Shown here: positions 1 through 64,000 of the stretch, in pieces
Layout: each line of letters opens with the position of its first letter
Position numbering within the stretch: position 1 is the first letter of the stretch
Assembly (NCBI RefSeq): GCF_004798685.1
Contig: NZ_CP039291.1
Location: 2,232,001-2,296,000, forward strand
Origin: Cellulomonas shaoxiangyii
GTDB taxonomy: Bacteria; Actinomycetota; Actinomycetes; Actinomycetales; Cellulomonadaceae
DNA: 64,000 nt
Direction of reading: 5' to 3'
The notes under the pieces: model-generated
What the model saw: the letters and a program-made list of their open reading frames with translations, nothing else
Told to the model about the DNA's origin: nothing
Databases searched by the model: none
Translations under genes and position numbers: made by a program

Positions 1-960
1 GCCGTCGAGCGTCGTCAGCCGCTCCCCCGGGCGCGCACGCCGCACCACGACGGGCGCGGTCAGCGTCGCGAGGTCGTAGGCGTGCATCGGCTGCCCGAGG
101 TCGAGCATCACGTAGTTCGTGACGTCGACCGCGAGGCTGATCGGCCGCATGCCCGCACGCGTCAGCCGCTGCTGCATCCAGGCGGGCGACGGCCCGTGCG
201 CCGCGACGCCCCGCACGACCTGCGCGACGAACCGGTCCGCCCCGGGCACGCCGTGCACCGGGCGCTCGTCGTCGACCTCGACCGCGAAGCCCGCCGGCCG
301 CGCCTCGTCCTCGTCGCCCGTCGGCAGGCCCGGGTCGGTGAACGCCGCACCGGTGGAGTGCCCGTACTCGCGGGCGACGCCGCGCATGGAGAAGCAGTAC
401 CCCCGGTCGGGGGTCACGTTGATCTCCAGGACCTCCTCGCCGAGGCCCAGCAGCTCGAGCGCGTCCGTGCCCGGCGCCGTGACGTCCGCGCCGTACCCGA
501 GGCGCTCGAGCACGATGATGCCGTCGTGGTCCTCGCCGAGCCCCAGCTCGCGGGCGGAGCAGATCATCCCGTCGGACACGTGCCCGTACGTCTTGCGCGC
601 CGAGATCGGGAACGGCCCCGGCAGGACGGCACCGGGCAGCGCGACGACGACGCGGTCGCCCGCGCCGAAGTTGTGGGCACCGCAGACGATGCCGCGCGGC
701 ACGGTCGGGTTCCCGTCGCCGTCGAGGTCGTTGTGCGCGCCGACGTCGACGTGGCACCAGTTGATCGTCTTGCCGTTCTTCTGCGGCTCGGGCGTCAGGT
801 CGACGACCTGACCGACGACGAGGGGCCCGGTGACGCCGGACGCGTGGACGGCCTCCTCCTCGAGCCCGACGCGCACGAGGTCGGCGGCGAGCTGCTCGGC
901 CGTGAGACCGGCGGGGAGCGCGACGTGCTCACCGAGCCAGGACAGCGGGATGCGCGGCAT
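1..960 (-). CDS. pheT: Phenylalanyl-tRNA synthetase beta subunit, N-terminal part (cut by window edge)
   Basis: This is the first 320 codons of the beta subunit of the cytoplasmic (alpha-beta)2 enzyme that charges tRNA-Phe. The rest lies beyond the left edge; the family is about 800 residues. The visible part covers the N-terminal EMAP-type tRNA-binding OB fold (PEPQKNGKTINWCHVDVG near residues 58-75) and the start of the B3/B4 editing region. The start is ATG at 960-958, one nucleotide after the pheS stop, so the two are translated as one operon. No frameshift is visible. Identification is firm from the sequence and the pheS neighbour. Confidence 0.95.
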   Translation of the reverse strand, partial: MPRIPLSWLGEHVALPAGLTAEQLAADLVRVGLEEEAVHASGVTGPLVVGQVVDLTPEPQKNGKTINWCHVDVGAHNDLDGDGNPTVPRGIVCGAHNFGAGDRVVVALPGAVLPGPFPISARKTYGHVSDGMICSARELGLGEDHDGIIVLERLGYGADVTAPGTDALELLGLGEEVLEINVTPDRGYCFSMRGVAREYGHSTGAAFTDPGLPTGDEDEARPAGFAVEVDDERPVHGVPGADRFVAQVVRGVAAHGPSPAWMQQRLTRAGMRPISLAVDVTNYVMLDLGQPMHAYDLATLTAPVVVRRARPGERLTTLDG

Positions 961-961
961 C

Positions 962-2137
<1,176 letters not shown>

Positions 2138-2207
2138 GTGGCGCCCGTCCCGGGGCCGGTGGCGCCGTCCGCTCCCGCGCGCGTCGCGCGGCGTCGTGGC
2201 CGCGGTC

Positions 2208-2849
2208 TCAGCCGCGCAGCCTGTACTCGCCGACGGGCGTGTACAACGGCCCGCCGCCGCGGCCCTCACCCGGTCGCGACTCGACGAGCGTCACGGCCTG
2301 CACCCACCACGTGGGCCCGTCGTACACCGCGAGCGCGTGCGCGGCCACGTCGACCGCGTCGGGCGCGACCCCGGCCGACGCCCGCTCCCCCGGTCCGCGC
2401 GCCCCCCGGGCCGACCCGCGCCGGCGCGGCGGCCGCGACCCGGGCCGGGCGCGACCGACGGTCAGGTGGGGGCGGTTGCGTGCGCGGTCGTCGGGCCGGG
2501 CGCCCGCCGCGTCGCCGACGTCGCGCGCGCCGGCCGCGAGCCGCGTCATCGCCTCGACGTCACCGCCGACGCCGACCCAGAGCGTGCGGTGCGAGAACAC
2601 GCCGGCGCCGCGAAGCGCCAGCTCGAACGGCGCCGACCCTGCCGCGAGCCCGTCGAGCCCTTCGGCGAGGTCGTCGGCGAGGGCGTCCGGCACCGAGCCG
2701 TAGAACGCCGCCGTGAGGTGCCACGCCTCCCGCGCCGTCCACCGCAGACCCTCCTCACCGCCCGGCCCACGGGGGCGCACCGACGCGAGCGCGAGGTCGA
2801 GGTGGTCGAGGACGTCGGCCGGGGGCCACACCGCGGCGAACAGACGCAT
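2208..2849 (-). CDS. thpR: RNA 2',3'-cyclic phosphodiesterase (2H phosphoesterase, LigT/ThpR family)
   Basis: 213 residues with the two catalytic HxT motifs of the 2H superfamily: HLTAAFYG (His44) and HLTVGR (His128). Family members hydrolyse 2',3'-cyclic phosphodiesters at RNA ends. Residues 118-160 form an Arg/Gly/Pro-rich insertion, probably a disordered loop. The ATG lies 6 nt after a CAGGCT hexamer resembling the -10 of hisH, so the mRNA may be leaderless. It stands alone between pheS and the methyltransferase gene. The physiological substrate is unknown. Confidence 0.85.
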   Translation of the reverse strand: MRLFAAVWPPADVLDHLDLALASVRPRGPGGEEGLRWTAREAWHLTAAFYGSVPDALADDLAEGLDGLAAGSAPFELALRGAGVFSHRTLWVGVGGDVEAMTRLAAGARDVGDAAGARPDDRARNRPHLTVGRARPGSRPPRRRGSARGARGPGERASAGVAPDAVDVAAHALAVYDGPTWWVQAVTLVESRPGEGRGGGPLYTPVGEYRLRG

Positions 2850-2915
2850 GCGGTCAGCCTGCCAGGCCGCGGCACCCCGCGTCGGCGGCGGTGCGGCGGG
2901 CGGCCCCCCGGGACG

Positions 2916-3746
2916 TCAGCGCTGCGCGCGGGCGGAGGCGAACAGGCACACGGCGGCCGCCGTGGCCAGGTTGAGCGACTCCGCCCGCCCGCGGATCGGA
3001 ACCCGGACCACCGCGTCGGCGAGCGCGCGGTCGTCGTCGGACATGCCCCACGCCTCGTTGCCGAAGACCCACGCCGTCGGCGCCGTGAGGTCCGGGACGC
3101 CGGCCGGCGCGTGGCCCGCGACGTCCAGGAGGTCGTCGAGGTCGTGGCTGCCGCGGCCGTCCGCTGCCAGCACGGTCAGGCCGGCGGCGCGCAGGTCCAC
3201 GACGACGTCGGCGAGCTCGCCGCCGGTCGCCACGGGCAGGTGGAACAGCGAGCCGGCGGTCGAGCGCACCACCTTCGGGTTGTGCAGGTCGACGCTCGCG
3301 CCCGTGAGCACGACGCCCCCCGCGCCCGCCGCGTCGGCGGCCCGCACGACCGTGCCGGCGTTGCCCGGGTCGCGGACCTGGGAGAGCACGGCGACGAGCC
3401 GCGGGCGGGCCGCGAGGACGTCGGCGCGGTCGGGCACGACGGCGTCGACCACCGCGACGAGCTGCTGCGCGTCCGGGCTCATCGCCTCGAGGACGTCGGC
3501 CGTGCCGGGCCGCACGCGCACGCCCGCGTGCCGCGCGGCGGTCACCAGGTCGGGGTACCGGTCGGCGGCGTCGGGGCCGACGTACAGGTCGCGCACGTGC
3601 TCGGCCGCCTCCGCCACCGCCTCGCGGACGGACTGGGGTCCCTCGACGAGGAACGCGCCGGCCCGGCGCCGCACCGCGCGCTGCGCGAGCGCGCGGACCT
3701 GCTTGACCCGCTCGGCGCGGGGGTTGGTCATGATCTCGTCGGACAC
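2916..3746 (-). CDS. SpoU/TrmH-family RNA 2'-O-methyltransferase
   Basis: 276-residue SPOUT methyltransferase. Residues 1-110 match the SpoU substrate-binding domain. The catalytic part carries motif 1 (RDPGNAGTVVRAADA), motif 2 (FGNEAWG) and motif 3 (PIRGRAESLNLATAAAV), which form the SAM-binding trefoil knot. It should 2'-O-methylate a ribose in rRNA or tRNA; the exact nucleotide cannot be deduced. The GTG start at 3746 follows AAGGGA at good spacing; an in-frame ATG five codons later (3731) is an alternative. It follows rplT, as in many actinobacteria. Confidence 0.88.
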   Translation of the reverse strand: MSDEIMTNPRAERVKQVRALAQRAVRRRAGAFLVEGPQSVREAVAEAAEHVRDLYVGPDAADRYPDLVTAARHAGVRVRPGTADVLEAMSPDAQQLVAVVDAVVPDRADVLAARPRLVAVLSQVRDPGNAGTVVRAADAAGAGGVVLTGASVDLHNPKVVRSTAGSLFHLPVATGGELADVVVDLRAAGLTVLAADGRGSHDLDDLLDVAGHAPAGVPDLTAPTAWVFGNEAWGMSDDDRALADAVVRVPIRGRAESLNLATAAAVCLFASARAQR

Positions 3747-3813
3747 AGCGTCCCTTCTCGTGCCTGGTCGGCCGTGTCACACCGGGCGGGTGCGCCCGGG
3801 CCCGGACGCGGCG

Positions 3814-3846
3814 CCGCCCCCGCCGTCACGAGGACGACGGGGGCGG
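3814..3846 (-). terminator. Hairpin downstream of rplT
   Basis: CCGCCCCC (3814-3821) pairs with GGGGGCGG (3839-3846) just after the rplT stop. There is no U-tract, so it would be a factor-assisted or weak intrinsic terminator, or a 3'-end stabiliser of the infC-rpmI-rplT transcript. Confidence 0.45.
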
Positions 3847-3864
3847 TGCGAGGAGTGCGGCTGC

Positions 3865-4248
3865 TCAGGCGGCGGCCGGCGCGTTGACGTCCTCGGGCAG
3901 CGCGGCCTTGGCCACCTGCACGAGCGCGGCGAACGCCGCGGCGTCGTTGACCGCCATGTCGGCGAGGACGCGACGGTCGACCTCGACACCCGCGGCCTTG
4001 AGGCCCTGGATGAGGCGGTTGTACGTCAGGCCGTTCGCGCGCGACGCGGCGTTGATCCGCTGGATCCACAGCTTGCGGAAGTCGCCCTTGCGCGCCTTGC
4101 GGTCGCGGTAGGCGTAGACGAGGGAGTGGGTGACCTGCTCCTTCGCCTTGCGGTACAGGCGCGACCGCTGGCCGCGGTAGCCGCTGGCCTTCTCGAGGGT
4201 CGAGCGGCGCTTCTTCTGGGCGTTGACCGCCCGCTTCACGCGTGCCAC
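3865..4248 (-). CDS. rplT: 50S ribosomal protein L20
   Basis: 127 residues, starting [20 protein letters not shown] with the typical basic N-terminal helix that enters 23S rRNA. The globular domain follows ([20 protein letters not shown]). L20 is needed for early assembly of the large subunit. It is the last gene of infC-rpmI-rplT, 66 nt after rpmI, and that gap holds a strong hairpin. A short Ala-rich tail extends past the usual 117-120 residues. Confidence 0.97.
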
Positions 4249-4284
4249 GTGATGCTCCTTGCTTGGGGTCCGGGGCCGGGTGCT

Positions 4285-4314
4285 CCCGCGGCGCCTCGTG
4301 AGGCGCCACGCGGG
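4285..4314 (-). promoter_or_regulatory. Strong hairpin between rpmI and rplT
   Basis: CCCGC (4285-4289) pairs with GCGGG (4310-4314) around an inner GGCGCCTC/GAGGCGCC stem (4290-4297 and 4300-4307). It occupies most of the rpmI-rplT gap. It may tune or process the transcript, or form part of an L20 autoregulatory site as in other phyla. That role is inferred from position only. Confidence 0.4.
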
Positions 4315-4509
4315 TCAGCGACCGAGCAGCTTCTTGATCTTGGGGGTGTCGGCGGGCGAGACGACGACGTCACCGGCGATGCGGCGGGTCCGGCGGCTCG
4401 ACTTGTGCTCGAGCAGGTGACGGCCGCCGGCCTGCTCACGCATGATCTTGCCGGTACCGGTGACCCGGAACCGCTTCTTGGCACCGGAGTGCGTCTTGTT
4501 CTTCGGCAT
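4315..4509 (-). CDS. rpmI: 50S ribosomal protein L35
   Basis: 64-residue small basic protein beginning [20 protein letters not shown] and ending KIKKLLGR, full length for L35. The ATG is preceded by AAGGAGA. It lies between infC (85 nt upstream) and rplT in the conserved operon. The sequence leaves no doubt. Confidence 0.97.
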
Positions 4510-4594
4510 GGCTGCCGTGTCTCCTTGTCGTTCGCATCGCACGGTCGTGCGACTCGGGGTCAGCGGGCGCCCTGGCGGACGCGCCGGGGTGGGG

Positions 4595-5746
4595 TCAGCC
4601 GGCGTCCTCGTCCGATGCCGGGCGGGGGCCCGGCCGCGGGGCCGGCTTGGGCGCACCGCCCGGGCGGGGGCCCGGACGGACGCCGGTCGGCGCGGGAGCC
4701 GGCGGGCGGGGTGCGGCCGGACGCGGCGCCGCCTCGGGGGCGGCAGGACGCGACGCCGGTGCGCTCCGCGGTGCGGCGGCCGGCCGGGCAGCCGGCGACG
4801 GCGCGGGCCGCGACGCGGTGGACGGAGCGGGCCGCGACGCGGTCGAGGGAGCCGGACGCGACCCGGTCGAGGAGGCCGGACGCGACCCGCTCGACGAGGC
4901 CGGGCGCGTGGTCGCGGCCGGGCGCGCCGGTGCCGACGGGGCCGTGCGGGCCGGTGCGGTCCGGGCGGGTGCCTCGGCTCGCTCGGGAGCCGGACGCTCG
5001 GAGGCCGCGGGCGGCGCCGTCTCGGCGACCGGCGCAGGGGCCTGCGCCGCGGGCGCCTCCGTCGGTGCAGCAGGCGCGGTCGGCTCCGCCGCAGCATCCG
5101 CCGGCACGAGGGCCGGCGCAGCCTCGGGCGCCTCGTCCGGGGTGACGTCGTCGATCTCGTCGATCTCGTCCTGCTCCGGGCGGTCGTCCCGCGGGTGCGT
5201 GGCGGCCGCGCGCCGCTGCTCCTTCTGCTGGTCCGCCTTCTTCTTCGTCGGGCCCAGCACCATGATCATGTTGCGGCCGTCCTGCTTCGGCATGCTCTCG
5301 ATGAACCCGAGCTCGGCGACGTCCGCGGCGAGCCGCTGGAGCAGGCGCACGCCCATCTCCGGGCGCGACTGCTCGCGGCCGCGGAACATGATCATGACCT
5401 TGACCTTGTCGCCGGCGGCGAGGAACCGCTCGACGTGGCCCTTCTTGGTGCCGTAGTCGTGCGGGTCGATCTTGAGCCGGAAGCGGATCTCCTTGAGGAC
5501 GGTGTTGGCCTGGTTCCGCCGGGCCTCACGCGCCTTCATGTCGGCCTCGTACTTGAACTTGCCGAAGTCCATGATCTTGCACACGGGCGGACGTGCGGTC
5601 GGGGCGACCTCGACCAGGTCGAGGTCGGCGTCCTGGGCCAGACGCAGCGCGTCCTCCACGCGGACGATGCCGACCTGCTCGCCGTTGGGTCCGACGAGTC
5701 GGACCTCGGCGACGCGGATCCGATCGTTGATGCGGGGCTCGCTGAT
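4595..5746 (-). CDS. infC: Translation initiation factor IF-3 with non-AUG (ATC) start and long low-complexity tail
   Basis: IF-3 binds the 30S subunit and checks the start codon. Residues 1-178 are the conserved N- and C-domains ([55 protein letters not shown]). Residues 179-383 are an Ala/Pro/Arg/Ser tail with an 8-residue repeat (SRPAPSTA type), more than doubling the usual 180-220 residues. The start is taken as ATC at 5746-5744: the homology begins there, AGGAG lies 6 nt upstream, and no in-frame ATG, GTG or TTG fits just upstream. Rare starts in infC are known (AUU in E. coli) and give autoregulation by IF-3 itself. Confidence 0.9.
4790..4895 (-). repeat. 24-bp tandem repeat coding the IF-3 tail
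   Basis: About four imperfect 24-bp units encode [32 protein letters not shown] in the IF-3 C-terminal extension. Copy number probably varies between strains by replication slippage. Confidence 0.7.
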
Positions 5747-6149
5747 GTGGTGCTCCTCGGGTTCGTCGTGGCGGACCCCAGGAACGAGGAAGGCCCCCGT
5801 CCTGGGCACAGGAGGAGGCCACGTCCGTACGGCGGGCGCACACGGCAACCACCGGCCAGGCCGACAGGATTTCCCGTCGACCTGAGGACTGGGACCCGGT
5901 CCCTGTCGTCGGCGCGGCCGACGGGCGGGACCCAGGTGGGAAGGACTCCACTTGTGCACCCGCCCCACCGCGTGACCCCGACTCCGGCACGGACCCCGGG
6001 GTGCGGGGGCCGTGCGGCGGGACGGGAACGCGCGACGGCGCGGGTCAGTCGAGGACCAGGCTACCACCCGCCCCGGTGAGCGCGGCAACGGCGCCGTCGC
6101 ACACGGCGCGGCCGCGGCGGCGTCCGGCCGCGATGAGAGGATCGGCACC
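5747..6149. promoter_or_regulatory. Divergent infC / DUF1844 control region with long infC leader
   Basis: This 403-bp gap separates divergent infC and the DUF1844 gene and holds no convincing coding sequence. A TAGCCT hexamer on the minus strand (6063-6058), with TTGCCG 19 nt upstream, could start an infC transcript near 6051, giving a leader of about 300 nt. The leader contains a palindrome, GGGACCCGGTCCC, near 5898-5910 and the attenuator-like hairpin listed separately. On the plus strand GAGGAT (6137-6142) lies 7 nt before the DUF1844 ATG. Promoter assignments are from sequence only. Confidence 0.5.
5792..5820 (-). promoter_or_regulatory. Attenuator-like hairpin in the infC leader
   Basis: On the minus strand, GGCCTCC pairs with GGGGGCC (one G-U) and TCCTG pairs with CAGGA around a TGCC loop, giving a 12-bp stem with a single bulged C. 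TTCCTCGTTCC follows. It ends about 45 nt before the ATC start of infC. Position and shape suggest transcription attenuation or a translational control element; no leader peptide is obvious. Confidence 0.45.
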
Positions 6150-6521
6150 ATGACGGACCCCACCGACGAGCAGGACCAGCGCGCCGCCGAGGCGGTGCGC
6201 GACATCGCCGACGTCGCCGCGGTCGAGGTGATCACGGCCGCCGCCGTGCACCTCATGAGCGCCGCCGCGGTGAAGTGCGGCCTGGCGGAGGACGGCCCCG
6301 ACGGGCCGGGTGCACGGCACCGGGACCTCGACGAGGCCCGCAAGCTCATCACGGCGCTCGCCGCCCTCGTGACGGCCTCCGCGCCCGACATCGGCAACCA
6401 GCACGCGCGCTCCCTGCGCGACGGGCTGCGGTCCCTCCAGCTGGCCTTCCGCGAGGCGTCGCCCTTCCCCGACGCGCCCGGCGACGGGCCCGGCGAGAAG
6501 TTCACCGGTCCCGTCTCCTGA
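6150..6521 (+). CDS. DUF1844 domain protein
   Basis: 123-residue, mostly helical protein of the DUF1844 family, with no signal peptide or clear membrane segment. The core [21 protein letters not shown] and the second helix ([18 protein letters not shown]) resemble members found next to infC in many actinobacteria. Function is unknown; the conserved position suggests a link to translation. ATG at 6150 has a GAGGAT hexamer 7 nt upstream that could be either a -10 (leaderless) or a weak Shine-Dalgarno. Confidence 0.75.
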
Positions 6522-6666
6522 CGGCACCACCCGGCGTCGGCCCGCGCCCGACCGCTCGGGCCGCCCCCGCCGCACGTGACGTCGGCCGCGGGCGCCCGGC
6601 CACCGCCGTCCGTGTGGTCCCCGCAGACCCGCCGCCGCACCACGCCGGGGACGGTGGCCCGCCGCC

Positions 6667-6672
6667 TATCCT
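6667..6672 (+). promoter_or_regulatory. -10 element TATCCT, 6 nt before the start codon
   Basis: TATCCT followed by GGCGCG and the ATG at 6679. A start 7 nt after the -10 would fall on the A of the ATG, predicting a leaderless mRNA. No Shine-Dalgarno is present. Confidence 0.55.
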
Positions 6673-6678
6673 GGCGCG

Positions 6679-7389
6679 ATGACCGGCCCGAGCGGACCCG
6701 CACCCTCCCCCGGACCCCAGCAGCCGCCCGACGGACCCGCGTGGTGGACCCCGGCCGCGGCGCCCCTCCCCGCCGCACCGGGTCCGTCCGCACCGCACGG
6801 GCCGGGACCCCACGCCCCCGGACCGCACGCGTCCGCGCCGCGCACGCCGGTGCCGTTCCCGGTCGAGACCCCGCCGCGCCGGCGACGCGCGGTCGCGGTC
6901 CTGTCCGTCGTGCTCGTGGCCGTGCTCGTCGCGGCCGGGCTCGTCGGCGCGCGCCTGTGGACCACGACGCGCGAGTGGGAGCGCGCCGCGGCCGAGTGGG
7001 AGGCGCTGGCCCGCACGCACGGCGACCAGCTCGCGCAGGCGACCGCCGAGCTCGAGGCCACGACCGGCGACCTCGCGGCGACGCGTGACCAGCTGGCCAC
7101 CGCCCAGGCCCGCATCACCGAGCTCGCCGACGAGAAGGCGCAGCTCGGCGACACGACCGCCGCCCAGCAGCAGCTCGCCGACTACCAGGCCCGCGTCTCG
7201 GAGGCGGCCGGTGAGGTCGCGACCGCGCTGGCCAACTGCATCGACGGGCAGGAGGCGCTCATCGGCTACCTCGGCGAGGCGGACCGCTACGACGCCGCCG
7301 AGCTGGCGCGCTTCCGGGCGGACGTCGAGCGCGTGTGCGGCGCCGCGAGCGACGCCAACGCCTCGCTCCAGCGGGAGCTGGCGCGGTGA
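6679..7389 (+). CDS. Membrane-anchored coiled-coil protein, unknown function
   Basis: 236 residues: a Pro-rich cytoplasmic N-terminus (1-66), RRRR, one transmembrane helix (71-92), then an extracytoplasmic heptad-rich coiled coil (105-185, Ala/Glu/Gln) and a C-terminal region with two cysteines (ALANCID and VERVCG) that could form a disulfide. Its last codons overlap the GTG start of the next gene (GTGA), so the two are probably translationally coupled. No named family recognised. A role at the envelope with the downstream lipoprotein protease is an inference. Confidence 0.75.
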
Positions 7390-8129
7390 CGTCGCGCCGG
7401 CACCACGCCGCCCGCACCGGCGCGCTCGTGGCGGCCGCGGTGGTCCTCACGGCGTGCGCCGCGCTGCCCGCGCCGCCGGCCCCCGTCCCCACGAGCGTCG
7501 TCCCGAGCACGGTGCCGGCGCCGGCCGCGACGGACGACGGCTCCCAGCTGTCCCCCGACGGCTTCGACGCGGCGCAGCGCATGGCCGTCCGCATCCGGAA
7601 CATCGGCTGCGGCGCGCTGTCGACCGGGTCCGGCTTCGCCATCGACGAGCACACCCTCGTGACGAACAAGCACGTCGTCGCCGACTCGGCGCAGCTCGAG
7701 CTGAGCACGTACGACGGCCGCGACGTGGCGGCCGAGGCGGCCAGCACCGCCGCGCTGGCGGACCTCGCCGTCGTGCGGACCGTCGACGCCCTGCCCGCCG
7801 CACCCGTGCTCGCCGACGCCGACCCCGCGATCGGCGACCCCGTCACGGTGGTCGGCTACCCGCTCGGGCGGCAGCTGACCGTGACGGACGGCCGCATCAT
7901 GGGCGCCGTCACCGACCCCCTGCACGCCAACCTCGGGGAGGTGCTGGTCACCGACGCGCCGGTCGAGCCGGGCTCGTCCGGGTCCGCGGCGCTCGACGCG
8001 TCGGGGCGCGTCATCGGCGTCGTCTACGCCAAGAACGCGACCGGCATGAGCTTCGTCGTGCCCGTCAGCACCCTGCGCACCCTGCTCGCCGACGCCGCCG
8101 CCTTCGCACCCGCGCCGACGTGCGGCTGA
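7386..8129 (+). CDS. Trypsin-like serine protease, predicted lipoprotein
   Basis: 247 residues. The signal sequence ends in the lipobox LTAC (Cys24). A chymotrypsin-fold domain follows with the triad His96 (TNKHVV), Asp126 (ADLAVV) and Ser198 (PGSSGS). It has no PDZ domain, so it is closer to stand-alone trypsin-like proteases than to HtrA. The GTG at 7386 overlaps the upstream stop; an upstream in-frame codon at 7335 would bury the signal sequence behind a long basic extension. Likely anchored outside the membrane beside the coiled-coil protein. Confidence 0.82.
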   Translation: MTSRRHHAARTGALVAAAVVLTACAALPAPPAPVPTSVVPSTVPAPAATDDGSQLSPDGFDAAQRMAVRIRNIGCGALSTGSGFAIDEHTLVTNKHVVADSAQLELSTYDGRDVAAEAASTAALADLAVVRTVDALPAAPVLADADPAIGDPVTVVGYPLGRQLTVTDGRIMGAVTDPLHANLGEVLVTDAPVEPGSSGSAALDASGRVIGVVYAKNATGMSFVVPVSTLRTLLADAAAFAPAPTCG

Positions 8130-8214
8130 CGGGCGCACACCGGGCCGCCCGGCTCGCCACAGCACCGCCGACGACCCCCCGCCCGCCGCGGGGGCACGAC
8201 CACCGGGAGACGCC

Positions 8215-8595
8215 ATGACCGAGCGCACGTTCGACCCCGCCGCGCTGCTGCGGGCGGCCGCCGACACCCTGTCCGTCCGCCGTGCGTTCGGCGAGGCGTA
8301 CGAGCACGACGGCGTGCTCGTGGTGCCCGTCGCGCGGGTGTCCGGCGCGACGGGCACCGGTGCCGGCGGCGCGCTGGGCGACACGTCGGTCGACGGCGCG
8401 CGCGCCACGGGGGACGGCGGCGGTGGCGGCTGGGCCACGCACGTGCGGCCGCTCGGCGTCGTCGTCGTCGACGGGCGCGGCGCGCGCTGGTCGCCCGTCG
8501 TGGACGTCGACCGCGCGATCCTCGGCGGACAGGTCGCGCTCGCGGCGGTCGCGAGCGCGTGCGCGTTCGCGTGGGCCGTGCGGCGACGGCGCTGA
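8215..8595 (+). CDS. GerW/YtfJ-family protein
   Basis: 126 residues resembling the GerW (YtfJ) family: an N-terminal helix, then GVLVVPVARVS, a Gly-rich middle and RPLGVVVVDGRGARWSPVVDVDR. The C-terminus is a hydrophobic helix (ILGGQVALAAVASACAFAWAV) ending in RRRR, likely a membrane anchor. In Bacillus the family acts in spore germination. This lineage is not known to sporulate, so a different envelope role is likely. The ATG follows GGGAGACGCC. Confidence 0.7.
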   Translation: MTERTFDPAALLRAAADTLSVRRAFGEAYEHDGVLVVPVARVSGATGTGAGGALGDTSVDGARATGDGGGGGWATHVRPLGVVVVDGRGARWSPVVDVDRAILGGQVALAAVASACAFAWAVRRRR

Positions 8596-8625
8596 CGACC
8601 GCGGGGGTCCCACCCGTGGGCGCCC

Positions 8626-8681
8626 GCCCGGCGTCGGTCCGCCCGGCGTCGGTCCGCCCCGCGTCGGTCCGGCGTCAGTCC
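8626..8681. repeat. 15-bp tandem repeat between convergent genes
   Basis: Three direct units of GCCCGGCGTCGGTCC (8626-8640, 8641-8655, 8656-8670 with one mismatch) and a partial fourth. They lie between the GerW-like stop and the sseB stop and slightly overlap the sseB 3' end. A slippage-prone minisatellite; no hairpin function is obvious. Confidence 0.8.
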
Positions 8682-9406
8682 GCCGCGTGCAGCTTCAGCT
8701 CGAGCGAGTCGACGCGCGCCGTGACGACCGGGTCGGCCGCGAGCGCCGCGTTGACCTCCGCGAGCACGCGGTCGAGCGCGGCCCGGTCCAGGCCGGGCAG
8801 GAGCCCGAGCCGCACGGCCACCTCGGCGCGCACCCCCGGCACCGCGTCGACCGTGCGCACGAGCCGGACACCGGCCAGGGCCGCCGCGACGGCACCCCCC
8901 ACCTCGGGGTCGACCCGTCCGCCGGCGACCGCCGGGCGCCACGCCTCCCCGCGGGCCAGCGCCTCCACGGCGGTGCGCGGCAGCACGACGGGCACCGGGC
9001 CGGCCGGGTCCACGACCAGCACCTCCCACCCCTCGGCGACCGCGGACAGGGCGGCCCGAGGGACGTCGCTCGGGACGGGGCGGGCGTCGGCGCGCCAGCG
9101 GCGCATCGCGTCCACGCCCGTGAAGACGGGCAGCGCGGTGCGCCCGTCCGGCGTCCGCAGCGCGACGACCCCGGCGGACGCCTCCTTGTCGACGGTGTGC
9201 GCGTGCCCGTCGTGCTCGACGACGTCGGCGACCTCGAGCTCGGCGAGCACGGGGACGAGCACGCGCGTCGGCGCGAGGGCGGCGACGACCTCGGCGACGT
9301 CCGCGTCGCCGCCCGCGTGGCGCGCGAGCACCGCGGTCAGCGCGGGGTCCGCGGAGCCGTCGTCGCCGGCGAACGGCGACGACGGCGGCAGGGCGCGCCC
9401 GGTCAC
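8675..9406 (-). CDS. SseB-family protein
   Basis: 243 residues. The N-terminal 140 match the SseB domain ([43 protein letters not shown]); the C-terminal part resembles the SseB C-terminal domain. Family function is poorly defined. It commonly follows priA in actinobacterial his clusters. The GTG at 9406 overlaps the priA stop (GTGA), so it is translationally coupled to histidine biosynthesis genes. No catalytic residues can be assigned. Confidence 0.75.
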
Positions 9407-10149
9407 GGCCGCCCGGCGACGTCGAGGGCCTGCGGAAGCGTGAACGCGCCGGCGTAGAGCGCCTTGCCGACGATCGCGCCCTCGACGCCCACGGGCACGA
9501 GCGTGCGCAGGGCCTCGAGGTCGGCGAGGCTCGAGACGCCGCCCGACGCGACGACGGGAGCCGACGTCCGCGTGCAGACCTCCCGCAGCAGCTCGAGGTT
9601 GGGGCCGCGCAGCGTGCCGTCCTTCGTGACGTCCGTGACGACGTAGCGGGCGCACCCGGCCTCGTCCAGGCGCGCGAGCACCTCCCAGAGGTCGCCGCCG
9701 TCCTGGGTCCACCCGCGGGCGGCGAGCGTCGTGCCGCGCACGTCCAGGCCCACGGCCACCTGCTCGCGGTGGGACGCGATGACCCGCGCGGTCCACTCCG
9801 GGTCCTCGAGCGCCGCCGTCCCGAGGTTGACGCGCGTCGCACCGGTGGCCAGCGCGCGCTCGAGCGACGCGTCGTCGCGGATGCCCCCGGACAGCTCGAC
9901 CTTGACGCCCCGCCCGGCGAGCTCCCGCGTCACGTCCGCGAGCAGCGGCGCGTTGGAGCCGCGCCCGAAGGCGGCGTCGAGGTCGACGAGGTGGATCCAC
10001 TCGGCGCCACCGTCGTACCAGTCGAGCGCCGCGGTGAGCGGGTCGCCGTAGGACGTCTCCGACCCGGCCTCCCCCTGCACCAGGCGGACGGCCTGGCCGT
10101 CGGCGACGTCGACGGCGGGCAGCAGCTCGAGCCGGGGCGTATCGGGCAT
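9403..10149 (-). CDS. priA: Phosphoribosyl isomerase A (bifunctional HisA/TrpF type)
   Basis: 248-residue TIM barrel isomerising ProFAR (histidine pathway). In actinobacteria this enzyme usually also does the TrpF step of tryptophan synthesis. The catalytic acid/base pair is in [10 protein letters not shown] (Asp near 14) and [10 protein letters not shown] (Asp near 174). Phosphate-binding loops are ELSGGIRDD and VASGGVSS. The ATG is preceded by AAAGAGGT. It follows hisH by 86 nt and overlaps the SseB gene. The PriA assignment rests on lineage; a tryptophan-only trpF was not in view to compare. Confidence 0.92.
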
Positions 10150-10235
10150 GGGACCTCTTTCGGGCGCGGGGCACGCCGCTGCGGGTCGCGCCCGGGACGT
10201 GCTCGGGTGGGGGACGTGCTCGGGCGGTGCGCCGC

Positions 10236-10889
10236 TCAGCGCAGCGCGCCGACCCAGTTCGACAGCAGCTGGGCGCCGGCGTCGCCGGACTTCTCGGGGT
10301 GGAACTGCGTCGCGGCCAGCGGGCCGTTCTCGACCGCGGCGACGAAGCGGTCACCGTGCTCGGACCACGTCACGAGCGGCGCCGGCATGGGGTGCTCACC
10401 CGGCGCGGGGGCCTCGGCGAGCGGGAACGACCGTGCCGCGTAGGAGTGCACGAAGTAGAAGCGCTCGTCCTGCAGGCCGTCGAACAGCACGGTGCCCTCG
10501 GGGGCGTCGACCGTGGACCAGCCCATGTGCGGGACGACGTCGGCCTCGAGCCGGTCGACCACGCCGCGCCACTCCCCCAGGCCCTCGGCGCGCACGCCGT
10601 GCTCGACCCCCTCGTCGAACATCACCTGCATGCCGACGCAGATGCCGAGCACCGGACGTCCGCCGGCGAGGCGGCGGTCGACGACCTGGTCGCCGCCGAC
10701 GCCGCGCAGCCCGTCCATCACCGCGCCGAACGCACCGACGCCCGGGACGACGAGGCCGTCGGCCTCGAGCGCGGCCTGCTTGTCACCGGTCAGCTCGACG
10801 TCCGCACCGACGCGCTGGAGGGCGCGGACGGCCGAGCGCACGTTGCCGAAGCCGTAGTCGAGGACGACGACGCGAGGGGACGTGGGCAC
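10236..10889 (-). CDS. hisH: Imidazole glycerol phosphate synthase, glutaminase subunit
   Basis: 217-residue class I glutamine amidotransferase. Triad: Cys in LGICVGMQ, His and Glu in QFHPEKSG. It supplies ammonia to HisF (outside this window). GTG at 10889 lies 6 nt after TAGGCT, predicting a leaderless transcript, though the intervening GGGGGG might also act as a Shine-Dalgarno. It heads the hisH-priA-sseB block; hisB and the hypothetical gene upstream are separated by 67 nt. Confidence 0.95.
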
Positions 10890-10895
10890 CCCCCC

Positions 10896-10901
10896 AGCCT
10901 A
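10896..10901 (-). promoter_or_regulatory. -10 element TAGGCT of hisH
   Basis: TAGGCT on the minus strand, then six G, then the GTG start of hisH. The spacing predicts transcription from the start codon itself. Confidence 0.5.
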
Positions 10902-10956
10902 CCCGCGTGCGCCGGCGCACCCGCAGCGCGCGGCGACGGGCACGGGCCCCGCGGCG

Positions 10957-11517
10957 TCAGCGGCGGTGCTGCGCGAGCAGACGCATGGCCTTCCAGCGGG
11001 AGAGCCCGACGGACGTCACGACGCCCTCCAGCTCGCCGACCGGCACGTCCCCGAGGAGCAGGTCCTCGAGCGCGGGCGGGGCGCCCGAGAGCACGAGGCC
11101 CGCGGGGAGGTCCTTCTCACGCTCGCCGCCGACCCACTGCGACGCGTCGATCTTCTCGGCGCGCCGCTCGAGCAGCACCACCGGCACGCCGCGCAGCATC
11201 TGCGACACCGCCGCGGCACCCTGCTGACCCTCCGTGGGCCTGCGCAGGACCGCGAGCGCGCCGACGGGCGAGGGCACCGCGTCCACGTCGAGCCGCGCGA
11301 TCGCGCACGCCGCGGCGAGCGCCTCCGCGGTGGCGACCTGCGTGACCACGACCGCGAGGGTGGGTGCCTGCGGCGTGGTCAGGGACGACAGGTCGTCCGG
11401 GACCTCGAACGCGAGCTCCTGGGCACCCTCGGGTCCGGGCTCGTCCCCACGCGGCTCGTCGGGACGCGGCTCGTCCGGACGCGGCTCGTCGGGGCGGCGC
11501 TCGCCCGGGCCGCTCAC
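10957..11517 (-). CDS. Conserved hypothetical protein of the his operon
   Basis: 186 residues, no family recognised. Residues 7-24 are a PDEPR repeat encoded by 15-bp tandem units at 11449-11493. Residues 35-186 look like a compact alpha/beta fold ([39 protein letters not shown]) with no catalytic motif. The GTG at 11517 overlaps the hisB stop (GTGA), so it is co-translated with hisC-hisB. Its consistent place beside hisB suggests a role tied to histidine synthesis, but nothing in the sequence shows which. Confidence 0.7.
11449..11493. repeat. 15-bp tandem repeat coding PDEPR
   Basis: Three units of ACGCGGCTCGTCSGG (plus strand; 11449-11463, 11464-11478, 11479-11493) encode the PDEPR repeat of the hypothetical his-operon protein. 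Confidence 0.8.
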
Positions 11518-12140
11518 AGCGCGCCCTTCGTGGACGGCACGCCGTCGACGCGCGGGTCCAGCGCCACGGCCGCCCGCAGCGCGCGCGCCAGCGCCTTGAA
11601 CTGCGCCTCGACGATGTGGTGCGGGTCGCGGCCCGCGAGGACGCGGACGTGGACCGTGAAGGCCGCGTGGTGCGCGATCGACTCCAGCACGTGGGCCGTC
11701 AGGGAACCCGTGAAGTGCCCCCCGATCAGGTGGTACTCCTGCCCCGGCGGCTCTCCGGTGTGCACCAGGTACGGCCGGCCGGAGACGTCGACGACCGCCT
11801 GCGCGAGCGCCTCGTCCAGCGGGACCGTGGCGTCGCCGTAGCGCGCGATGCCCCGCTTGTCACCGAGCGCCGCCCGCAGCGCCTGCCCGAGCACGATCGC
11901 GACGTCCTCGACCGTGTGGTGCACGTCGATGTCGGTGTCGCCGCTCGCGCGGACCGTGAGGTCGATGAGCGAGTGCTTGCCCAGCGCGGTGAGCATGTGG
12001 TCGTAGAACGGCACGGTCGTGTCGATGTCGACCCGTCCGGTTCCGTCGAGGTCGAGCTCGACCACGACGGTCGACTCGCTGGTCGTCCGCTCCACGCGGG
12101 CCGTGCGCCGGGCCACCGGCGCGTCCTGCTGCGGGCTCAT
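11514..12140 (-). CDS. hisB: Imidazoleglycerol-phosphate dehydratase
   Basis: 208 residues, monofunctional dehydratase as in actinobacteria (no phosphatase domain). Manganese-binding histidines are in [15 protein letters not shown] and [12 protein letters not shown], and [12 protein letters not shown] is conserved. The reaction removes water from imidazoleglycerol phosphate. ATG at 12140 overlaps the hisC stop (ATGA) and its own stop overlaps the hypothetical gene, so the three genes are one coupled unit. Confidence 0.96.
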
Positions 12141-13294
12141 CGTCCCGTCACCTCCACCAGGGCGGCGCGGAACGCCGCCGTCTCCGCCGGGGTGCCGACC
12201 GACACCCGCAGCCATCCCTCCGGACCCGTGACGCGCACGAGCACGCCCCGGTCGAGCAGACCCTGCCAGACCGCCTGGCGGTCGTCGAACGTGCCGAACA
12301 GCACGAAGTTCGCGTCGGAGTCGCACGCGACGAAGCCGCGCGCACGCAGCCACGCGACCAGGCCGTCGCGCTCCTCGCGGAGCGAGCCGACCTGCGCCAT
12401 CAGCTCCGGCGCGTGCGCGAGCGCGGCCCGCGCGACGGCCTGCGTGACCGCCGACAGGTGGTACGGCAGCCGCACCACGCGCAGCGCGTCCACGAGCGCG
12501 GTGCTCGCCGCGAGGTAGCCGACGCGCGCCCCGGCCAGACCGAACGCCTTCGACATCGTGCGGCTCACGGCCAGGTGCGGGTGCTCGGCGAGCAGCTCGA
12601 GCGCGGAGGGGGTGCCGGTCCGGCGGAACTCGCCGTACGCCTCGTCGACGACGACGACGCAGCCGCCCGGCACCCGCGCGGCCGCGTCCAGCACGACGCG
12701 GACCGTCCCGGCCGGCAGCGCCGTGCCCGTGGGGTTGTTCGGGCTCGCGAGCAGCACGACGCTCGGCGCGTGCTCGGCGATCGCCGCGCGGGCGTGCTCC
12801 GGGTCGATCGAGAAGTCCTCGCTGCGCCGGCCGACGACCCACGCCGTCGACGTGTCGCGCGCGTACTCCGGGTACATCGAGTACGTCGGCGCGAAGGACA
12901 GCGCGGTACGCCCCGGCCCGCCGAACGCCTGGAGCACGTGCAGCATGATCTCGTTCGAGCCGTTCGCGGCCCACACCTGCGCGGGGTCGAGCCGCACGCC
13001 GGACTCGGTCGCGAGGTAGTCGGCGAGGTCGGTGCGCAGCGCGACGAAGTCGCGGTCGGGGTACCGGTTGAGCCCGCGCGCCGCCTCCGCGACGGCGGCG
13101 GCCACGTCGGCCACGACCTGCTCCGACGGCGCGTAGGGGTTCTCGTTGACGTTGAGCAGGACCGGCACGTCGAGCTGCGGCGCGCCGTAGGGCTCGAGGC
13201 CGGCGAGCTCGGGCCGCAGCGGGAGCGCCGCGGCGGCGCGGCCGTCGGCGCGGTCCGGGGCGCGGTCCGGGGCGCGGTCTGGGGCGGAGGTCAC
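12137..13294 (-). CDS. hisC: Histidinol-phosphate aminotransferase
   Basis: 385-residue fold-type I PLP enzyme. The internal aldimine Lys is in [24 protein letters not shown] and [10 protein letters not shown] are family signatures. It transaminates imidazole acetol phosphate. The N-terminus carries [13 protein letters not shown], encoded by 12-bp repeats at about 13247-13284. The GTG at 13294 is 8 nt after TAGACT and is preceded by GGGGA. A shorter start after the repeat cannot be excluded. hisD, usually directly upstream, is 2.3 kb away with recQ in between. Confidence 0.93.
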
Positions 13295-13302
13295 GGTCCC
13301 CG

Positions 13303-13308
13303 AGTCTA
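13303..13308 (-). promoter_or_regulatory. -10 element TAGACT of hisC
   Basis: TAGACT on the minus strand, 8 nt before the GTG of hisC, inside CCTAGACTCGGG, a 12-mer that is repeated upstream of hisD. The mRNA would have at most one or two untranslated bases. Confidence 0.55.
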
Positions 13309-13371
13309 GGGAGCCGCCGGCGTCCCGCGGTCCACGTGCCCGCCGCCGCCGCGGGTGTCGGACGCGACGCC

Positions 13372-13377
13372 TACGCT
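13372..13377 (+). promoter_or_regulatory. -10 element TACGCT of recQ
   Basis: TACGCT, 7 nt before the GTG at 13385. It supports that GTG as a leaderless start of the helicase rather than the in-frame GTG at 13355, which would lie upstream of the promoter. Confidence 0.5.
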
Positions 13378-13384
13378 GCCGGAC

Positions 13385-15547
13385 GTGCCCGCCTCTCCCC
13401 CGCCCGACGCCGCGGCCCCCGCCGCGGCGACCGCCGTCGACCGCGTCGCGCTGCGCGCGCAGGCCGAGGAGGTCCTGCGCCGGCTCGTCGGCCGGGACGA
13501 CGCACGCCTGCACGACGACCAGTGGCAGGCGATCGAGGCGCTCGTCGCCGACCACCGCCGGGTGCTCGTCGTGCAGCGCACCGGGTGGGGCAAGTCGGCG
13601 GTGTACTTCGTCGCCACCGCCCTGCTGCGCGCCGGCGCGGGGGGCGCCCGCCGCGGGCCCACCGTGATCGTGTCGCCGCTCCTGGCGCTCATGCGCAACC
13701 AGGTCGAGTCCGCCCGGCGTGCGGGCATCGCGGCCGAGACGCTGAACTCGGCGAACGTGCAGGACTGGGCGGACGTGCACGCTCGCGTCGCCGCGGGCGA
13801 GGTCGACGTGCTCCTCGTCTCGCCCGAGCGGCTCAACAACCCGGGCTTCCGGGATGAGGTGCTGCCCCGCCTCGCGCAGGACGCCGGCCTCGTCGTCGTG
13901 GACGAGGCGCACTGCATCTCGGACTGGGGCCACGACTTCCGGCCCGACTACCGCCGGATCCGCACGCTGCTGGGCGACCTGCCCGGCGGCGTCCCCGTGC
14001 TCGCCACGACCGCGACGGCGAACGCCCGCGTCACGGCGGACGTCGCCGAACAGCTCGGTGGTGACGACGACGCCCCGCCGCTCGTGCTGCGCGGCTCCCT
14101 CGACCGCCCGAGCCTGCGGCTGCAGGTCACGCAGCTGCCCGACGTGGCGACGCGCCTCGCGTGGCTCGCCACGACGCTCCCCGCGCTCGAGGGGTCCGGC
14201 ATCATCTACTGCCTCACCATCGCCGCGGCGGAGCAGGTCACGGAGCACCTGCGTTCCGCCGGCCTGGACGTGCGCACGTACACGGGCCAGACCGACCCGG
14301 CGGAGCGCGAGACCGCGGAGGCCGACCTGCTCGCCAACCGCGTGAAGGCGCTCGTCGCGACGTCCGCGCTCGGCATGGGGTTCGACAAGCCGGACCTCGC
14401 GTTCGTCGTGCACGTCGGCGCCCCGTCGTCCCCCATCGCGTACTACCAGCAGGTCGGACGCGCGGGCCGCGCGACGGCGCGTGCCGACGTCGTCCTCCTT
14501 CCCGGGCAGGACGACCGGGCCATCTGGGAGTGGTTCGCCTCCACGGCGTTCCCGCCGGAGCAGGAGGTCCGCGCGACGCTCGCCGCGCTGGACGCGCACG
14601 GCACGTTGTCGACGGCACATCTCGAGACCTTCGTGAGCCTGCGCCGCACGCGGCTCGAGGGGATGCTCAAGGTGCTCGACGTCGACGGCGCCGTGCGGCG
14701 CGTCCGCGGCGGCTGGGAGTCGACGGGCGAGCCGTGGTCGTACGACGCCGAGCGCTACGCGCGCGTGACCGCCGCCCGCCGCGCCGAGCAGGCCACGATG
14801 CTGACGTACCTCACCACCGACGAGTGCCGCATGGCGTACCTGCGCGCGGCGCTGGACGACCCGGCGCTCGAGGACGGCTGGCGCTGCGGGCGGTGCGACA
14901 CCTGCACCGGCACGACGGTCGGCGAGGTCCCCGCCGAGGACGCCGTCGCGTCGGCGCGCGACCTCCTGGCAGTCCCCGGGGAGCCCGTCTCCGCCCGCCG
15001 GCAGTGGCCGACCGGTCTCGCGTCGCTCGGTCTCGACCTGCGCGGGCGCCTGCCCGCCGGCGAGCAGGTCGGCGAGGGACGTGCGGTGGGGCGGCTCGAC
15101 GGGCTGGGCTGGGGAGGTCCGCTGCGTGCGGCGCTGCGCGACGAGGTACCGACCGAGCTGCCCGTCGGGCTGCGCGGACCGGTGCGGGACGTGCTCGAGG
15201 CCTGGCGTCCGGGCGTGGACGTCGTCGTCGCCGTCGGCTCGGCCGGCCGGGGCGCACTCGTCGCCCACCTCGCAGGCGGGACGGCGCGGCTGCTGGGCGT
15301 GCCGTGGGCAGGCTCGCTCACCGCGGTCGGCACCCCGCCGCGGCACGACGTGAACTCGGCCCAGCGGCTCGCCGACGTGATCCGCCACGTCGAGCTGCCG
15401 GACGAGGTCGCGGAGGCCGTCGCCGGCCGTCGCGTGCTGCTCGTCGACGACCGCACCGACACCGGCTGGACGCTGACCGTCGCGGGCCGCCTGCTGCGTC
15501 GTGCGGGCGCGACCGAGGTCCTGCCGTTCGTCCTCGGCGTCGGCTGA
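13385..15547 (+). CDS. recQ: RecQ-family DNA helicase with C-terminal phosphoribosyltransferase-like domain
   Basis: 720 residues. Walker A is QRTGWGKSA (Lys70), motif II VVDEAHCISDWGHDFRP, and motif VI QVGRAGRA. A four-cysteine RecQ zinc site follows (DEC, then CGRC and CTG after a helix). No HRDC domain is visible. Instead the last 190 residues look like a ComF-type phosphoribosyltransferase fold, ending in VLLVDDRTDTGWTLT, which resembles the PRPP loop VLLVDDVxTTGATL. It is transcribed opposite to the his genes and converges with hisD (7 nt apart). Helicase activity is well supported; PRTase activity is not. Confidence 0.88.
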   Translation: MPASPPPDAAAPAAATAVDRVALRAQAEEVLRRLVGRDDARLHDDQWQAIEALVADHRRVLVVQRTGWGKSAVYFVATALLRAGAGGARRGPTVIVSPLLALMRNQVESARRAGIAAETLNSANVQDWADVHARVAAGEVDVLLVSPERLNNPGFRDEVLPRLAQDAGLVVVDEAHCISDWGHDFRPDYRRIRTLLGDLPGGVPVLATTATANARVTADVAEQLGGDDDAPPLVLRGSLDRPSLRLQVTQLPDVATRLAWLATTLPALEGSGIIYCLTIAAAEQVTEHLRSAGLDVRTYTGQTDPAERETAEADLLANRVKALVATSALGMGFDKPDLAFVVHVGAPSSPIAYYQQVGRAGRATARADVVLLPGQDDRAIWEWFASTAFPPEQEVRATLAALDAHGTLSTAHLETFVSLRRTRLEGMLKVLDVDGAVRRVRGGWESTGEPWSYDAERYARVTAARRAEQATMLTYLTTDECRMAYLRAALDDPALEDGWRCGRCDTCTGTTVGEVPAEDAVASARDLLAVPGEPVSARRQWPTGLASLGLDLRGRLPAGEQVGEGRAVGRLDGLGWGGPLRAALRDEVPTELPVGLRGPVRDVLEAWRPGVDVVVAVGSAGRGALVAHLAGGTARLLGVPWAGSLTAVGTPPRHDVNSAQRLADVIRHVELPDEVAEAVAGRRVLLVDDRTDTGWTLTVAGRLLRRAGATEVLPFVLGVG

Positions 15548-15554
15548 CGCCGGG

Positions 15555-16877
15555 TCAGAACCGCGCGCGGACCGCCTCGCCGTGCGCGGGCAGCCCCTCG
15601 GCGTCGGCGAGCGCGACCACCCGGTCGGCCACCTCGGCCAGGGCGTCGGCGTCGTACTCGATGACCTGCACCGCCCGCACGAACGAGTGCACGCCGAGCC
15701 CGCTGGCGAAGTGCGCGCACCCGCCGGTCGGCAGCACGTGGTTCGACCCGGCCATGTAGTCCCCGAGCGACACGGGTGACCAGGGGCCGACGAAGATGGC
15801 ACCGGCGCTCGTGACGCGGTCGGCCCACGCGCCGGCGTCGACGGTCTGGACCTCGAGGTGCTCGGCGCCGTACGCGTTGACGACGTCGAGCCCCGCCTCG
15901 AGGTCGTCCACCAGGACGATGGCCGACTGGCTCCCGCGCAGGGCGGTGACGACGCGCTCGCGGTTCATGGTGACCTCGCTGCGGTCGACGAGCTTCGCCT
16001 CGACGGCGCCCGCGAGCTCGACCGACGGCGTGACGAGCACCGCCGCGGCGAGCGGGTCGTGCTCGGCCTGCGAGACGAGGTCCGCGGCGACGTGGGACGC
16101 GTCCGCGGTGCCGTCGGCGAGGATCGCGATCTCGGTGGGCCCGGCCTCCGCGTCGATGCCGACGAAGCCGCGGACGAGCCGCTTGGCGGCGGCGACGTAG
16201 ACGTTTCCCGGGCCGGTGATCACGTCGACCGGCTCGCACAGGGTCTCGCCGTCGACCTCGTCGCTGCCCGCCGCGCCGTACGCGAGCATCGCGACCGCCT
16301 GCGCACCACCCACCGCGTACACCTCGTCGACGCCGAGCAGCGCACAGGTGGCGAGCACGACCGGGTCGGGCAGGCCGTCGCGCTCCTTCTGCGGCGGCGA
16401 GACGACGGCGAGCGAGCCGACGCCGGCCTCCTGCGCCGCCACGACGTTCATCACGACCGACGACGGGTACACGGCGAGGCCGCCGGGCACGTACAGGCCG
16501 ACGCGGCGCACGGGCACCCAGCGCTGCCGGACGCGCGCGCCCGGCGCCACGTCGACCGTGAAGTCCTGCGGGCGCTGCGCGCCGTGCACCTGGCGGACCC
16601 GGCGGATCGTCTCCTCGAGCGCGGCACGGACCCGCGGGTCGAGCACGGCGAGCGCGTCCTCGATCGCGGCCGCCGGCACGCGCACGTGCTGCGGCCGCAC
16701 GCCGTCGAACCGCTCGGACAGGTCCCGCAGCGCGCGGGCCCCGTCGGCGCGCACCTGCGCCAGGATCGGCGCGACCGCCGCAGCGGCGTGCTCGACGTCG
16801 AGCTCGGCGCGCGGCAGCACCGCGAGCAGCTCGCGACGGGACGGACGGCGGCCGCGCAGGTCGATGCGGGAGATCAC
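15555..16877 (-). CDS. hisD: Histidinol dehydrogenase
   Basis: 440 residues catalysing the last two oxidations of histidine synthesis with NAD and zinc. Signatures include [48 protein letters not shown] and the His-rich [12 protein letters not shown] at 16877 is 6 nt after TAGACT, with no Shine-Dalgarno, so a leaderless mRNA is predicted. It is separated from hisC by recQ on the other strand, so histidine genes are driven from at least three promoters here. Confidence 0.96.
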
Positions 16878-16883
16878 GACCCG

Positions 16884-16889
16884 AGTCTA
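16884..16889 (-). promoter_or_regulatory. -10 element TAGACT of hisD, overlapping an upstream stop codon
   Basis: TAGACT then CGGGTC then the GTG of hisD. Its first three bases are the TAG stop codon of the SRPBCC gene, so the upstream stop and this promoter are one sequence. Confidence 0.6.
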
Positions 16890-17411
16890 GGCGGGCTCCC
16901 CCGGCCGGGCGTCCGCGTACGCGGGGGCCGCGGCCGCGTAGACCACGTCCCACGCACGGACGGGACGACCGGCGACGTGGTCGTCGAGCTGGTCGAGGCA
17001 CGCGTGCCACCCGCCCCCGTAGCCGCGGGCGGCGTCGTCCGCGAGCCCGGTGTGGCGCAGCCGCAGAAGGGTGCCGGCGCCGTCGACGGCGAGCTCCACG
17101 TCGACGCGCGTCACGGTCTCGTTCGGGAAGACCCACGTGACGGCCAGCGCGCGGGGCGGCTCGCACACCAGCACCTCCCCGGTCGCGGTGTCGTCCGCGC
17201 CCGGGACGTCGTCCCCCATCCGCAGCTCGTAGGCCCCGCCGACACGCAGGTCCCCGTACAAGGGCCCCAGCCACCGGGCCACGCGCGCCGGCTCCGTCAC
17301 CGCCGCCCAGAGGTCCTGCGGGGTCGTGGGGTACCACCGGTCGAAGCGCACCTCTACCCCGTCGGAGCGCGCGGTGAGCACGCCTCGCACATCGTCCGTC
17401 GATCGCGTCAT
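16887..17411 (-). CDS. SRPBCC/AHSA1-type protein
   Basis: 174-residue START-like (activator of Hsp90 ATPase homologue 1) domain protein. FDRWYPTTPQDLWAAVTEPARVARWLGPLYGDLRVGG is the typical opening, GGGWHACLDQLDDHVAG the closing helix. These proteins bind hydrophobic ligands. The ATG overlaps the stop of an ArsR-type regulator (ATGA); ArsR-SRPBCC pairs are common and the regulator usually controls its own operon. The ligand is unknown. Confidence 0.85.
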   Translation of the reverse strand: MTRSTDDVRGVLTARSDGVEVRFDRWYPTTPQDLWAAVTEPARVARWLGPLYGDLRVGGAYELRMGDDVPGADDTATGEVLVCEPPRALAVTWVFPNETVTRVDVELAVDGAGTLLRLRHTGLADDAARGYGGGWHACLDQLDDHVAGRPVRAWDVVYAAAAPAYADARPGEPA

Positions 17412-17851
17412 CGTCCGCCTCCGTCGTGGTCGTCCTGCCGTCCGCCGTCGTGCCCGGCGCCGTCGTGCCCGGCGCCGCCGTCGTCCCGTGCGCCGTCGAG
17501 CCGCGCGCCGTCGTGGTGCCCGCCGCGCCGCGCGGCCCGGCGGCCGCGCGCCACCTCCGTGGCGAGCGCGTCCAGGCCGGTCCGCCAGTACCGCGTCATG
17601 TCCCGCGCCCAGTCGCCGACCGCGTCCAGGGCCTCGGCACGGACCGCGTACAGCCGCACCGGCCCCTCCGCGCGCGCCGTCACGACGCCCGCCTCGCGCA
17701 GCACCCGCAGGTGCCGGGAGACGGCCGGCTGGCTGATGCCGCGCTCGGCGCCCACGGCTGCGGCGAGCTCGCCGGCCGTGCGCTCGCCGTCGCCGAGCAG
17801 CTCCACCAGCCGGCGGCGGACCGGGTCGCCGAGCGCGTCCATCGGGTGCAC
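17408..17851 (-). CDS. ArsR-family transcriptional regulator with Gly/His/Asp-rich tail
   Basis: 147 residues. Residues 1-95 are an ArsR winged helix: DPVRRRLVELLGDGERTAGELA, then recognition helix ISQPAVSRHLRVLREAGVV. Residues 103-147 are low complexity, rich in Gly, Asp, Arg and His (GGHHDGARLDGARDDGGAGH), absent from most relatives and possibly metal-binding or disordered. The GTG at 17851 is used; an ATG three codons on (17842) is possible. A palindrome GTTATATAAC lies 22 nt upstream and may be its operator. Confidence 0.8.
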   Translation of the reverse strand: MHPMDALGDPVRRRLVELLGDGERTAGELAAAVGAERGISQPAVSRHLRVLREAGVVTARAEGPVRLYAVRAEALDAVGDWARDMTRYWRTGLDALATEVARGRRAARRGGHHDGARLDGARDDGGAGHDGAGHDGGRQDDHDGGGR

Positions 17852-17872
17852 GAGCCCACGTTTTCACGAACG

Positions 17873-17882
17873 GTTATATAAC
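17873..17882. promoter_or_regulatory. Palindrome GTTATATAAC upstream of the ArsR gene
   Basis: A perfect 10-bp palindrome, a rare AT-rich patch in this GC-rich DNA, 22 nt before the ArsR start. It could be an autoregulatory operator overlapping a TATAAC-like -10. Confidence 0.5.
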
Positions 17883-17934
17883 GCAAGGGTTACGTGGTTC
17901 GCCCCGGCGCACCACTCCCGGGGCGCACGGACGG

Positions 17935-17967
17935 CTGCCCGGGCGGAGGGCCTCACCACCCGGGCAG
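17935..17967. repeat. Inverted repeat CTGCCCGGG/CCCGGGCAG
   Basis: Perfect 9-bp arms (17935-17943 and 17959-17967) with a 15-nt loop between the doxX-like gene and the ArsR gene. Beyond this and the next hairpin I see nothing else in this 191-bp gap. Confidence 0.45.
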
Positions 17968-18015
17968 CGGACCGCCGGCGCGCACCCCCAGGGGCGGGGG
18001 TGCGCACGGCCGGCC

Positions 18016-18037
18016 GCCGCGGCTGCGGGGCCGCGGC
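18016..18037 (-). terminator. Hairpin terminator of the DoxX gene
   Basis: GCCGCGGC (18016-18023) pairs with GCCGCGGC (18030-18037) around a 6-nt loop, starting 5 nt after the DoxX stop. No U-tract. Confidence 0.5.
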
Positions 18038-18042
18038 CTCGC

Positions 18043-18591
18043 TCAGCGCAGCCAGCTGTTGCCGACCATCCGGCCCCAGATCCGACCGACTCCCCACGTG
18101 TCACCGGCGAGGGTGACGGCGGAGATGATCAGCAGCAGCGCCTCGTGCCAGTGCGAGTCCACGATCGGGTTGGTGCCGCCGAGGACGAGCGGGAACTGCG
18201 CCAGGTACATGAGCAGCATCAGCAGCGTGCCGGTCACCGCGGCGATCTTCAGGCCCGCGCCGAAGATCAGCGCGACGCCGATGCCGAGCAGCCCGAGCAT
18301 GAACAGCCAGTCACCGAAGGGGTTGGCGAACAGCTGGAAGAAGCCCGCGAACGGACCCTCGATGCCGCCGATGAACCCCTGCGCCGGGGTGCCGCCGTTG
18401 ATCCAGGCGCGCTCGGCGGGCGTGGCGTAGCCCAGGCCGAAGACCTTGTCGATGAAGGCCCAGAAGAACGTGAAGCCGATCGTGATGCGGGCGACCGCGA
18501 GGACCTTGCGAGCAGCGGAGCTCGTGACGATCTGCTCCTGGTAGACGGTGTCGGTCGTCGTCCCCCCGGACGTTCGAGCAGTGGTGGACAT
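18043..18591 (-). CDS. DoxX-family membrane protein
   Basis: 182 residues with four hydrophobic helices (VARITIGFTFFWAFIDKVFG, a helix around FMLGLLGIGVALIF, GLKIAAVTGTLLMLLMYLA, ALLLIISAVTLAG). The Asp-Lys in the first helix and the overall plan match DoxX/DoxD-like proteins related to thiosulfate:quinone oxidoreductase small subunit. Substrate unknown; no thiosulfate genes nearby. ATG follows GGAGACACC. A single-gene unit with its own 3' hairpin. Confidence 0.82.
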   Translation of the reverse strand: MSTTARTSGGTTTDTVYQEQIVTSSAARKVLAVARITIGFTFFWAFIDKVFGLGYATPAERAWINGGTPAQGFIGGIEGPFAGFFQLFANPFGDWLFMLGLLGIGVALIFGAGLKIAAVTGTLLMLLMYLAQFPLVLGGTNPIVDSHWHEALLLIISAVTLAGDTWGVGRIWGRMVGNSWLR

Positions 18592-18775
18592 GGTGTCTCC
18601 CCGAGGCGTGGACCGGGGCCGCGTCGTCGCTGGACCCGTGAGCCGGGCGATCTGCCCGGTTCCCCACCATCGTGCGCCGCGCGCGGTCGGGGCGCATGAA
18701 CCTTTGGTCCCCCTTCGACGAGCCACGCCCGGCCCCGAGGAGGTCCGGGGGCCCGCCGTGGGTGATCATGGCCGC

Positions 18776-18994
18776 ATGGACGTGGTGCACGTGCGTGACG
18801 AGGTCATCCGGCTCGGCCAGCTCCTCAAGCTTGCCGGCGTCGCGGACTCGGGGGCGCAGGCACGGACGCTCCTGGAGGACGACGCCGTCACGGTCGACGG
18901 CGAGCCCGAGAACCGGCGCGGACGTCAGGTGCCGCGGGGCGCCGTCGTCGAGGTCGACCTGCCGACCGGGAAGGTCGCGTTCACCGTCGAGTGA
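18776..18994 (+). CDS. Small S4-domain RNA-binding protein (YbcJ type)
   Basis: 72 residues, almost entirely an S4 RNA-binding fold: IRLGQLLKLAGVADSGAQAR, then DDAVTVDGEPENRRGRQV and GAVVEVD. Such proteins bind structured RNA, perhaps rRNA; the target is unknown. ATG at 18776 is 6 nt after GATCAT, again compatible with a leaderless mRNA; no clear Shine-Dalgarno. Converges with dnaE. Confidence 0.85.
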   Translation: MDVVHVRDEVIRLGQLLKLAGVADSGAQARTLLEDDAVTVDGEPENRRGRQVPRGAVVEVDLPTGKVAFTVE

Positions 18995-19010
18995 CGGGCG
19001 CCACCGGGCC

Positions 19011-19041
19011 GCGCGCCGCCGTCCGAGGACGCACGGCGCGC
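19011..19041. terminator. Bidirectional hairpin between the S4 gene and dnaE
   Basis: GCGCGCCG (19011-19018) pairs with CGGCGCGC (19034-19041); an inner CGTCC/GGACG stem extends it. It lies between two convergent stops, so it can serve both. Confidence 0.6.
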
Positions 19042-19057
19042 ACCCCGAGCGGCGCGG

Positions 19058-22000
19058 TCACGCGGACAGGCAGCTCGGTCCCAGCAGGGCCTTGAGGTCG
19101 CCGTACAGCGACGGCGACCGCTCCACCCGGAGCCCGTCGTCGAGCCGCATCACGGTGACCTTGCCCGGGTTCGTCAGCCGCAGGTGCACCTCGGTGACGC
19201 CCGGGTGCGTCGACAGCACCTCGCGCAGGCGCTCGACGACCGGCGGGGTGCAGCGTGACTCGCTGAGCGAGACGACCACCGGGGCGTCGGCCGCCTGCGA
19301 CACGTCCGGGATCGACACCTCCATCGCCTGCAGCTGCATCGTCTCGTCGCGTCGGCGCACGCGCCCACGCACGACCAGCACGGCGTCCTCCGCGAGCGCG
19401 GTCGAGTACGCCAGGTAGGTCTCGCCGAAGAACATGATCTCGACGGACCCCTCCATGTCCTCCAGCGTCACGGCGGCCCACGGGTTGCCCTGCTTCGACA
19501 TCTTGCGCTGCAGTCCCGTGACCAGGCCCGCGACGACGACCGTCGAGCCGTCCGGGCGCGCCTCGTCCGCGTTGAGCGTGGCGATGGAGACGTCGGCCGC
19601 CGCGGACAGCACGTGCTCGAGGCCCGACAGCGGGTGGTCGGACACGTAGAGACCGAGCATCTCCCGCTCGAACGCGAGGCGCTGCTTCTTGTCCCAGTCG
19701 GGCAGCTCGGGGATGGCGACGCTCACGCCGCCCTCGTCGTCGCCGCCGAGGTCGGCGAACAGGTCGAACTGGCCCTCGGCCTCGCGCCGCTTGACGCCGA
19801 TCACCGAGTCCACGGCCTGCTCGTGCACGAGCAGCAGCGCGCGGCGCGGGTGCCCGAGCGAGTCGAACGCCCCCGCCTTGATGAGCGACTCGATCGTCCG
19901 CTTGTTGCAGACCACCGCCGGCACCTTGTCGAGGAAGTCGGTGAACGACGCGAACGCGCCCTTCTGCTCGCGCGCCGCGACGATCGCGTCGACCACGTTG
20001 GCGCCGACGTTGCGCACGGCCGTCAGGCCGAAGCGGATGTCCTTGCCGACGGCGGTGAAGTTGGCCGACGAGGAGTTCACGTCGGGCGGCAGGACGGTGA
20101 TGCCCATGCGCCGGCACTCGTTGAGGTAGAGCGCCGACTTGTCCTTGTCGTCGCGCACGCTCGTGAGCAGCGCCGCCATGTACTCGGTCGGGTAGTTCGC
20201 CTTGAGGTAGGCGGTCCAGTACGAGACGACGCCGTACGCGGCCGAGTGCGCCTTGTTGAACGCGTAGTCGGAGAACGGCAGCAGGATGTCCCACAGCGTC
20301 TGCACGGCGGCCATCGAGTAGCCGCGCTCCTGCATGCCGGCCGAGAAGCCCGCGAACTGCTTGTCCAGCTCGGACTTCTTCTTCTTGCCCATCGCGCGCC
20401 GCAGGATGTCGGCCTGTCCGAGCGAGTACCCGGCGACGCGCTGCGCGATCGCCATGACCTGCTCCTGGTACACGATCAGGCCGTACGTCGTGCCGAGGAT
20501 CTCCGCGAGCGGCTCCGCCAGCTCCGGGTGGATCGGCGTCACCTCCTGCGCGCCGTTCTTGCGCAGCGCGTAGTTGGTGTGCGAGTTGGCGCCCATCGGG
20601 CCCGGACGGTAGAGCGCGCCGACGGCGGAGATGTCCTCGAAGTTGTCGGGACGCATGAGGCGCAGCAGCGTGCGCATGCCGCCGCCGTCGAGCTGGAACA
20701 CGCCCAGCGTGTCACCGCGGCTGAGCAGGTCGTACGTCGCGCGGTCGGTGAGCTCGAGCTCCTCGAGCACGACCGGGTCCTTGCCGTTCATCACGATGTT
20801 CTCGAGCGCGTCGTCGAGGATCGTGAGGTTGCGCAGCCCGAGGAAGTCCATCTTGATCAGGCCGAGGCCCTCGGACGTCGGGTAGTCGAACTGCGTGATG
20901 ACCGCGCCGTCCTGCGGGCGGCGCATGATCGGGATGATGTCGATCAGCGGCTCGCTCGACATGATCACGCCGGCGGCGTGCACGCCCCACTGCCGCTTCA
21001 GGCCCTCGATGCCCTTGGCGAGCTCCACCACGCGCTGCGCGTCGGGGTCCGCGGCATGGATCTGCCGGAACTCCTCGGCCTCGTTGTAGCGCTTGTCCGC
21101 CGGGTCGAAGATGCCCGTGAGGCTGATGTCCTTGCCCATGATCGCGGGCGGCATCGCCTTGGTGAGCTTCTCCCCCATCGCGAACGGCATGCCGAGCAGC
21201 CGCGCGGAGTCCTTGAGGGCCTGCTTGGCCTTGATGGTGCCGTAGGTGACGATCTGCGCGACGCGGTCCTCGCCGTACTTCTCCGTCACGTACCGGATGA
21301 CCTCGCCGCGCCGGCGCTCGTCGAAGTCGACGTCGAAGTCGGGCATCGAGACGCGGTCGGGGTTGAGGAACCGCTCGAAGATCAGGCCGTGGCGCAGCGG
21401 GTCGAGGTCGGTGATCTTCATGGCGTAGGCGGCCATGGAGCCGGCACCGGAACCACGGCCCGGGCCGACCCGGATCCCGTTGTCCTTCGCCCAGTTGATG
21501 AAGTCGGCGACCACGAGGAAGTACCCCGGGAAGCCCATCGTCGTGATGACCTCGGTCTCGAACTCCGCCTGCTTGCGGACCTCGTCCGGGATGCCGGCGG
21601 GGTAGCGGTGGTGCAGGCCCTTCTCGACCTCCTTGATGAACCAGCTCGTCTCGTCCTCCCCGGCCGGGACCGGGTAGTTCGGCATGTAGTTCGCGGAGGT
21701 GTTGAACGAGACCTCGCACTGCTCGGCGATGCGCAGGGTGTTGTCGCACGCCTCGGGCAGCTCGGCCCAGATGCGCCGCATCTCGGCGGCCGACTTCACG
21801 TAGTAGCCGTCGCCGTCGAACTTGAACCGGTCCGGGTCCGAGAGGGTCGATCCCGAGTTGATCGCGAGCAGCGCCTCCTGCGACGCGCTGTCCTCCTGCC
21901 GGACGTAGTGCAGGTCGTTGGTCGCGACGAGCGGCGCGCCGATGTGCTCCGACAGGCGCAGCAGGTCCTTCAGGACGCGGGTCTCGATGTCGATCCCGTG

Positions 22001-22591
22001 GTCCATCAGCTCGACGTAGAAGAACTCCTTGCCGAAGATGTCCTGCAGCTCGCCCGCCACCCGGACGGCCTCGTCCCACTGGCCGAGCCGCAGGCGCGTC
22101 TGGATCTCGCCCGACGGGCACCCGGACGTCGCGATGAGGCCGCGGCCGTACCGCTGCAGCAGGTCGCGGTCCATGCGGGGCCACTTGCCCATCTGCCCCT
22201 CGAGCGACGCCAGCGAGCTCGCCCGGAACAGGTTGTGCAGACCCTCGTTGTTGCGGGCCAGCAGCGTCATGTGGGTGTAGGCGCCGCGCGCGGAGACGTC
22301 GTCGGACTCCTGGCCCTGCGTGCCGAACCGCACGCGCGTCTGGTCGAACCGGCTGGTGCCCGGCGTGACGTACGCCTCGATGCCGATGATCGGCTTCACG
22401 CCGGCGGCCGTGCCCTTGGACCAGAAGTCGTACGCGCCGAACAGGTACCCGTGGTCGGTCGTGGCGATCGCCGTCTGCCCCTGCCGCTGCACCTCCGCGA
22501 AGAGGTCGCCGAGGCGGGCCGCGCCGTCGAGCATCGAGTACTCGGTGTGCACGTGGAGGTGGACGAAGTCGGAGCCTCCGGCAGGTGCCAT
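19058..22591 (-). CDS. dnaE: DNA polymerase III alpha subunit
   Basis: 1177-residue replicative polymerase. The N-terminal PHP domain opens with FVHLHVHTEYSMLDGAARL; the catalytic aspartates are in MPDFDVDFDERRR. GRGSGAGSMAAYAMKI is the palm signature, and an OB-fold domain near the end starts around VVVAGLVTGLQRKMSKQG. This is DnaE1-like (full PHP). ATG at 22591 is chosen because TAGGAT lies 7 nt upstream; an in-frame codon 10 residues earlier would precede that promoter. Single-gene unit. Confidence 0.97.
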   Translation of the reverse strand: MAPAGGSDFVHLHVHTEYSMLDGAARLGDLFAEVQRQGQTAIATTDHGYLFGAYDFWSKGTAAGVKPIIGIEAYVTPGTSRFDQTRVRFGTQGQESDDVSARGAYTHMTLLARNNEGLHNLFRASSLASLEGQMGKWPRMDRDLLQRYGRGLIATSGCPSGEIQTRLRLGQWDEAVRVAGELQDIFGKEFFYVELMDHGIDIETRVLKDLLRLSEHIGAPLVATNDLHYVRQEDSASQEALLAINSGSTLSDPDRFKFDGDGYYVKSAAEMRRIWAELPEACDNTLRIAEQCEVSFNTSANYMPNYPVPAGEDETSWFIKEVEKGLHHRYPAGIPDEVRKQAEFETEVITTMGFPGYFLVVADFINWAKDNGIRVGPGRGSGAGSMAAYAMKITDLDPLRHGLIFERFLNPDRVSMPDFDVDFDERRRGEVIRYVTEKYGEDRVAQIVTYGTIKAKQALKDSARLLGMPFAMGEKLTKAMPPAIMGKDISLTGIFDPADKRYNEAEEFRQIHAADPDAQRVVELAKGIEGLKRQWGVHAAGVIMSSEPLIDIIPIMRRPQDGAVITQFDYPTSEGLGLIKMDFLGLRNLTILDDALENIVMNGKDPVVLEELELTDRATYDLLSRGDTLGVFQLDGGGMRTLLRLMRPDNFEDISAVGALYRPGPMGANSHTNYALRKNGAQEVTPIHPELAEPLAEILGTTYGLIVYQEQVMAIAQRVAGYSLGQADILRRAMGKKKKSELDKQFAGFSAGMQERGYSMAAVQTLWDILLPFSDYAFNKAHSAAYGVVSYWTAYLKANYPTEYMAALLTSVRDDKDKSALYLNECRRMGITVLPPDVNSSSANFTAVGKDIRFGLTAVRNVGANVVDAIVAAREQKGAFASFTDFLDKVPAVVCNKRTIESLIKAGAFDSLGHPRRALLLVHEQAVDSVIGVKRREAEGQFDLFADLGGDDEGGVSVAIPELPDWDKKQRLAFEREMLGLYVSDHPLSGLEHVLSAAADVSIATLNADEARPDGSTVVVAGLVTGLQRKMSKQGNPWAAVTLEDMEGSVEIMFFGETYLAYSTALAEDAVLVVRGRVRRRDETMQLQAMEVSIPDVSQAADAPVVVSLSESRCTPPVVERLREVLSTHPGVTEVHLRLTNPGKVTVMRLDDGLRVERSPSLYGDLKALLGPSCLSA

Positions 22592-22598
22592 GCGGGCG

Positions 22599-22604
22599 AT
22601 CCTA
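22599..22604 (-). promoter_or_regulatory. -10 element TAGGAT of dnaE
   Basis: TAGGAT, then seven bases, then the dnaE ATG; predicts a leaderless transcript. Confidence 0.55.
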
Positions 22605-22678
22605 CGTCGCCCCGGCGACACCTCGGCGGGCCCCTCGGCCGTGTCGGGGGGACACGCCGGGGGCGCCCGTGAGGCTGC

Positions 22679-23617
22679 TCACGCGTACGCGGCGCGCAGC
22701 CTCTCGAGGCCCTCCGCGAGGTCGGCGGGGTACTCGCTCGTGACCTCCAGCCACTCGCCCGTGCCCGGGTGCTCGAAGCCCAGACGCATCGCGTGCAGCC
22801 ACTGCCGCTGGACGCCGAGGCGCGCGGCGAGCGACGGGTCCGCGCCGTAGGTCAGGTCACCCACGAGCGCGTGGCGCAGCGCCGCCATGTGCACGCGGAT
22901 CTGGTGCGTACGGCCGGTCTCCAGGTGGATCTCGACGAGCGACGCGCCGGGAAGCATCTCGAGCACCTCGTAGTGCGTCACCGACGGCTTGCCGTCCGCC
23001 ACGACCGCGAACTTCCAGTCCGACGACGGGTGCCGGCCGATCGGCGCGTCGATCGTGCCCGTGGTCGGGGACGGGTGCCCCTGCACGAGCGCGTGGTAGA
23101 CCTTCTCGACCGTGCGCTCCTTGAACGCCCGCTTGAGGACGGTGTACGCGTGCTCGCTCTTCGCGACGACCATGAGCCCCGTGGTCCCCGCGTCGAGGCG
23201 GTGCACGATCCCCTGCCGCTCCGCCGCGCCCGACGTCGAGATCCGGTAGCCCGCCGCCACGAGCGCGCCCACCACCGTGGGACCGGTCCAGCCCGGCGAC
23301 GGGTGCGCCGCCACCCCGACGGGCTTGTCGATCACGACCACGTCGTCGTCGTCGTGGACGATCCGCATGCCCGGCACCGGTTCGGCCACGACGGCGACCT
23401 CGGGTGCGGGCGTGGCCGCGACGACGTCGACCTCGAGCCACGCACCGGCGTGCAGCCGGTCCGACTTGCCGACCTCGCGGCCGTCCACCCGCACGCCCCC
23501 GGCGGCCGCGATCTCCGCCGCGCGCGTGCGCGAGAGCCCGAGCAGGCGGGACAGCGCCGCATCGACCCGCTCGCCCGCGAGGCCGTCCGGCACCGGCAGC
23601 GCACGCGTCCCGCTCAT
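22679..23617 (-). CDS. rluD: RluD-family pseudouridine synthase
   Basis: 312 residues. An S4 domain (residues 14-75) precedes the RluA/RluD-type catalytic domain. The catalytic Asp is in [35 protein letters not shown] and DLTYGAD are conserved. It likely modifies 23S rRNA, but the exact uridine cannot be read from the sequence. ATG overlaps the lspA stop (ATGA). The lspA-rluD pair is conserved in many bacteria. Confidence 0.92.
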
Positions 23618-24318
23618 GCCGCACCCCCGTCGCGCCGCGCCGCCGCGGCGTCGTCGGCCGTCGCGGCGTCGTCGGCCGTCGCGGTGCGGTCCGGCCCGAC
23701 GTCCTGGTTCTCGCGCGCGTCCCCGCGGGACCCGTCGCCCGGGTCGTCGTCGCGCGTGCCGTCCAGGTGGACGCCGCGCGCGGAGAGCAGCACGACCAGC
23801 AGCGCCGCCGTGACGATGGCGATGTCCGCGACGTTGCCGACGAACAGGTCGCCGTACGCGAGGAAGTCGATGACGTGCCCACGCGCCGGCCCGGGCTCGC
23901 GGACCATCCGGTCGACGAGGTTCCCGAGCGCGCCGCCCAGCAGCAGGCCGAGCGCGACGGCCCAGCCGGTCGAGCCGATCCGCCGCGACGCGCGCACCAC
24001 GACGACCACGACGACGACCGCCACGAGCGTGAGCACCCACGTCATGCCCGTGGCGATCGAGAGCGCCGCGCCCGGGTTGCGCACGAGCTGCAGCCCGAAG
24101 AGGTCCCCGAGCAGCGCGACCCGCTCACCGGGAGCGAGCGTCGCGACCGCCCACACCTTCGTGAGCTGGTCGACCACGAGCACGCCCCCGGTGAGCCCCG
24201 CCAGCAGCGTCAGGAGGCGGCGCCGTGGGGCGCGCTCGGCGCGCGTCCACGGGAGCCGCCCCCCGGCGGACCCCCCGGTCTGGTCGGGCTGGGCGGTCGT
24301 TCCGTCCGTCGTGGGCAC
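23614..24318 (-). CDS. lspA: Lipoprotein signal peptidase II
   Basis: 234 residues with four transmembrane helices. Catalytic aspartates are in GNLVDRMV and [20 protein letters not shown] is the conserved loop. It removes signal peptides from prolipoproteins such as the protease at 7386. Compared with the usual 160-170 residues it has about 30 extra at the N-terminus and a 45-residue Asp/Ala-rich C-terminal tail. GTG at 24318 is 6 nt after TAGACT with no Shine-Dalgarno: leaderless. Confidence 0.94.
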
Positions 24319-24324
24319 CGCAGG

Positions 24325-24330
24325 AGTCTA
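24325..24330 (-). promoter_or_regulatory. -10 element TAGACT of lspA
   Basis: TAGACT then CCTGCG then the GTG of lspA, in the 20-nt gap after the DksA-like gene. Confidence 0.6.
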
Positions 24331-24338
24331 CGGGCGGG

Positions 24339-24791
24339 TCAGCGACGCTCCTCCCGCTGCTTGCAGGCCACGCACAGCGTCGCGCGTGGGAATGCCTGCA
24401 GCCGTGCCCTCCCGATCGCGCGCCCGCACGCCTCGCAGACGCCGAACGTGCCGGCGTCGAGGCGCTCGAGCGCGTGCGCGGTCTGCTCGAGCAGGTCCCG
24501 CGTGTTGTTCACCAGGGTGAGCTCGTGCTCGCGCTCCAGCGCCGACGAGCCCGAGTCGGCCTGGTCGTCCCCGGCGCCGTCGCCGGAGTTGCGCAGGAGC
24601 TCGGACAGCTCGGCGCCCGCCGCGAGCAGCTCGCCGGCGAGCCGTTCACGGTCGGCGGTGAGCTCGTCCGCCACCTCCCGGAGCTGTGCCTGGGTCCACG
24701 GCTCCTCCCCGTCACGGACCGGGAGCGCAGGCTGTGCGCCCCGGGTCCCCCCCTGTGTGCCTACCGTCAGTGTCGTCGGTGCGTCGTTCAT
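24339..24791 (-). CDS. DksA/TraR-family C4 zinc-finger protein
   Basis: 150 residues. Residues 30-115 form a helical hairpin (WTQAQLREVADELTADRERLAG, EREHELTLVNNTRDLLEQT), followed by a zinc finger CEAC-x17-CVAC. Members bind the RNA polymerase secondary channel; actinobacterial versions are little studied and the acidic tip residues of DksA are not clearly present. ATG at 24791 is preceded by a GGGGGGGA stretch and a good promoter. It sits between divIVA and lspA. Confidence 0.85.
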   Translation of the reverse strand: MNDAPTTLTVGTQGGTRGAQPALPVRDGEEPWTQAQLREVADELTADRERLAGELLAAGAELSELLRNSGDGAGDDQADSGSSALEREHELTLVNNTRDLLEQTAHALERLDAGTFGVCEACGRAIGRARLQAFPRATLCVACKQREERR

Positions 24792-24825
24792 GCTCACGGA
24801 CGTCCCCCCCGTCTCGAGTGCGGCG

Positions 24826-24854
24826 ACTGTATGCGCGTCCTCGTCCGGGCACAA
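24826..24854 (-). promoter_or_regulatory. Promoter of the DksA-like gene
   Basis: TTGTGC (24854-24849), 17-bp spacer, TACAGT (24831-24826) on the minus strand. One of the few in this window with both hexamers. Start predicted near 24819. Confidence 0.65.
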
Positions 24855-24975
24855 CAGGACGGACCGGGCAGGACGGACACCGGCCGGGGCGGCGGGGCCG
24901 CGGGGCCTCACGCGTGCTGGGCCGGTCGGCGCCGGCCCTGCCCCGGTGCACGTACGCACGGGGCGGGCAGCACGA

Positions 24976-25019
24976 CGCCGCCGGTCGCACGCCCACGACG
25001 AGGGCGGCGACCGGCGGCG
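24976..25019 (-). terminator. Strong hairpin downstream of divIVA
   Basis: CGCCGCCGGTCGC (24976-24988) pairs perfectly with GCGACCGGCGGCG (25007-25019), extended by CGCCC/GGGCG around a 7-nt loop. It begins 8 nt after the divIVA stop; no U-tract. Confidence 0.65.
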
Positions 25020-25026
25020 CGAGAGG

Positions 25027-25710
25027 TCAGATGCCCTGCTTCTCCGCGACCTGCTGCCCCTGGCCGGAACGCGGCGGCAGCGCGTTCCCGCGGTTCTCCA
25101 GGTCGCCGAGCAGGTTCTCCAGGTAGCTCTTCAGGCGCGTGCGGTAGTCGCGCTCGAAGACCCGCAGCTCGTCGATCTTGCGCTCGAGGAGCGACCGCTC
25201 CTGCTCGAGCTGCCCGAGCGTGCGCTGCGACGTCTCCTCGGCCTCACGGACGATGCGGTTGGCGCGGGTCTTCGCCTCCGTGATGAGGCGGTCCGACTCC
25301 TCCTGGCCGCTGCGCACGTAGTCGTCGTGCAGCTTCTGCGCCAGGGCGAGCATGCCCGTCGCGGACTCGGGCTCGTTGCCGCGGGCGGCGGGGGCGGGCA
25401 CCGGCGCCTGCACCACGGGCGGCTGCGGAGCCACGGCCGGCACGGGGGCGGGCTGCGGCTCCGGCGCGGGGGCCGGCTCCGGCTTCGGCGCGGGGGCGGC
25501 CTGCTGGGCACCGGCACGGCTGAGCTCGGCGATGCGCCGCTCGGCCGCCGCGAGCTTCGTCTTGAGGTCCTCGTTCTCGCCCTGCAGGTCCCGCAGGGTG
25601 TTGACGACCTCGTCCAGGAAGTCGTCGACCTCGTCCTGGTCGTAGCCCTCGCGGAACTTCGTCGCCTGGAACTTCTTGTTCAGGACGTCGTCTGCGGTCA
25701 GCAGTGCCAT
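25027..25710 (-). CDS. divIVA: DivIVA/Wag31 polar growth protein
   Basis: 227 residues. The N-terminal membrane-binding domain is LLTADDVLNKKFQATKFREGYDQDEVDDFLDEV, followed by coiled coil, a Pro/Ala/Glu-rich linker (residues 72-112), and a second coiled coil (120-210). In actinobacteria it marks cell poles and septa and recruits the elongation machinery. ATG follows GAGGTGACGACG. A TACGGT hexamer at 25778-25783 (minus) is a possible -10, with a strong terminator downstream, so it is probably a separate unit in the division cluster. Confidence 0.95.
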   Translation of the reverse strand: MALLTADDVLNKKFQATKFREGYDQDEVDDFLDEVVNTLRDLQGENEDLKTKLAAAERRIAELSRAGAQQAAPAPKPEPAPAPEPQPAPVPAVAPQPPVVQAPVPAPAARGNEPESATGMLALAQKLHDDYVRSGQEESDRLITEAKTRANRIVREAEETSQRTLGQLEQERSLLERKIDELRVFERDYRTRLKSYLENLLGDLENRGNALPPRSGQGQQVAEKQGI

Positions 25711-25858
25711 CGTCGTCACCTCTGTCGATCGTGCTGGCTCTGGCCGGCGGCAGTCAGTCCACCGACCGCCTCGGGCCACCGTAGCGGAGAAAACAAGCGT
25801 CGCACGTCCCGCGCCGGACACCCCACGGGGCGGCCGGTCGGGGTCGTGGGGACCCTCG

Positions 25859-26143
25859 TCACACCCGTCCCAGCACCGACAGCAGCACCGAGCAGCCGAG
25901 GGCGAGGACGAGGAATGCCAGGTCGAAGCGGACCGATCCGAACCCCACGGGGGGCAGCACGCGGCGCAGCGCGCGCAGCGGCGGATCGGTCACGGAGTAC
26001 GTCACCTCGGCCACGACGAGCGCGATGCCCGACGGCCGCCAGTCACGCGCGAAGAACTGGACCCAGTCCAGCACCAGCCGCACGAGCAGCAGGAGGAAGA
26101 AGACGAGGACGACGAGGTAGAGCAGGTTGGCCAGGAGACGCAC
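25859..26143 (-). CDS. YggT-family membrane protein
   Basis: 94 residues with two hydrophobic helices (LLYLVVLVFFLLLLVRLVLD and FDLAFLVLALGCSVLLSVLG) flanking SVTDPPLRALRRVLPP, the YggT signature. Family members neighbour sepF and divIVA widely and are linked to envelope or division functions without a defined activity. GTG start 3 nt after the sepF stop, so it is coupled to sepF. Confidence 0.88.
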   Translation of the reverse strand: MRLLANLLYLVVLVFFLLLLVRLVLDWVQFFARDWRPSGIALVVAEVTYSVTDPPLRALRRVLPPVGFGSVRFDLAFLVLALGCSVLLSVLGRV

Positions 26144-26146
26144 GCG

Positions 26147-26626
26147 TCAACTCTGGTTGTAGAAGCCGGCACGTGTCGAGGCGTCGGGCGGTGCCGAGTC
26201 CCCCGCCAGCTCGACGTGCGCGGGCGAGAGCAGGAAGACCTTGCTCGTCACGCGCTCGATCGCGCCGTGCAGGCCGAAGATCAGGCCCGCGGAGAAGTCG
26301 ACGAGACGCTTGGCGTCCGCGTCGTCCATGTCCGACAGGTTCATGATCACCGGCGTGCCCTCGCGGAACGCCTCGCCGATCTTGCGCGCGTCGTTGTACG
26401 AGCGCGGGTGGATCGTGGTGATGCGGCGCAGGTCCGCCTGCTCGCGGGGCGCGGGTGCGGACTGCACGCGCGCCGTGCGGTGCAGCGGCGTCACCTGTGC
26501 CTCGTAGGGCTCCTCGTGCACGTCGACCACCTCCGGCTCCTCGTACTCGTCGAGGTAGTGCTCGTGCTCGGTCCGGTCGTCGGCCAGGCCGAGGTACAGC
26601 ATCGTCTTGCGCAGCGCTCCGGCCAT
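26147..26626 (-). CDS. sepF: Cell division protein SepF
   Basis: 159 residues: N-terminal amphipathic membrane-binding helix ([17 protein letters not shown]), acidic linker, and the SepF dimer domain ([43 protein letters not shown]). It anchors FtsZ to the membrane, replacing FtsA, which is absent here as in other actinobacteria. ATG at 26626 is chosen because homology begins there and GGGAG lies 8 nt upstream; upstream in-frame starts add only 9 residues. A TAGCGT (26722-26717) may be its -10. Confidence 0.94.
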
Positions 26627-26746
26627 CGCGTCGTCTCCCATCCGCCGGACCACCCGGCTGCCTCGAGCCGCACACCCACCCGGCGACGAGGCCGACGGGA
26701 CGTGTGTGCGCTGGTGACGCTAGCAACGGGCGGGGCGCCACGGCGC

Positions 26747-26768
26747 TGCGACACGCGGGCGTGTCGCA
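26747..26768 (-). terminator. Hairpin terminator between pgeF and sepF
   Basis: TGCGACACGC (26747-26756) pairs with GCGTGTCGCA (26759-26768), 10-bp arms and a 2-base loop, downstream of pgeF. It separates pgeF from the sepF unit. Confidence 0.6.
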
Positions 26769-26794
26769 ACTCCTCCTGCGCGCGTCGCGGCTGG

Positions 26795-27565
26795 TCAGGA
26801 CGGCAGGAGCCGCACGACGCCGGCGAACCGACCCGTGCGCGGGCCCGCGGGGGCCGCGTGCACGGCACGGCGGTGGGAGTACAGCTCGGGATCCGCGTAC
26901 GTGTCGCGCCGGTCGACCTGCACCGACGCGACCCCGCACCGCGCCAGCACCGCCAGGGCGCCGGCGCGCAGGTCCACCGCCGGGGCGCCGTCGCGCGTGC
27001 GGGCCGCCGCCTCGGGCACGACCGCGGCGACCTCGGCGCGCATCCCGGCAGGCACCTCGTAGGACTCCCCCGCGATGCACGGGCCCAGCACGGCCCGGAC
27101 GCGCTCCGGACGCGCTCCGAGCGCCACCATCGCGGCCACCGTCGCCTGCAGGACGCCGGCGACCAGGCCCGGGCGCCCCGCATGGGCGGCGGCGACCACG
27201 CCCGCCGCGCGGTCCGCGAGCAGGACGGGGACGCAGTCCGCCACGTACACGCCCACCGCCACCTCGGGCGACGTCGTCACGACCGCGTCGGCCTCGGCGA
27301 CGCCGGCCGCGGCCGCGCCGCCCGCCGCGGCGCCGTCCACCACCACGACCCCGCGCCCGTGCACCTGTGTGGCGAACACCACGGGCGCGCCCACCCGGTC
27401 GGCGAGCAGCCGCCGGTTGCGGACGACGGCGGCGGGGTCGTCACCCACCGCGAGACCGACGTTGAGCCCGTCCCACGGCGGTGCGCTGACCCCGCCACCG
27501 CGGCGGGTGAACCCGGCGCGGACGCCGGGCCCGAGGTCGACCGCGTCGAACGCGACGGTCGCCAC
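26795..27565 (-). CDS. pgeF: Peptidoglycan editing factor PgeF (YfiH/laccase-domain family)
   Basis: 256 residues with the YfiH metal-site residues: His in FATQVHGRGV, Cys in YVADCVPVLLAD, His in AAAHAGRPGL. E. coli YfiH removes misincorporated L-Ser from cytoplasmic peptidoglycan precursors; older annotations call the family polyphenol oxidase. GTG at 27565 lies 10 nt after the ftsZ stop, so it belongs to the ftsZ transcript, the usual place in actinobacteria. Confidence 0.9.
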   Translation of the reverse strand: MATVAFDAVDLGPGVRAGFTRRGGGVSAPPWDGLNVGLAVGDDPAAVVRNRRLLADRVGAPVVFATQVHGRGVVVVDGAAAGGAAAAGVAEADAVVTTSPEVAVGVYVADCVPVLLADRAAGVVAAAHAGRPGLVAGVLQATVAAMVALGARPERVRAVLGPCIAGESYEVPAGMRAEVAAVVPEAAARTRDGAPAVDLRAGALAVLARCGVASVQVDRRDTYADPELYSHRRAVHAAPAGPRTGRFAGVVRLLPS

Positions 27566-27575
27566 CGCGATCGCC

Positions 27576-28862
27576 CTACTTGAGGAAGTCGGGCACGTCG
27601 AGCTCGTCGCGGTCCCGCCGCGTGGGCTCGTCCGCGAAGACGCGCGGCACGTCGAGCGGACCCGTGTGCGGCGTCGGCTCCGGCTGCGTCGAGAGGAACG
27701 CCGGCACCTCGCCGCGGGGCTCCGGCGCGGGCGCCGCGCGCAGCGTGCCGAGCGGCACGAGATCCTCGTCCTGGACCTGCACGGGGCGGGGCGTCGGCAG
27801 GTAGTCCACCGCGTGCGCCGCCGGGGCGGGCGCGACGGCCGGGACGTGACGCGCGGGCGCGCCGAGCTGACCGAGTCCGCGCTGGTCGTGCCCGCGCTGG
27901 TCGTGCCGCGAGGGGCCGCCGCTGTCGAAGCCGGCGGCGATGACCGTCACGCGGACCTCGTCACCCAGCGCGTCGTCGATGACCGCGCCGAAGATGATGT
28001 TGGCCTCCGCGTGCGCCGCCTCCTGGACGAGTCGGGCCGCCTCGTTGATCTCGAAGAGACCGAGGTCCGACCCGCCCTGGATCGAGAGCAGCACGCCGTG
28101 GGCGCCGTCGATGCTCGCCTCGAGCAGCGGCGACGAGATCGCCATCTCGGCCGCCTGCACCGCCCGGTCCTCGCCGCGTGCGTAGCCGATGCCCATGAGC
28201 GCGGACCCGGCACCCTGCATGACCGACTTCACGTCGGCGAAGTCGAGGTTGATCAGACCCGGGGTGGTGATGAGGTCCGTTATGCCCTGCACGCCGGACA
28301 GCAGCACCTGGTCGGCGGAGTGGAAGGCGTCGAGCACCGACACCGAGCGGTCGGAGATCGACAGCAGGCGGTCGTTCGGGATGACGATGAGCGTGTCGAC
28401 CTCGGCGCGCAGCGCGTCGATGCCCGCGTCGGCCTGCACCGAGCGACGCCGGCCCTCGAAGGTGAAGGGGCGCGTGACGACACCGATCGTCAGGGCGCCG
28501 AGCGACCGCGCGATGCGCGCGACCACGGGCGCGCCGCCGGTGCCGGTGCCGCCGCCCTCGCCGGCGGTGACGAAGACCATGTCGGCGCCGCGCAGGACGT
28601 CCTCGATCTCCTCCGCGTGGTCCTCCGCGGCCTTCTTGCCGACCTCGGGGTCCGCACCGGCACCGAGGCCGCGCGTGAGCTCGCGGCCGACGTCGAGCTT
28701 CACGTCGGCGTCGGACATGAGCAGGGCCTGGGCGTCGGTGTTGACGGCGATGAACTCGACACCCTTGAGGCCGACCTCGATCATGCGGTTCACGGCGTTG
28801 ACGCCGCCACCGCCGATGCCGACGACCTTGATGACCGCCAGGTAGTTCTGGGGAGCTGCCAC
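27576..28862 (-). CDS. ftsZ: Cell division GTPase FtsZ
   Basis: 428-residue tubulin homologue forming the Z ring. The GTP-binding signature [12 protein letters not shown] is intact, as is the T7 loop [14 protein letters not shown]. After the core (about residue 320) there is a Pro/Ala linker and the conserved tail [10 protein letters not shown] that binds SepF and FtsW. GTG at 28862 follows GAGAGG. It has its own promoter and an inverted repeat in the leader, and is cut off from ftsQ by a terminator hairpin. Confidence 0.98.
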
Positions 28863-28947
28863 GGTGGGTGCCTCTCGTTCGTGGGTCGCGGCCCCGGGGT
28901 GCCGCTGCTCGGTGCTGGTGCGCGACCCGCGACGTGCGGGTCACGCG

Positions 28948-28985
28948 AACTCTCAACCTTCACCCTCAGGTCGAGGGTTAGAGTT
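28948..28985. promoter_or_regulatory. Nested inverted repeat in the ftsZ leader
   Basis: AACTCT (28948-28953) pairs with AGAGTT (28980-28985), and ACCCTC (28962-28967) with GAGGGT (28973-28978), about 85-120 nt upstream of the ftsZ GTG. It would lie in the 5' leader of a transcript from the TAGCGT promoter, or act as an operator. An ATAACT stretch beside it could be a second -10. Confidence 0.55.
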
Positions 28986-29009
28986 ATGTCAGGTGCGTTG
29001 TCGGTCGTG

Positions 29010-29038
29010 ACGCTAGGTGGCGCCCTCCCTGCGATCAA
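29010..29038 (-). promoter_or_regulatory. Promoter of ftsZ
   Basis: TTGATC (29038-29033), 17-bp spacer, TAGCGT (29015-29010), on the minus strand. The sequence CTAGCGTCAC recurs at the putative sepF -10. The predicted leader is about 140 nt. Confidence 0.6.
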
Positions 29039-29080
29039 CGACCACCGCGCGCGTGTCGCGCTCCGGCCGCGACGACGTGC

Positions 29081-29108
29081 GTCACGGCGCGGCGCCACGC
29101 GCCGTGAC
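29081..29108 (-). terminator. Hairpin terminator after ftsQ
   Basis: GTCACGGCGCG (29081-29091) pairs with CGCGCCGTGAC (29098-29108), 11 bp with a 6-nt loop, 3 nt after the ftsQ stop. It marks the end of the main dcw operon. Confidence 0.65.
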
Positions 29109-29111
29109 GGG

Positions 29112-30221
29112 TCAGCGGGTGATCGGCATCCGGGGGGCCGACACGTCGTAGACGACCGCGCCCGCGGCGACCGGCGCGGCGCGCAGCGCCGCGAGCACGG
29201 CGACCTTGAGCGGCGTCTCGTCCGCGCTCCCCCACTCCACGCGCGGGCCGTCCCGCAGCTGCATCGCCACGGTGTCCCGGGTCTTCGCCGACACGCCCTC
29301 GACCTGCGCGAGCAGGTCCGGCGGGAGCTGCTCGAGCACGTGCAGCACCGCCGTGAGCGTCCGCTCGTCCCCCACCGGCACGTCGACGACGGGGAGCCCC
29401 GCCGGCGGCGCCTCCGCGCGGCCCACCTGCACGCCCTCCTGGTCGAGCAGGGCGAAGCCCGGTGCGCCGTCGGACGCCGGCGCGTCGGGGGCCGTGGCCT
29501 CGGGCACGGCGGCCACCGGCTCGCGCGACACGAGCTGCACCGCGACACCCCGGGGCCACTCCCGCACGACGCGCGCCTCGCGCACGCCCGGCACCTCCAG
29601 CACGTCGTCGCGCAGCCGGACCGTGTCGAGGCGCGGCAGGGGCGTCCCGTGGTGCTGCGCGACGACCGCGAGCACCTGGTCGACGGCCACGACCGTGCCG
29701 GCCCCGGCGACCTCGACCTCCGCCGGGTCGAGCGCGAGCACGGGCGACAGCAGCAGCAGCCAGCCGAGCCCGCCCGCGACGAGCACCCCGGCGGCGATGA
29801 GCAGCACCTGCCGGTGCGCGAGCGCGCGACGCGCCCGGGCGCGCTCGGCGAACCGCTCCCGCGAGGTGGTCGACACGACGGCCGGCCGGACCGGGCCGGA
29901 GAAGCGGCCGCCGACCGTGTAGGTGGTGACGTTGCGCGTCGGCCCGGTGGCGGTCGTCGGGCCGGGCACCGCGCGCGACGTGCCGCCCGTGGTCGTCGGC
30001 ACCGGTCCGGTGCGAGGCGGCCGGGCGGCTGCGGCGTCCGCCGGCGCGGCACGCACCGGGCGCGACGGTGGCGCCGCCGCGTCCCGCGCCGCCGGGACGG
30101 AGGGTCCTGTCGGGGCCGCGCTCGGCCGGTCGGCCCTCCGCGGAGCCGTCCTCGCCGGAGCGGTCCGCTGCGGAGCGGCCGGACGGCTCGGACGGGGTGC
30201 CGGCGGCCGGTCGGGGCTCAC
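29112..30221 (-). CDS. ftsQ: Cell division protein FtsQ
   Basis: 369 residues. A long disordered Pro/Ala/Arg cytoplasmic region (1-135), a transmembrane helix (139-160), then the POTRA domain (DPAEVEVAGAGTVVAVDQVLAVV) and FtsQ domain (VREWPRGVAVQLVSREPVA). It links FtsL and other divisome parts to the septal synthase. GTG at 30221 overlaps the stop of the MurG-MurC gene (GTGA). The cytoplasmic part is much longer than in E. coli. Confidence 0.92.
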   Translation of the reverse strand: MSPDRPPAPRPSRPAAPQRTAPARTAPRRADRPSAAPTGPSVPAARDAAAPPSRPVRAAPADAAAARPPRTGPVPTTTGGTSRAVPGPTTATGPTRNVTTYTVGGRFSGPVRPAVVSTTSRERFAERARARRALAHRQVLLIAAGVLVAGGLGWLLLLSPVLALDPAEVEVAGAGTVVAVDQVLAVVAQHHGTPLPRLDTVRLRDDVLEVPGVREARVVREWPRGVAVQLVSREPVAAVPEATAPDAPASDGAPGFALLDQEGVQVGRAEAPPAGLPVVDVPVGDERTLTAVLHVLEQLPPDLLAQVEGVSAKTRDTVAMQLRDGPRVEWGSADETPLKVAVLAALRAAPVAAGAVVYDVSAPRMPITR

Positions 30222-32950
30222 GGCAGCGCACCGTCCGCGGCGGTGCCGCCGGTGGCCGCACCCTCGTCGCGTCCCCGTGCGCCGCGCTGCTCGAGGGCGG
30301 CCAGCACGACGGCGCCGAGCTCCGTGACGTCGCCGGCACCGACCGTGAGGACGAGGTCCCCCGCACGCGCCAGCTCCGCCACGGCGTGCGCGGCCGCGAC
30401 CCGGTCGGGCACGAAGCGCGCCTTGCCGGGCGTCGGCACGGCGTCGGCGACGAGGCCGCCCGTGACGCCCGGGGCGGGGTCCTCGCGCGCCGCGTACACG
30501 TCCGTGACGACCACGACGTCGGCCAGGTCGAAGGCCGTGCCGAACTCCGTCGCGAAGGTGCGCGTGCGCGAGTACAGGTGGGGCTGGAACAGCGCGACCA
30601 CCCGGCCCTCGCCGGCGACCTGGCGGGCTGCCGTCAGCAGCGCCGCCACCTCGGTGGGGTGGTGCGCGTAGTCGTCCACGACCCGCACGCCCGCGACCGT
30701 GCCGCGGTCCTCGAACCGGCGTCCGGTCCCGGCGAAGTCGTCGAGCCCGGCGGCGGCCGCGGCGGGCGCGACGCCCAGACGGCGCAGCACGCACCACGCC
30801 GCGGCGGCGTCGAGCGCGTTGTGCGCGCCCGGCACGCGCAGGTGCAGCGTCACCGCCTCGCCGTCGGTGGGCGTGAGCACGACCTCCCAGCGGCCGTCGT
30901 CCGTCGGGCGGCTCGCCCCCACGTGCACGTCCACGCCCTGCCCGACGCCGTAGGTGACCACGTCGACGTCGCGACCGCGCAGCTCCGCGCCCACGCGGGC
31001 CACGAGCCGGGACGCACCGGGGTCGTCACCGCAGGCGACCAGCAGCCCGCCGGGGCGGATGCGCCCGGCGAAGTGCACGAACGCGTCCTCGAACGCCTCG
31101 CGCGAGCCGTAGTGGTCCAGGTGGTCCGGCTCGACGTTCGTCACGACCGCGACCAGCGGCTCGTACGCGAGGAACGAGCCGTCGGACTCGTCCGCCTCCG
31201 CCACGAACGGCCCGTCGCCGTGCCGCGCTCCCCCGAGCGTGCCGCCGGCCGAGCGGACGACGCCGCCGATCGCGAACGCGGGGTCGGCACCCGCGTGCAG
31301 GAGCGCCGTCGCGATCATCGCGGACGTCGTCGTCTTGCCGTGCGCGCCGGCCACGGCCACCGCGTCACGACCCGCCATGAGCGACGCGAGCGCCTCGGAC
31401 CGGTGCAGCACCGGCAGGCCCCGGGCCCGCGCGCGGACGACCTCCGGGTTGGACGCGCGCACCGCGGAGGAGACGACGAGCGAGTCGACGTCCTCGACGT
31501 GCGCGGCGTCGTGCCCCACGTGCACGTGCACGCCGGCCGCGCGCAGACCCGCCAGCGCGGGCCCGTCGTGCGCGTCGGAGCCGCTCACCGCCAGGCCGCG
31601 CGCCGCGAGGAGCGGCGCGATGGCGGACATGCCGGCGCCACCGACCCCCACGAGGTGCACGCGGCCCAGGTCCGCGAGGGCCACGGCGCCGCGCGTGCCG
31701 GGGTGCGGCACGGCGGGACCGGTCGCGGGTGGCACGGCACCGGTGACCGGGTCCTGCGTCGTCCCGACCACCGGCGTGGCGTCACCCGCCGGGGAGCCGC
31801 CGGCGACGCCGCCCGGGACGTGGCCCCGGAGCTGCGCCTCGACGAGGGCCGCGACGCGCGCCGCCCCGTCGCGCACGCCGACGCCGGCGGCGGCGGCGCC
31901 CATCCGCAGCCGTGCCTCGCCGGCGTCGCCGGTGGCCAGCAGGACGGGCAGGTGCGCGCGCACCCAGTCGGGGGTCAGCTCGGCGTCGTCCACGAGGACG
32001 CCGCCGCCGGCCGCCACGACCGGCGCGGCGTTGAGGCGCTGCTCACCGTTGCCCACGGGCAGCGGCACGTACACGGCGGGGATGCCGAGCGCCGCGAGCT
32101 CGCACACGGTCCCGGCCCCGGCGCGGGCCACCACGACGTCGGCGACGGCCAGGGCGTGCTCCATCGCGGTCAGGTACTCGAGCACGTGGTACCGCTCGGC
32201 ACCGGGCACGGCCGCGACGGCGGCACGGACCTCGGCGTCCTTGCCGCGGCCGGTGAGGTGCAGCACCTGGGCACCGGTGGCGAGGAGGTCGGCCGCCGCA
32301 CCGGAGACGGCACGGTTGACGCTCACGGCGCCGAGCGACCCGCCCGTCACGAGCAGCGTCGGGGCGTCGGGGTCGAGGCCGAGCACGGCGGCCGCCGCGC
32401 GACGCGTGCCCACCGGGTCCGTCGCACGGGCGTGGACGAGGTCCTGCACCGGGCGGCGCAGCGGCAGGCCGGTCACCTGCGCACCGGGCAGCGGCGTGCC
32501 GGGGAAGGTCACGGCGACCGCGGCGGCGCCGCGCGCACCGAGACGGTTGGCGAGTCCGGGGCGCGCGTTCTGCTCGTGCACCACGACGGGCACGCCACGT
32601 CGGCGGGCCGCGAGGTACGCGGGGGTCGCGACGTAGCCGCCGAACCCCACGACCACCTGGGCCCCGATCGCGTCGATGGCGGACTCCGCCGCGGCGACCG
32701 CCGCGCGCAGCCGCCCGGGCAGCCGGAACCAGTCGGCGGTGGGGCGCCGCGGCAGCGGCACCCGGGGCACGACGGCCAGCGGGTACCCGTGCTCCGGCAC
32801 GAGCCGCGCCTCGAGCCCCTCGGCGGTGCCGAGCACGGAGAGCCGGGCGCCCGGGTGGCGTCGGCGCAGCTCGTCGGCGACGGCCAGCAGCGGGTTCACG
32901 TGCCCCGCCGTGCCGCCGCCCGCGAGGAGGACGGCGGGCGCGTCAGCCAC
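30218..32950 (-). CDS. murG-murC: MurG-MurC fusion: lipid II synthase joined to UDP-MurNAc-L-alanine ligase
   Basis: One 910-codon frame encodes two peptidoglycan enzymes. Residues 1-377 are MurG (GGGTAGHVNPLLAVADEL, GFGGYVATPAYLAA, VVARAGAGTVCELAALGIP, GNGEQRLNA), which adds GlcNAc to lipid I. Residues 426-890 are MurC (GVGGAGMSAIAP, AVAGAHGKTTTSAM, EADESDGSFL, VVDDYAHHPTEV), which adds L-Ala to UDP-MurNAc. Residues 378-425 are a Gly/Pro/Thr linker. No stop codon or ribosome site lies at the junction. These are normally separate adjacent genes, so this is a natural fusion. GTG start overlaps ftsW by 8 nt. Confidence 0.93.
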   Translation of the reverse strand: MADAPAVLLAGGGTAGHVNPLLAVADELRRRHPGARLSVLGTAEGLEARLVPEHGYPLAVVPRVPLPRRPTADWFRLPGRLRAAVAAAESAIDAIGAQVVVGFGGYVATPAYLAARRRGVPVVVHEQNARPGLANRLGARGAAAVAVTFPGTPLPGAQVTGLPLRRPVQDLVHARATDPVGTRRAAAAVLGLDPDAPTLLVTGGSLGAVSVNRAVSGAAADLLATGAQVLHLTGRGKDAEVRAAVAAVPGAERYHVLEYLTAMEHALAVADVVVARAGAGTVCELAALGIPAVYVPLPVGNGEQRLNAAPVVAAGGGVLVDDAELTPDWVRAHLPVLLATGDAGEARLRMGAAAAGVGVRDGAARVAALVEAQLRGHVPGGVAGGSPAGDATPVVGTTQDPVTGAVPPATGPAVPHPGTRGAVALADLGRVHLVGVGGAGMSAIAPLLAARGLAVSGSDAHDGPALAGLRAAGVHVHVGHDAAHVEDVDSLVVSSAVRASNPEVVRARARGLPVLHRSEALASLMAGRDAVAVAGAHGKTTTSAMIATALLHAGADPAFAIGGVVRSAGGTLGGARHGDGPFVAEADESDGSFLAYEPLVAVVTNVEPDHLDHYGSREAFEDAFVHFAGRIRPGGLLVACGDDPGASRLVARVGAELRGRDVDVVTYGVGQGVDVHVGASRPTDDGRWEVVLTPTDGEAVTLHLRVPGAHNALDAAAAWCVLRRLGVAPAAAAAGLDDFAGTGRRFEDRGTVAGVRVVDDYAHHPTEVAALLTAARQVAGEGRVVALFQPHLYSRTRTFATEFGTAFDLADVVVVTDVYAAREDPAPGVTGGLVADAVPTPGKARFVPDRVAAAHAVAELARAGDLVLTVGAGDVTELGAVVLAALEQRGARGRDEGAATGGTAADGALP

Positions 32951-34205
32951 GGGTCCGTCCGATCACCGCGAGCGAGCGACGCACGACCGAGGGGCGGGCG
33001 GCGAGCGCCTCGGCGGCACCCGGCTCGGAGCGGGCGAAGGAGATGAGGACGCCGAGCGCGGCCATCGTCACGATGAGTGCGGACCCTCCTGCGGAGACGA
33101 GCGGCAGCGGCACGCCGATCACGGGCGCGAGCCCGATGACGACCGCGATGTTGATGGTGGCCTGACCCACGACCCACGCGCAGATGCCGGCCGTGGTGAT
33201 CTTGACGAACGGGTCGGGGTGCCGGCGGATCACCCGGATCATGGCGAACGCCAGCAGCGCGAACAGGCCGAGCACGAGGAGCGTGCCGACGAGCCCGAGC
33301 TCCTCCCCGAGGATCGCGAAGATGAAGTCGTTGTGCGCGGCGGGCAGGTACGACCACTTCTCCCGGCTCTCGCCCAGCCCCAGCCCGCCGAACCCGCCCG
33401 TGGCCAGCCCCCAGCCGCCGTGCAGCGTCTGGTAGCACTCGTTCGTGACGTCGCAGGTGGCCGAGAGCCAGGACATGATGCGGTTCACGCGGTTGTCGCT
33501 GCCGAGCGCGAGCACTGCGACGCCCCCCGCCGCGACCACCCCGGCGAGCGCGAAGATCCGCAGCGGCACGCCCGCGACGAACATCGCGCCGGCCACCAGC
33601 AGGACCAGCACCAGCGCGGTGCCCAGGTCGTGGCCGAGCAGGACCGCGCCGATGGCGAGGCCCGCCACGGGCACCGCGGGGACCAGCGAGTGCTTCCACT
33701 CGTGCAGCAGCGCGAGCTTGCGCGTGAGGACCGCCCCGAGCCACACGGCCAGGGCGAGCTTCACGGTCTCGGACGGCTGCGCGGAGAAGCCCGGCAGGCA
33801 GACCCAGTTGCGGTTGCCGCCCGCCCCGCAGCCGAGCGGCGTGAACACGAGCATCTGGAAGACGACCGCTGCGCCGAGGGCGGGCCACGCGGCCGCGCGC
33901 AGGAACCGCACGGGCAGGCGCGAGAGCAGCAGGAGCGCGGGCAGGCCGATGAGCGCGTACTTCGCCTGGTCCAGGAAGACCGCGTACGGGGAGTCGCCGT
34001 CCGCGAGCGACTCGACGCTCGAGCTCGACAGGACCATGACCAGCCCGATCACGACGAGCAGCGTGCTCGCCCCGACGAGGACGTAGTAGCTCGTCACCGC
34101 CGAGTTCCACGCGCCGAGGAACGACGGCTCACGGCCCGCGAGCGGCGTCCCGCCGGCGGGGGTCCGCGTGCCGACCGCGGGGCCTGCGCCCACGGTCGCC
34201 GTCAC
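32943..34205 (-). CDS. ftsW: Septal peptidoglycan glycosyltransferase FtsW
   Basis: 420-residue SEDS polymerase with about ten membrane helices. Conserved features are GGNRNWVCLPGFSAQPSETVKL, SYLPAAHNDFIFAILGEELG and PLPLVSAGGSALI. It polymerises lipid II with FtsI at the septum. The cysteine pair in LGCGAGGNRNWVC and SATCDVTNEC may form extracellular disulfides. GTG at 34205 overlaps the murD stop (GTGA). Confidence 0.95.
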   Translation of the reverse strand: MTATVGAGPAVGTRTPAGGTPLAGREPSFLGAWNSAVTSYYVLVGASTLLVVIGLVMVLSSSSVESLADGDSPYAVFLDQAKYALIGLPALLLLSRLPVRFLRAAAWPALGAAVVFQMLVFTPLGCGAGGNRNWVCLPGFSAQPSETVKLALAVWLGAVLTRKLALLHEWKHSLVPAVPVAGLAIGAVLLGHDLGTALVLVLLVAGAMFVAGVPLRIFALAGVVAAGGVAVLALGSDNRVNRIMSWLSATCDVTNECYQTLHGGWGLATGGFGGLGLGESREKWSYLPAAHNDFIFAILGEELGLVGTLLVLGLFALLAFAMIRVIRRHPDPFVKITTAGICAWVVGQATINIAVVIGLAPVIGVPLPLVSAGGSALIVTMAALGVLISFARSEPGAAEALAARPSVVRRSLAVIGRTRG

Positions 34206-35680
34206 GGCGTGGCCTCCGGGCCGTCGTCGCGCGGGCTCACCCCGTCCGCCCCGAGTGCCCGCACGGCCGCCGCGAAGGCGTCGCCGCGGGCGGCGTAGGA
34301 CGCGAACTGGTCCATCGACGCGCTGGCCGGGGCGAGCAGCACCGTCACAGGGACGCCCGCGGGCGCCCCGGCGGCCAGGCGGCGCGCCTCCTGCACGGCA
34401 CGGGTCATCACCGGCTCAGTCTCACCGGCGGCCACCTCGATCACCGGGACGTCCGGGGCGTGTCGGGCCAGGGCGTCGCGCAGCGGGGCGCGGTCCACAC
34501 CGATCAGCACGACGCCGCGCAGGCGGTCGCGGCGCGCCCGCACGAGCTCGTCGAACGTCGCCCCCTTGGCCAGACCGCCGGCGACCCAGACCACCGACGC
34601 CTCGCCGAACGCGGCCAGGGACGCGGCGGCGGCATGGGCGTTCGTCGCCTTGGAGTCGTCGACGTACGCGACGCCGTCGACGCGCCCGACGGTGACGATC
34701 CGGTGGGCCCCGGGCGCGAACGCACGCAGCCCGTCACGCACGTGCACCGGGTCGACCCCGTGCGCGAGGGCGAGCGCCGCGGCCGCGAGGGCGTTGCGGA
34801 CGACGTGCGGCGGTACCGCCCCGTCAGGTCCCGCGAGCTGCGCGAGGTCGGCGAGCGTGCCGAGCTCGGCGGCGTGCGTGTGCCGCAGGCGCGCGAACCC
34901 GCGGTCGACGAGCACGTCGTCCACCAGGCCCACCTGCCCCACCGCCGGCGTGCCGAGCGTGAAGCCGACCGCGACCGCGCCGTCGACGACGTCGGCCTCG
35001 CGGACGAGCTCGGCCGTCAGCGGATCCGCCGCGTTGTAGACGCACGCGACCTGGGTGCGCTCGAAGATGCGGCCCTTGTCGGCCGCGTACGCCTCGAGCG
35101 ACCCGTGCCAGTCGAGGTGGTCCGGCGCGACGTTGAGCACGGCCGCCGCCTGGGGCGACATCGAGTGCGTGAGGTGCAGCTGGAAGCTCGACAGCTCGAC
35201 GGCGAGCACGTCGACCTGCGGGTCGACCGCCGCGAGCACGACCGGGGTGCCGACGTTGCCCACCGCGGGCGCGCGCCGCCCCGCTGCGCGCAGGATCGAC
35301 TCGAGCATGCCGACGGTGGTCGTCTTGCCGTTCGTGCCGGTCACCGCGAGCCACGGCGCGGCCTCGCCACCGCCGCCGTCGCGGGGCACCCGCACCTGCC
35401 ACGCGAGCTCCACCTCGCTCCACGCGGGCACGCCCCGCTCGCGCGCGGCCGCCAGGAGGGGGTGGTGCGGCGGCAGGCCCGGCGAGGCGACGACGAGGTC
35501 GACCTCCGCGAGGCCGTCGCCGGCGAGGAAAGCGGCGACGTCCCGGTGGTCCGCCTCCGGGGCGCGGTCGTCGAACGTGACGACGTGCGCGCCGCGGTCG
35601 GCCAGCACCTGGGCCGCCGCACGGCCCGAGACGCCGAGGCCGGCGACCAGGACGGTGCGGCCGTCGAACCGTGCGTCCAC
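34202..35680 (-). CDS. murD: UDP-N-acetylmuramoyl-L-alanine--D-glutamate ligase
   Basis: 492 residues. The Mur ligase ATP loop is AVTGTNGKTTTVGML; NVAPDHLDWHG and YVDDSKATNAHAAAASL are typical. It adds D-Glu to UDP-MurNAc-L-Ala. GTG at 35680 directly abuts the mraY stop (TAGGTG), so translation is coupled. Confidence 0.95.
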   Translation of the reverse strand: MDARFDGRTVLVAGLGVSGRAAAQVLADRGAHVVTFDDRAPEADHRDVAAFLAGDGLAEVDLVVASPGLPPHHPLLAAARERGVPAWSEVELAWQVRVPRDGGGGEAAPWLAVTGTNGKTTTVGMLESILRAAGRRAPAVGNVGTPVVLAAVDPQVDVLAVELSSFQLHLTHSMSPQAAAVLNVAPDHLDWHGSLEAYAADKGRIFERTQVACVYNAADPLTAELVREADVVDGAVAVGFTLGTPAVGQVGLVDDVLVDRGFARLRHTHAAELGTLADLAQLAGPDGAVPPHVVRNALAAAALALAHGVDPVHVRDGLRAFAPGAHRIVTVGRVDGVAYVDDSKATNAHAAAASLAAFGEASVVWVAGGLAKGATFDELVRARRDRLRGVVLIGVDRAPLRDALARHAPDVPVIEVAAGETEPVMTRAVQEARRLAAGAPAGVPVTVLLAPASASMDQFASYAARGDAFAAAVRALGADGVSPRDDGPEATP

Positions 35681-36763
35681 CTAGCCCGCCACCCACTCCG
35701 CGTAGAAGATCCCGACCCCGAGGGCGACGAACAGCCCCGCGATGATCCAGAACCGGATGACGATGGTGACCTCGCCCCACCCGGACAGCTCGAAGTGGTG
35801 GTGCAGCGGCGCCATCTTGAACACGCGCTTGCCGGTCATCTTGAAGAAGCCGATCTGGATGACGTCGGACAGCACGATGAGCACGAAGAGCCCGCCGATG
35901 ATCGCGCCGAGGATCTCGGTGCGCGTGAGGATCGTCAGGGCGGCGAGCGCACCACCGAGCGCCAGCGACCCGGTGTCCCCCATGAAGATCTTCGCGGGGC
36001 TCGCGTTCCACCACAGGAACCCGAACAGCGCGCCGGTGATCGCGGCCGCCACGACCGCGAGGTCGAGCGGGTCGCGGGTCTCGTAGCAGCGCGGCCCGGC
36101 GGTCAGGACCGACTGGCACGTCTGGTTGAACTGCCACACGCCCACGAGCACGTACGCGCCGAAGACGATGAGCGAGACGCCCGTCGCGAGGCCGTCGAGC
36201 CCGTCGGTGAGGTTCACGGCGTTCGACCACGCGGTGATGAGGAAGTTCGCCCAGACGACGAAGAGGATCAGCCCGACGGTCGTGCCGGCGAACGCGAGGT
36301 CGATGTTCGTGTCGCGGATGAACGAGATGCGCGTCGACGCCGGCGTGCGGAACTGCTCGTTCGGGAACTGCAGGGCGAGCACCGAGAACGTCACGCCCAC
36401 GATCCCCTGGCCCACGATCTTCCACAGCGGGGACAGCCCCAGGCTGCGCTGGCGGGAGATCTTGATGAAGTCGTCGAGGAACCCCACCACCCCGAGCCCG
36501 GTCATGAGGAACAGCGCGAGCAGGGCCGACGCGCTCGGTGTGGTGCCCGTCAGCACCAGCCCGCACAGCCAGCCGACCAGCGTCGCGCCGATGATGACGA
36601 CGCCGCCCATCGTCGGTGTGCCGCGCTTCGTGAAGTGCGCGGTCGGGCCGTCCTGGCGGATGAACTGGCCGTACTGCCGCTTCACGAGGAAGCGGATGAA
36701 CAGGGGCGTGCCGAGCAGCGCGACCAGCATCGCGATGCCGCCCGAGATGAGGACGGCCCTCAT
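35681..36763 (-). CDS. mraY: Phospho-N-acetylmuramoyl-pentapeptide transferase
   Basis: 360 residues, ten membrane helices. Catalytic aspartates are in [10 protein letters not shown] and [15 protein letters not shown], with [11 protein letters not shown] and the cytoplasmic [13 protein letters not shown] loop. It makes lipid I from UDP-MurNAc-pentapeptide and undecaprenyl phosphate. ATG overlaps the murF stop (ATGA). Pfam-typical length and motifs. Confidence 0.97.
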
Positions 36764-38193
36764 GCGCCGGCCTCCACGAGCCGGTCGCCGAGCCGCCACA
36801 GGCCCGCGCCGTACGACGACTTCACCAGCACGACGTCACCGGGCCGCAGCTCCTCCTCGAGGAACGCGGCGGCGGCCTCGACGTCGTCGGCGAGGACGAC
36901 CTCGTCGCCCCAGGACCCCTCGTGGTTCGCGCCGTCCCGGATGGCCCGCGCGCCGTCCCCCACGACGACCGTCAGGCCGATGTTGAGGCGGACCACGAGC
37001 CGGCCGATCGCGTCGTGCGCCGTGCGGTGCTCGTCACCCAGCTCGAGCATCTCCCCCAGGACGGCCACCGAACGGCGCGTCCGCCCCGCGATGACGGCCA
37101 GCGCCTTGAGCGCGGCGCGCATCGAGTCGGGGTTGGCGTTGTAGGAGTCGTCGACGACCGTGACGCCGTCGGGGCGCTCGACGACGTGCATGCGGTGCGG
37201 CGAGAGCGCGTCCGCGGCGCTCAGCCCGGTGGCGACCTCGTCGATCGTGAGGCCCACCGCCAGGGACGCGGCTGCCGCGGCCAGCGCGTTGTGGACGTGG
37301 TGCTCGCCGACGAGGCGGAGCGTGACCTCGCGGTCCTCGCCCGACGGCACGTGCTGCAGCCGGAAGCGTGCCCGCCCGAGCGCGTCGAGGCGCACGTCGA
37401 CCGCACGCACGTCGGCGTCCGGGGACGCGCCGAACAGCACCACGGGGCCGGGCGCCGCCGCCGCCATGGCGCGCACGCGGTTGTCGTCGGCGTTGAGCAC
37501 CGCGGTGCCGCCCGGGACCAGCCCGGTGACGATCTCCGCCTTGGCCCGCGCAACCGCCTCGATGCCGCCGAAGCCACCGAGGTGGGCCTGCCCCACCACG
37601 AGGACGATCGACACGTCGGGCGGGGCGATGTCCGTCAGGTAGGTCAGGTGCCCCGGCCCGCTCGCGCCCATCTCCAGGACGAGGAACCGGGTCGCCTCGT
37701 CGGCGCGCAGCACCGTCAGCGGCAGGCCGATCTCGTTGTTGAACGACCGCACGGGCGCCACCGTGGGCCCGGCCGCGCCGCACAGCTGCGCGAGCAGGTC
37801 CTTGGTGGAGGTCTTGCCCACGGAGCCGGTCACGCCGATGACGCGCAGCCCGCTGCCCCCGGGCTCGACCGCGGCCTCGCGCAGCCGGGCCAGCACGTCC
37901 CGCGCCAGGTCGCCGAGCGCGCGCTCCACGTCCGGGACGACGACGCACGGCAGCGGGCCGTCGGGCCCGTCCAGGGGTCGGGCGGCGAGCACGAGCGCCG
38001 CGCCGGACGCCACCGCGCCCGCGGCGTAGTCGTGGCCGTCGACGTGCTCACCGGGGAGCGCGACGAACAGCCCGCCGGGCAGCACCTCCCGGGAGTCGAC
38101 GACGACGGGTCCGGTGACGACCGTCGCCGGTGCGGTCCCGGACAGGGCTCCGCCGGTCGCGGCCGCGATCTCGGCCGCCGTGAGGGCGATCAC
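36760..38193 (-). CDS. murF: UDP-MurNAc-tripeptide--D-alanyl-D-alanine ligase
   Basis: 477 residues. ATP loop [32 protein letters not shown], and [20 protein letters not shown] are MurF signatures. It adds the D-Ala-D-Ala dipeptide. GTG at 38193 overlaps the murE stop (GTGA). Confidence 0.95.
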
Positions 38194-39809
38194 GCGTGCT
38201 GCTCCTGGCGTCGGTCCTGCTCGCGGTGGGCGGCGAGGAACACGTCGCGGTCGTTGTAGCGGTGGAACACCCCGGCGATCTCCTGGGTCGGTTCGTGGCC
38301 CTTGCCCGTGACGATGACCGTGTCCTGGTCACCGGCGAGGGCGAGGGCGTCGCGGATGGCCTGCGCGCGGCTGGTCGCCTCGTGCACGTCGGCCAGGTCG
38401 GGTCGAGCCTCGCGCACCCCGTCGAGGATCGCCGCCCGGATGGCGGCAGGGTCCTCTGAGCGGGGGTTCTCGTCCGTGACGACGAGGACGTCGGCGAGGC
38501 GGGCGGCGACGGCACCCATGATCGGGCGCTTGCCCTGGTCCCGGTCGCCGTCGGAGCCGAAGACGATCAGCAGCCGCCCCGGCGTGATCGGGCGCACGGC
38601 CTCGAGCGCGAGCTCCAGCGCGTCGGGCGTGTGCGCGTAGTCCACCAGGCACAGCGGCCAGCCGTCGCCCCGCTCGACGACGCGCTCCATGCGCCCGGGG
38701 ATGGCGTGCGCGGTCCCGACGGCGGCGACCGCCACGTCGAGGGGGACGCCCGCCGCGTGTGCGAGCACGACGGCGAGGGCCGCGTTCGAGACGTTGACGA
38801 GGCCGGGCAGCGGGCTCGCGGCCTCGTGCTCCGCGCCGTCGGGGCCCCGCAGCGTGAACCGCGAGCCGACGCCGTCGAGCCCGACGTCGGCCGACACGAC
38901 GGCCCAGTCGGCGCCGGCGGCCTCCGGCGCACCGACGTGGGTCGCGACGGTCTCGACCGGGACGGGGGCCTCGGCGGCGAGGCGACGGCCCCACTCGTCG
39001 TCCACGACCACGACGCCGCGGCGGGCCTGGCCGGCCGCGAACAGGCGGGACTTGTCGCGGAAGTAGCCCTCCATGTCGCCGTGGAAGTCGAGGTGGTCGC
39101 GCTGCAGGTTCGTGAAGCCGACGACGTCGAACTCGACGCCCCCGACGCGGCCCAGCGCGAGCGCGTGCGACGACACCTCGGTGGTCAGGGCGGTCGCGCC
39201 GCGCTCCAGCGCGAGCGCGAGCAGGTCCTGCAGCACGGGGGCCTCGACCGTCGTGCGCGGGCTCTCGACCGCGTCGTCGCCGATCCGCAGCTCGACCGTG
39301 CCCAGCACCGCGGTGCGCTCGTGGTGCGCGCGCAGCGCCGCGTCGACGAAGTACGTGGTCGTCGTCTTGCCGTTGGTGCCGGTGACGCCGACCGTGACCA
39401 GCCGGCGCGCCGGCTCGTCGTGGAACCAGGCGGCGACCGGACCGGCCGCGGCGCGGACGTCCGCGGTGACGACGACGGGCACGGCGTCGCCCACCAGCTC
39501 GTGCACGAGCCGGGCACCGGCGGGGTCCGTCAGCACGGCCACCGCACCGGCGGTGACGGCGTCGTCCGCGAACCGGGCACCGTGCACCTTCAGGCCCGGG
39601 ACGGCGAGGAACAGGTCACCCGCGACGACGTCGCGGCTGCTCATCGTGACGCCCGTGAATGCCACGTCCTCGTCCGCGCCACCGGGGTGCGACGAGCCGG
39701 GCGCGGAGGCCGGGGACAGGCCCAGGGAGGGCGCCAGCGCGGCCACGAGATCGCCGACCCTGCGGACCGGCGGGTGCTCGGGGCGCAGCCGGCCGAGGGG
39801 GGACGTCAT
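38190..39809 (-). CDS. murE: UDP-MurNAc-L-alanyl-D-glutamate ligase (third-residue ligase) MurE
   Basis: 539 residues. ATP loop VGVTGTNGKTTTTYF, GFTNLQRDHLDFHG, VDYAHTPDALELAL. The amino-acid selectivity loop is DENPRSEDP, close to the DNPR of diaminopimelate-adding enzymes. Cellulomonas usually has ornithine in position 3, so the actual substrate (DAP, Lys or Orn) is open. ATG at 39809 is 7 nt after TAGATT, suggesting an internal leaderless promoter inside the dcw operon, 26 nt after the ftsI stop. Confidence 0.94.
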   Translation of the reverse strand: MTSPLGRLRPEHPPVRRVGDLVAALAPSLGLSPASAPGSSHPGGADEDVAFTGVTMSSRDVVAGDLFLAVPGLKVHGARFADDAVTAGAVAVLTDPAGARLVHELVGDAVPVVVTADVRAAAGPVAAWFHDEPARRLVTVGVTGTNGKTTTTYFVDAALRAHHERTAVLGTVELRIGDDAVESPRTTVEAPVLQDLLALALERGATALTTEVSSHALALGRVGGVEFDVVGFTNLQRDHLDFHGDMEGYFRDKSRLFAAGQARRGVVVVDDEWGRRLAAEAPVPVETVATHVGAPEAAGADWAVVSADVGLDGVGSRFTLRGPDGAEHEAASPLPGLVNVSNAALAVVLAHAAGVPLDVAVAAVGTAHAIPGRMERVVERGDGWPLCLVDYAHTPDALELALEAVRPITPGRLLIVFGSDGDRDQGKRPIMGAVAARLADVLVVTDENPRSEDPAAIRAAILDGVREARPDLADVHEATSRAQAIRDALALAGDQDTVIVTGKGHEPTQEIAGVFHRYNDRDVFLAAHREQDRRQEQHA

Positions 39810-39816
39810 GGGGAGG

Positions 39817-39822
39817 AATCTA
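39817..39822 (-). promoter_or_regulatory. Internal -10 TAGATT before murE
   Basis: TAGATT then seven bases then the murE ATG. It would give murE and downstream genes an ftsI-independent leaderless transcript. Confidence 0.5.
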
Positions 39823-39835
39823 CCCCGGTCGGTCG

Positions 39836-42082
39836 TCACCACGTGGTCGGGTGCAGCGTCGCCGGGGCCCCTGACGGCGCCACGCCGAGCTGCTGCAGCG
39901 CGTACTGGGTGATGGAGCTGAACAGCGGTGCGGCGACCGTGCCGCCGTAGATCGACGTCTTCGGGTCGTGCAGGATGACGGCCGTCACGACCTGGGGGTC
40001 GTCGGCCGGCGCGACGCCGATGAACGACGACGTGTACCCGCTGGGGTTGAACTTCTGCGCCGTGCCGGTCTTGCCGCCCACGCGGTACCCGGCGATCGCG
40101 CCGCTCGACCCCGTGCCGGCGGCGACGGTGCTCTCCATCATCGACAGCACGGTCGCGGCGGTCTCCGGGGAGACGACCCGCGTGCCCTCCGGCTGCGCCT
40201 CCGGCACGTACGTCCCGTCGGCCCGGGTCCACCCCGCGATGAGGTGCGGCTCCGCGCGCACGCCGCCGTTCGCGATGGTCGCGAAGACGTTCGCCGCCTG
40301 CAGCGCGTTGACCGAGAGCGCCTGCCCGAAGAGCACGGCGAACTCGTCGCGTCCCTGCCAGTCCTCGGGGGCGCGCAGCAGACCCGCGGACTCGCCGGGC
40401 AGCTCGATGCCGGTGCGGGACCCGAAGCCGAAGGCGGTCATGTACCGGTGGCGCTGCTCCTTGGTCAGCCGCTGGCCGATGAGGATCGTGCCGACGTTCG
40501 ACGACTCGGCGAAGATGCCGGTCGACGTCAGCCGCTGCACCGCGTGGTCGTGCGAGTCCTTGATCGTCTCGCCGTGCGGCGTCCGCCACCGGTCGGCGAC
40601 CTCGAACTGGTCGGTCGGCGCGACGAGGCCCTCCTCCAGCGCCGCCGCCATGGTGACGACCTTGCTCGTCGACCCGGGCTCGAACACCTGGGTGAGAGCG
40701 GGCGACAACGCGTCCGCGGCGCGCTCGCCCGGGTCGTTCGGGTCGATCGACCCCGAGTCGGCCAGCGCGAGCACCTCGCCGTTCGGCCGCATGACGACGA
40801 GTGCGCCGCCGGTCGCGCCCGTCGCGGCGACCTGCGCCTCGAGCTCTGCCTGTGCCTTGTACTGCAGGTCGGACTTGATCGTGAGCTGCACCGAGTCGCC
40901 CTCACGCGCCGGCGTGCCCTCGGACACACCGCCGGGGATCGGCTGACCACCGCGCCCGCGCTCGTAGCTCTCGTGGCCGGGGACGCCGCGCAGGCGCTCG
41001 TCGAGCGTGAGCTCCAGGCCCTGCAGCCCCGTCCCGGACGAGTTCACGAAGCCGATCATGTTCCCGGCCACGGCACCCTTGGGGTAGACCCGGTCGGCGA
41101 CCTTCTCGACGTTGACGCCGTCGATCCGCAGCGCGCGGATCTCGCGCGCCACGTCGGGCAGGACGTTCTTCTGGAGGACGACGTAGGGGCGGTCGCCGAC
41201 GAGCGTGCCGCCGAGCTCCGCGGCGTTGCCGCCCAGCAGCGGCGCGAGCCGTGCCGCGACTCCCGCGGGACCGTCGAGGCCGTCCGAGCCGCGGGCCACG
41301 TACTCCGCGATCTTCGGCTGGTTGACGGAGATGGTGTACCGCTCGACCGACGTCGCGAGCACCACGCCGTCCGCGTCGGTGATCTCGCCCCGCGCACCCA
41401 GCACCTGGTAGCTCGCCATGCGCGCGGCGCGCGCCTGCTCGGCGATCTCCGGGCCCTTGAGGACCTGCACGTACACGAGGCGTCCGGCGAACAGCACGAG
41501 GAGCAGCACGAAGGTCATGACGAGCGCCAGCACGCGGCCCCGCGACGCGGGCTGCACCGGCTCCGCCGGCGGGAGGCGCAGACCCGACACGGTGGCCGGC
41601 GGGCGCGTCGACGTGGCGCGGGCGGGCGTGCGGGGCACGGGGCCGCGCGTCGTGGCCGGGGTGGCGGCCCCGCGGGCGGCGGAGCCGCGCGCGGCAGTAG
41701 CGCGCGGGGCGGCGGAGCCGCGCGCGGCAGTAGCGCGCGGGGCGGCGGAGCCGCGGGCGGCAGTAGCGCGGGGGGCGGCGGAGCCGCGCGGGGCGGTGGC
41801 GCGCGCGGACGCCGTCCCACCGGCGGGGACGGAGCCTCGCGGCACGCGCGGCGGCACCGCAGCCGCGCGGCGGCCGTTCGGGTCCTGCACCGGCCCGCGA
41901 CGCGGGGTCGTGCCGGTGCGCTCGCTCACGCCGCCCACGGTGCCACGCACTGCTGCGCCGTCCCGGGCGACGCGCCCGGGCGTCGCCCGGGCGGCGGTCG
42001 GGCGTGCGACACCCGGGCGCGGAGCCCGCGTGCGGGCGGCCCCCGTGGGGGTCGCCGCGCCGGGGCGCGCGTCCGTGCTCAT
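39836..42082 (-). CDS. ftsI: Division-specific penicillin-binding protein FtsI (PBP3 class B)
   Basis: 748 residues. Cytoplasmic region 1-183, transmembrane helix 184-205, PBP dimer domain, then the transpeptidase with EPGSTSKVV (Ser471), AESSNVGT (527) and GKTGTAQK (671). It cross-links septal peptidoglycan with FtsW. The cytoplasmic region contains a 33-bp/11-residue tandem repeat (RATAARGSAAP) and is unusually long. ATG at 42082 overlaps the ftsL stop (ATGA), which fixes the start; a later GTG (VSERTGTTP) would remove the first 52 residues only. Confidence 0.94.
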   Translation of the reverse strand: MSTDARPGAATPTGAARTRAPRPGVARPTAARATPGRVARDGAAVRGTVGGVSERTGTTPRRGPVQDPNGRRAAAVPPRVPRGSVPAGGTASARATAPRGSAAPRATAARGSAAPRATAARGSAAPRATAARGSAARGAATPATTRGPVPRTPARATSTRPPATVSGLRLPPAEPVQPASRGRVLALVMTFVLLLVLFAGRLVYVQVLKGPEIAEQARAARMASYQVLGARGEITDADGVVLATSVERYTISVNQPKIAEYVARGSDGLDGPAGVAARLAPLLGGNAAELGGTLVGDRPYVVLQKNVLPDVAREIRALRIDGVNVEKVADRVYPKGAVAGNMIGFVNSSGTGLQGLELTLDERLRGVPGHESYERGRGGQPIPGGVSEGTPAREGDSVQLTIKSDLQYKAQAELEAQVAATGATGGALVVMRPNGEVLALADSGSIDPNDPGERAADALSPALTQVFEPGSTSKVVTMAAALEEGLVAPTDQFEVADRWRTPHGETIKDSHDHAVQRLTSTGIFAESSNVGTILIGQRLTKEQRHRYMTAFGFGSRTGIELPGESAGLLRAPEDWQGRDEFAVLFGQALSVNALQAANVFATIANGGVRAEPHLIAGWTRADGTYVPEAQPEGTRVVSPETAATVLSMMESTVAAGTGSSGAIAGYRVGGKTGTAQKFNPSGYTSSFIGVAPADDPQVVTAVILHDPKTSIYGGTVAAPLFSSITQYALQQLGVAPSGAPATLHPTTW
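41663..41803 (-). repeat. 33-bp tandem repeat in the ftsI cytoplasmic region
   Basis: About four near-identical 33-bp units encode RATAARGSAAP, in the region before the transmembrane helix. The units are very alike at DNA level, so copy number should be unstable. Confidence 0.8.
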
Positions 42083-42492
42083 CCGCCCGCGGGCGCCGGC
42101 GCCCCCTGGACGCTGCCGTCCGCCAGGCGCAGCCAGCCCGTCCCGTTGGCCTCGACCATGCCGAGCGCGGTGGCCGCCTCGGCGAGGCGTGCCGGCGAGG
42201 ACCGGGAGTCGAGCGCGGCGACGAGGTCCTTGCGGTCCTGGTCGAGCCGGCCGAGCTCGTTGGAGAGCTCGTAGCGCTCGAACGCGAGGGACGCCATCTG
42301 CGTGTTCAGCAGGAGCGCCGTCAGCAGGGCACCGGCGAGGACGGCCATGCAGGCGATCACGAACGGCACGCGGGAGCGCGCCTGCTCGGGGGCGCGCACG
42401 ACCCGGAGCCGGGGCGCCGGCGCGGCCGCCGGGCGGGCGGGCAGCGGGTACGCACGCGCGGTGCGTGCGGCGCTGGCAGGCAGGGCGCTCAT
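42079..42492 (-). CDS. ftsL: Cell division protein FtsL
   Basis: 137 residues: basic Pro/Ala N-terminus, one membrane helix (43-63, [21 protein letters not shown]), then an extracytoplasmic coiled coil ([27 protein letters not shown]). Position between rsmH and ftsI and topology identify it, since FtsL sequence is poorly conserved. ATG overlaps the rsmH stop (ATGA). Confidence 0.88.
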
Positions 42493-43493
42493 GCGGCTCT
42501 CCTCGCGGTACGCAAGTGGTCGGGCGTGGGACGGGTGCGCTCGGCGGCGCGCAGGCGGACGGACTGGGACCGGGGGTTGCGCGCGAGCTCCTCGGCGTCG
42601 GCCTCCTCGGCGCCCCGGGTCAGCAGGCGCAGGTAGGGCGCGTGCGTCGCGGGCTCCACGGGCAGGTCGGGCGGGGCGCTGGACGTGGCGCCCACGGCCA
42701 GCGCGCGCTTGACCAGGCGGTCCTCGAGCGACTGGTAGGACTCGACGACGATCCGGCCTCCGACCGCGAGCGACTCGATCGCGGCCGGCAGCGCGCGCTC
42801 CAGGGCGGCGAGCTCGCCGTTCACCTCGATCCGCAGCGCCTGGAAGGTGCGCTTCGCCGGGTGCCCGCCGGTCTTGCGGGTGGCGGCGGGGATGCACGCG
42901 CGGACGATGTCCACGAGCTCGGCGGTCCGGGTCAGCGGCGCCTGCGCGCGGCGACGGACGACCGCCTCCGCGATGCGACCCGCGAACCGCTCCTCGCCGT
43001 AGACGTGCAGCACCCGTGCGAGGGCGCGCTCGTCGTACGTGTTGAGCACGTCCGCGGCCGTCAGGCCCCGCGTGGGGTCCATCCGCATGTCGAGGGGCGC
43101 GTCGTGGGCGTAGGCGAATCCGCGCTCGGTCTCGTCCAGCTGGAGCGAGGACACCCCGAGGTCCATGAGCACGCCCTGCACGGACGGCAGCCCGAGGCGG
43201 TCGAGCACGTCCGGGATCTCGTCGTACACCGCGTGCACGGGCGTGAACCGGTCGCCGAACGGCGCGAGCCGTTCGCCGGCCAGCGCGAGCGCCTGCGGGT
43301 CCCGGTCGATGCCGACGACGCGGACCTCGTCGAACGCGCGCAGGACGCCCTCCGTGTGACCGCCCATGCCCAGGGTGGCGTCGACCATCACCGCCCCCGG
43401 CGCCGTCAGGGCCGGGCCCAGCAGGTCGAGGCAGCGCTGCAGGAGGACGGGCGTGTGGCGGGACGACGCGTCGGCAGCGGTCGGCTCGCCCAT
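42489..43493 (-). CDS. rsmH: 16S rRNA (cytosine1402-N4)-methyltransferase
   Basis: 334 residues. SAM-binding motif [27 protein letters not shown], then [21 protein letters not shown] and [13 protein letters not shown]. It N4-methylates C1402 in the decoding centre. The ATG at 43493 follows AGGAGGAGGAG, a very strong ribosome site. It follows mraZ after a 322-nt gap, unusually long for this cluster. Confidence 0.97.
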
Positions 43494-43815
43494 GGCGCTC
43501 CTCCTCCTGCTCGTGCCTGCGTGTGTGGTGCGCTGTCGTCGATCGCTCGTGCGGGCGTGCTGTGCCGCGGACCGGGGTCCGCGAGGTGTCGGACCGAGAG
43601 GTCTCGGTCCGCGAGGTGTCGGCCGGGCGGACCCTCCTCCGTCCGGCCAGATCCCCCACCGACCTCTCTGGCGCCGGGGAAGTGCGTCAGAGCGGACGGG
43701 AGGAGGTCTCGTCGGGCGGAGCAGGGTGTGCGGGGCCGCGCCACCGGCGGGAGTCGTCGGCGGCGGGGTGCGTGCGGGTCGGGTGGGGCGGGCGCTCGGT
43801 GGGTCGGCGGACGGC
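43494..43815. promoter_or_regulatory. mraZ-rsmH intergenic region with direct repeats and hairpin
   Basis: No convincing gene is seen in these 322 bp. GTCCGCGAGGTGTCGG occurs twice exactly (43577-43592 and 43607-43622, 30-bp period), and GGACCGAGA/TCTCGGTCC (43591-43610) forms a 9-bp hairpin between and overlapping the copies. The rest is GC-rich. It may be an attenuator, a processing site or a second promoter for rsmH. Confidence 0.5.
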
Positions 43816-44289
43816 TCAGAACGGGCCGTTCGGGAAGACCTCCTCCGTCGTGTCGGCGTATCCCGCCTCCTGCTCGGACAGGTAGGTCTCCCACGCGGTG
43901 AGGTCCCAGATCTCGACGCGGGTGCCGGTGCCGATGACGGCGACGTCCCGGTCCAGGCCCGCGTACTTGCGCAGGACCGGCGGGATGGAGATGCGTCCCT
44001 GCTTGTCGGGGAGCTCGTCGCTGGCCCCGGACAGGAAGACGCGGAGGTAGTCACGGGCCTGCTTGCTCGTGACCGGCGCCGTGCGGAGCTGGTCGTGCAT
44101 CCGGCGGAACTCGTCCATCGGCAGCAGGAACAGGCACCGCTCCTGGCCGCGCGTCATGACGAGCCCCGGCGCGAGCTGGGGCCGGAACTTGGCCGGGAGG
44201 ATGAGCCGGCCCTTGTCGTCGAGGCGCGGCGTGTACGTCCCGAGGAAGGGCGCGAAGGAACCGAAGGCGCCGGTCGAGTCATGCGACAC
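43816..44289 (-). CDS. mraZ: Transcriptional regulator MraZ
   Basis: 157 residues with two SpoVT/AbrB-like half-domains: [22 protein letters not shown] and [15 protein letters not shown]. MraZ binds spaced TGGG-type repeats upstream of the dcw operon and represses it. GTG at 44289 is used because GGAAGGGAG precedes it; the 14 residues before FLGTY are extra compared with most homologues, and no other start exists between. Five TGGAG boxes lie upstream (44357-44401), fitting autoregulation. Confidence 0.94.
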
Positions 44290-44356
44290 CTCACTCCCTT
44301 CCTCGGCCCGTCCGTGGGTTCCCCGATGCGGGTGAACCGGTGCGGAGAACCGGTCG

Positions 44357-44401
44357 CTCCCGGTCTCTCCATGTGCCTCCACGGTACTCCACTTCGCTCC
44401 A
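44357..44401 (-). promoter_or_regulatory. MraZ box array upstream of mraZ (5 units, 10-bp period)
   Basis: On the minus strand TGGAG occurs at 44401, 44391, 44381 and 44371, and GGGAG at 44361, each exactly 10 bp apart, 68-112 bp before the mraZ GTG. The spacing matches the TGGGN repeats that MraZ octamers bind in E. coli. Confidence 0.8.
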
Positions 44402-44463
44402 CACGGGCCCCGTGAAAGTGCCAAGTTCACCCTGATGACGGACGTCGCCCCAGGTCACACGCG

Positions 44464-44637
44464 TGGAGCGAAGTGGAGGTGAAAGCGCATCCCCGACGTG
44501 TCGCACATCCGCGACGCGTTCGATCGCGTGGACGAACCGGGCGAACGGCGGGCGATCCGGGCACCGGCGACGCGGACGCGCGGGCCCCGTGGAGGGAGGT
44601 GGAGGGCACGGGCCGCCGACGGTGGAGGGAAGTGGGG
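44464..44637 (+). promoter_or_regulatory. Three further TGGAG box pairs upstream of moxR
   Basis: Plus-strand pairs, each 10 bp apart: TGGAG 44464/44474, 44590/44600, and TGGAG/TGGGG 44623/44633. They point toward moxR and could let MraZ control the divergent operon as well. Confidence 0.65.
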
Positions 44638-44653
44638 CGGACCACCACCGGAT

Positions 44654-44667
44654 GTGGCGTGCGCCAC
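44654..44667. promoter_or_regulatory. Palindrome GTGGCGTGCGCCAC upstream of moxR
   Basis: Near-perfect 14-bp palindrome, immediately before TACGCT. The same element with one base changed occurs at 53130-53143. Regulator unknown. Confidence 0.45.
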
Positions 44668-44701
44668 GTACGCTCGTGCCAGTCCGTCGAGGGAGTCGCA
44701 C

Positions 44702-45700
44702 ATGCAGGCACTGCCGTCACCGGACGAGCTCGACGGGCTCGTCGCGGTCACCAGCCGGCTGCGGGCCGGCATCGAGTCCGTGGTCACCGGCCGGCCGGAG
44801 CTCGTCCGGGTCTCGCTCGCCGTCCTGCTCGCCGAGGGCCACCTGCTCCTCGAGGACGTCCCGGGCGTCGGGAAGACGACGCTGGCCAAGGCGATCGCGC
44901 GCAGCATCGACGCGCCCGTCGGGCGCATCCAGTTCACGCCCGACCTGCTGCCCAGCGACCTGACCGGCGTCAGCATCTTCCGGGCCCAGACCCACGAGTT
45001 CGAGTTCCGGCCCGGCCCCGTCTTCGCGCACGTCGTCATCGGCGACGAGATCAACCGCGCCTCCCCCAAGACCCAGTCCGCACTGCTCGAGTGCATGCAG
45101 GAGGCGCAGGCCACGGTCGACGGGCGCACGTACCCGCTCCCCCGCCCGTTCCTCGTCGTCGCGACGCAGAACCCGGTGGAGATGGAGGGGACCTACCCCC
45201 TCCCCGAGGCGCAGCGCGACCGGTTCATGGCCCGGCTGACCGTCGGCTACCCGAGCGTCGACGCCGAGATCGCGATGCTCGACCAGCAGGAGACCGCCGA
45301 TCCGCTCGAGCGGCTGCGGCCCGGCACCGACGCCGCCGAGGTGGGGCGCCTGATCGACGTCGCACGTCGCCTCTACGCCGCACCGGGGCTCAAGCGCTAC
45401 GTCGTCGACCTCGTCGCCGCGTCCCGCCAGGACCCGGGCCTGCGGCTGGGTGCGTCCCCGCGTGCGGCGATCCAGCTCCTGCGCGCCGCCAAGGCGCTCG
45501 CGGCGATGGGCGGGCGCAACCACGTGCTCCCCGACGACGTGCAGGAGCTCGCCGTCCCGGTGCTCGCCCACCGCCTGCTGCCCAGCACCGAGTCGCGGCT
45601 GTCGGGCCGCGCGACGCAGGACGTCGTCTCCGACATCGTGGCCCGCACCCCCGTGCCGTCGCTCGACGCGCCCGCCCGCGTGCGGCGCGCACTGGGCTGA
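44702..45700 (+). CDS. MoxR-type AAA+ ATPase
   Basis: 332 residues. Walker A EDVPGVGKTTLAKAIA, Walker B VIGDEINRASPKTQSALLECMQE, sensor 1 VVATQNPVEMEGTYPLPEAQRDRF. MoxR ATPases act as chaperones for partner proteins, typically together with DUF58 and transglutaminase genes as here. ATG follows GAGGGAG. Stop overlaps the DUF58 start (TGATG). Target unknown; position beside dcw suggests cell-envelope work. Confidence 0.93.
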   Translation: MQALPSPDELDGLVAVTSRLRAGIESVVTGRPELVRVSLAVLLAEGHLLLEDVPGVGKTTLAKAIARSIDAPVGRIQFTPDLLPSDLTGVSIFRAQTHEFEFRPGPVFAHVVIGDEINRASPKTQSALLECMQEAQATVDGRTYPLPRPFLVVATQNPVEMEGTYPLPEAQRDRFMARLTVGYPSVDAEIAMLDQQETADPLERLRPGTDAAEVGRLIDVARRLYAAPGLKRYVVDLVAASRQDPGLRLGASPRAAIQLLRAAKALAAMGGRNHVLPDDVQELAVPVLAHRLLPSTESRLSGRATQDVVSDIVARTPVPSLDAPARVRRALG

Positions 45701-46965
45701 TGCGCCTGCGGCCGACCGTGCGCGGCTGGGCACTGGCAGCGGCGGCGCTCGTCTCGCTCCAGCTGGGCGTGTCGCTCGGCTCGCTCGACCTCGTCCGCGC
45801 GGGCGTCCTCCTGCTGCTGCTCGTCGGCGCAGCCTTCGCGGCCGTCGCGCTGGGCGACCCCGCACGCGGCCGACGGCGGCTCGACGTCGTCCGCGAGGTC
45901 GCCCCGAACCCCGTGCACGCCGGTGCGGAGGCGCAGGTGCGCGTCGACGTCCGCGCGCTCGACGGGGGCGGACGGGCGCGGCTCGCGGGCCTGCGGTTCG
46001 CCGAGCAGGCCGCCGTCGAGCTCTCGGGAGGGCGCGCGCTGCGCGCACGCGTGCGCCGGGCGGCCGACCACGTCGCCGTGACCTACCCCGTGCGGACCAC
46101 CCAGCGCGGCCGGTGGCCCCTCGGGCCGCTCGTCGTGACCCGCACCGACGTGTTCGGCGTCGTGCGGGCGCGCACGACGCTGGGCGAGGAGTCCGAGGTG
46201 GCCGTGTGGCCCGCCGTCTCGGCCCTGCCCGCACCCGGCGACGTGCTCGTCGGCGAGCCGGACCGCGTCGCGCTCGGCGCACGCTCGCCCTCCACGGACG
46301 ACGCCAACCTTCGTGACTACCGGGAGGGCGACGACCTGCGGCGCGTGCACTGGCGGTCGAGCGCACGGCGCGGCGCGCTGGTCGTGCGCTCGGACGAGCG
46401 CGCAGGCATGCGGCCGGTGACCGTGCTCATCGACCTGCCGGTACGCCAGAGCACCGTGGAGTGGACGATCTCCGTCGCCGCGTCCATGGCGCTCGCGATG
46501 CTCGACGGCGGGCACCCGGTGCGGCTCGTCGGCGCGGGCATCGCCACGGGGTCCGGTCCGGGAGCCGCCGGCGCATCGGGCTTCGTGCACGCGCGCAGCG
46601 GGCCGGAGGCGCGCGCCGCGCTGCTCGACGCCACGATCGACCTGGAGCCCGCGCGCTCGTCGGCCGCGGCGGACGCCCACCTGCTCGACGCCGCCCGCCT
46701 GCTGCACACGGCCGGAACGGACGGCGAGATCGTCATCGCGGTGCTCGGGCCCCTGTCGGCGCCCGCGCGCGCCGCGCTCGCGCACGTCGGCGACGCCGCA
46801 CACGGCTGGGCGCTCGTGCAGGCGGACGGCCGGCACGCCGCCGACAGCCGCGACGCGCAGCACACGCAGGCCGCACTGGTGCGCGCGGGCTGGCGGGTCG
46901 CTCCGGCGACGACGGGCGAGGACGCCGTCGCGTGCTGGATGCGCCTGCTCGGGAGCGCACGGTGA
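45700..46965 (+). CDS. DUF58 domain protein
   Basis: 421 residues. Two N-terminal membrane helices (WALAAAALVSLQLGVSLGSL, LVRAGVLLLLLVGAAFAAVAL), then a soluble domain with the DUF58 signature LRDYREGDDLRRVHWRSSARRGALVVRSDE, followed by a region resembling a von Willebrand A fold. It is the usual partner of MoxR. ATG overlaps the moxR stop, and its own stop overlaps the transglutaminase start (GTGA). Confidence 0.9.
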   Translation: MRLRPTVRGWALAAAALVSLQLGVSLGSLDLVRAGVLLLLLVGAAFAAVALGDPARGRRRLDVVREVAPNPVHAGAEAQVRVDVRALDGGGRARLAGLRFAEQAAVELSGGRALRARVRRAADHVAVTYPVRTTQRGRWPLGPLVVTRTDVFGVVRARTTLGEESEVAVWPAVSALPAPGDVLVGEPDRVALGARSPSTDDANLRDYREGDDLRRVHWRSSARRGALVVRSDERAGMRPVTVLIDLPVRQSTVEWTISVAASMALAMLDGGHPVRLVGAGIATGSGPGAAGASGFVHARSGPEARAALLDATIDLEPARSSAAADAHLLDAARLLHTAGTDGEIVIAVLGPLSAPARAALAHVGDAAHGWALVQADGRHAADSRDAQHTQAALVRAGWRVAPATTGEDAVACWMRLLGSAR

Positions 46966-49283
46966 ACCGGCCGCAGGGACCGGAGCAGGGCCTGCGCGCC
47001 GTCGTCGGCTCCGCGCTGTGCGTGGCCGCCACGTGGGCGAGCCTCCTGGCGCTGGGCGGCCTCGTCGTGGGGCGACGCTGGTTTGTCGTCGCCTGCGTGG
47101 CCGTCCTGCTGGTGGGCGCCGCCGCGGCCGCCGCCCGGGCGCTCACGCGCGTGTGGTGGGCGCCGACCGCCGTGGGCGCCGCCGTCGCCGCCGTCGGCGT
47201 CGCGCTGCGCTACGGCGCACCGCCCGGACGCCCGCAGTTCCTGCCCGACCCGGGCGCGTTCCGCCGCGCGTGGGCGCTCGCCCGCGAGGGCGTCGCCGTC
47301 GTCAACGACTCGTTCGTCCCCATGCCGGACGTGCGCCCCGGCGAGATGCTCGTCGTCGTCGGCGCCATCGGCGTCCTGCTGCTCGTCGACCTCGCCGTGC
47401 TGGGCCTGCGCGTGCCGGCGGTCGCCGGCCTCGCACTGCTCGCGCTGTGGGTGCCCGCGATCGTGCTGGGCTTCCCCGCCGGCGCGGCACCGGTGTTCTG
47501 GACCGGCGTGGTGTACCTCGCGCTGCTGGCGTTCGGCGCCGCCCCGCAGCACGCCCACGCGGGGCGTCGCCGTCGCATCGCGACCACCGGCGCGGGCGCC
47601 GGTCTGCTCGCCACCGTCGCGCTCGTCGCCGGACCACCGCTCATGGACGTCCCCGGGTGGGCGTCCGTGCGCCTCCCCCAGCTCGGGGCGGCGCCCGTGG
47701 GCCCGCTCGAGCTGAGCGACCAGCTCGACCTCCGCGAGAGCCTCGGCGCACGCTCGGCGCAGGAGGTGCTGCGCTACCGCGTCACGGACCCCACCGCGGG
47801 GCCCGACGAGGCGGCGGAGGGCGGCGCGGACGACACCGGACCCGTCCCCACCGCCTCCGCGAGCGGCCCGGCCGCGCGAGCCGTGGACGCACGGCTCGTC
47901 GGTCCCTTCCGGGCGTTCACGCTCGCGTCGTTCGACGGACGCACGTGGGACCGCGTCGAGCCGGAGGAGCTCCGGGAGTGGGACCGGTCCCTGCTGCTGT
48001 CGTCGGACCCCGAGGTCGCCGGCACGGTCCCCGACGCCGCGGCCGGCACGCTGGCCGAGGTCGACGTGGTCGTCGGGACCCTGGGCGAGCGGCGGCTGCC
48101 GGTCAGCACGCACCCGCGGACCGTCCAGGTGCCGGGCGTCTGGGGCTGGGACGCCGAGCGTGACGAGGTCGTCGGCGAGGACGCCACGGACGCGGACCTG
48201 GCGTACTCCATGCTCGTGCAGGTCCCCGAGCTCACCGCGGACGAGCTGCGCGCCGCCCCGGTCGGCAGGCCGCGGGACGCCGACCTGTACACGGCGGTGC
48301 CCGAGACCGAGCACCGCGAGGACGTCGAGCGCGTCGTCGCCGAGATCACCGCGGAGGCGCAGACCCCGTACGCCCAGGCGATGGCGCTGCAGGGCTGGTT
48401 CCGCTCCGCGACCAACTTCGCGTACGACACGCGCGTGCCACCGGCCCGGACCTCCGACGCGGTCTGGGACTTCCTCGAGTCGCGGCGCGGGTACTGCGTG
48501 CAGTTCGCGACGGCGATGACCGTCATGGCGCGGATGCTCGACATCCCCGCCCGCGTGGGCGTGGGCTTCCTGCCCGGCGAGCGGGCCGAGGACGGCACGT
48601 ACGTCGTCACCGGGCGCCTCGCGCACGCGTGGCCCGAGCTCTACTTCGAGGGGCAGGGCTGGGTCCGGTTCGAGCCGACTCCCGCGTCGCAGACGGGGGC
48701 CCCACCCGCGTGGGCGGACCCGTTCACGGGCGTCCAGGCCCCGAGCACGATCCCGGAGGAGTTCGCCGGCGGTCGCGCGACGCCCGGGCCGGCCGCCGGC
48801 GCGACCGCGCCCGCGGCGCCGGCGCCCGCGACGCAGGACGAGGGGGTCCCGTGGCAGGCGGTCGCCCTGACCGTCGCCCTCGGCGTCCTCGTGCTCGGCG
48901 GGGCCGCGACGCTGCTCGTCATGTCGCGGCGCGGACGCCGCGCGCTCGCGACGACGCCCGAGCACGCGTGGTCGACGCTGCGGCGGGAGCTCGCCCGCCT
49001 CGACGTGGAGTGGTCCGACGCGACGACGCCACGCGGGGCGCTGCACGACGTGCAGCGGACGCTGGTCCTGCGCACCGAGTCGACGCTCGACGGCGCGGCG
49101 CTCACGGCGTTCGAACGGCTCGTGGCCGCGGTCGAGGGCAGCCGTTACGCCCCGGCACCGCCTGCCGTCGACCCCGCCGAGCTGGACGGGTGGGTGGCGA
49201 CGGTGCGCGGCCGGGTGGCGGAGCTCGTCGGCGACCGCCCGCCAGCCGGCGCTGGGGCCCGATCGGCACGCGGCCGCTCCTGA
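46962..49283 (+). CDS. Membrane transglutaminase-like protein (DUF3488/TgpA family)
   Basis: 773 residues. Six or so N-terminal membrane helices (residues 10-215), a large extracytoplasmic part with a transglutaminase fold (Cys in RRGYCVQFATAMTVMARMLDIPARVGVGF, His in RLAHAWPELYFEGQGWVRFEP), one more helix (WQAVALTVALGVLVLGGAATLLV), and a cytoplasmic DUF4129-like tail. Likely cross-links or modifies envelope proteins; the substrate is unknown. GTG at 46962 is chosen from the GTGA overlap with the DUF58 gene. Confidence 0.9.
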   Translation: MNRPQGPEQGLRAVVGSALCVAATWASLLALGGLVVGRRWFVVACVAVLLVGAAAAAARALTRVWWAPTAVGAAVAAVGVALRYGAPPGRPQFLPDPGAFRRAWALAREGVAVVNDSFVPMPDVRPGEMLVVVGAIGVLLLVDLAVLGLRVPAVAGLALLALWVPAIVLGFPAGAAPVFWTGVVYLALLAFGAAPQHAHAGRRRRIATTGAGAGLLATVALVAGPPLMDVPGWASVRLPQLGAAPVGPLELSDQLDLRESLGARSAQEVLRYRVTDPTAGPDEAAEGGADDTGPVPTASASGPAARAVDARLVGPFRAFTLASFDGRTWDRVEPEELREWDRSLLLSSDPEVAGTVPDAAAGTLAEVDVVVGTLGERRLPVSTHPRTVQVPGVWGWDAERDEVVGEDATDADLAYSMLVQVPELTADELRAAPVGRPRDADLYTAVPETEHREDVERVVAEITAEAQTPYAQAMALQGWFRSATNFAYDTRVPPARTSDAVWDFLESRRGYCVQFATAMTVMARMLDIPARVGVGFLPGERAEDGTYVVTGRLAHAWPELYFEGQGWVRFEPTPASQTGAPPAWADPFTGVQAPSTIPEEFAGGRATPGPAAGATAPAAPAPATQDEGVPWQAVALTVALGVLVLGGAATLLVMSRRGRRALATTPEHAWSTLRRELARLDVEWSDATTPRGALHDVQRTLVLRTESTLDGAALTAFERLVAAVEGSRYAPAPPAVDPAELDGWVATVRGRVAELVGDRPPAGAGARSARGRS

Positions 49284-49350
49284 CCGGTCCACCCGGACGA
49301 ACGCGGGCGGCCTCTGCGGTGGCGTCCCGACGGGTGCCCTGACGCGACGA

Positions 49351-49376
49351 CGCCGTCGGCTCGGGAGCCGACGGCG
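49351..49376. terminator. Bidirectional hairpin between the transglutaminase and DUF3040 genes
   Basis: CGCCGTCGGCTC (49351-49362) pairs with GAGCCGACGGCG (49365-49376), 12-bp perfect arms. It lies between convergent genes; no U-tract. Confidence 0.65.
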
Positions 49377-49447
49377 CACCACGGGCAGGCCGACCGGGAC
49401 TCGCCGGTCACGCCCGGTCGGGTCCGGTCAGGACGTCAGGTGGACCG

Positions 49448-49852
49448 TCAGCGACCACCCTCGTTCCGGCGGCGGTCCCAGCGCTCCTCGAGGCGGGACA
49501 TGAAGCCCTGCTTGCGGCCCGCCGGCCGCCTGGCGGCCGCGGGCCGGACGGTCCCGTCGGGCCGGACCGCGCCCTGTGGTCCCGACCGCGGGCTCCGCGG
49601 GGTGGCGAAGGCGAAAGCCACGGCGGCGAACATCACGACGAAGCCGATGGCACCGAGCCACGGCAACGACGACGCGGCACCGACGACCAGCAGCAGGAGG
49701 CCGACGACGGCACCAGCGCCGGCGACGACGTACCGCGTGACCGGGCGACGGCCACCGCGGTTGGTCAGCGTGTTCGCGAGCCGAGGGTCGTCAGAGGTCA
49801 GCTGACGCTCCATCTGCTCGAGAACGCGCTGCTCGTACTCGGAGAGAGGCAT
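49448..49852 (-). CDS. DUF3040 membrane protein
   Basis: 134 residues. Begins MPLSEYEQRVLEQMERQL, the DUF3040 signature, followed by two membrane helices (TRYVVAGAGAVVGLLLLVVG, LPWLGAIGFVVMFAAVAFAF) and a basic C-terminal tail. Members lie near the dcw cluster in most actinobacteria; function unknown. An ATG follows the polymerase-like gene by 36 nt. A CATAGT (49880-49875) could be its -10. Confidence 0.88.
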   Translation of the reverse strand: MPLSEYEQRVLEQMERQLTSDDPRLANTLTNRGGRRPVTRYVVAGAGAVVGLLLLVVGAASSLPWLGAIGFVVMFAAVAFAFATPRSPRSGPQGAVRPDGTVRPAAARRPAGRKQGFMSRLEERWDRRRNEGGR

Positions 49853-49888
49853 GGCGACCCCCGTCGCACTCCGGTGGACTATGGGTGT

Positions 49889-51136
49889 TCAGGATATGTC
49901 GGCTATGACGATGGTGGTAGTCGAGCGCTGCGCCGGGCGAGCGACCGGAGCGGGTGAGACTCGCCACGCCGCCGGGCCGAGGGCCCCACGAGCACCCGTC
50001 GGCGGCACCCGGACCGACGGCACCGCCTCGTCCGCCTCCCCCGCGCGGGGTGCGCGGACCGTCGACGGGACGTCCGTCAACCCGCACACGGAGACGGCGA
50101 GGGACACCGGGACGGCGTCCCAGGCGACGCCCGCGAGCAGGGCGCGCGCGACCAGGTAGAGCTCCCGGGCGCTCCCGGACGGGGTGTCGAGCGTGCGGGA
50201 ACGGGTGAGCTCCGCACCGTCCGACGTCCGGACGGTGAGCACGACCGTCCGGCCGGCCTGCCGCCGCGCGTCCAGCGCGCGGCCGCACGCGCGTGCCGCC
50301 TCCCGCACGTGCTCCTCGAGCGCGGCCCGGCGCCCCGCCGCGTCCGCGCACGCGACGGCCGCACGGACCACCGGTTCCGCCGGTGCGCGCGGCGTCGGCA
50401 CGACCGGACGGGGGTCACGGCCCCAGGCCAGGTCCTGCAGCCACCGCGCGGTAGCCGGCCGACCCAGGCCCCGCAGGCTCGCGGGCGACGCGTCGGCGAG
50501 CTGAGCCAGACCGCGGATGCCCTGGGCGGCCAGCGCCGCCTCCAACGGGCCGTCGACCTCGGCGAGCGCCGCGACGGGGTGCGCGCGCAGGAACCGGGCG
50601 GTCGCCGCACGCGGCACGAGCAGCACGCCGTCGGGCCGGGCGGACCGCCCGGCGAGCCGCGCGACCACCTTGGTCGCGCCGATGCCGACGGACGAGCCGA
50701 CGCCGTACCGCTCGCGGAGGCGGTCACGGACGGTCCAGGCGATCCGGGTCGGCGGCCCGAGCCGCCGCCGGGCGCCGCCGACGTCGACGTAGGCGGCGGC
50801 CGTCGTCCCGACCGGCTCCACGAGCGCCGTGACCTCCTCCAGCACGGCGAGCAGACCGTCCCGCACGGCCGCGACCGCGACCGGGTCCACCGGGACCACC
50901 ACGGCGTGCGGGCAGCGCGCCAGCGCGGCACCGAGGTCGTCGCCTCGCCCGACGCCGAACGCGCGGGCCTCGGGCGACGCGTCGTGCACCATGCCCCCCG
51001 CGCCGACGAGCACGGGCAGTCCCGTGAGCTGCGGCCGGCGCGCGAGCGCGACCTGGACCGCGGGCGCGTCCACCTCGACGTGCAGGACGTGGCAGCCGTC
51101 CTCCGCGGGTACCGCCCGCGCCGGGGCGCCCGTCAC
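49889..51136 (-). CDS. Y-family DNA polymerase homologue with lost catalytic residues
   Basis: 415 residues of DinB/ImuB-type fold. Palm and finger signatures survive (SVGIGATKVVARLAGRSARPDG, LRGLGRPATARWL), but the catalytic carboxylates do not: DinB HVDMD is HVEVD, the steric-gate FF is PA, and the catalytic SLDEAYLDV is TTAAAYVDV, with Asp-Glu changed to Ala-Ala. It is therefore probably a non-catalytic subunit, like ImuB. No clear C-terminal beta-clamp peptide. The GTG at 51136 overlaps the HEPN gene stop (GTGA), so it is SOS-controlled through that operon. Confidence 0.82.
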   Translation of the reverse strand: MTGAPARAVPAEDGCHVLHVEVDAPAVQVALARRPQLTGLPVLVGAGGMVHDASPEARAFGVGRGDDLGAALARCPHAVVVPVDPVAVAAVRDGLLAVLEEVTALVEPVGTTAAAYVDVGGARRRLGPPTRIAWTVRDRLRERYGVGSSVGIGATKVVARLAGRSARPDGVLLVPRAATARFLRAHPVAALAEVDGPLEAALAAQGIRGLAQLADASPASLRGLGRPATARWLQDLAWGRDPRPVVPTPRAPAEPVVRAAVACADAAGRRAALEEHVREAARACGRALDARRQAGRTVVLTVRTSDGAELTRSRTLDTPSGSARELYLVARALLAGVAWDAVPVSLAVSVCGLTDVPSTVRAPRAGEADEAVPSVRVPPTGARGALGPAAWRVSPAPVARPAQRSTTTIVIADIS

Positions 51137-51579
51137 CGGGACGCCGCTGCGTGCGCCGGCACGTCACCCGCGCGGTCCGCGAGCAGCGCACGCGCCGCGT
51201 CGACGAGGTCCTCGGCAGCGCACAGGGCGCGCTCCGCACGCGCGTCGGACACGAGCTCGAACCGGCCCGCGTCCACCGCCGAGCGCAGCGCCGCCGACTG
51301 GGCGAAGAGGGCCGAGTGCGCGTGCAGCTCGGGGGCCACCGCGTCGAGCATCCCCCACACCGTGCGCGGCGCCCCGCGCCCCGACGGCCGCCCGCGAGCG
51401 GCGACCACGGCCGCACCGGCCCGCAGCGCGGCGAGGTGCGCGTGCGAGAACATCTCCCACGGCTCACCCGAGAACTGGGCGGCGAGCAGCTCGGCGTCCG
51501 CCCGCGCCAGCAGGTCGGCGGTCTGGGGCGGCAGCACGGTCGTCGCTCCGGGCCGCAGGACGCTCACCGGTCCGGCCAT
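51133..51579 (-). CDS. SAV_6107-type HEPN domain protein
   Basis: 148 residues, nearly all alpha-helical (LLARADAELLAAQFSGEPWEMFSHAHLAALRAGAAVVAARG), matching small HEPN proteins of the SAV_6107 kind. The RxxxxH motif of HEPN RNases is not obvious. ATG at 51579 follows GGAGGT at 8 nt; upstream starts would lie before the predicted transcript start. It is the first gene of the operon with the polymerase-like gene, and its promoter contains a LexA box. Confidence 0.78.
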   Translation of the reverse strand: MAGPVSVLRPGATTVLPPQTADLLARADAELLAAQFSGEPWEMFSHAHLAALRAGAAVVAARGRPSGRGAPRTVWGMLDAVAPELHAHSALFAQSAALRSAVDAGRFELVSDARAERALCAAEDLVDAARALLADRAGDVPAHAAASR

Positions 51580-51619
51580 CGCACCCACCTCCCGTCGCGG
51601 CGGAACACCCGCCGACACC

Positions 51620-51648
51620 ATGATCGAACAAGTGTTCGATCGACGCAA
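51620..51648 (-). promoter_or_regulatory. SOS promoter with LexA box between -35 and -10
   Basis: Minus strand TTGCGT (51648-51643), 17-bp spacer, GATCAT (51625-51620). The spacer holds TCGAACACTTGTTCGA (51639-51624), a perfect match to the actinobacterial LexA box TCGAAC-N4-GTTCGA. LexA bound there would block RNA polymerase directly. Start predicted near 51613. Confidence 0.85.
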
Positions 51649-51689
51649 GACCCTGCACGGCCGGCGTCAGCCGCCGGTTACCGTGAGCC

Positions 51690-52631
51690 GTGGCCCGTCG
51701 TCCCGCATCCTCCCGCCGACCACCGACACGCGAACCCGACGTGGCGCCCTGGCCCGTCGGGCCCGTCGCCGTCGCGACCGGCACGGCGCAGGTGGTGCCC
51801 GAGCCGGGCCGGCCACGTGCCGCCACCCTGCTCGTCAACGGCGTGCCCAGCTCGTTCGTCGACCTCGACGACCCCGACCTGCTCGACTTCGAGTACATGC
51901 AGCAGATGGCGGCCGTCGTCGACACGTTCGCCGCGCGGCGCCCTGACCCGGCCGTCCTGCACCTCGGCGCGGGCGGCTGCGCGCTCGCGCGGACGCTCGC
52001 CCACCGGCACCCCGGTGCGCGCCAGCTCGCGGTGGAGCTCGACGGCGAGCTCGCGCGGCTCGTGCGGGCGTGGTTCGCGCTGCCACGTGCGCCACGGCTG
52101 CGCCTGCGCACCGGTGAGGCGCGCACGGAGCTGGCCGGCATGGCCGACGCCTCGTGGGACGTCGTCGTGCGCGACGTGTTCGCCGGGGACCGGACGCCCG
52201 AGCACCTGACGTCCGCCGAGGTCGCGCGTGACGTCGCGCGCGTGCTCCGGCCGGGCGGCCTGTACCTGGCCAACTGCGCCGACCGTCCGCCGCTCGCGCT
52301 GGCGCGCGCGGAGGCCGCGACCCTCGCGACCGTCTTCCGGTACGTGGCGGTGGTCGCGGAGCCCGGGCAGCTGCGCGGCCGGCACTACGGCAACCTCGTC
52401 CTGGCGGGGACCGACGAGGACGGGCTGCTCGACGACCCCGGCCTCGCGCGGACGCTGCGCACGCTGCCCGTGCCCGCGCGCGTGCTCGTGGGTGCCGACG
52501 CGCGCGCGTTCGTCGGCCGGGCGGCACCCCTGCGGGACGCGGACGTCGCGGCGCCGCCCGTCGACCCCGGCGCGGAGGCGGGCGACGTCGCCGCACCGGA
52601 CGCACCGGCGGCCGCGGACGTCTGCGCCTGA
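51690..52631 (+). CDS. Spermidine-synthase-like methyltransferase
   Basis: 313 residues of Rossmann fold like SpeE: VLHLGAGGCALARTLAHRHP, QLAVELDGELARLVRAWF, DVVVRDVFAGDRTPEHLT. The key aspartates for polyamine binding in SpeE are not all present and the N-terminal oligomerisation domain is short, so it is more likely a methyltransferase-like paralogue. A Pro/Ala/Asp-rich tail follows residue 270. GTG at 51690; TACCGT 5 nt upstream could be the -10. Divergent from the LexA-controlled operon. Confidence 0.78.
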   Translation: MARRPASSRRPPTREPDVAPWPVGPVAVATGTAQVVPEPGRPRAATLLVNGVPSSFVDLDDPDLLDFEYMQQMAAVVDTFAARRPDPAVLHLGAGGCALARTLAHRHPGARQLAVELDGELARLVRAWFALPRAPRLRLRTGEARTELAGMADASWDVVVRDVFAGDRTPEHLTSAEVARDVARVLRPGGLYLANCADRPPLALARAEAATLATVFRYVAVVAEPGQLRGRHYGNLVLAGTDEDGLLDDPGLARTLRTLPVPARVLVGADARAFVGRAAPLRDADVAAPPVDPGAEAGDVAAPDAPAAADVCA

Positions 52632-52654
52632 CCCGCCCCACCGCGCGGGACGAC

Positions 52655-52687
52655 GACGGGGCCGCACCCCGTGGGTGCGGCCCCGTC
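52655..52687. terminator. Strong bidirectional terminator hairpin
   Basis: GACGGGGCCGCACC (52655-52668) and GGTGCGGCCCCGTC (52674-52687): 14-bp perfect stem, 5-nt loop, between convergent methyltransferase and cold-shock genes. Confidence 0.75.
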
Positions 52688-52731
52688 CTCACGTCGCCGG
52701 GCGGTGCCCGGTACCGCTCACGACGCTCCGG

Positions 52732-52935
52732 TCACAGCGGACGGACGTTCTCCGCCTGCGGACCCTTCGCGCCCTGCGTGATCTCGAACTCCACGCGCTG
52801 CCCCTCGTCGAGCGAGCGGTAGCCCTGCGAGTCGATGGCCGAGTAGTGGACGAAGACGTCGGCGCCGCCGCCGTCCTGGGCGATGAACCCGTAGCCCTTC
52901 TCGGCGTTGAACCACTTGACCGCACCCTGTGCCAT
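52732..52935 (-). CDS. Cold-shock protein
   Basis: 67 residues, single cold-shock domain with RNP1 KGYGFIAQ and RNP2 DVFVHYSAI. Binds single-stranded nucleic acid and melts RNA structure. It starts [19 protein letters not shown] long upstream gap (about 295 nt) is typical of the leader of cold-shock genes, but temperature control cannot be shown here. ATG follows GGAAG. Confidence 0.95.
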
Positions 52936-53230
52936 GTCGTGCTTCCTTCGCGTCCCACCGGTGACCGACGCGAGCCTTCGTGCCCGCGCCGCGCCGCAAT
53001 GCCTCACGTCCTGCACCGGGTGGTCCGACCCAGGGGGCCGGCGGTTCCGCACTGCGCCCCGACGGGCGACCACGGGCCCGGTCGAGCGTCCGTACGTCAC
53101 TGCAACGGCTGCATCCTTGCACCAACGGTGTGGCGTACGCCACGTCGTCGGACGCCCGTCCGCATCCGAACCGCAACGATCCGGTCACGACGGCCGCGTG
53201 CGGCGCCGCACGCCGGCGACGCTCCGCGCG
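52936..53230 (-). promoter_or_regulatory. Leader and promoter region of the cold-shock gene
   Basis: 295 bp between csp and the PAC2 gene without a gene. It contains the palindrome GTGGCGTACGCCAC (53130-53143) and a GC-rich stretch near csp that could fold. No -10 is certain. Confidence 0.45.
53130..53143. promoter_or_regulatory. Palindrome GTGGCGTACGCCAC
   Basis: Perfect 14-bp palindrome about 195 bp upstream of the csp start; differs by one base from the element upstream of moxR. Regulator unknown. Confidence 0.5.
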
Positions 53231-54184
53231 TCAGCGCTCCGGGCCGTCGTCCGTCTGCTCGGCGAGGAAGCGCTCGAGCTCCGCGCCGATCTCCTCGGCG
53301 GTCGGCAGGTCCGTCGCCTGCGCGAGCAGGCTCGTGCGACCGATGCTGCGGGTGAACGCGTCGTACTGCTCCTCGAGCGCCTCGACGACGGACGCAACCT
53401 CGGGCGCCTGCGCGACCTGCCGCTCCACCTCGCGCATCGCCTCCTCGGCCGCGGGCTGCAGCGCCGCGACGGCCAGGTCCAGGCCCGTCGCACGCTCCAC
53501 CTGCCGCAGGGCGGTGACGCCCGCCGTCGGGTACGCGGACTGCGCCAGGTAGTGCGGGACGTGCACCGCGAACCCGACGGCGTCGTGGCCCTGCTCGCCG
53601 AGGCGCAGCTCGAGCAGCGCGGCCGCACTGGCGGGCACCTGGACGGTGCCGAAGAACGACTGGTGGTCGGCGACGAGCTCGGCGCGGGTCGCGTGCGCGG
53701 TGACCGACGTCGGTCGCGTGTGCGGCACACCCATCGGGATCCCGTGCACGCCCACGACGAGCGGCACCTCGAAGCGCTCGACGACCTGGCGGACGGCCGA
53801 CGCCCACCGCTCCCACTGCGTGTCCGGCTCGACGCCGTGCAGCAGGAGGAACGGCACGCCGGCGGCGTCCTCGAGCACGTCCACGACCAGCTCGGGCGCG
53901 TCGTACTCGGTCCACGTGTCACCGTCGAACGTCATCACCGGACGGCGCGACCGGTAGTCGAGGAGCTGGTCGACGTCGAAGGTGACGAGCCGCTCGCCCG
54001 TGCCGGCCGACAGCAGGTGGTCGGCCGCGACCTGACCTGCCTGACCGGCGTCGACGAAGCCGCGGACCGCGTGCAGCAGCACCGGGCCCGTGCCGCCCGC
54101 CGTGCGCGCGTCCAGGCGCTCGGCGACCTGCGCGTCCACGTCGTAGATGCCCCGGGGGTCCAGCATGTCGCTCCACTCACTCAC
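53231..54184 (-). CDS. PAC2-family protein (proteasome-assembly chaperone homologue)
   Basis: 317 residues. The PAC2 domain runs from PVLLHAVRGFVDAGQAGQVAADHLL to ATGLDLAVAALQPAAEE. Members in actinobacteria are common and have an uncertain role; the name comes from the eukaryotic proteasome chaperone. The C-terminal 80 residues are a coiled coil (LEEQYDAFTRSIGRTSLLAQ). GTG at 54184 is used; ATG at codon 7 is possible. Confidence 0.85.
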   Translation of the reverse strand: MSEWSDMLDPRGIYDVDAQVAERLDARTAGGTGPVLLHAVRGFVDAGQAGQVAADHLLSAGTGERLVTFDVDQLLDYRSRRPVMTFDGDTWTEYDAPELVVDVLEDAAGVPFLLLHGVEPDTQWERWASAVRQVVERFEVPLVVGVHGIPMGVPHTRPTSVTAHATRAELVADHQSFFGTVQVPASAAALLELRLGEQGHDAVGFAVHVPHYLAQSAYPTAGVTALRQVERATGLDLAVAALQPAAEEAMREVERQVAQAPEVASVVEALEEQYDAFTRSIGRTSLLAQATDLPTAEEIGAELERFLAEQTDDGPER

Positions 54185-54275
54185 GTCGTCGTCCTGTCAC
54201 GGGGTGCAACGCCGCAGGGCCCGCGGCTCTTCCCGCGGCGGGCACGTCGACGCCCCGAGGCCTCGACGGGCGCGC

Positions 54276-54713
54276 TCAGCGACCCGGCAGCCGCACGACC
54301 TCGACGAAGAACTCGTCGATCTGGCGGACCACGTCGATGAACCGGTCGAAGTCGACGGGCTTGGTGACGTACGCGTTCGCGTGCAGCGAGTACATCCGCA
54401 GCACGTCCTCCTCCGCCTCGGACGTCGTGAGGACGACGACGGGGATGGACCGCAGCGCCGCGTCGGACTTCAGGGCCTCGAGGACCTCGCGCCCGTCCAT
54501 CCGCGGCAGGTTGAGGTCGAGCAGGATGAGGTCGGGCGTAGGGGCGTCGGCGTGCTCCCCCTGCTTGCGCAGGAACTCGAGCGCGCTGACGCCGTCGGAG
54601 ACGACCGAGAGGCGGTTGCGGACCTTGTTGTGCTCGAACGCCTCGCGCGTCATGAGCACGTCGCCCGGGTCGTCCTCGACGAGGAGCACCTCGATCGTCT
54701 TCTGGTCCGCCAC
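54276..54713 (-). CDS. Stand-alone response regulator receiver (Rcp1 type)
   Basis: 145 residues, receiver domain only. Acidic pair EDDPGD, phospho-acceptor Asp in [13 protein letters not shown], Thr/Ser in [11 protein letters not shown], Lys in VTKPVDF. The long form of beta4-alpha4 ([11 protein letters not shown]) resembles Rcp1 receivers paired with phytochrome-type kinases. The start is GTG at 54713, which has GGAG 6 nt upstream; a GTG at 54737 overlapping the kinase stop is an alternative. No output domain, so it likely relays or buffers phosphate from the adjacent kinase. Confidence 0.88.
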
Positions 54714-54733
54714 GTTCCGCTCCGTCCGTCCCC

Positions 54734-56304
<1,571 letters not shown>

Positions 56305-56308
<4 letters not shown>

Positions 56309-57522
56309 GCGCCCCACCCGACCAGCACGACGGCGGCGTCGTCGACGAGGTCGCCGCCGTGGCGCGCACGGACGGCGCCGATCAGGTGGCCGAGCACGGG
56401 GTCCTCCTCCTGGCCGCGGACCGGCACGGGCGCACCGCTCGTGGCACGCAGCGTCGCGTCGGTGAGCTCCATCAGCCCGGCCTTGCCGAGCCGTTCGCCG
56501 CCGGGCCCCACGGTGGCCTCCAGCAGCCCGTCGGTGTACATCAGCACGCGCCACGACGCGCCCAGGTCCAGCCGGCGCGCGGGCCACCCGCCCCCGACGG
56601 GGATGCCGAGCGCCCGGCCGCGCGAGTCGGCGGGCAGCAGCCGGGAGTGCTCGCCGAGCAGCAGCGGCACGGGATGGCCCGCGAGATACAGGTCCGCCGA
56701 GCGACGGTCGGGCGCGATGGCGAGCATCGAGACGGTCGTGAAGACCTCGGGCCGTGCCCGCTCGGCCTCGAGGACCCGCTCGAGCAGCACGAGCACCTCG
56801 CCGGCCGGCACGTCGGCCAGCACGAGGGTGCGCCACGCGGTGCGCAGCGTGGCCCCGAGCGCGGCCTCGTCCGGCCCGTGCCCGCACACGTCGCCCACGA
56901 TGGCGAGCACGCGCCCGTCGGGGCGCTCGACCACGTCGTAGAAGTCGCCGCCGAGCAGACCGTCGCGTCCCGCGCGGTAGCCGACCCGCACCTCGAGGCG
57001 CGGGTCCGCCAGCACGGGACGGGGCAGCAGAGCCCGCTCGAGGCGCGTGGTCTCCGCCGCGCGCACCAGGCTGCGGTACAGGGCGCGGTCGGTGTCCTCG
57101 AGGCGACGGCGCTGGACGGCGTAGCGCACGGCGCGCGCGAGGCTGTCCCCCTCGACGTCGCCCTTCATGAGGTAGTCCTGCGCGCCGACGGCGAGCGCGG
57201 CGAGCCCCGCGTCGGTGTCCGTGAGGCCGGTCAGCACGACGATCGGGGGCGCGCCGGCCGCCAGGACGCGCTCGAGCGCCCCCAGGCCCATCGCGTCGGG
57301 GAGGCCGAGGTCGAGCAGGACGCAGTCGACGTCGAGGTGGGCGAGCGCCTCGTCCACCGAGCGCGCCCAGACGATGCCGCCGGCGAGCCCCGCGTCGGCG
57401 AGGTGCTCCTGGACCAGCAGCGCGTCGCCCTCGTCGTCCTCGACGAGCAGGATGCGCAGCCCGGCGTCGACGTCGGCGCGGCCGCGCAGGTCGTCGTGCG
57501 ACGTGGCCGGGGAGGTCGTCAA
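56305..57522 (-). CDS. Response regulator with SpoIIE/PP2C phosphatase output
   Basis: 405 residues: receiver (25-140; EDDEGD, VLLDLGLPDAMGLGAL, VGAQDYLMKG), a short helical linker, and a PP2C-type serine phosphatase (GGDFYDVVERPDG, GDVCGHGPDEAALGA, YTDGLLEA). Such proteins usually dephosphorylate an anti-anti-sigma factor; none is in view. TTG at 57522 is taken as the start, as AAGGACGGG lies upstream and no ATG or GTG is near. It is the first gene of the signalling operon, divergent from helD. Confidence 0.88.
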
Positions 57523-57657
57523 CGCCCGTCCTTCCGCAGGTCTGCCCGCCTGGTGCGGGATCGGCAGGGAGAACTGTAGGGCAGCGCTCCGACGGCGGGG
57601 CACCCGGCCGCCGACACGCCCCGGGCGCCGCACCGCACGGGCGGGCCCGTGGGAGCG

Positions 57658-57663
57658 GATAAT
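57658..57663 (+). promoter_or_regulatory. -10 element GATAAT of helD
   Basis: GATAAT in the 180-bp gap upstream of helD; start near 57670, leader about 33 nt to the GTG at 57703. The rifampicin-associated element described before some Streptomyces helR genes is not seen. Confidence 0.45.
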
Positions 57664-57702
57664 GGACGGCCGCCCGTGCGCCCGCACGGCCGGACGACGG
57701 GG

Positions 57703-59961
57703 GTGAGCGCGCAGGTGGCTGGGAGCGACCGGGAGCTGGACGGCGAGCAGAGGGTCGTCGACGGGCTGTACGCGCGCCTCGACGAGCTGCGCGCGCAGGC
57801 GCGCCGACGCCTCGCCGACGTGCGCCGTCAGCGGCCCTCGGGCTCCCCGCAGAACCGCTCGGAGCGGGACGCCTTCGCGACCCTGTACGAGGACCGGGTG
57901 GCGCAGCTCGAGGCCGTCGAGGACCGGCTCGCCTTCGGCCGGCTCGACCTCGTCGAGGGCGAGCGCCGGTACATCGGCCGCATCGGCCTCAACGACGACG
58001 AGCAGACGCCCCTGCTGACGGACTGGCGCGCGCCCGCCGCGCAGGCGTTCTACCGCGCGACGTCGGCCCGGCCCGACGGCGTGGTGCGCCGCCGCCACCT
58101 CGTCACCGCGGGCCGTCGCGTCACGGGCGTCGAGGACGACGTGCTGGACCTCGACGCGTTCACCGCCGCGGGCGCCGACCCCGACAGCCTCTCCGGCCTG
58201 TCCGGCGAGGGCGCGCTGCTGGCGGCGCTCGCCGCCGGGCGCACGGGACGCATGGGCGACATCGTCGCGACCATCCAGGCCGAGCAGGACGCGATCATCC
58301 GCTCGGAGCTCAGCGGTGCGCTCGTGGTGCAGGGCGGCCCGGGCACCGGCAAGACCGCCGTCGCGCTGCACCGCGCGGCCTACCTGCTCTACAACCACCG
58401 GCGCCTCCTGGAGCGCTCCGGCGTGCTGCTGGTCGGGCCCTCACGAACCTTCCTGCGCTACATCGACCAGGTCCTGCCGTCGCTCGGGGAGACGGGCGTC
58501 GTGACCGCGACGGTCGCCGAGCTCGTGCCCGGGGTCGAGGCGCGGGGAGTCGAGGACGACGCCGTCGCGGCGGTCAAGGGCCGCGCCGTCATGGCGCGCG
58601 TCGTGGCGCGCGCCGTGCGCCAGCGCCAGCGCGTCCCTGCGGAGCCGGTGCGGGTGCGGATCGACGGGCGGACGGTCGTCGTGCGGCCCGACGACGTCGC
58701 CGCGGCGATCGCGCGCGCGCGCCGCCAGCACAAGCCGCACAACCAGGCGCGCGTGACGTTCGTGCGGGACATGCTGTCCCGGCTCGCGGAGCAGTACGTC
58801 CAGCAGCTCGCGTGGGACGTCCCGGCGGAGGACCGCGCCGAGATCGTCGAGGACCTGCGCACGACGCGGGAGATCCGCATCGCCCTGAACCTCGCGTGGA
58901 TGCCCCTGACGCCGCAGGGGCTCCTCACGGACCTGTACACGAAGCCGCACCGCCTCGAGGCGGCCGCACCCGAGCTGTCGCCGGCCGAGCGCCGCAGCCT
59001 CGCGCGGCCCGCGGACGCGCCGTGGACGCCCGCCGACGTGCCGCTGCTCGACGAGGCCGCGGAGCTGCTCGGCGAGGACGACCAGGCCGCGCGGGCCCAG
59101 GCCCGCGCGGACGCCGAGCGCCGCACCGCCGAGGTGGAGTACGCGCGCAACGTGCTGCGCTCGACGGGTGCGGACGACATGGTGTCGGCGGAGGTGCTCG
59201 CGGACCGGTTCGCGAGCACCGGGCCGAGGCTCACGACGGCGGAGCGCGCCGCCGCCGACCGGACGTGGGCCTACGGGCACGTCGTGGTCGACGAGGCGCA
59301 GGAGCTGTCGCCGATGGCCTGGCGGGCGCTCCTGCGGCGCGTCCCGACGCGCTCCCTGACCATCGTCGGCGACGTCGCGCAGACCTCGGCCGCCGCGGGT
59401 GCGCACGACTGGGCCCGCACGCTGGACCCCGTGCTGCGGGGCAGCTGGCGCGTCGCCGAGCTCACGGTCAACTACCGCACGCCGCGGACGGTGGCGGAGG
59501 CCGCCCAGCGGGTCGCCCGCGCCGCGCGGCTGCCCCTCACCCCGCAGACGTCCGCACGCGAGGTGCCGGACGCGCTGCGGCTGACCCGCGCGGCCGACGA
59601 CGCCGCGCTGGTCCCCACGGCGGCGGCCGCCGCGCACGCGCTCGCGACCGAGGTGGGCGGAGAGGCCGGAGCGGGGCGGACCGCGGTGATCGCGGTCGGT
59701 GCGCGCACCGCGGCGCTGCTCGAGGCGCTGCGCGGCCTCGGGCGGACGCCCCCGACCGGTGACGTGGTCGACCTCGACGCGCCGCTGGTCGTGCTGACGC
59801 CGACGCAGGCGAAGGGGCTCGAGTTCGACGCGGTGGTGCTGGTGGAGCCGGCGGAGGTGCTGGCGGCCTCCGGGGGCGACCTGTACGTCGCGATGACGCG
59901 CCCGACCCGCGTGCTCGAGGTCGTGCACTCCCGGCCGCTGCCGACGGGGCTCGCCGACTGA
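57703..59961 (+). CDS. helD: HelD-type RNA polymerase-recycling ATPase (UvrD-like superfamily 1)
   Basis: 752 residues. Long N-terminal coiled coil (ELDGEQRVVDGLYARLDELRAQARR), Walker A VVQGGPGTGKTAVALHRAAYLL, motif II VVDEAQELSPMAWR, motif III TIVGDVAQT, motif VI near YVAMTRPTRVLEV. HelD proteins displace stalled RNA polymerase from DNA; actinobacterial HelR also relieves rifampicin inhibition. GTG at 57703 begins the homologous region; an in-frame GTG at 57676 is an alternative. Independent gene. Confidence 0.9.
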   Translation: MSAQVAGSDRELDGEQRVVDGLYARLDELRAQARRRLADVRRQRPSGSPQNRSERDAFATLYEDRVAQLEAVEDRLAFGRLDLVEGERRYIGRIGLNDDEQTPLLTDWRAPAAQAFYRATSARPDGVVRRRHLVTAGRRVTGVEDDVLDLDAFTAAGADPDSLSGLSGEGALLAALAAGRTGRMGDIVATIQAEQDAIIRSELSGALVVQGGPGTGKTAVALHRAAYLLYNHRRLLERSGVLLVGPSRTFLRYIDQVLPSLGETGVVTATVAELVPGVEARGVEDDAVAAVKGRAVMARVVARAVRQRQRVPAEPVRVRIDGRTVVVRPDDVAAAIARARRQHKPHNQARVTFVRDMLSRLAEQYVQQLAWDVPAEDRAEIVEDLRTTREIRIALNLAWMPLTPQGLLTDLYTKPHRLEAAAPELSPAERRSLARPADAPWTPADVPLLDEAAELLGEDDQAARAQARADAERRTAEVEYARNVLRSTGADDMVSAEVLADRFASTGPRLTTAERAAADRTWAYGHVVVDEAQELSPMAWRALLRRVPTRSLTIVGDVAQTSAAAGAHDWARTLDPVLRGSWRVAELTVNYRTPRTVAEAAQRVARAARLPLTPQTSAREVPDALRLTRAADDAALVPTAAAAAHALATEVGGEAGAGRTAVIAVGARTAALLEALRGLGRTPPTGDVVDLDAPLVVLTPTQAKGLEFDAVVLVEPAEVLAASGGDLYVAMTRPTRVLEVVHSRPLPTGLAD

Positions 59962-60123
59962 ATCTGGCAATTCCTGGAAAACGATGTCGATATCGTTATG
60001 GAAATCGTTTAGCACGTTGACCCCGTGCGCGCCCCGCACGCAATGTCCCTGTCGTTCGCACACCGTCCACCGGCAGTTCACCGGGCGGACGGCTGGACGC
60101 CACTGCAGGGGGTGCACCGCGTC
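59962..60123. promoter_or_regulatory. AT-rich upstream region of the DUF4956-VTC-CotH operon
   Basis: 162-bp gap with a markedly AT-rich patch. It contains AACGAT (59980-59985), ATCGTT (59992-59997) and ATCGTT again (60004-60009): an inverted pair followed by a direct repeat at 12-bp spacing. This looks like a regulator site. Candidate regulators (Zur, PhoP) do not match well. Confidence 0.5.
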
Positions 60124-60807
60124 ATGGACCGACTCGTGCTCATCGCCGCCGACCTGGTGGCCGTGGCACTGCTCACGTGGACGTACTTCCGCCGCCACCG
60201 CCGCCGCGACCTCGTCGTGGCGTTCATCGGCGTCAACGTGGGCGTCCTCGCCGTCGCTGCGTCGCTCGGCTCCGGCGGCGTCGGCGCCGGGCTCGGTCTC
60301 GGCCTCTTCGGCGTGCTCTCGATCATCCGGCTGCGGTCCACCGAGATCGGCCAGCGCGAGGTCGCGTACTACTTCGCCGCGCTCGCGCTGGGGATCCTCG
60401 GGGCGTTGCCCGCGCCCGAGCCGTGGCAGGGGCCCGCGCTCATGGCGTTGCTGCTCGTCGCCGTGCTCGCCGCGGACCACCCGCGCCTGCTGCAGCGCCA
60501 CCGCCGCCAGGAGCTGGTGCTCGACGGTGCGCACGTCGACGAGGTCGCGCTCGTCGCGCGGCTCGAGGGCCTGCTCGGTGCCCGCGTGCACACGGTCAGC
60601 GTGCAGCGCGTCGACCTCGTCGACGACACGACCTGGGTCGACGTCCGCTACGAGGTGCTGACGCCGCCGTCGGGGCGTCGCCGCACCGGACGGCGGGCCG
60701 GAACGCCGGTCGTGCGCACGAGCGCACTCGCACGCACCGCGACGTCGTCCCCCGGCGCGGCGCCCGCGGGCACGTGGTCCGGTTCCGCGCCCGGGACGAC
60801 CCCGTGA
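60124..60807 (+). CDS. DUF4956 membrane protein
   Basis: 227 residues. Begins MDRLVLIAADLVAVALLTW; three to four membrane helices, then IRLRSTEIGQREVAYYF, the DUF4956 signature, and a soluble C-terminal domain (VDEVALVARLEGLLGARVHTVSVQRVDLV) with an Arg/Ser tail. Found beside VTC and CotH genes in many bacteria; function unknown. ATG at 60124 is selected by the following helix; ATG 60043 is in frame. Stop overlaps the VTC start (GTGA). Confidence 0.82.
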   Translation: MDRLVLIAADLVAVALLTWTYFRRHRRRDLVVAFIGVNVGVLAVAASLGSGGVGAGLGLGLFGVLSIIRLRSTEIGQREVAYYFAALALGILGALPAPEPWQGPALMALLLVAVLAADHPRLLQRHRRQELVLDGAHVDEVALVARLEGLLGARVHTVSVQRVDLVDDTTWVDVRYEVLTPPSGRRRTGRRAGTPVVRTSALARTATSSPGAAPAGTWSGSAPGTTP

Positions 60808-61655
60808 CGGCCGCGACGGCCGCCGCCGCGGTCCTGCCGGCGCGCGGCCTCGCCGCCGCCCCCCGACCCGACCGCGCCGCGCTCGCCGAGCCCCTCGCCC
60901 GGCTCGGGACCGTCGGGCTCGACGCGCTCGTCGCCACCGCCGCGCTGCAGACGCGGGTGGACCGCAAGTACCTGGTCCCGCTCGACGCGGTCGAGGCGCT
61001 GCTGCGGGGGCTGCCCACGGACGCGCGCGTGCTCCGGATCGGCGACCTGCGCGTCTTCGACTACGAGTCGGTGTACTTCGACACACCGGACCTGCTCGCG
61101 TACCGCCTCGCCGCCCACCGCCGTCGGCAGCGCTTCAAGGTCCGCACCCGCACGTACGTGGACTCGGCGGCCTGCTGGCTCGAGGTCAAGACCCGCGGCA
61201 GCCGCGGGACGACCGTCAAGGAGCGGGTGGAGCACGCGCTCGAGCACCGCGCCGACGTGGCGCCCGGCCGCGCGTTCGTGTGCGCGACGCTCACCGCGCG
61301 CGGCGTCGTCGGCGCCGACGACCTCGTGCTCGCGCCGGTGCTGGTCACGCGGTACGCCCGCGCGACCCTGCTGCTGCCGGGCACGGCGAGCCGGCTCACC
61401 GTCGACGTGGACCTCACGTGGGACGACGGACGCACGCCGCTGCACCTGCGGCGCCTCGCGGTGGTGGAGACCAAGAGCGGGTCGACCGCGTCCGCCGCCG
61501 ACCGTGCGCTCTGGTCCCTCGGGCACCGCCCCGTGCGCATCTCGAAGTACGCCACGGGGCTGGCGACCCTGCGGCGCGAGCTCCCCGCGACCCGGTGGAG
61601 CCGCACCCTGCACCGGCACCTGCTCCCCCACGCCACGCCGCCCGACCCGCGCTGA
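60804..61655 (+). CDS. VTC-domain protein (polyphosphate polymerase type)
   Basis: 283 residues of CYTH-like tunnel fold. Conserved basic and acidic positions: QTRVDRKYLVPLDAVEALL, FKVRTRTYVDSAACWLEVKTRG, VLVTRYARATLLL, LAVVETKSG, RISKYATGL. In yeast Vtc4 this domain makes polyphosphate from ATP. Bacterial versions are far less studied. It sits between DUF4956 and CotH, overlapping the first by 4 nt. Confidence 0.87.
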   Translation: MTAATAAAAVLPARGLAAAPRPDRAALAEPLARLGTVGLDALVATAALQTRVDRKYLVPLDAVEALLRGLPTDARVLRIGDLRVFDYESVYFDTPDLLAYRLAAHRRRQRFKVRTRTYVDSAACWLEVKTRGSRGTTVKERVEHALEHRADVAPGRAFVCATLTARGVVGADDLVLAPVLVTRYARATLLLPGTASRLTVDVDLTWDDGRTPLHLRRLAVVETKSGSTASAADRALWSLGHRPVRISKYATGLATLRRELPATRWSRTLHRHLLPHATPPDPR

Positions 61656-61746
61656 CCGTCCTGCTCACTGCACCCGCCCGCACCCGACACCGCCGTCGTC
61701 CCGCCGGCACCGCACGCGGCCCGTCCCGGGCCGGAGGAGGCTCGTC

Positions 61747-63843
61747 ATGCCGCACCCCGTCCGTCGCACGCTCGCCGCCGCCGCCGTCGTGGCGGCCCTC
61801 GTCCTCCCGGCGGGCGCGCTGCCCGCGTCCGCCGGACCCGGCCGGGCCGCGCCCCTGCCGGCCGCCGTCGACACCGGCCTGCAGGGCGACGTCACCTTCT
61901 CCGTCCCGCCCGGCACGTTCACGGGCGAGGTGTCCGTCGCGCTCGGCACGGCCGTCACGGGCGCCGTGGTCCGCTACACGACCGACGGGTCCGCCCCCAC
62001 GGCGTCGTCCCCCGTGTACGCCTCCCCCCTGCGGCTCACCCGCAGCACGGAGGTCCGGGCGCAGGCGTTCAGCGGCGGCACGCCGACCGGTGAGCCGGGC
62101 ACCGCCCAGTACGTCGCCACCGCCGTGACGACGGCGCACGACCTCCCGGTGCTGCTGCTCGACTCCTACGGACGCGGCCCCGTCGCCGACGACTACCACT
62201 CGGTCGCGGCCATGGAGTTCCAGCCGGCGGGCGGCACGACGTCGCTCACCGCCGATCCGACGCTCGTCGGCCGGGCCGGGTACCGCCTGCGCGGGCAGTC
62301 CAGCCGCATGTTCGACAAGAAGCCGTACCGCCTCGAGCTGCGCGACGCGCAGGACGACGACCTCGACCTGCCCTTCTTCGGCATGCCCGCCGAGTCGGAC
62401 TGGGTGCTGCGCGGTCCGTACGCCGACAAGTCGCTCGTGCGCGAGGCCCTCGTGCTCGACCTCGGGCGCGAGATGGGCCTCGCCGTGCCGCGGTACCGGT
62501 TCGTCGAGGTCTACGTCAACGACGACGCCGCTCCCGTCGCCGCGGACGACTACCGGGGCGTCTACCTCCTGCTGGAGACCATCAAGAACCAGAAGGACCG
62601 CCTGGACCTCAAGAAGCTCGACGCCGACGACGTCACGGCCCCCGCGGTCGAGGGCGGGTACATCCTGAAGTTCGAGTGGAAGGCCACGGAGGGCCCGACG
62701 CTGTCGTGCGCCGGCGCGACGGCCACCTGCTGGACCGACCTGGAGGTGCACGACCCCGACGACCTCGTCGCCCAGCAGCGGGCGTACATCACGGCGTACG
62801 TGCAACGACTGCACGACGTCCTGCACGGGCCGGGGCGCGCCGACCCGGCGACCGGGTACCCGTCGCTCATCGACGTGGGCTCGTTCGTCGACCTGGTGAT
62901 CGTCAACGAGCTGAGCCGCAACATGGACGCCTACTACCGCAGCCTCTACCTGTACAAGGACCGCGGCGGGCTGCTGACGGCGGGCCCGCTGTGGGACTAC
63001 GACCTCACCTTCGGCGTCGGCGGGTACTTCGGCAACGAGCAGACCGCCGGGTGGCAGTACCAGCAGACGCGCCAGCCCGTGGCCACGGACTGGTTCACGA
63101 TCCTGATGGCGGACCCCGCGTTCGCCAACCGCGTGCGCGCACGCTGGCAGGAGCTGCGGCGCGGACCGCTCTCGGACGCCGCGCTGCGCCAGCGGGTGGC
63201 GACGCTGTCGGCACAGGTGGAGAACGCCGCGGCGCGGGACGTGCGGCGCTACCCGCGCCTGACGACCCGCATGGTGGGCCCGTTCATCACGTCCACCACG
63301 GGCACGTGGCGCGGGCAGGTGCAGGAGGTGCAGGACTGGGCGCTGCGCCGGGCGGCCTGGCTCGACGGCCCGCAGGCATGGGGCGCGGCCGCGACGCCCG
63401 TGCCCACGCCCACGGCCACGCCGACGCCGACGCCGACCCGGACGCCCACTCCCACACCGACACCCACACCGACACCCACACCGACGCGGACCGCGACTCC
63501 CACGGCCGGCCCGACCCCGACGGCCACGCCCACGTCCGCGCCCGCGGGGTGCACGGCGACGTTCCGTGCCGTGTCCCGGTGGCCGGGCGGTTTCCAGGGC
63601 GAGATCACGGTCACGGCGGGCACGGCGGCCGTGGCGGGGTGGACGGTCGGCGTGACGCTGCCCGCCGGCACGACGCTGTCCCAGGCGTGGAACGCGACCG
63701 TGACCGCGTCGGGCAGCACGCTGCAGGCCCGCGACGCCGGCTGGAACGCCGCGCTGCGACCGGCCGCCTCCACCAGCTTCGGGTTCCTGGCCACCACGTC
63801 GGGAGGCGAGGGCACACCGGCCCTGACCTGCACGGCGCGGTGA
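61747..63843 (+). CDS. Secreted CotH kinase-like protein with family 2 cellulose-binding module
   Basis: 698 residues: signal peptide (1-29, ending ASA), chitobiase-like beta domain (about 47-118; VVRYTTDGSAPTASSPVY), CotH domain (about 130-545; GYRLRGQSSRMFDKKPYRLEL, LRGPYADKSLVREAL, GPLWDYDLTFG), Pro-Thr repeat linker (about 552-597), and a CBM2 (CTATFRAVSRWPGGFQGEIT to the final Cys). CotH proteins phosphorylate or otherwise modify surface proteins in spore formers. Here the CBM2 suggests action on plant cell walls or on cellulose-bound proteins. ATG follows GGAGGAGG. Last gene of the DUF4956-VTC-CotH operon. Confidence 0.9.
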   Translation: MPHPVRRTLAAAAVVAALVLPAGALPASAGPGRAAPLPAAVDTGLQGDVTFSVPPGTFTGEVSVALGTAVTGAVVRYTTDGSAPTASSPVYASPLRLTRSTEVRAQAFSGGTPTGEPGTAQYVATAVTTAHDLPVLLLDSYGRGPVADDYHSVAAMEFQPAGGTTSLTADPTLVGRAGYRLRGQSSRMFDKKPYRLELRDAQDDDLDLPFFGMPAESDWVLRGPYADKSLVREALVLDLGREMGLAVPRYRFVEVYVNDDAAPVAADDYRGVYLLLETIKNQKDRLDLKKLDADDVTAPAVEGGYILKFEWKATEGPTLSCAGATATCWTDLEVHDPDDLVAQQRAYITAYVQRLHDVLHGPGRADPATGYPSLIDVGSFVDLVIVNELSRNMDAYYRSLYLYKDRGGLLTAGPLWDYDLTFGVGGYFGNEQTAGWQYQQTRQPVATDWFTILMADPAFANRVRARWQELRRGPLSDAALRQRVATLSAQVENAAARDVRRYPRLTTRMVGPFITSTTGTWRGQVQEVQDWALRRAAWLDGPQAWGAAATPVPTPTATPTPTPTRTPTPTPTPTPTPTPTRTATPTAGPTPTATPTSAPAGCTATFRAVSRWPGGFQGEITVTAGTAAVAGWTVGVTLPAGTTLSQAWNATVTASGSTLQARDAGWNAALRPAASTSFGFLATTSGGEGTPALTCTAR
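63400..63540 (+). repeat. Pro-Thr dipeptide repeat linker
   Basis: ACNCCN repeats encode a PTPT linker between CotH and CBM2. Typical of secreted cellulases of this lineage; slippage-prone. Confidence 0.8.
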
Positions 63844-63854
63844 CGCGGCGGCGG

Positions 63855-63888
63855 GACGCCGTGCCCGGCACGAGGCGGGCACGGCGTC
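63855..63888 (+). terminator. Hairpin terminator after the CotH gene
   Basis: GACGCCGTGCCC (63855-63866) pairs with GGGCACGGCGTC (63877-63888), 12-bp perfect stem with a 10-nt loop, 12 nt after the stop. No U-tract. Confidence 0.65.
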
Positions 63889-63940
63889 CGGTCCACGGGA
63901 CGGCTTTGGTCCACGACCCGGACCGGGAGCACCATGGGGC

Positions 63941-64000
63941 GTGCCCACCGCGCTGCTGCTGGAGAACCTCCACCCCCAGGCCCGCCAGATCCTCGAGACG
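63941..64000 (+). CDS. serA: D-3-phosphoglycerate dehydrogenase, first 20 codons (cut by window edge)
   Basis: VPTALLLENLHPQARQILET matches the opening of actinobacterial SerA. The enzyme oxidises 3-phosphoglycerate to start serine synthesis. Only the first 20 codons are visible, so identification is by similarity of this short stretch. GTG at 63941; CACCAT lies 5 nt upstream, compatible with a leaderless start. Confidence 0.6.
   Translation, partial: MPTALLLENLHPQARQILET

Follow-up and report, generated by a model that had tools for sequence, protein, structure and literature searches.

The ImuA'-ImuB-DnaE2 mutasome of mycobacteria and other Actinobacteria is among the described systems which come closest to the locus studied here. 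According to a passage of PMC11791113, the RecA-NT-like motif of ImuB binds ImuA'. Inactive Y-family groups, among them the Streptomyces coelicolor DinB2-DnaE2 set, are known from an excerpt of PMC6511836, Actinobacteria with two DnaE2 copies were already reported in the relevant passage of PMC3919608, and an excerpt of PMC9380542 describes an SOS operon consisting of a hypothetical gene and Pol IV (pvnz_37140-37135). The HEPN_SAV_6107 family (PF18726) appears as 'HEPN-M (SAV_6107)' in PMC3710099, whose family entry has a 'No' under conserved active site; the passage naming the family does not link it to a LexA box or a polymerase locus. In the open-licence literature, PMC3710099 alone was found for SAV_6107 together with HEPN, nothing was found on HEPN with DnaE2 or on DUF6504, and no title among the matches listed deals with a link between HEPN, LexA and translesion synthesis. 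An excerpt of PMC5055667 assigns cg2381 of Corynebacterium glutamicum to the LexA regulon and describes it as ciprofloxacin-induced. The C. glutamicum genome contains a PF18726 match; that cg2381 is this HEPN gene is a lead only.

HEPN gene and LexA box

The window, i.e. the whole stretch of 64,000 nucleotides that was analysed, contains a short operon of a HEPN gene and a Y-family gene (Table 1). The promoter TTGCGT-N17-GATCAT with TCGAACACTTGTTCGA in its spacer, described in the initial annotation, can be read on the minus strand of the window sequence, and the small HEPN gene indeed overlaps the Y-family homologue, namely via GTGA. The start of the HEPN gene, however, had been misplaced at the TTG at 51648, which is part of the -35 hexamer. 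The true start is the ATG at 51579, since close relatives (146-150 aa) cover the protein beginning there.

Table 1. Features of the HEPN-Y locus (positions within the window)
Feature	Position	Strand	Remark
-35-like hexamer TTGCGT	51643..51648	-	genus consensus is TTGACG
Exact LexA (SOS) box TCGAACACTTGTTCGA	51624..51639	.	within promoter spacer
-10-like hexamer GATCAT	51620..51625	-	N17 spacing from -35-like hexamer
HEPN gene, PF18726 HEPN_SAV_6107, 148 aa	51133..51579	-	ATG start
GTGA overlap of HEPN stop and Y-gene start, 4 nt	51133..51136	-	suggests translational coupling
Y-family gene, 415 aa, DinB (Pol IV)-derived, catalytic residues lost	49889..51136	-	
E21 codon replacing first catalytic Asp (HVDMD to HVEVD)	51074..51076	-	
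A113-A114 codons replacing catalytic Asp-Glu (SVDEAFLDV to TTAAAYVDV)	50795..50800	-	
CGACTACC-N19-TATCCT, promoter-like element of DUF3040-type gene	49891..49923	-	inside 3' end of Y gene
Small gene MPLSEYEQR..., DUF3040-type (named by eye)	49448..49852	-	conserved neighbour in genus

The HEPN protein matches PF18726 with 80.5 bits (E 1.4e-22; Pfam cut-off 27.2), and HEPN structures are the best matches to its predicted fold, which suggests a HEPN helical bundle. Within the alignment H48 is the sole invariant histidine, while position 43, where the R of R-x4-H48 would lie, is occupied by Arg in 70 of 102 aligned proteins and by Met in that of the window. The conserved R-x4-6-H active site of HEPN RNases thus appears to be missing from this protein, the best PADLOC match of which reaches just E 0.014. 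HEPN was found in 79 of 81 genus genomes (the window's own counted in) and in 143 of 150 genomes of the family; PF18726 matches are present in 142 of 196 class genomes.

Exact TCGAAC-N4-GTTCGA occurs at a single site of the 64-kb window, the box in the HEPN promoter. Allowing up to two mismatches, the window contains 10 sites compared to 2.14 expected, a number reached by none of 100 shuffles. The whole genome (3.91 Mb) has five exact boxes including that of the pair, and 39 sites with at most one mismatch versus two for the reversed-pattern control. Because three one-mismatch boxes immediately precede lexA (TIGR00498), the motif corresponds to the LexA operator of the host itself. Our genus sample comprised 67 HEPN loci fetched from 66 genomes, one of which (G200) contributed two loci; 12 of the 79 HEPN-bearing genus genomes lie outside this set. 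An exact box is located no more than 400 nt 5' of the HEPN domain in 63 of these 67 loci, the remaining ones being L078 and L085 (one mismatch each), L084 (contig end) and L125. The same holds for 10 of 13 loci from other genera of the family (those lacking it being L127 and L128, with one mismatch each, and L136) and for 26 of 60 loci from the class, while neither the reversed pattern nor a region off the site yielded an exact match in any of the three sets. In the aligned genus promoters TTGACG or a similar hexamer is found 5' of the box and GATxxTG 3' of it. The proposed LexA operator was thereby borne out, as the box is conserved throughout the genus and further, and it predicts joint SOS induction of the HEPN and the Y gene.

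The Y-family protein and its lost active site

The Y protein consists of the Pfam domains PF00817 and PF11799. Its alignment to live DinBs confirms what had been noted about its active site, i.e. Ala-Ala in place of the catalytic Asp-Glu and HxE in place of HxD, so that the catalytic D, D, E have become E, A, A. The aromatic pair which follows the first motif is also gone (HVDMDAFF to HVEVDAPA). By all appearances of the sequence, this protein has lost its catalytic carboxylates. The AlphaFold2 model is confident to about residue 350, whereas residues 360-415 form a disordered tail with pLDDT below 50. The structure matches of this model are Y-family polymerases, and fold as well as domains are those of DinB.

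Among the best 120 of 1462 homologues, seven proteins (P0004-P0010, 54-78% identity), one of them from C. telluris (P0008, L221), are nearest to the Y protein and have all lost the catalytic residues as well; they are followed by live Pol IV proteins from Cellulomonas at about 43-52% identity. The frames of the window's Y gene and the seven homologues listed are intact (409-420 aa), although a list of predicted proteins is biased towards intact frames. In a tree of 68 Y rows the dead ones all fall to the same side of a branch supported at 100/100, but with a length of 1.08 this branch is long, and rooting was at the midpoint.

Most live Y proteins carry a C-terminal QPTLEEA or a close form of it, followed by RREAERAMDxVRxRFGxxAI. 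The latter, in the form RREAERxMDxVRxRFGxxAI, resembles, as judged by eye, the RecA-NT motif described in an excerpt of PMC6511836. In all damaged Y proteins this RecA-NT-like segment is eroded or gone, and by-eye comparison with live relatives revealed none in the dead clade. QPTLEEA, a putative beta-clamp motif to judge from its position only, is gone from the dead clade and variably altered in other damaged proteins, L095 retaining QPSLDEA. Erosion of this region is also seen in L097, which we scored as live.

The conserved Y tail is accounted for by the promoter-like element of the DUF3040-type gene which lies there. CGACT[AT]CC-N19-TATC[CG]T was found upstream of this gene in 61 of 67 genus loci, including 13 of 14 without a polymerase, and this bipartite element is probably a promoter. 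We had considered RSTTTFVPADLS at the Y C-terminus as a binding peptide common to live and dead proteins and rejected it, since a DNA element underlies its conservation.

Fate of the Y gene across Cellulomonas

The state of the Y gene was scored in 67 loci, i.e. in the fetched set plus the window but without L087, which ends at a contig border and was also left out of the trees. With 'live' meaning that both catalytic motifs are intact and nothing more (hence L097 counts as live despite its eroded C-terminus), 42 loci are live, nine damaged and two shrunk, while 14 have no Y gene. Beside the E, A, A clade, lineage-specific damage comprises HVELD with VGE (L081), AGE (L126) or LDS (L086), HVGLD with IDE (L074), and VDG (L092, L095). 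In L090 and L091 the Y frame is still open but has lost, as seen by eye, its little finger and the first segment of the palm; both species thus retain a miniature dead Y frame between the HEPN and the DUF3040-type gene. A tree of HEPN plus DUF3040-type protein unites 17 species in one group (SH-aLRT 99), namely two with a shrunk, three with a dead and 12 without a Y gene. It requires at least six changes from live to not live, many of its inner branches being weak, and the Y tree requires at least four separate damage changes. HEPN and LexA box thus persist in nearly all genus loci regardless of the state of the linked polymerase, and Y is shrunk or absent in sister lineages. As far as the compared loci indicate, the constant element is the HEPN gene with its LexA box and not the HEPN-Y pair.

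To estimate selection, dN/dS was calculated according to Nei-Gojobori for pairs picked by lowest dS; as dS is high, some pairs are not true sisters and the method is a simple one, the values are indicative. For Y, three damaged/damaged pairs gave 0.30-0.37 versus 0.02-0.29 in 19 live/live pairs, and two damaged/live pairs gave 0.45 and 0.60. A separate comparison inside the dead clade gave 0.32-0.47, which is below 1. Median values for HEPN amount to 0.086 in damaged, 0.176 in live and 0.157 in absent pairs, with 0.154 and 0.433 in the mixed damaged/live pairs. These values imply that constraint on the Y gene has been relaxed, though not to neutrality, and that HEPN stays constrained without Y. 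Tighter selection on HEPN once Y dies had been hinted at by hand-picked pairs; the lowest-dS pairs gave no support to it.

Other SOS and polymerase genes of the genome

The initial annotation envisaged a module lacking ImuA' and DnaE2. The genome, however, possesses ImuA' (NF058630), an ImuB-like Y protein and DnaE2 (NF004225, 1413.8 bits), encoded by a cassette at 1.635-1.641 Mb with an exact LexA box of its own (1635154), while the HEPN-Y pair is located at 2.283 Mb; neither ImuA' nor DnaE2 is linked to the pair. A further exact box (19572) precedes a C5 cytosine methylase gene (L013:1546-3003). Exact boxes of this genome also adjoin a radical SAM protein gene (L016:422-1492) and, at 1205400, a 124-aa ORF (L014:1509-1880) without Pfam match at E 0.01.

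Five IMS proteins are encoded in the genome. Its second DinB, P0242, has intact motifs and a one-mismatch LexA box at the start of its gene. At E 1e-90, a P0242-like DinB is found in 50 of 81 genus genomes. Every one of the 11 genomes whose Y is damaged or shrunk has it, but the 12 sister genomes with HEPN only lack it; ten of these 12 were checked, and all ten contain another strong IMS match. Counted by eye, 30 of the 42 live-Y loci belong to genomes which also have a P0242-like DinB and 12 do not. We rejected replacement of the dead DinB by this one specific paralogue, since at this threshold it is missing from those 12 sister genomes and from the genomes of 12 live-Y loci. A general redundancy of DinBs may have permitted Y decay, but is not the full explanation given the co-occurrence of live Y and P0242-like proteins and the lack of the latter in the HEPN-only genomes. 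Two P0242-like genes (G177:C9:20925-22175 and G180:C7:102447-103679) contain one in-frame TAG each; both genomes also have a damaged HEPN-linked DinB (L126, L092).

HEPN loci in other genera

The class survey covered 60 other genera with about 7 kb on each side of HEPN, less at contig ends, and considered same-strand downstream genes; L140-L159 were excluded from all counts. Downstream of HEPN, 42 of these loci carry a DinB, DnaE-type or ImuA'-ImuB-DnaE2 gene set and 18 do not. A DnaE-type gene directly 3' of HEPN is present in 27 loci (in L193 a partial DnaE2), 26 of which have a DinB further downstream. DinB without DnaE follows in 12 loci. The three HEPNs immediately upstream of an ImuA'-ImuB-DnaE2 cassette score 119-120 bits to PF18726; they represent at most three independent cases, two of the genomes coming from one family, and no match to a DUF3040-type gene was found in their loci. 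Three class loci have a DUF3040-type gene alone and 15 none of the queried partners, with L183 scored as having no partner though a DUF3040-type start is seen in the same genome. Kutzneria, Umezawaea and some Amycolatopsis combine HEPN and an exact LexA box with the absence of any polymerase neighbour.

Within 1500 nt upstream, 24 of the 27 DnaE-type loci contain an exact box and 26 one with at most one mismatch, the control giving 0. The order DUF6504-HEPN-DnaE-DinB is exemplified by Kineosporia, Terrabacter, Humibacillus, Nostocoides and Quadrisphaera; in the two DnaE-type loci tested by Pfam, the gene 5' of HEPN is DUF6504. For both DnaE-type proteins that were tested, NF004225 ('error-prone DNA polymerase') is the best-scoring model, though its cut-off is not reached, and the DnaE-type proteins of HEPN loci may form a separate DnaE group. 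In one LexA-boxed HEPN-DnaE-type-DinB cluster (L164; the 27 such loci lie among L160-L219) a methyltransferase gene precedes DinB. That HEPN is a neighbour of damage-response polymerases, as had been proposed, is thus observed in 42 of 60 class genera; its function as their partner is suggested by this context.

Discussion

Taken as a whole, we hold it for somewhat better than an even chance that the pair belongs to a LexA-boxed actinobacterial translesion-synthesis locus with HEPN as its constant accessory, whose linked, dead DinB is decaying. From genome context, HEPN is probably a so far unrecognised LexA-controlled, non-catalytic accessory of actinobacterial translesion synthesis, while the dead Y protein would descend from the DinB of a HEPN-dinB operon and be a decaying former partner under weak constraint. 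Upon DNA damage, LexA cleavage would lead to co-production of HEPN and Y protein by coupled translation, and the role of HEPN would be non-catalytic, that of a helical-bundle protein which adapts or regulates translesion polymerases, ancestrally DinB in Cellulomonas and a DnaE-type enzyme or ImuA'-ImuB-DnaE2 elsewhere. In the dead clade the linked polymerase may be redundant owing to other DinBs. Having lost catalysis and the RecA-NT-like segment, the linked Y gene would itself be on its way to loss, with HEPN binding perhaps as residual constraint, and HEPN would continue with other polymerases after its linked DinB has died. A broader claim, which we put forward tentatively and at less than even chance, is that HEPN_SAV_6107 is a so far overlooked core accessory of actinobacterial translesion synthesis, different in kind from UmuD, YolD and ImuA/ImuB-C. 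A single helical-bundle protein, induced via LexA, would then work for DinB, DnaE-type enzymes and ImuA'-ImuB-DnaE2 alike and would outlive its own DinB when this is inactivated, shrunk or deleted.

Several observations speak against the favoured explanation. Of the 60 class loci, 34 have no exact box in the 400 nt 5' of HEPN, and the intact frame of the dead clade together with its apparently below-neutral evolution is not required of a mere relic. These latter features rather suit a dedicated non-catalytic subunit, i.e. an independently evolved ImuB-like scaffold that, along with HEPN, recruits DnaE1, DnaE2 or another DinB. Such a scaffold would agree with the predicted fold, confident over most of the protein, with the several lineages that were damaged in catalysis yet kept the frame, and with the inactive Y-family groups already known from the excerpt of PMC6511836. 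Still, we consider it unlikely, since QPTLEEA and the RecA-NT-like segment, found in live relatives, are gone from the clade, the C-terminal residues are predicted to be disordered, and the gene has shrunk in L090/L091 and is missing from 12 sister genomes. The alternative mutasome proposed initially appears to be a poor fit for the Y protein: the analogy to ImuB is weakened because, among the best 120 of 1462 homologues, the dead Y is closest to live same-operon DinBs of the genus without sharing their two C-terminal segments, and because sister lineages shrank or deleted the gene.

The linkage of HEPN to polymerases may also be nothing but inherited gene order near the DUF3040-type gene, with an SOS role of HEPN unrelated to translesion synthesis. 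This we regard as doubtful, even though 12 sister Cellulomonas genomes possess HEPN and an exact LexA box with no polymerase neighbour, as do the Kutzneria, Umezawaea and some Amycolatopsis loci, and even though 18 of 60 class loci are devoid of a polymerase neighbour (15 with no partner and three with a DUF3040-type gene only). HEPN occurs in three distinct polymerase contexts, and that with ImuA'-ImuB-DnaE2 is without DUF3040-type match. It is very improbable, finally, that HEPN acts upon SOS induction as a toxic RNase or as a factor arresting growth, with the polymerase as a bystander, given the 'No' entered for the active site of the family in PMC3710099, the Met at the R position of R-x4-H48, the marginal PADLOC match and the polymerase neighbours in 42 of 60 genera. 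Should the favoured explanation hold, a protein present in 142 of 196 class genomes sampled is missing from the components listed for SOS mutagenesis in actinobacteria, and a single genus offers a natural series from live via damaged and shrunk to absent, in which one can ask what the polymerase gene contributes once the accessory is in place.

Comparison with known systems

With the ImuA'-ImuB-DnaE2 mutasome the pair has in common the LexA box and a catalytically dead Y-family protein, whose carboxylates are lost as in ImuB (E21, A113, A114); moreover, a PF18726 HEPN immediately precedes the cassette in three of 60 class genera. It differs in that neither ImuA' nor DnaE2 adjoins the pair, the complete cassette residing elsewhere in the genome, and in that no RecA-NT-like segment was seen by eye in its Y protein. 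The Y protein resembles DinB/DNA polymerase IV in PF00817, PF11799, fold and identity to live Cellulomonas Pol IV, but deviates from it in all three catalytic carboxylates, which are replaced by E, A, A. Its HEPN partner is a member of the HEPN_SAV_6107 family by Pfam score and predicted fold. The S. coelicolor DinB2-DnaE2 set with its scDinB2-like Y protein (PMC6511836) likewise contains an inactive actinobacterial Y protein near the DinB core; in contrast to this set, no DnaE2 lies beside the pair, and the inactive Y protein of the pair appears nearest in sequence to live HEPN-linked DinBs of one genus.
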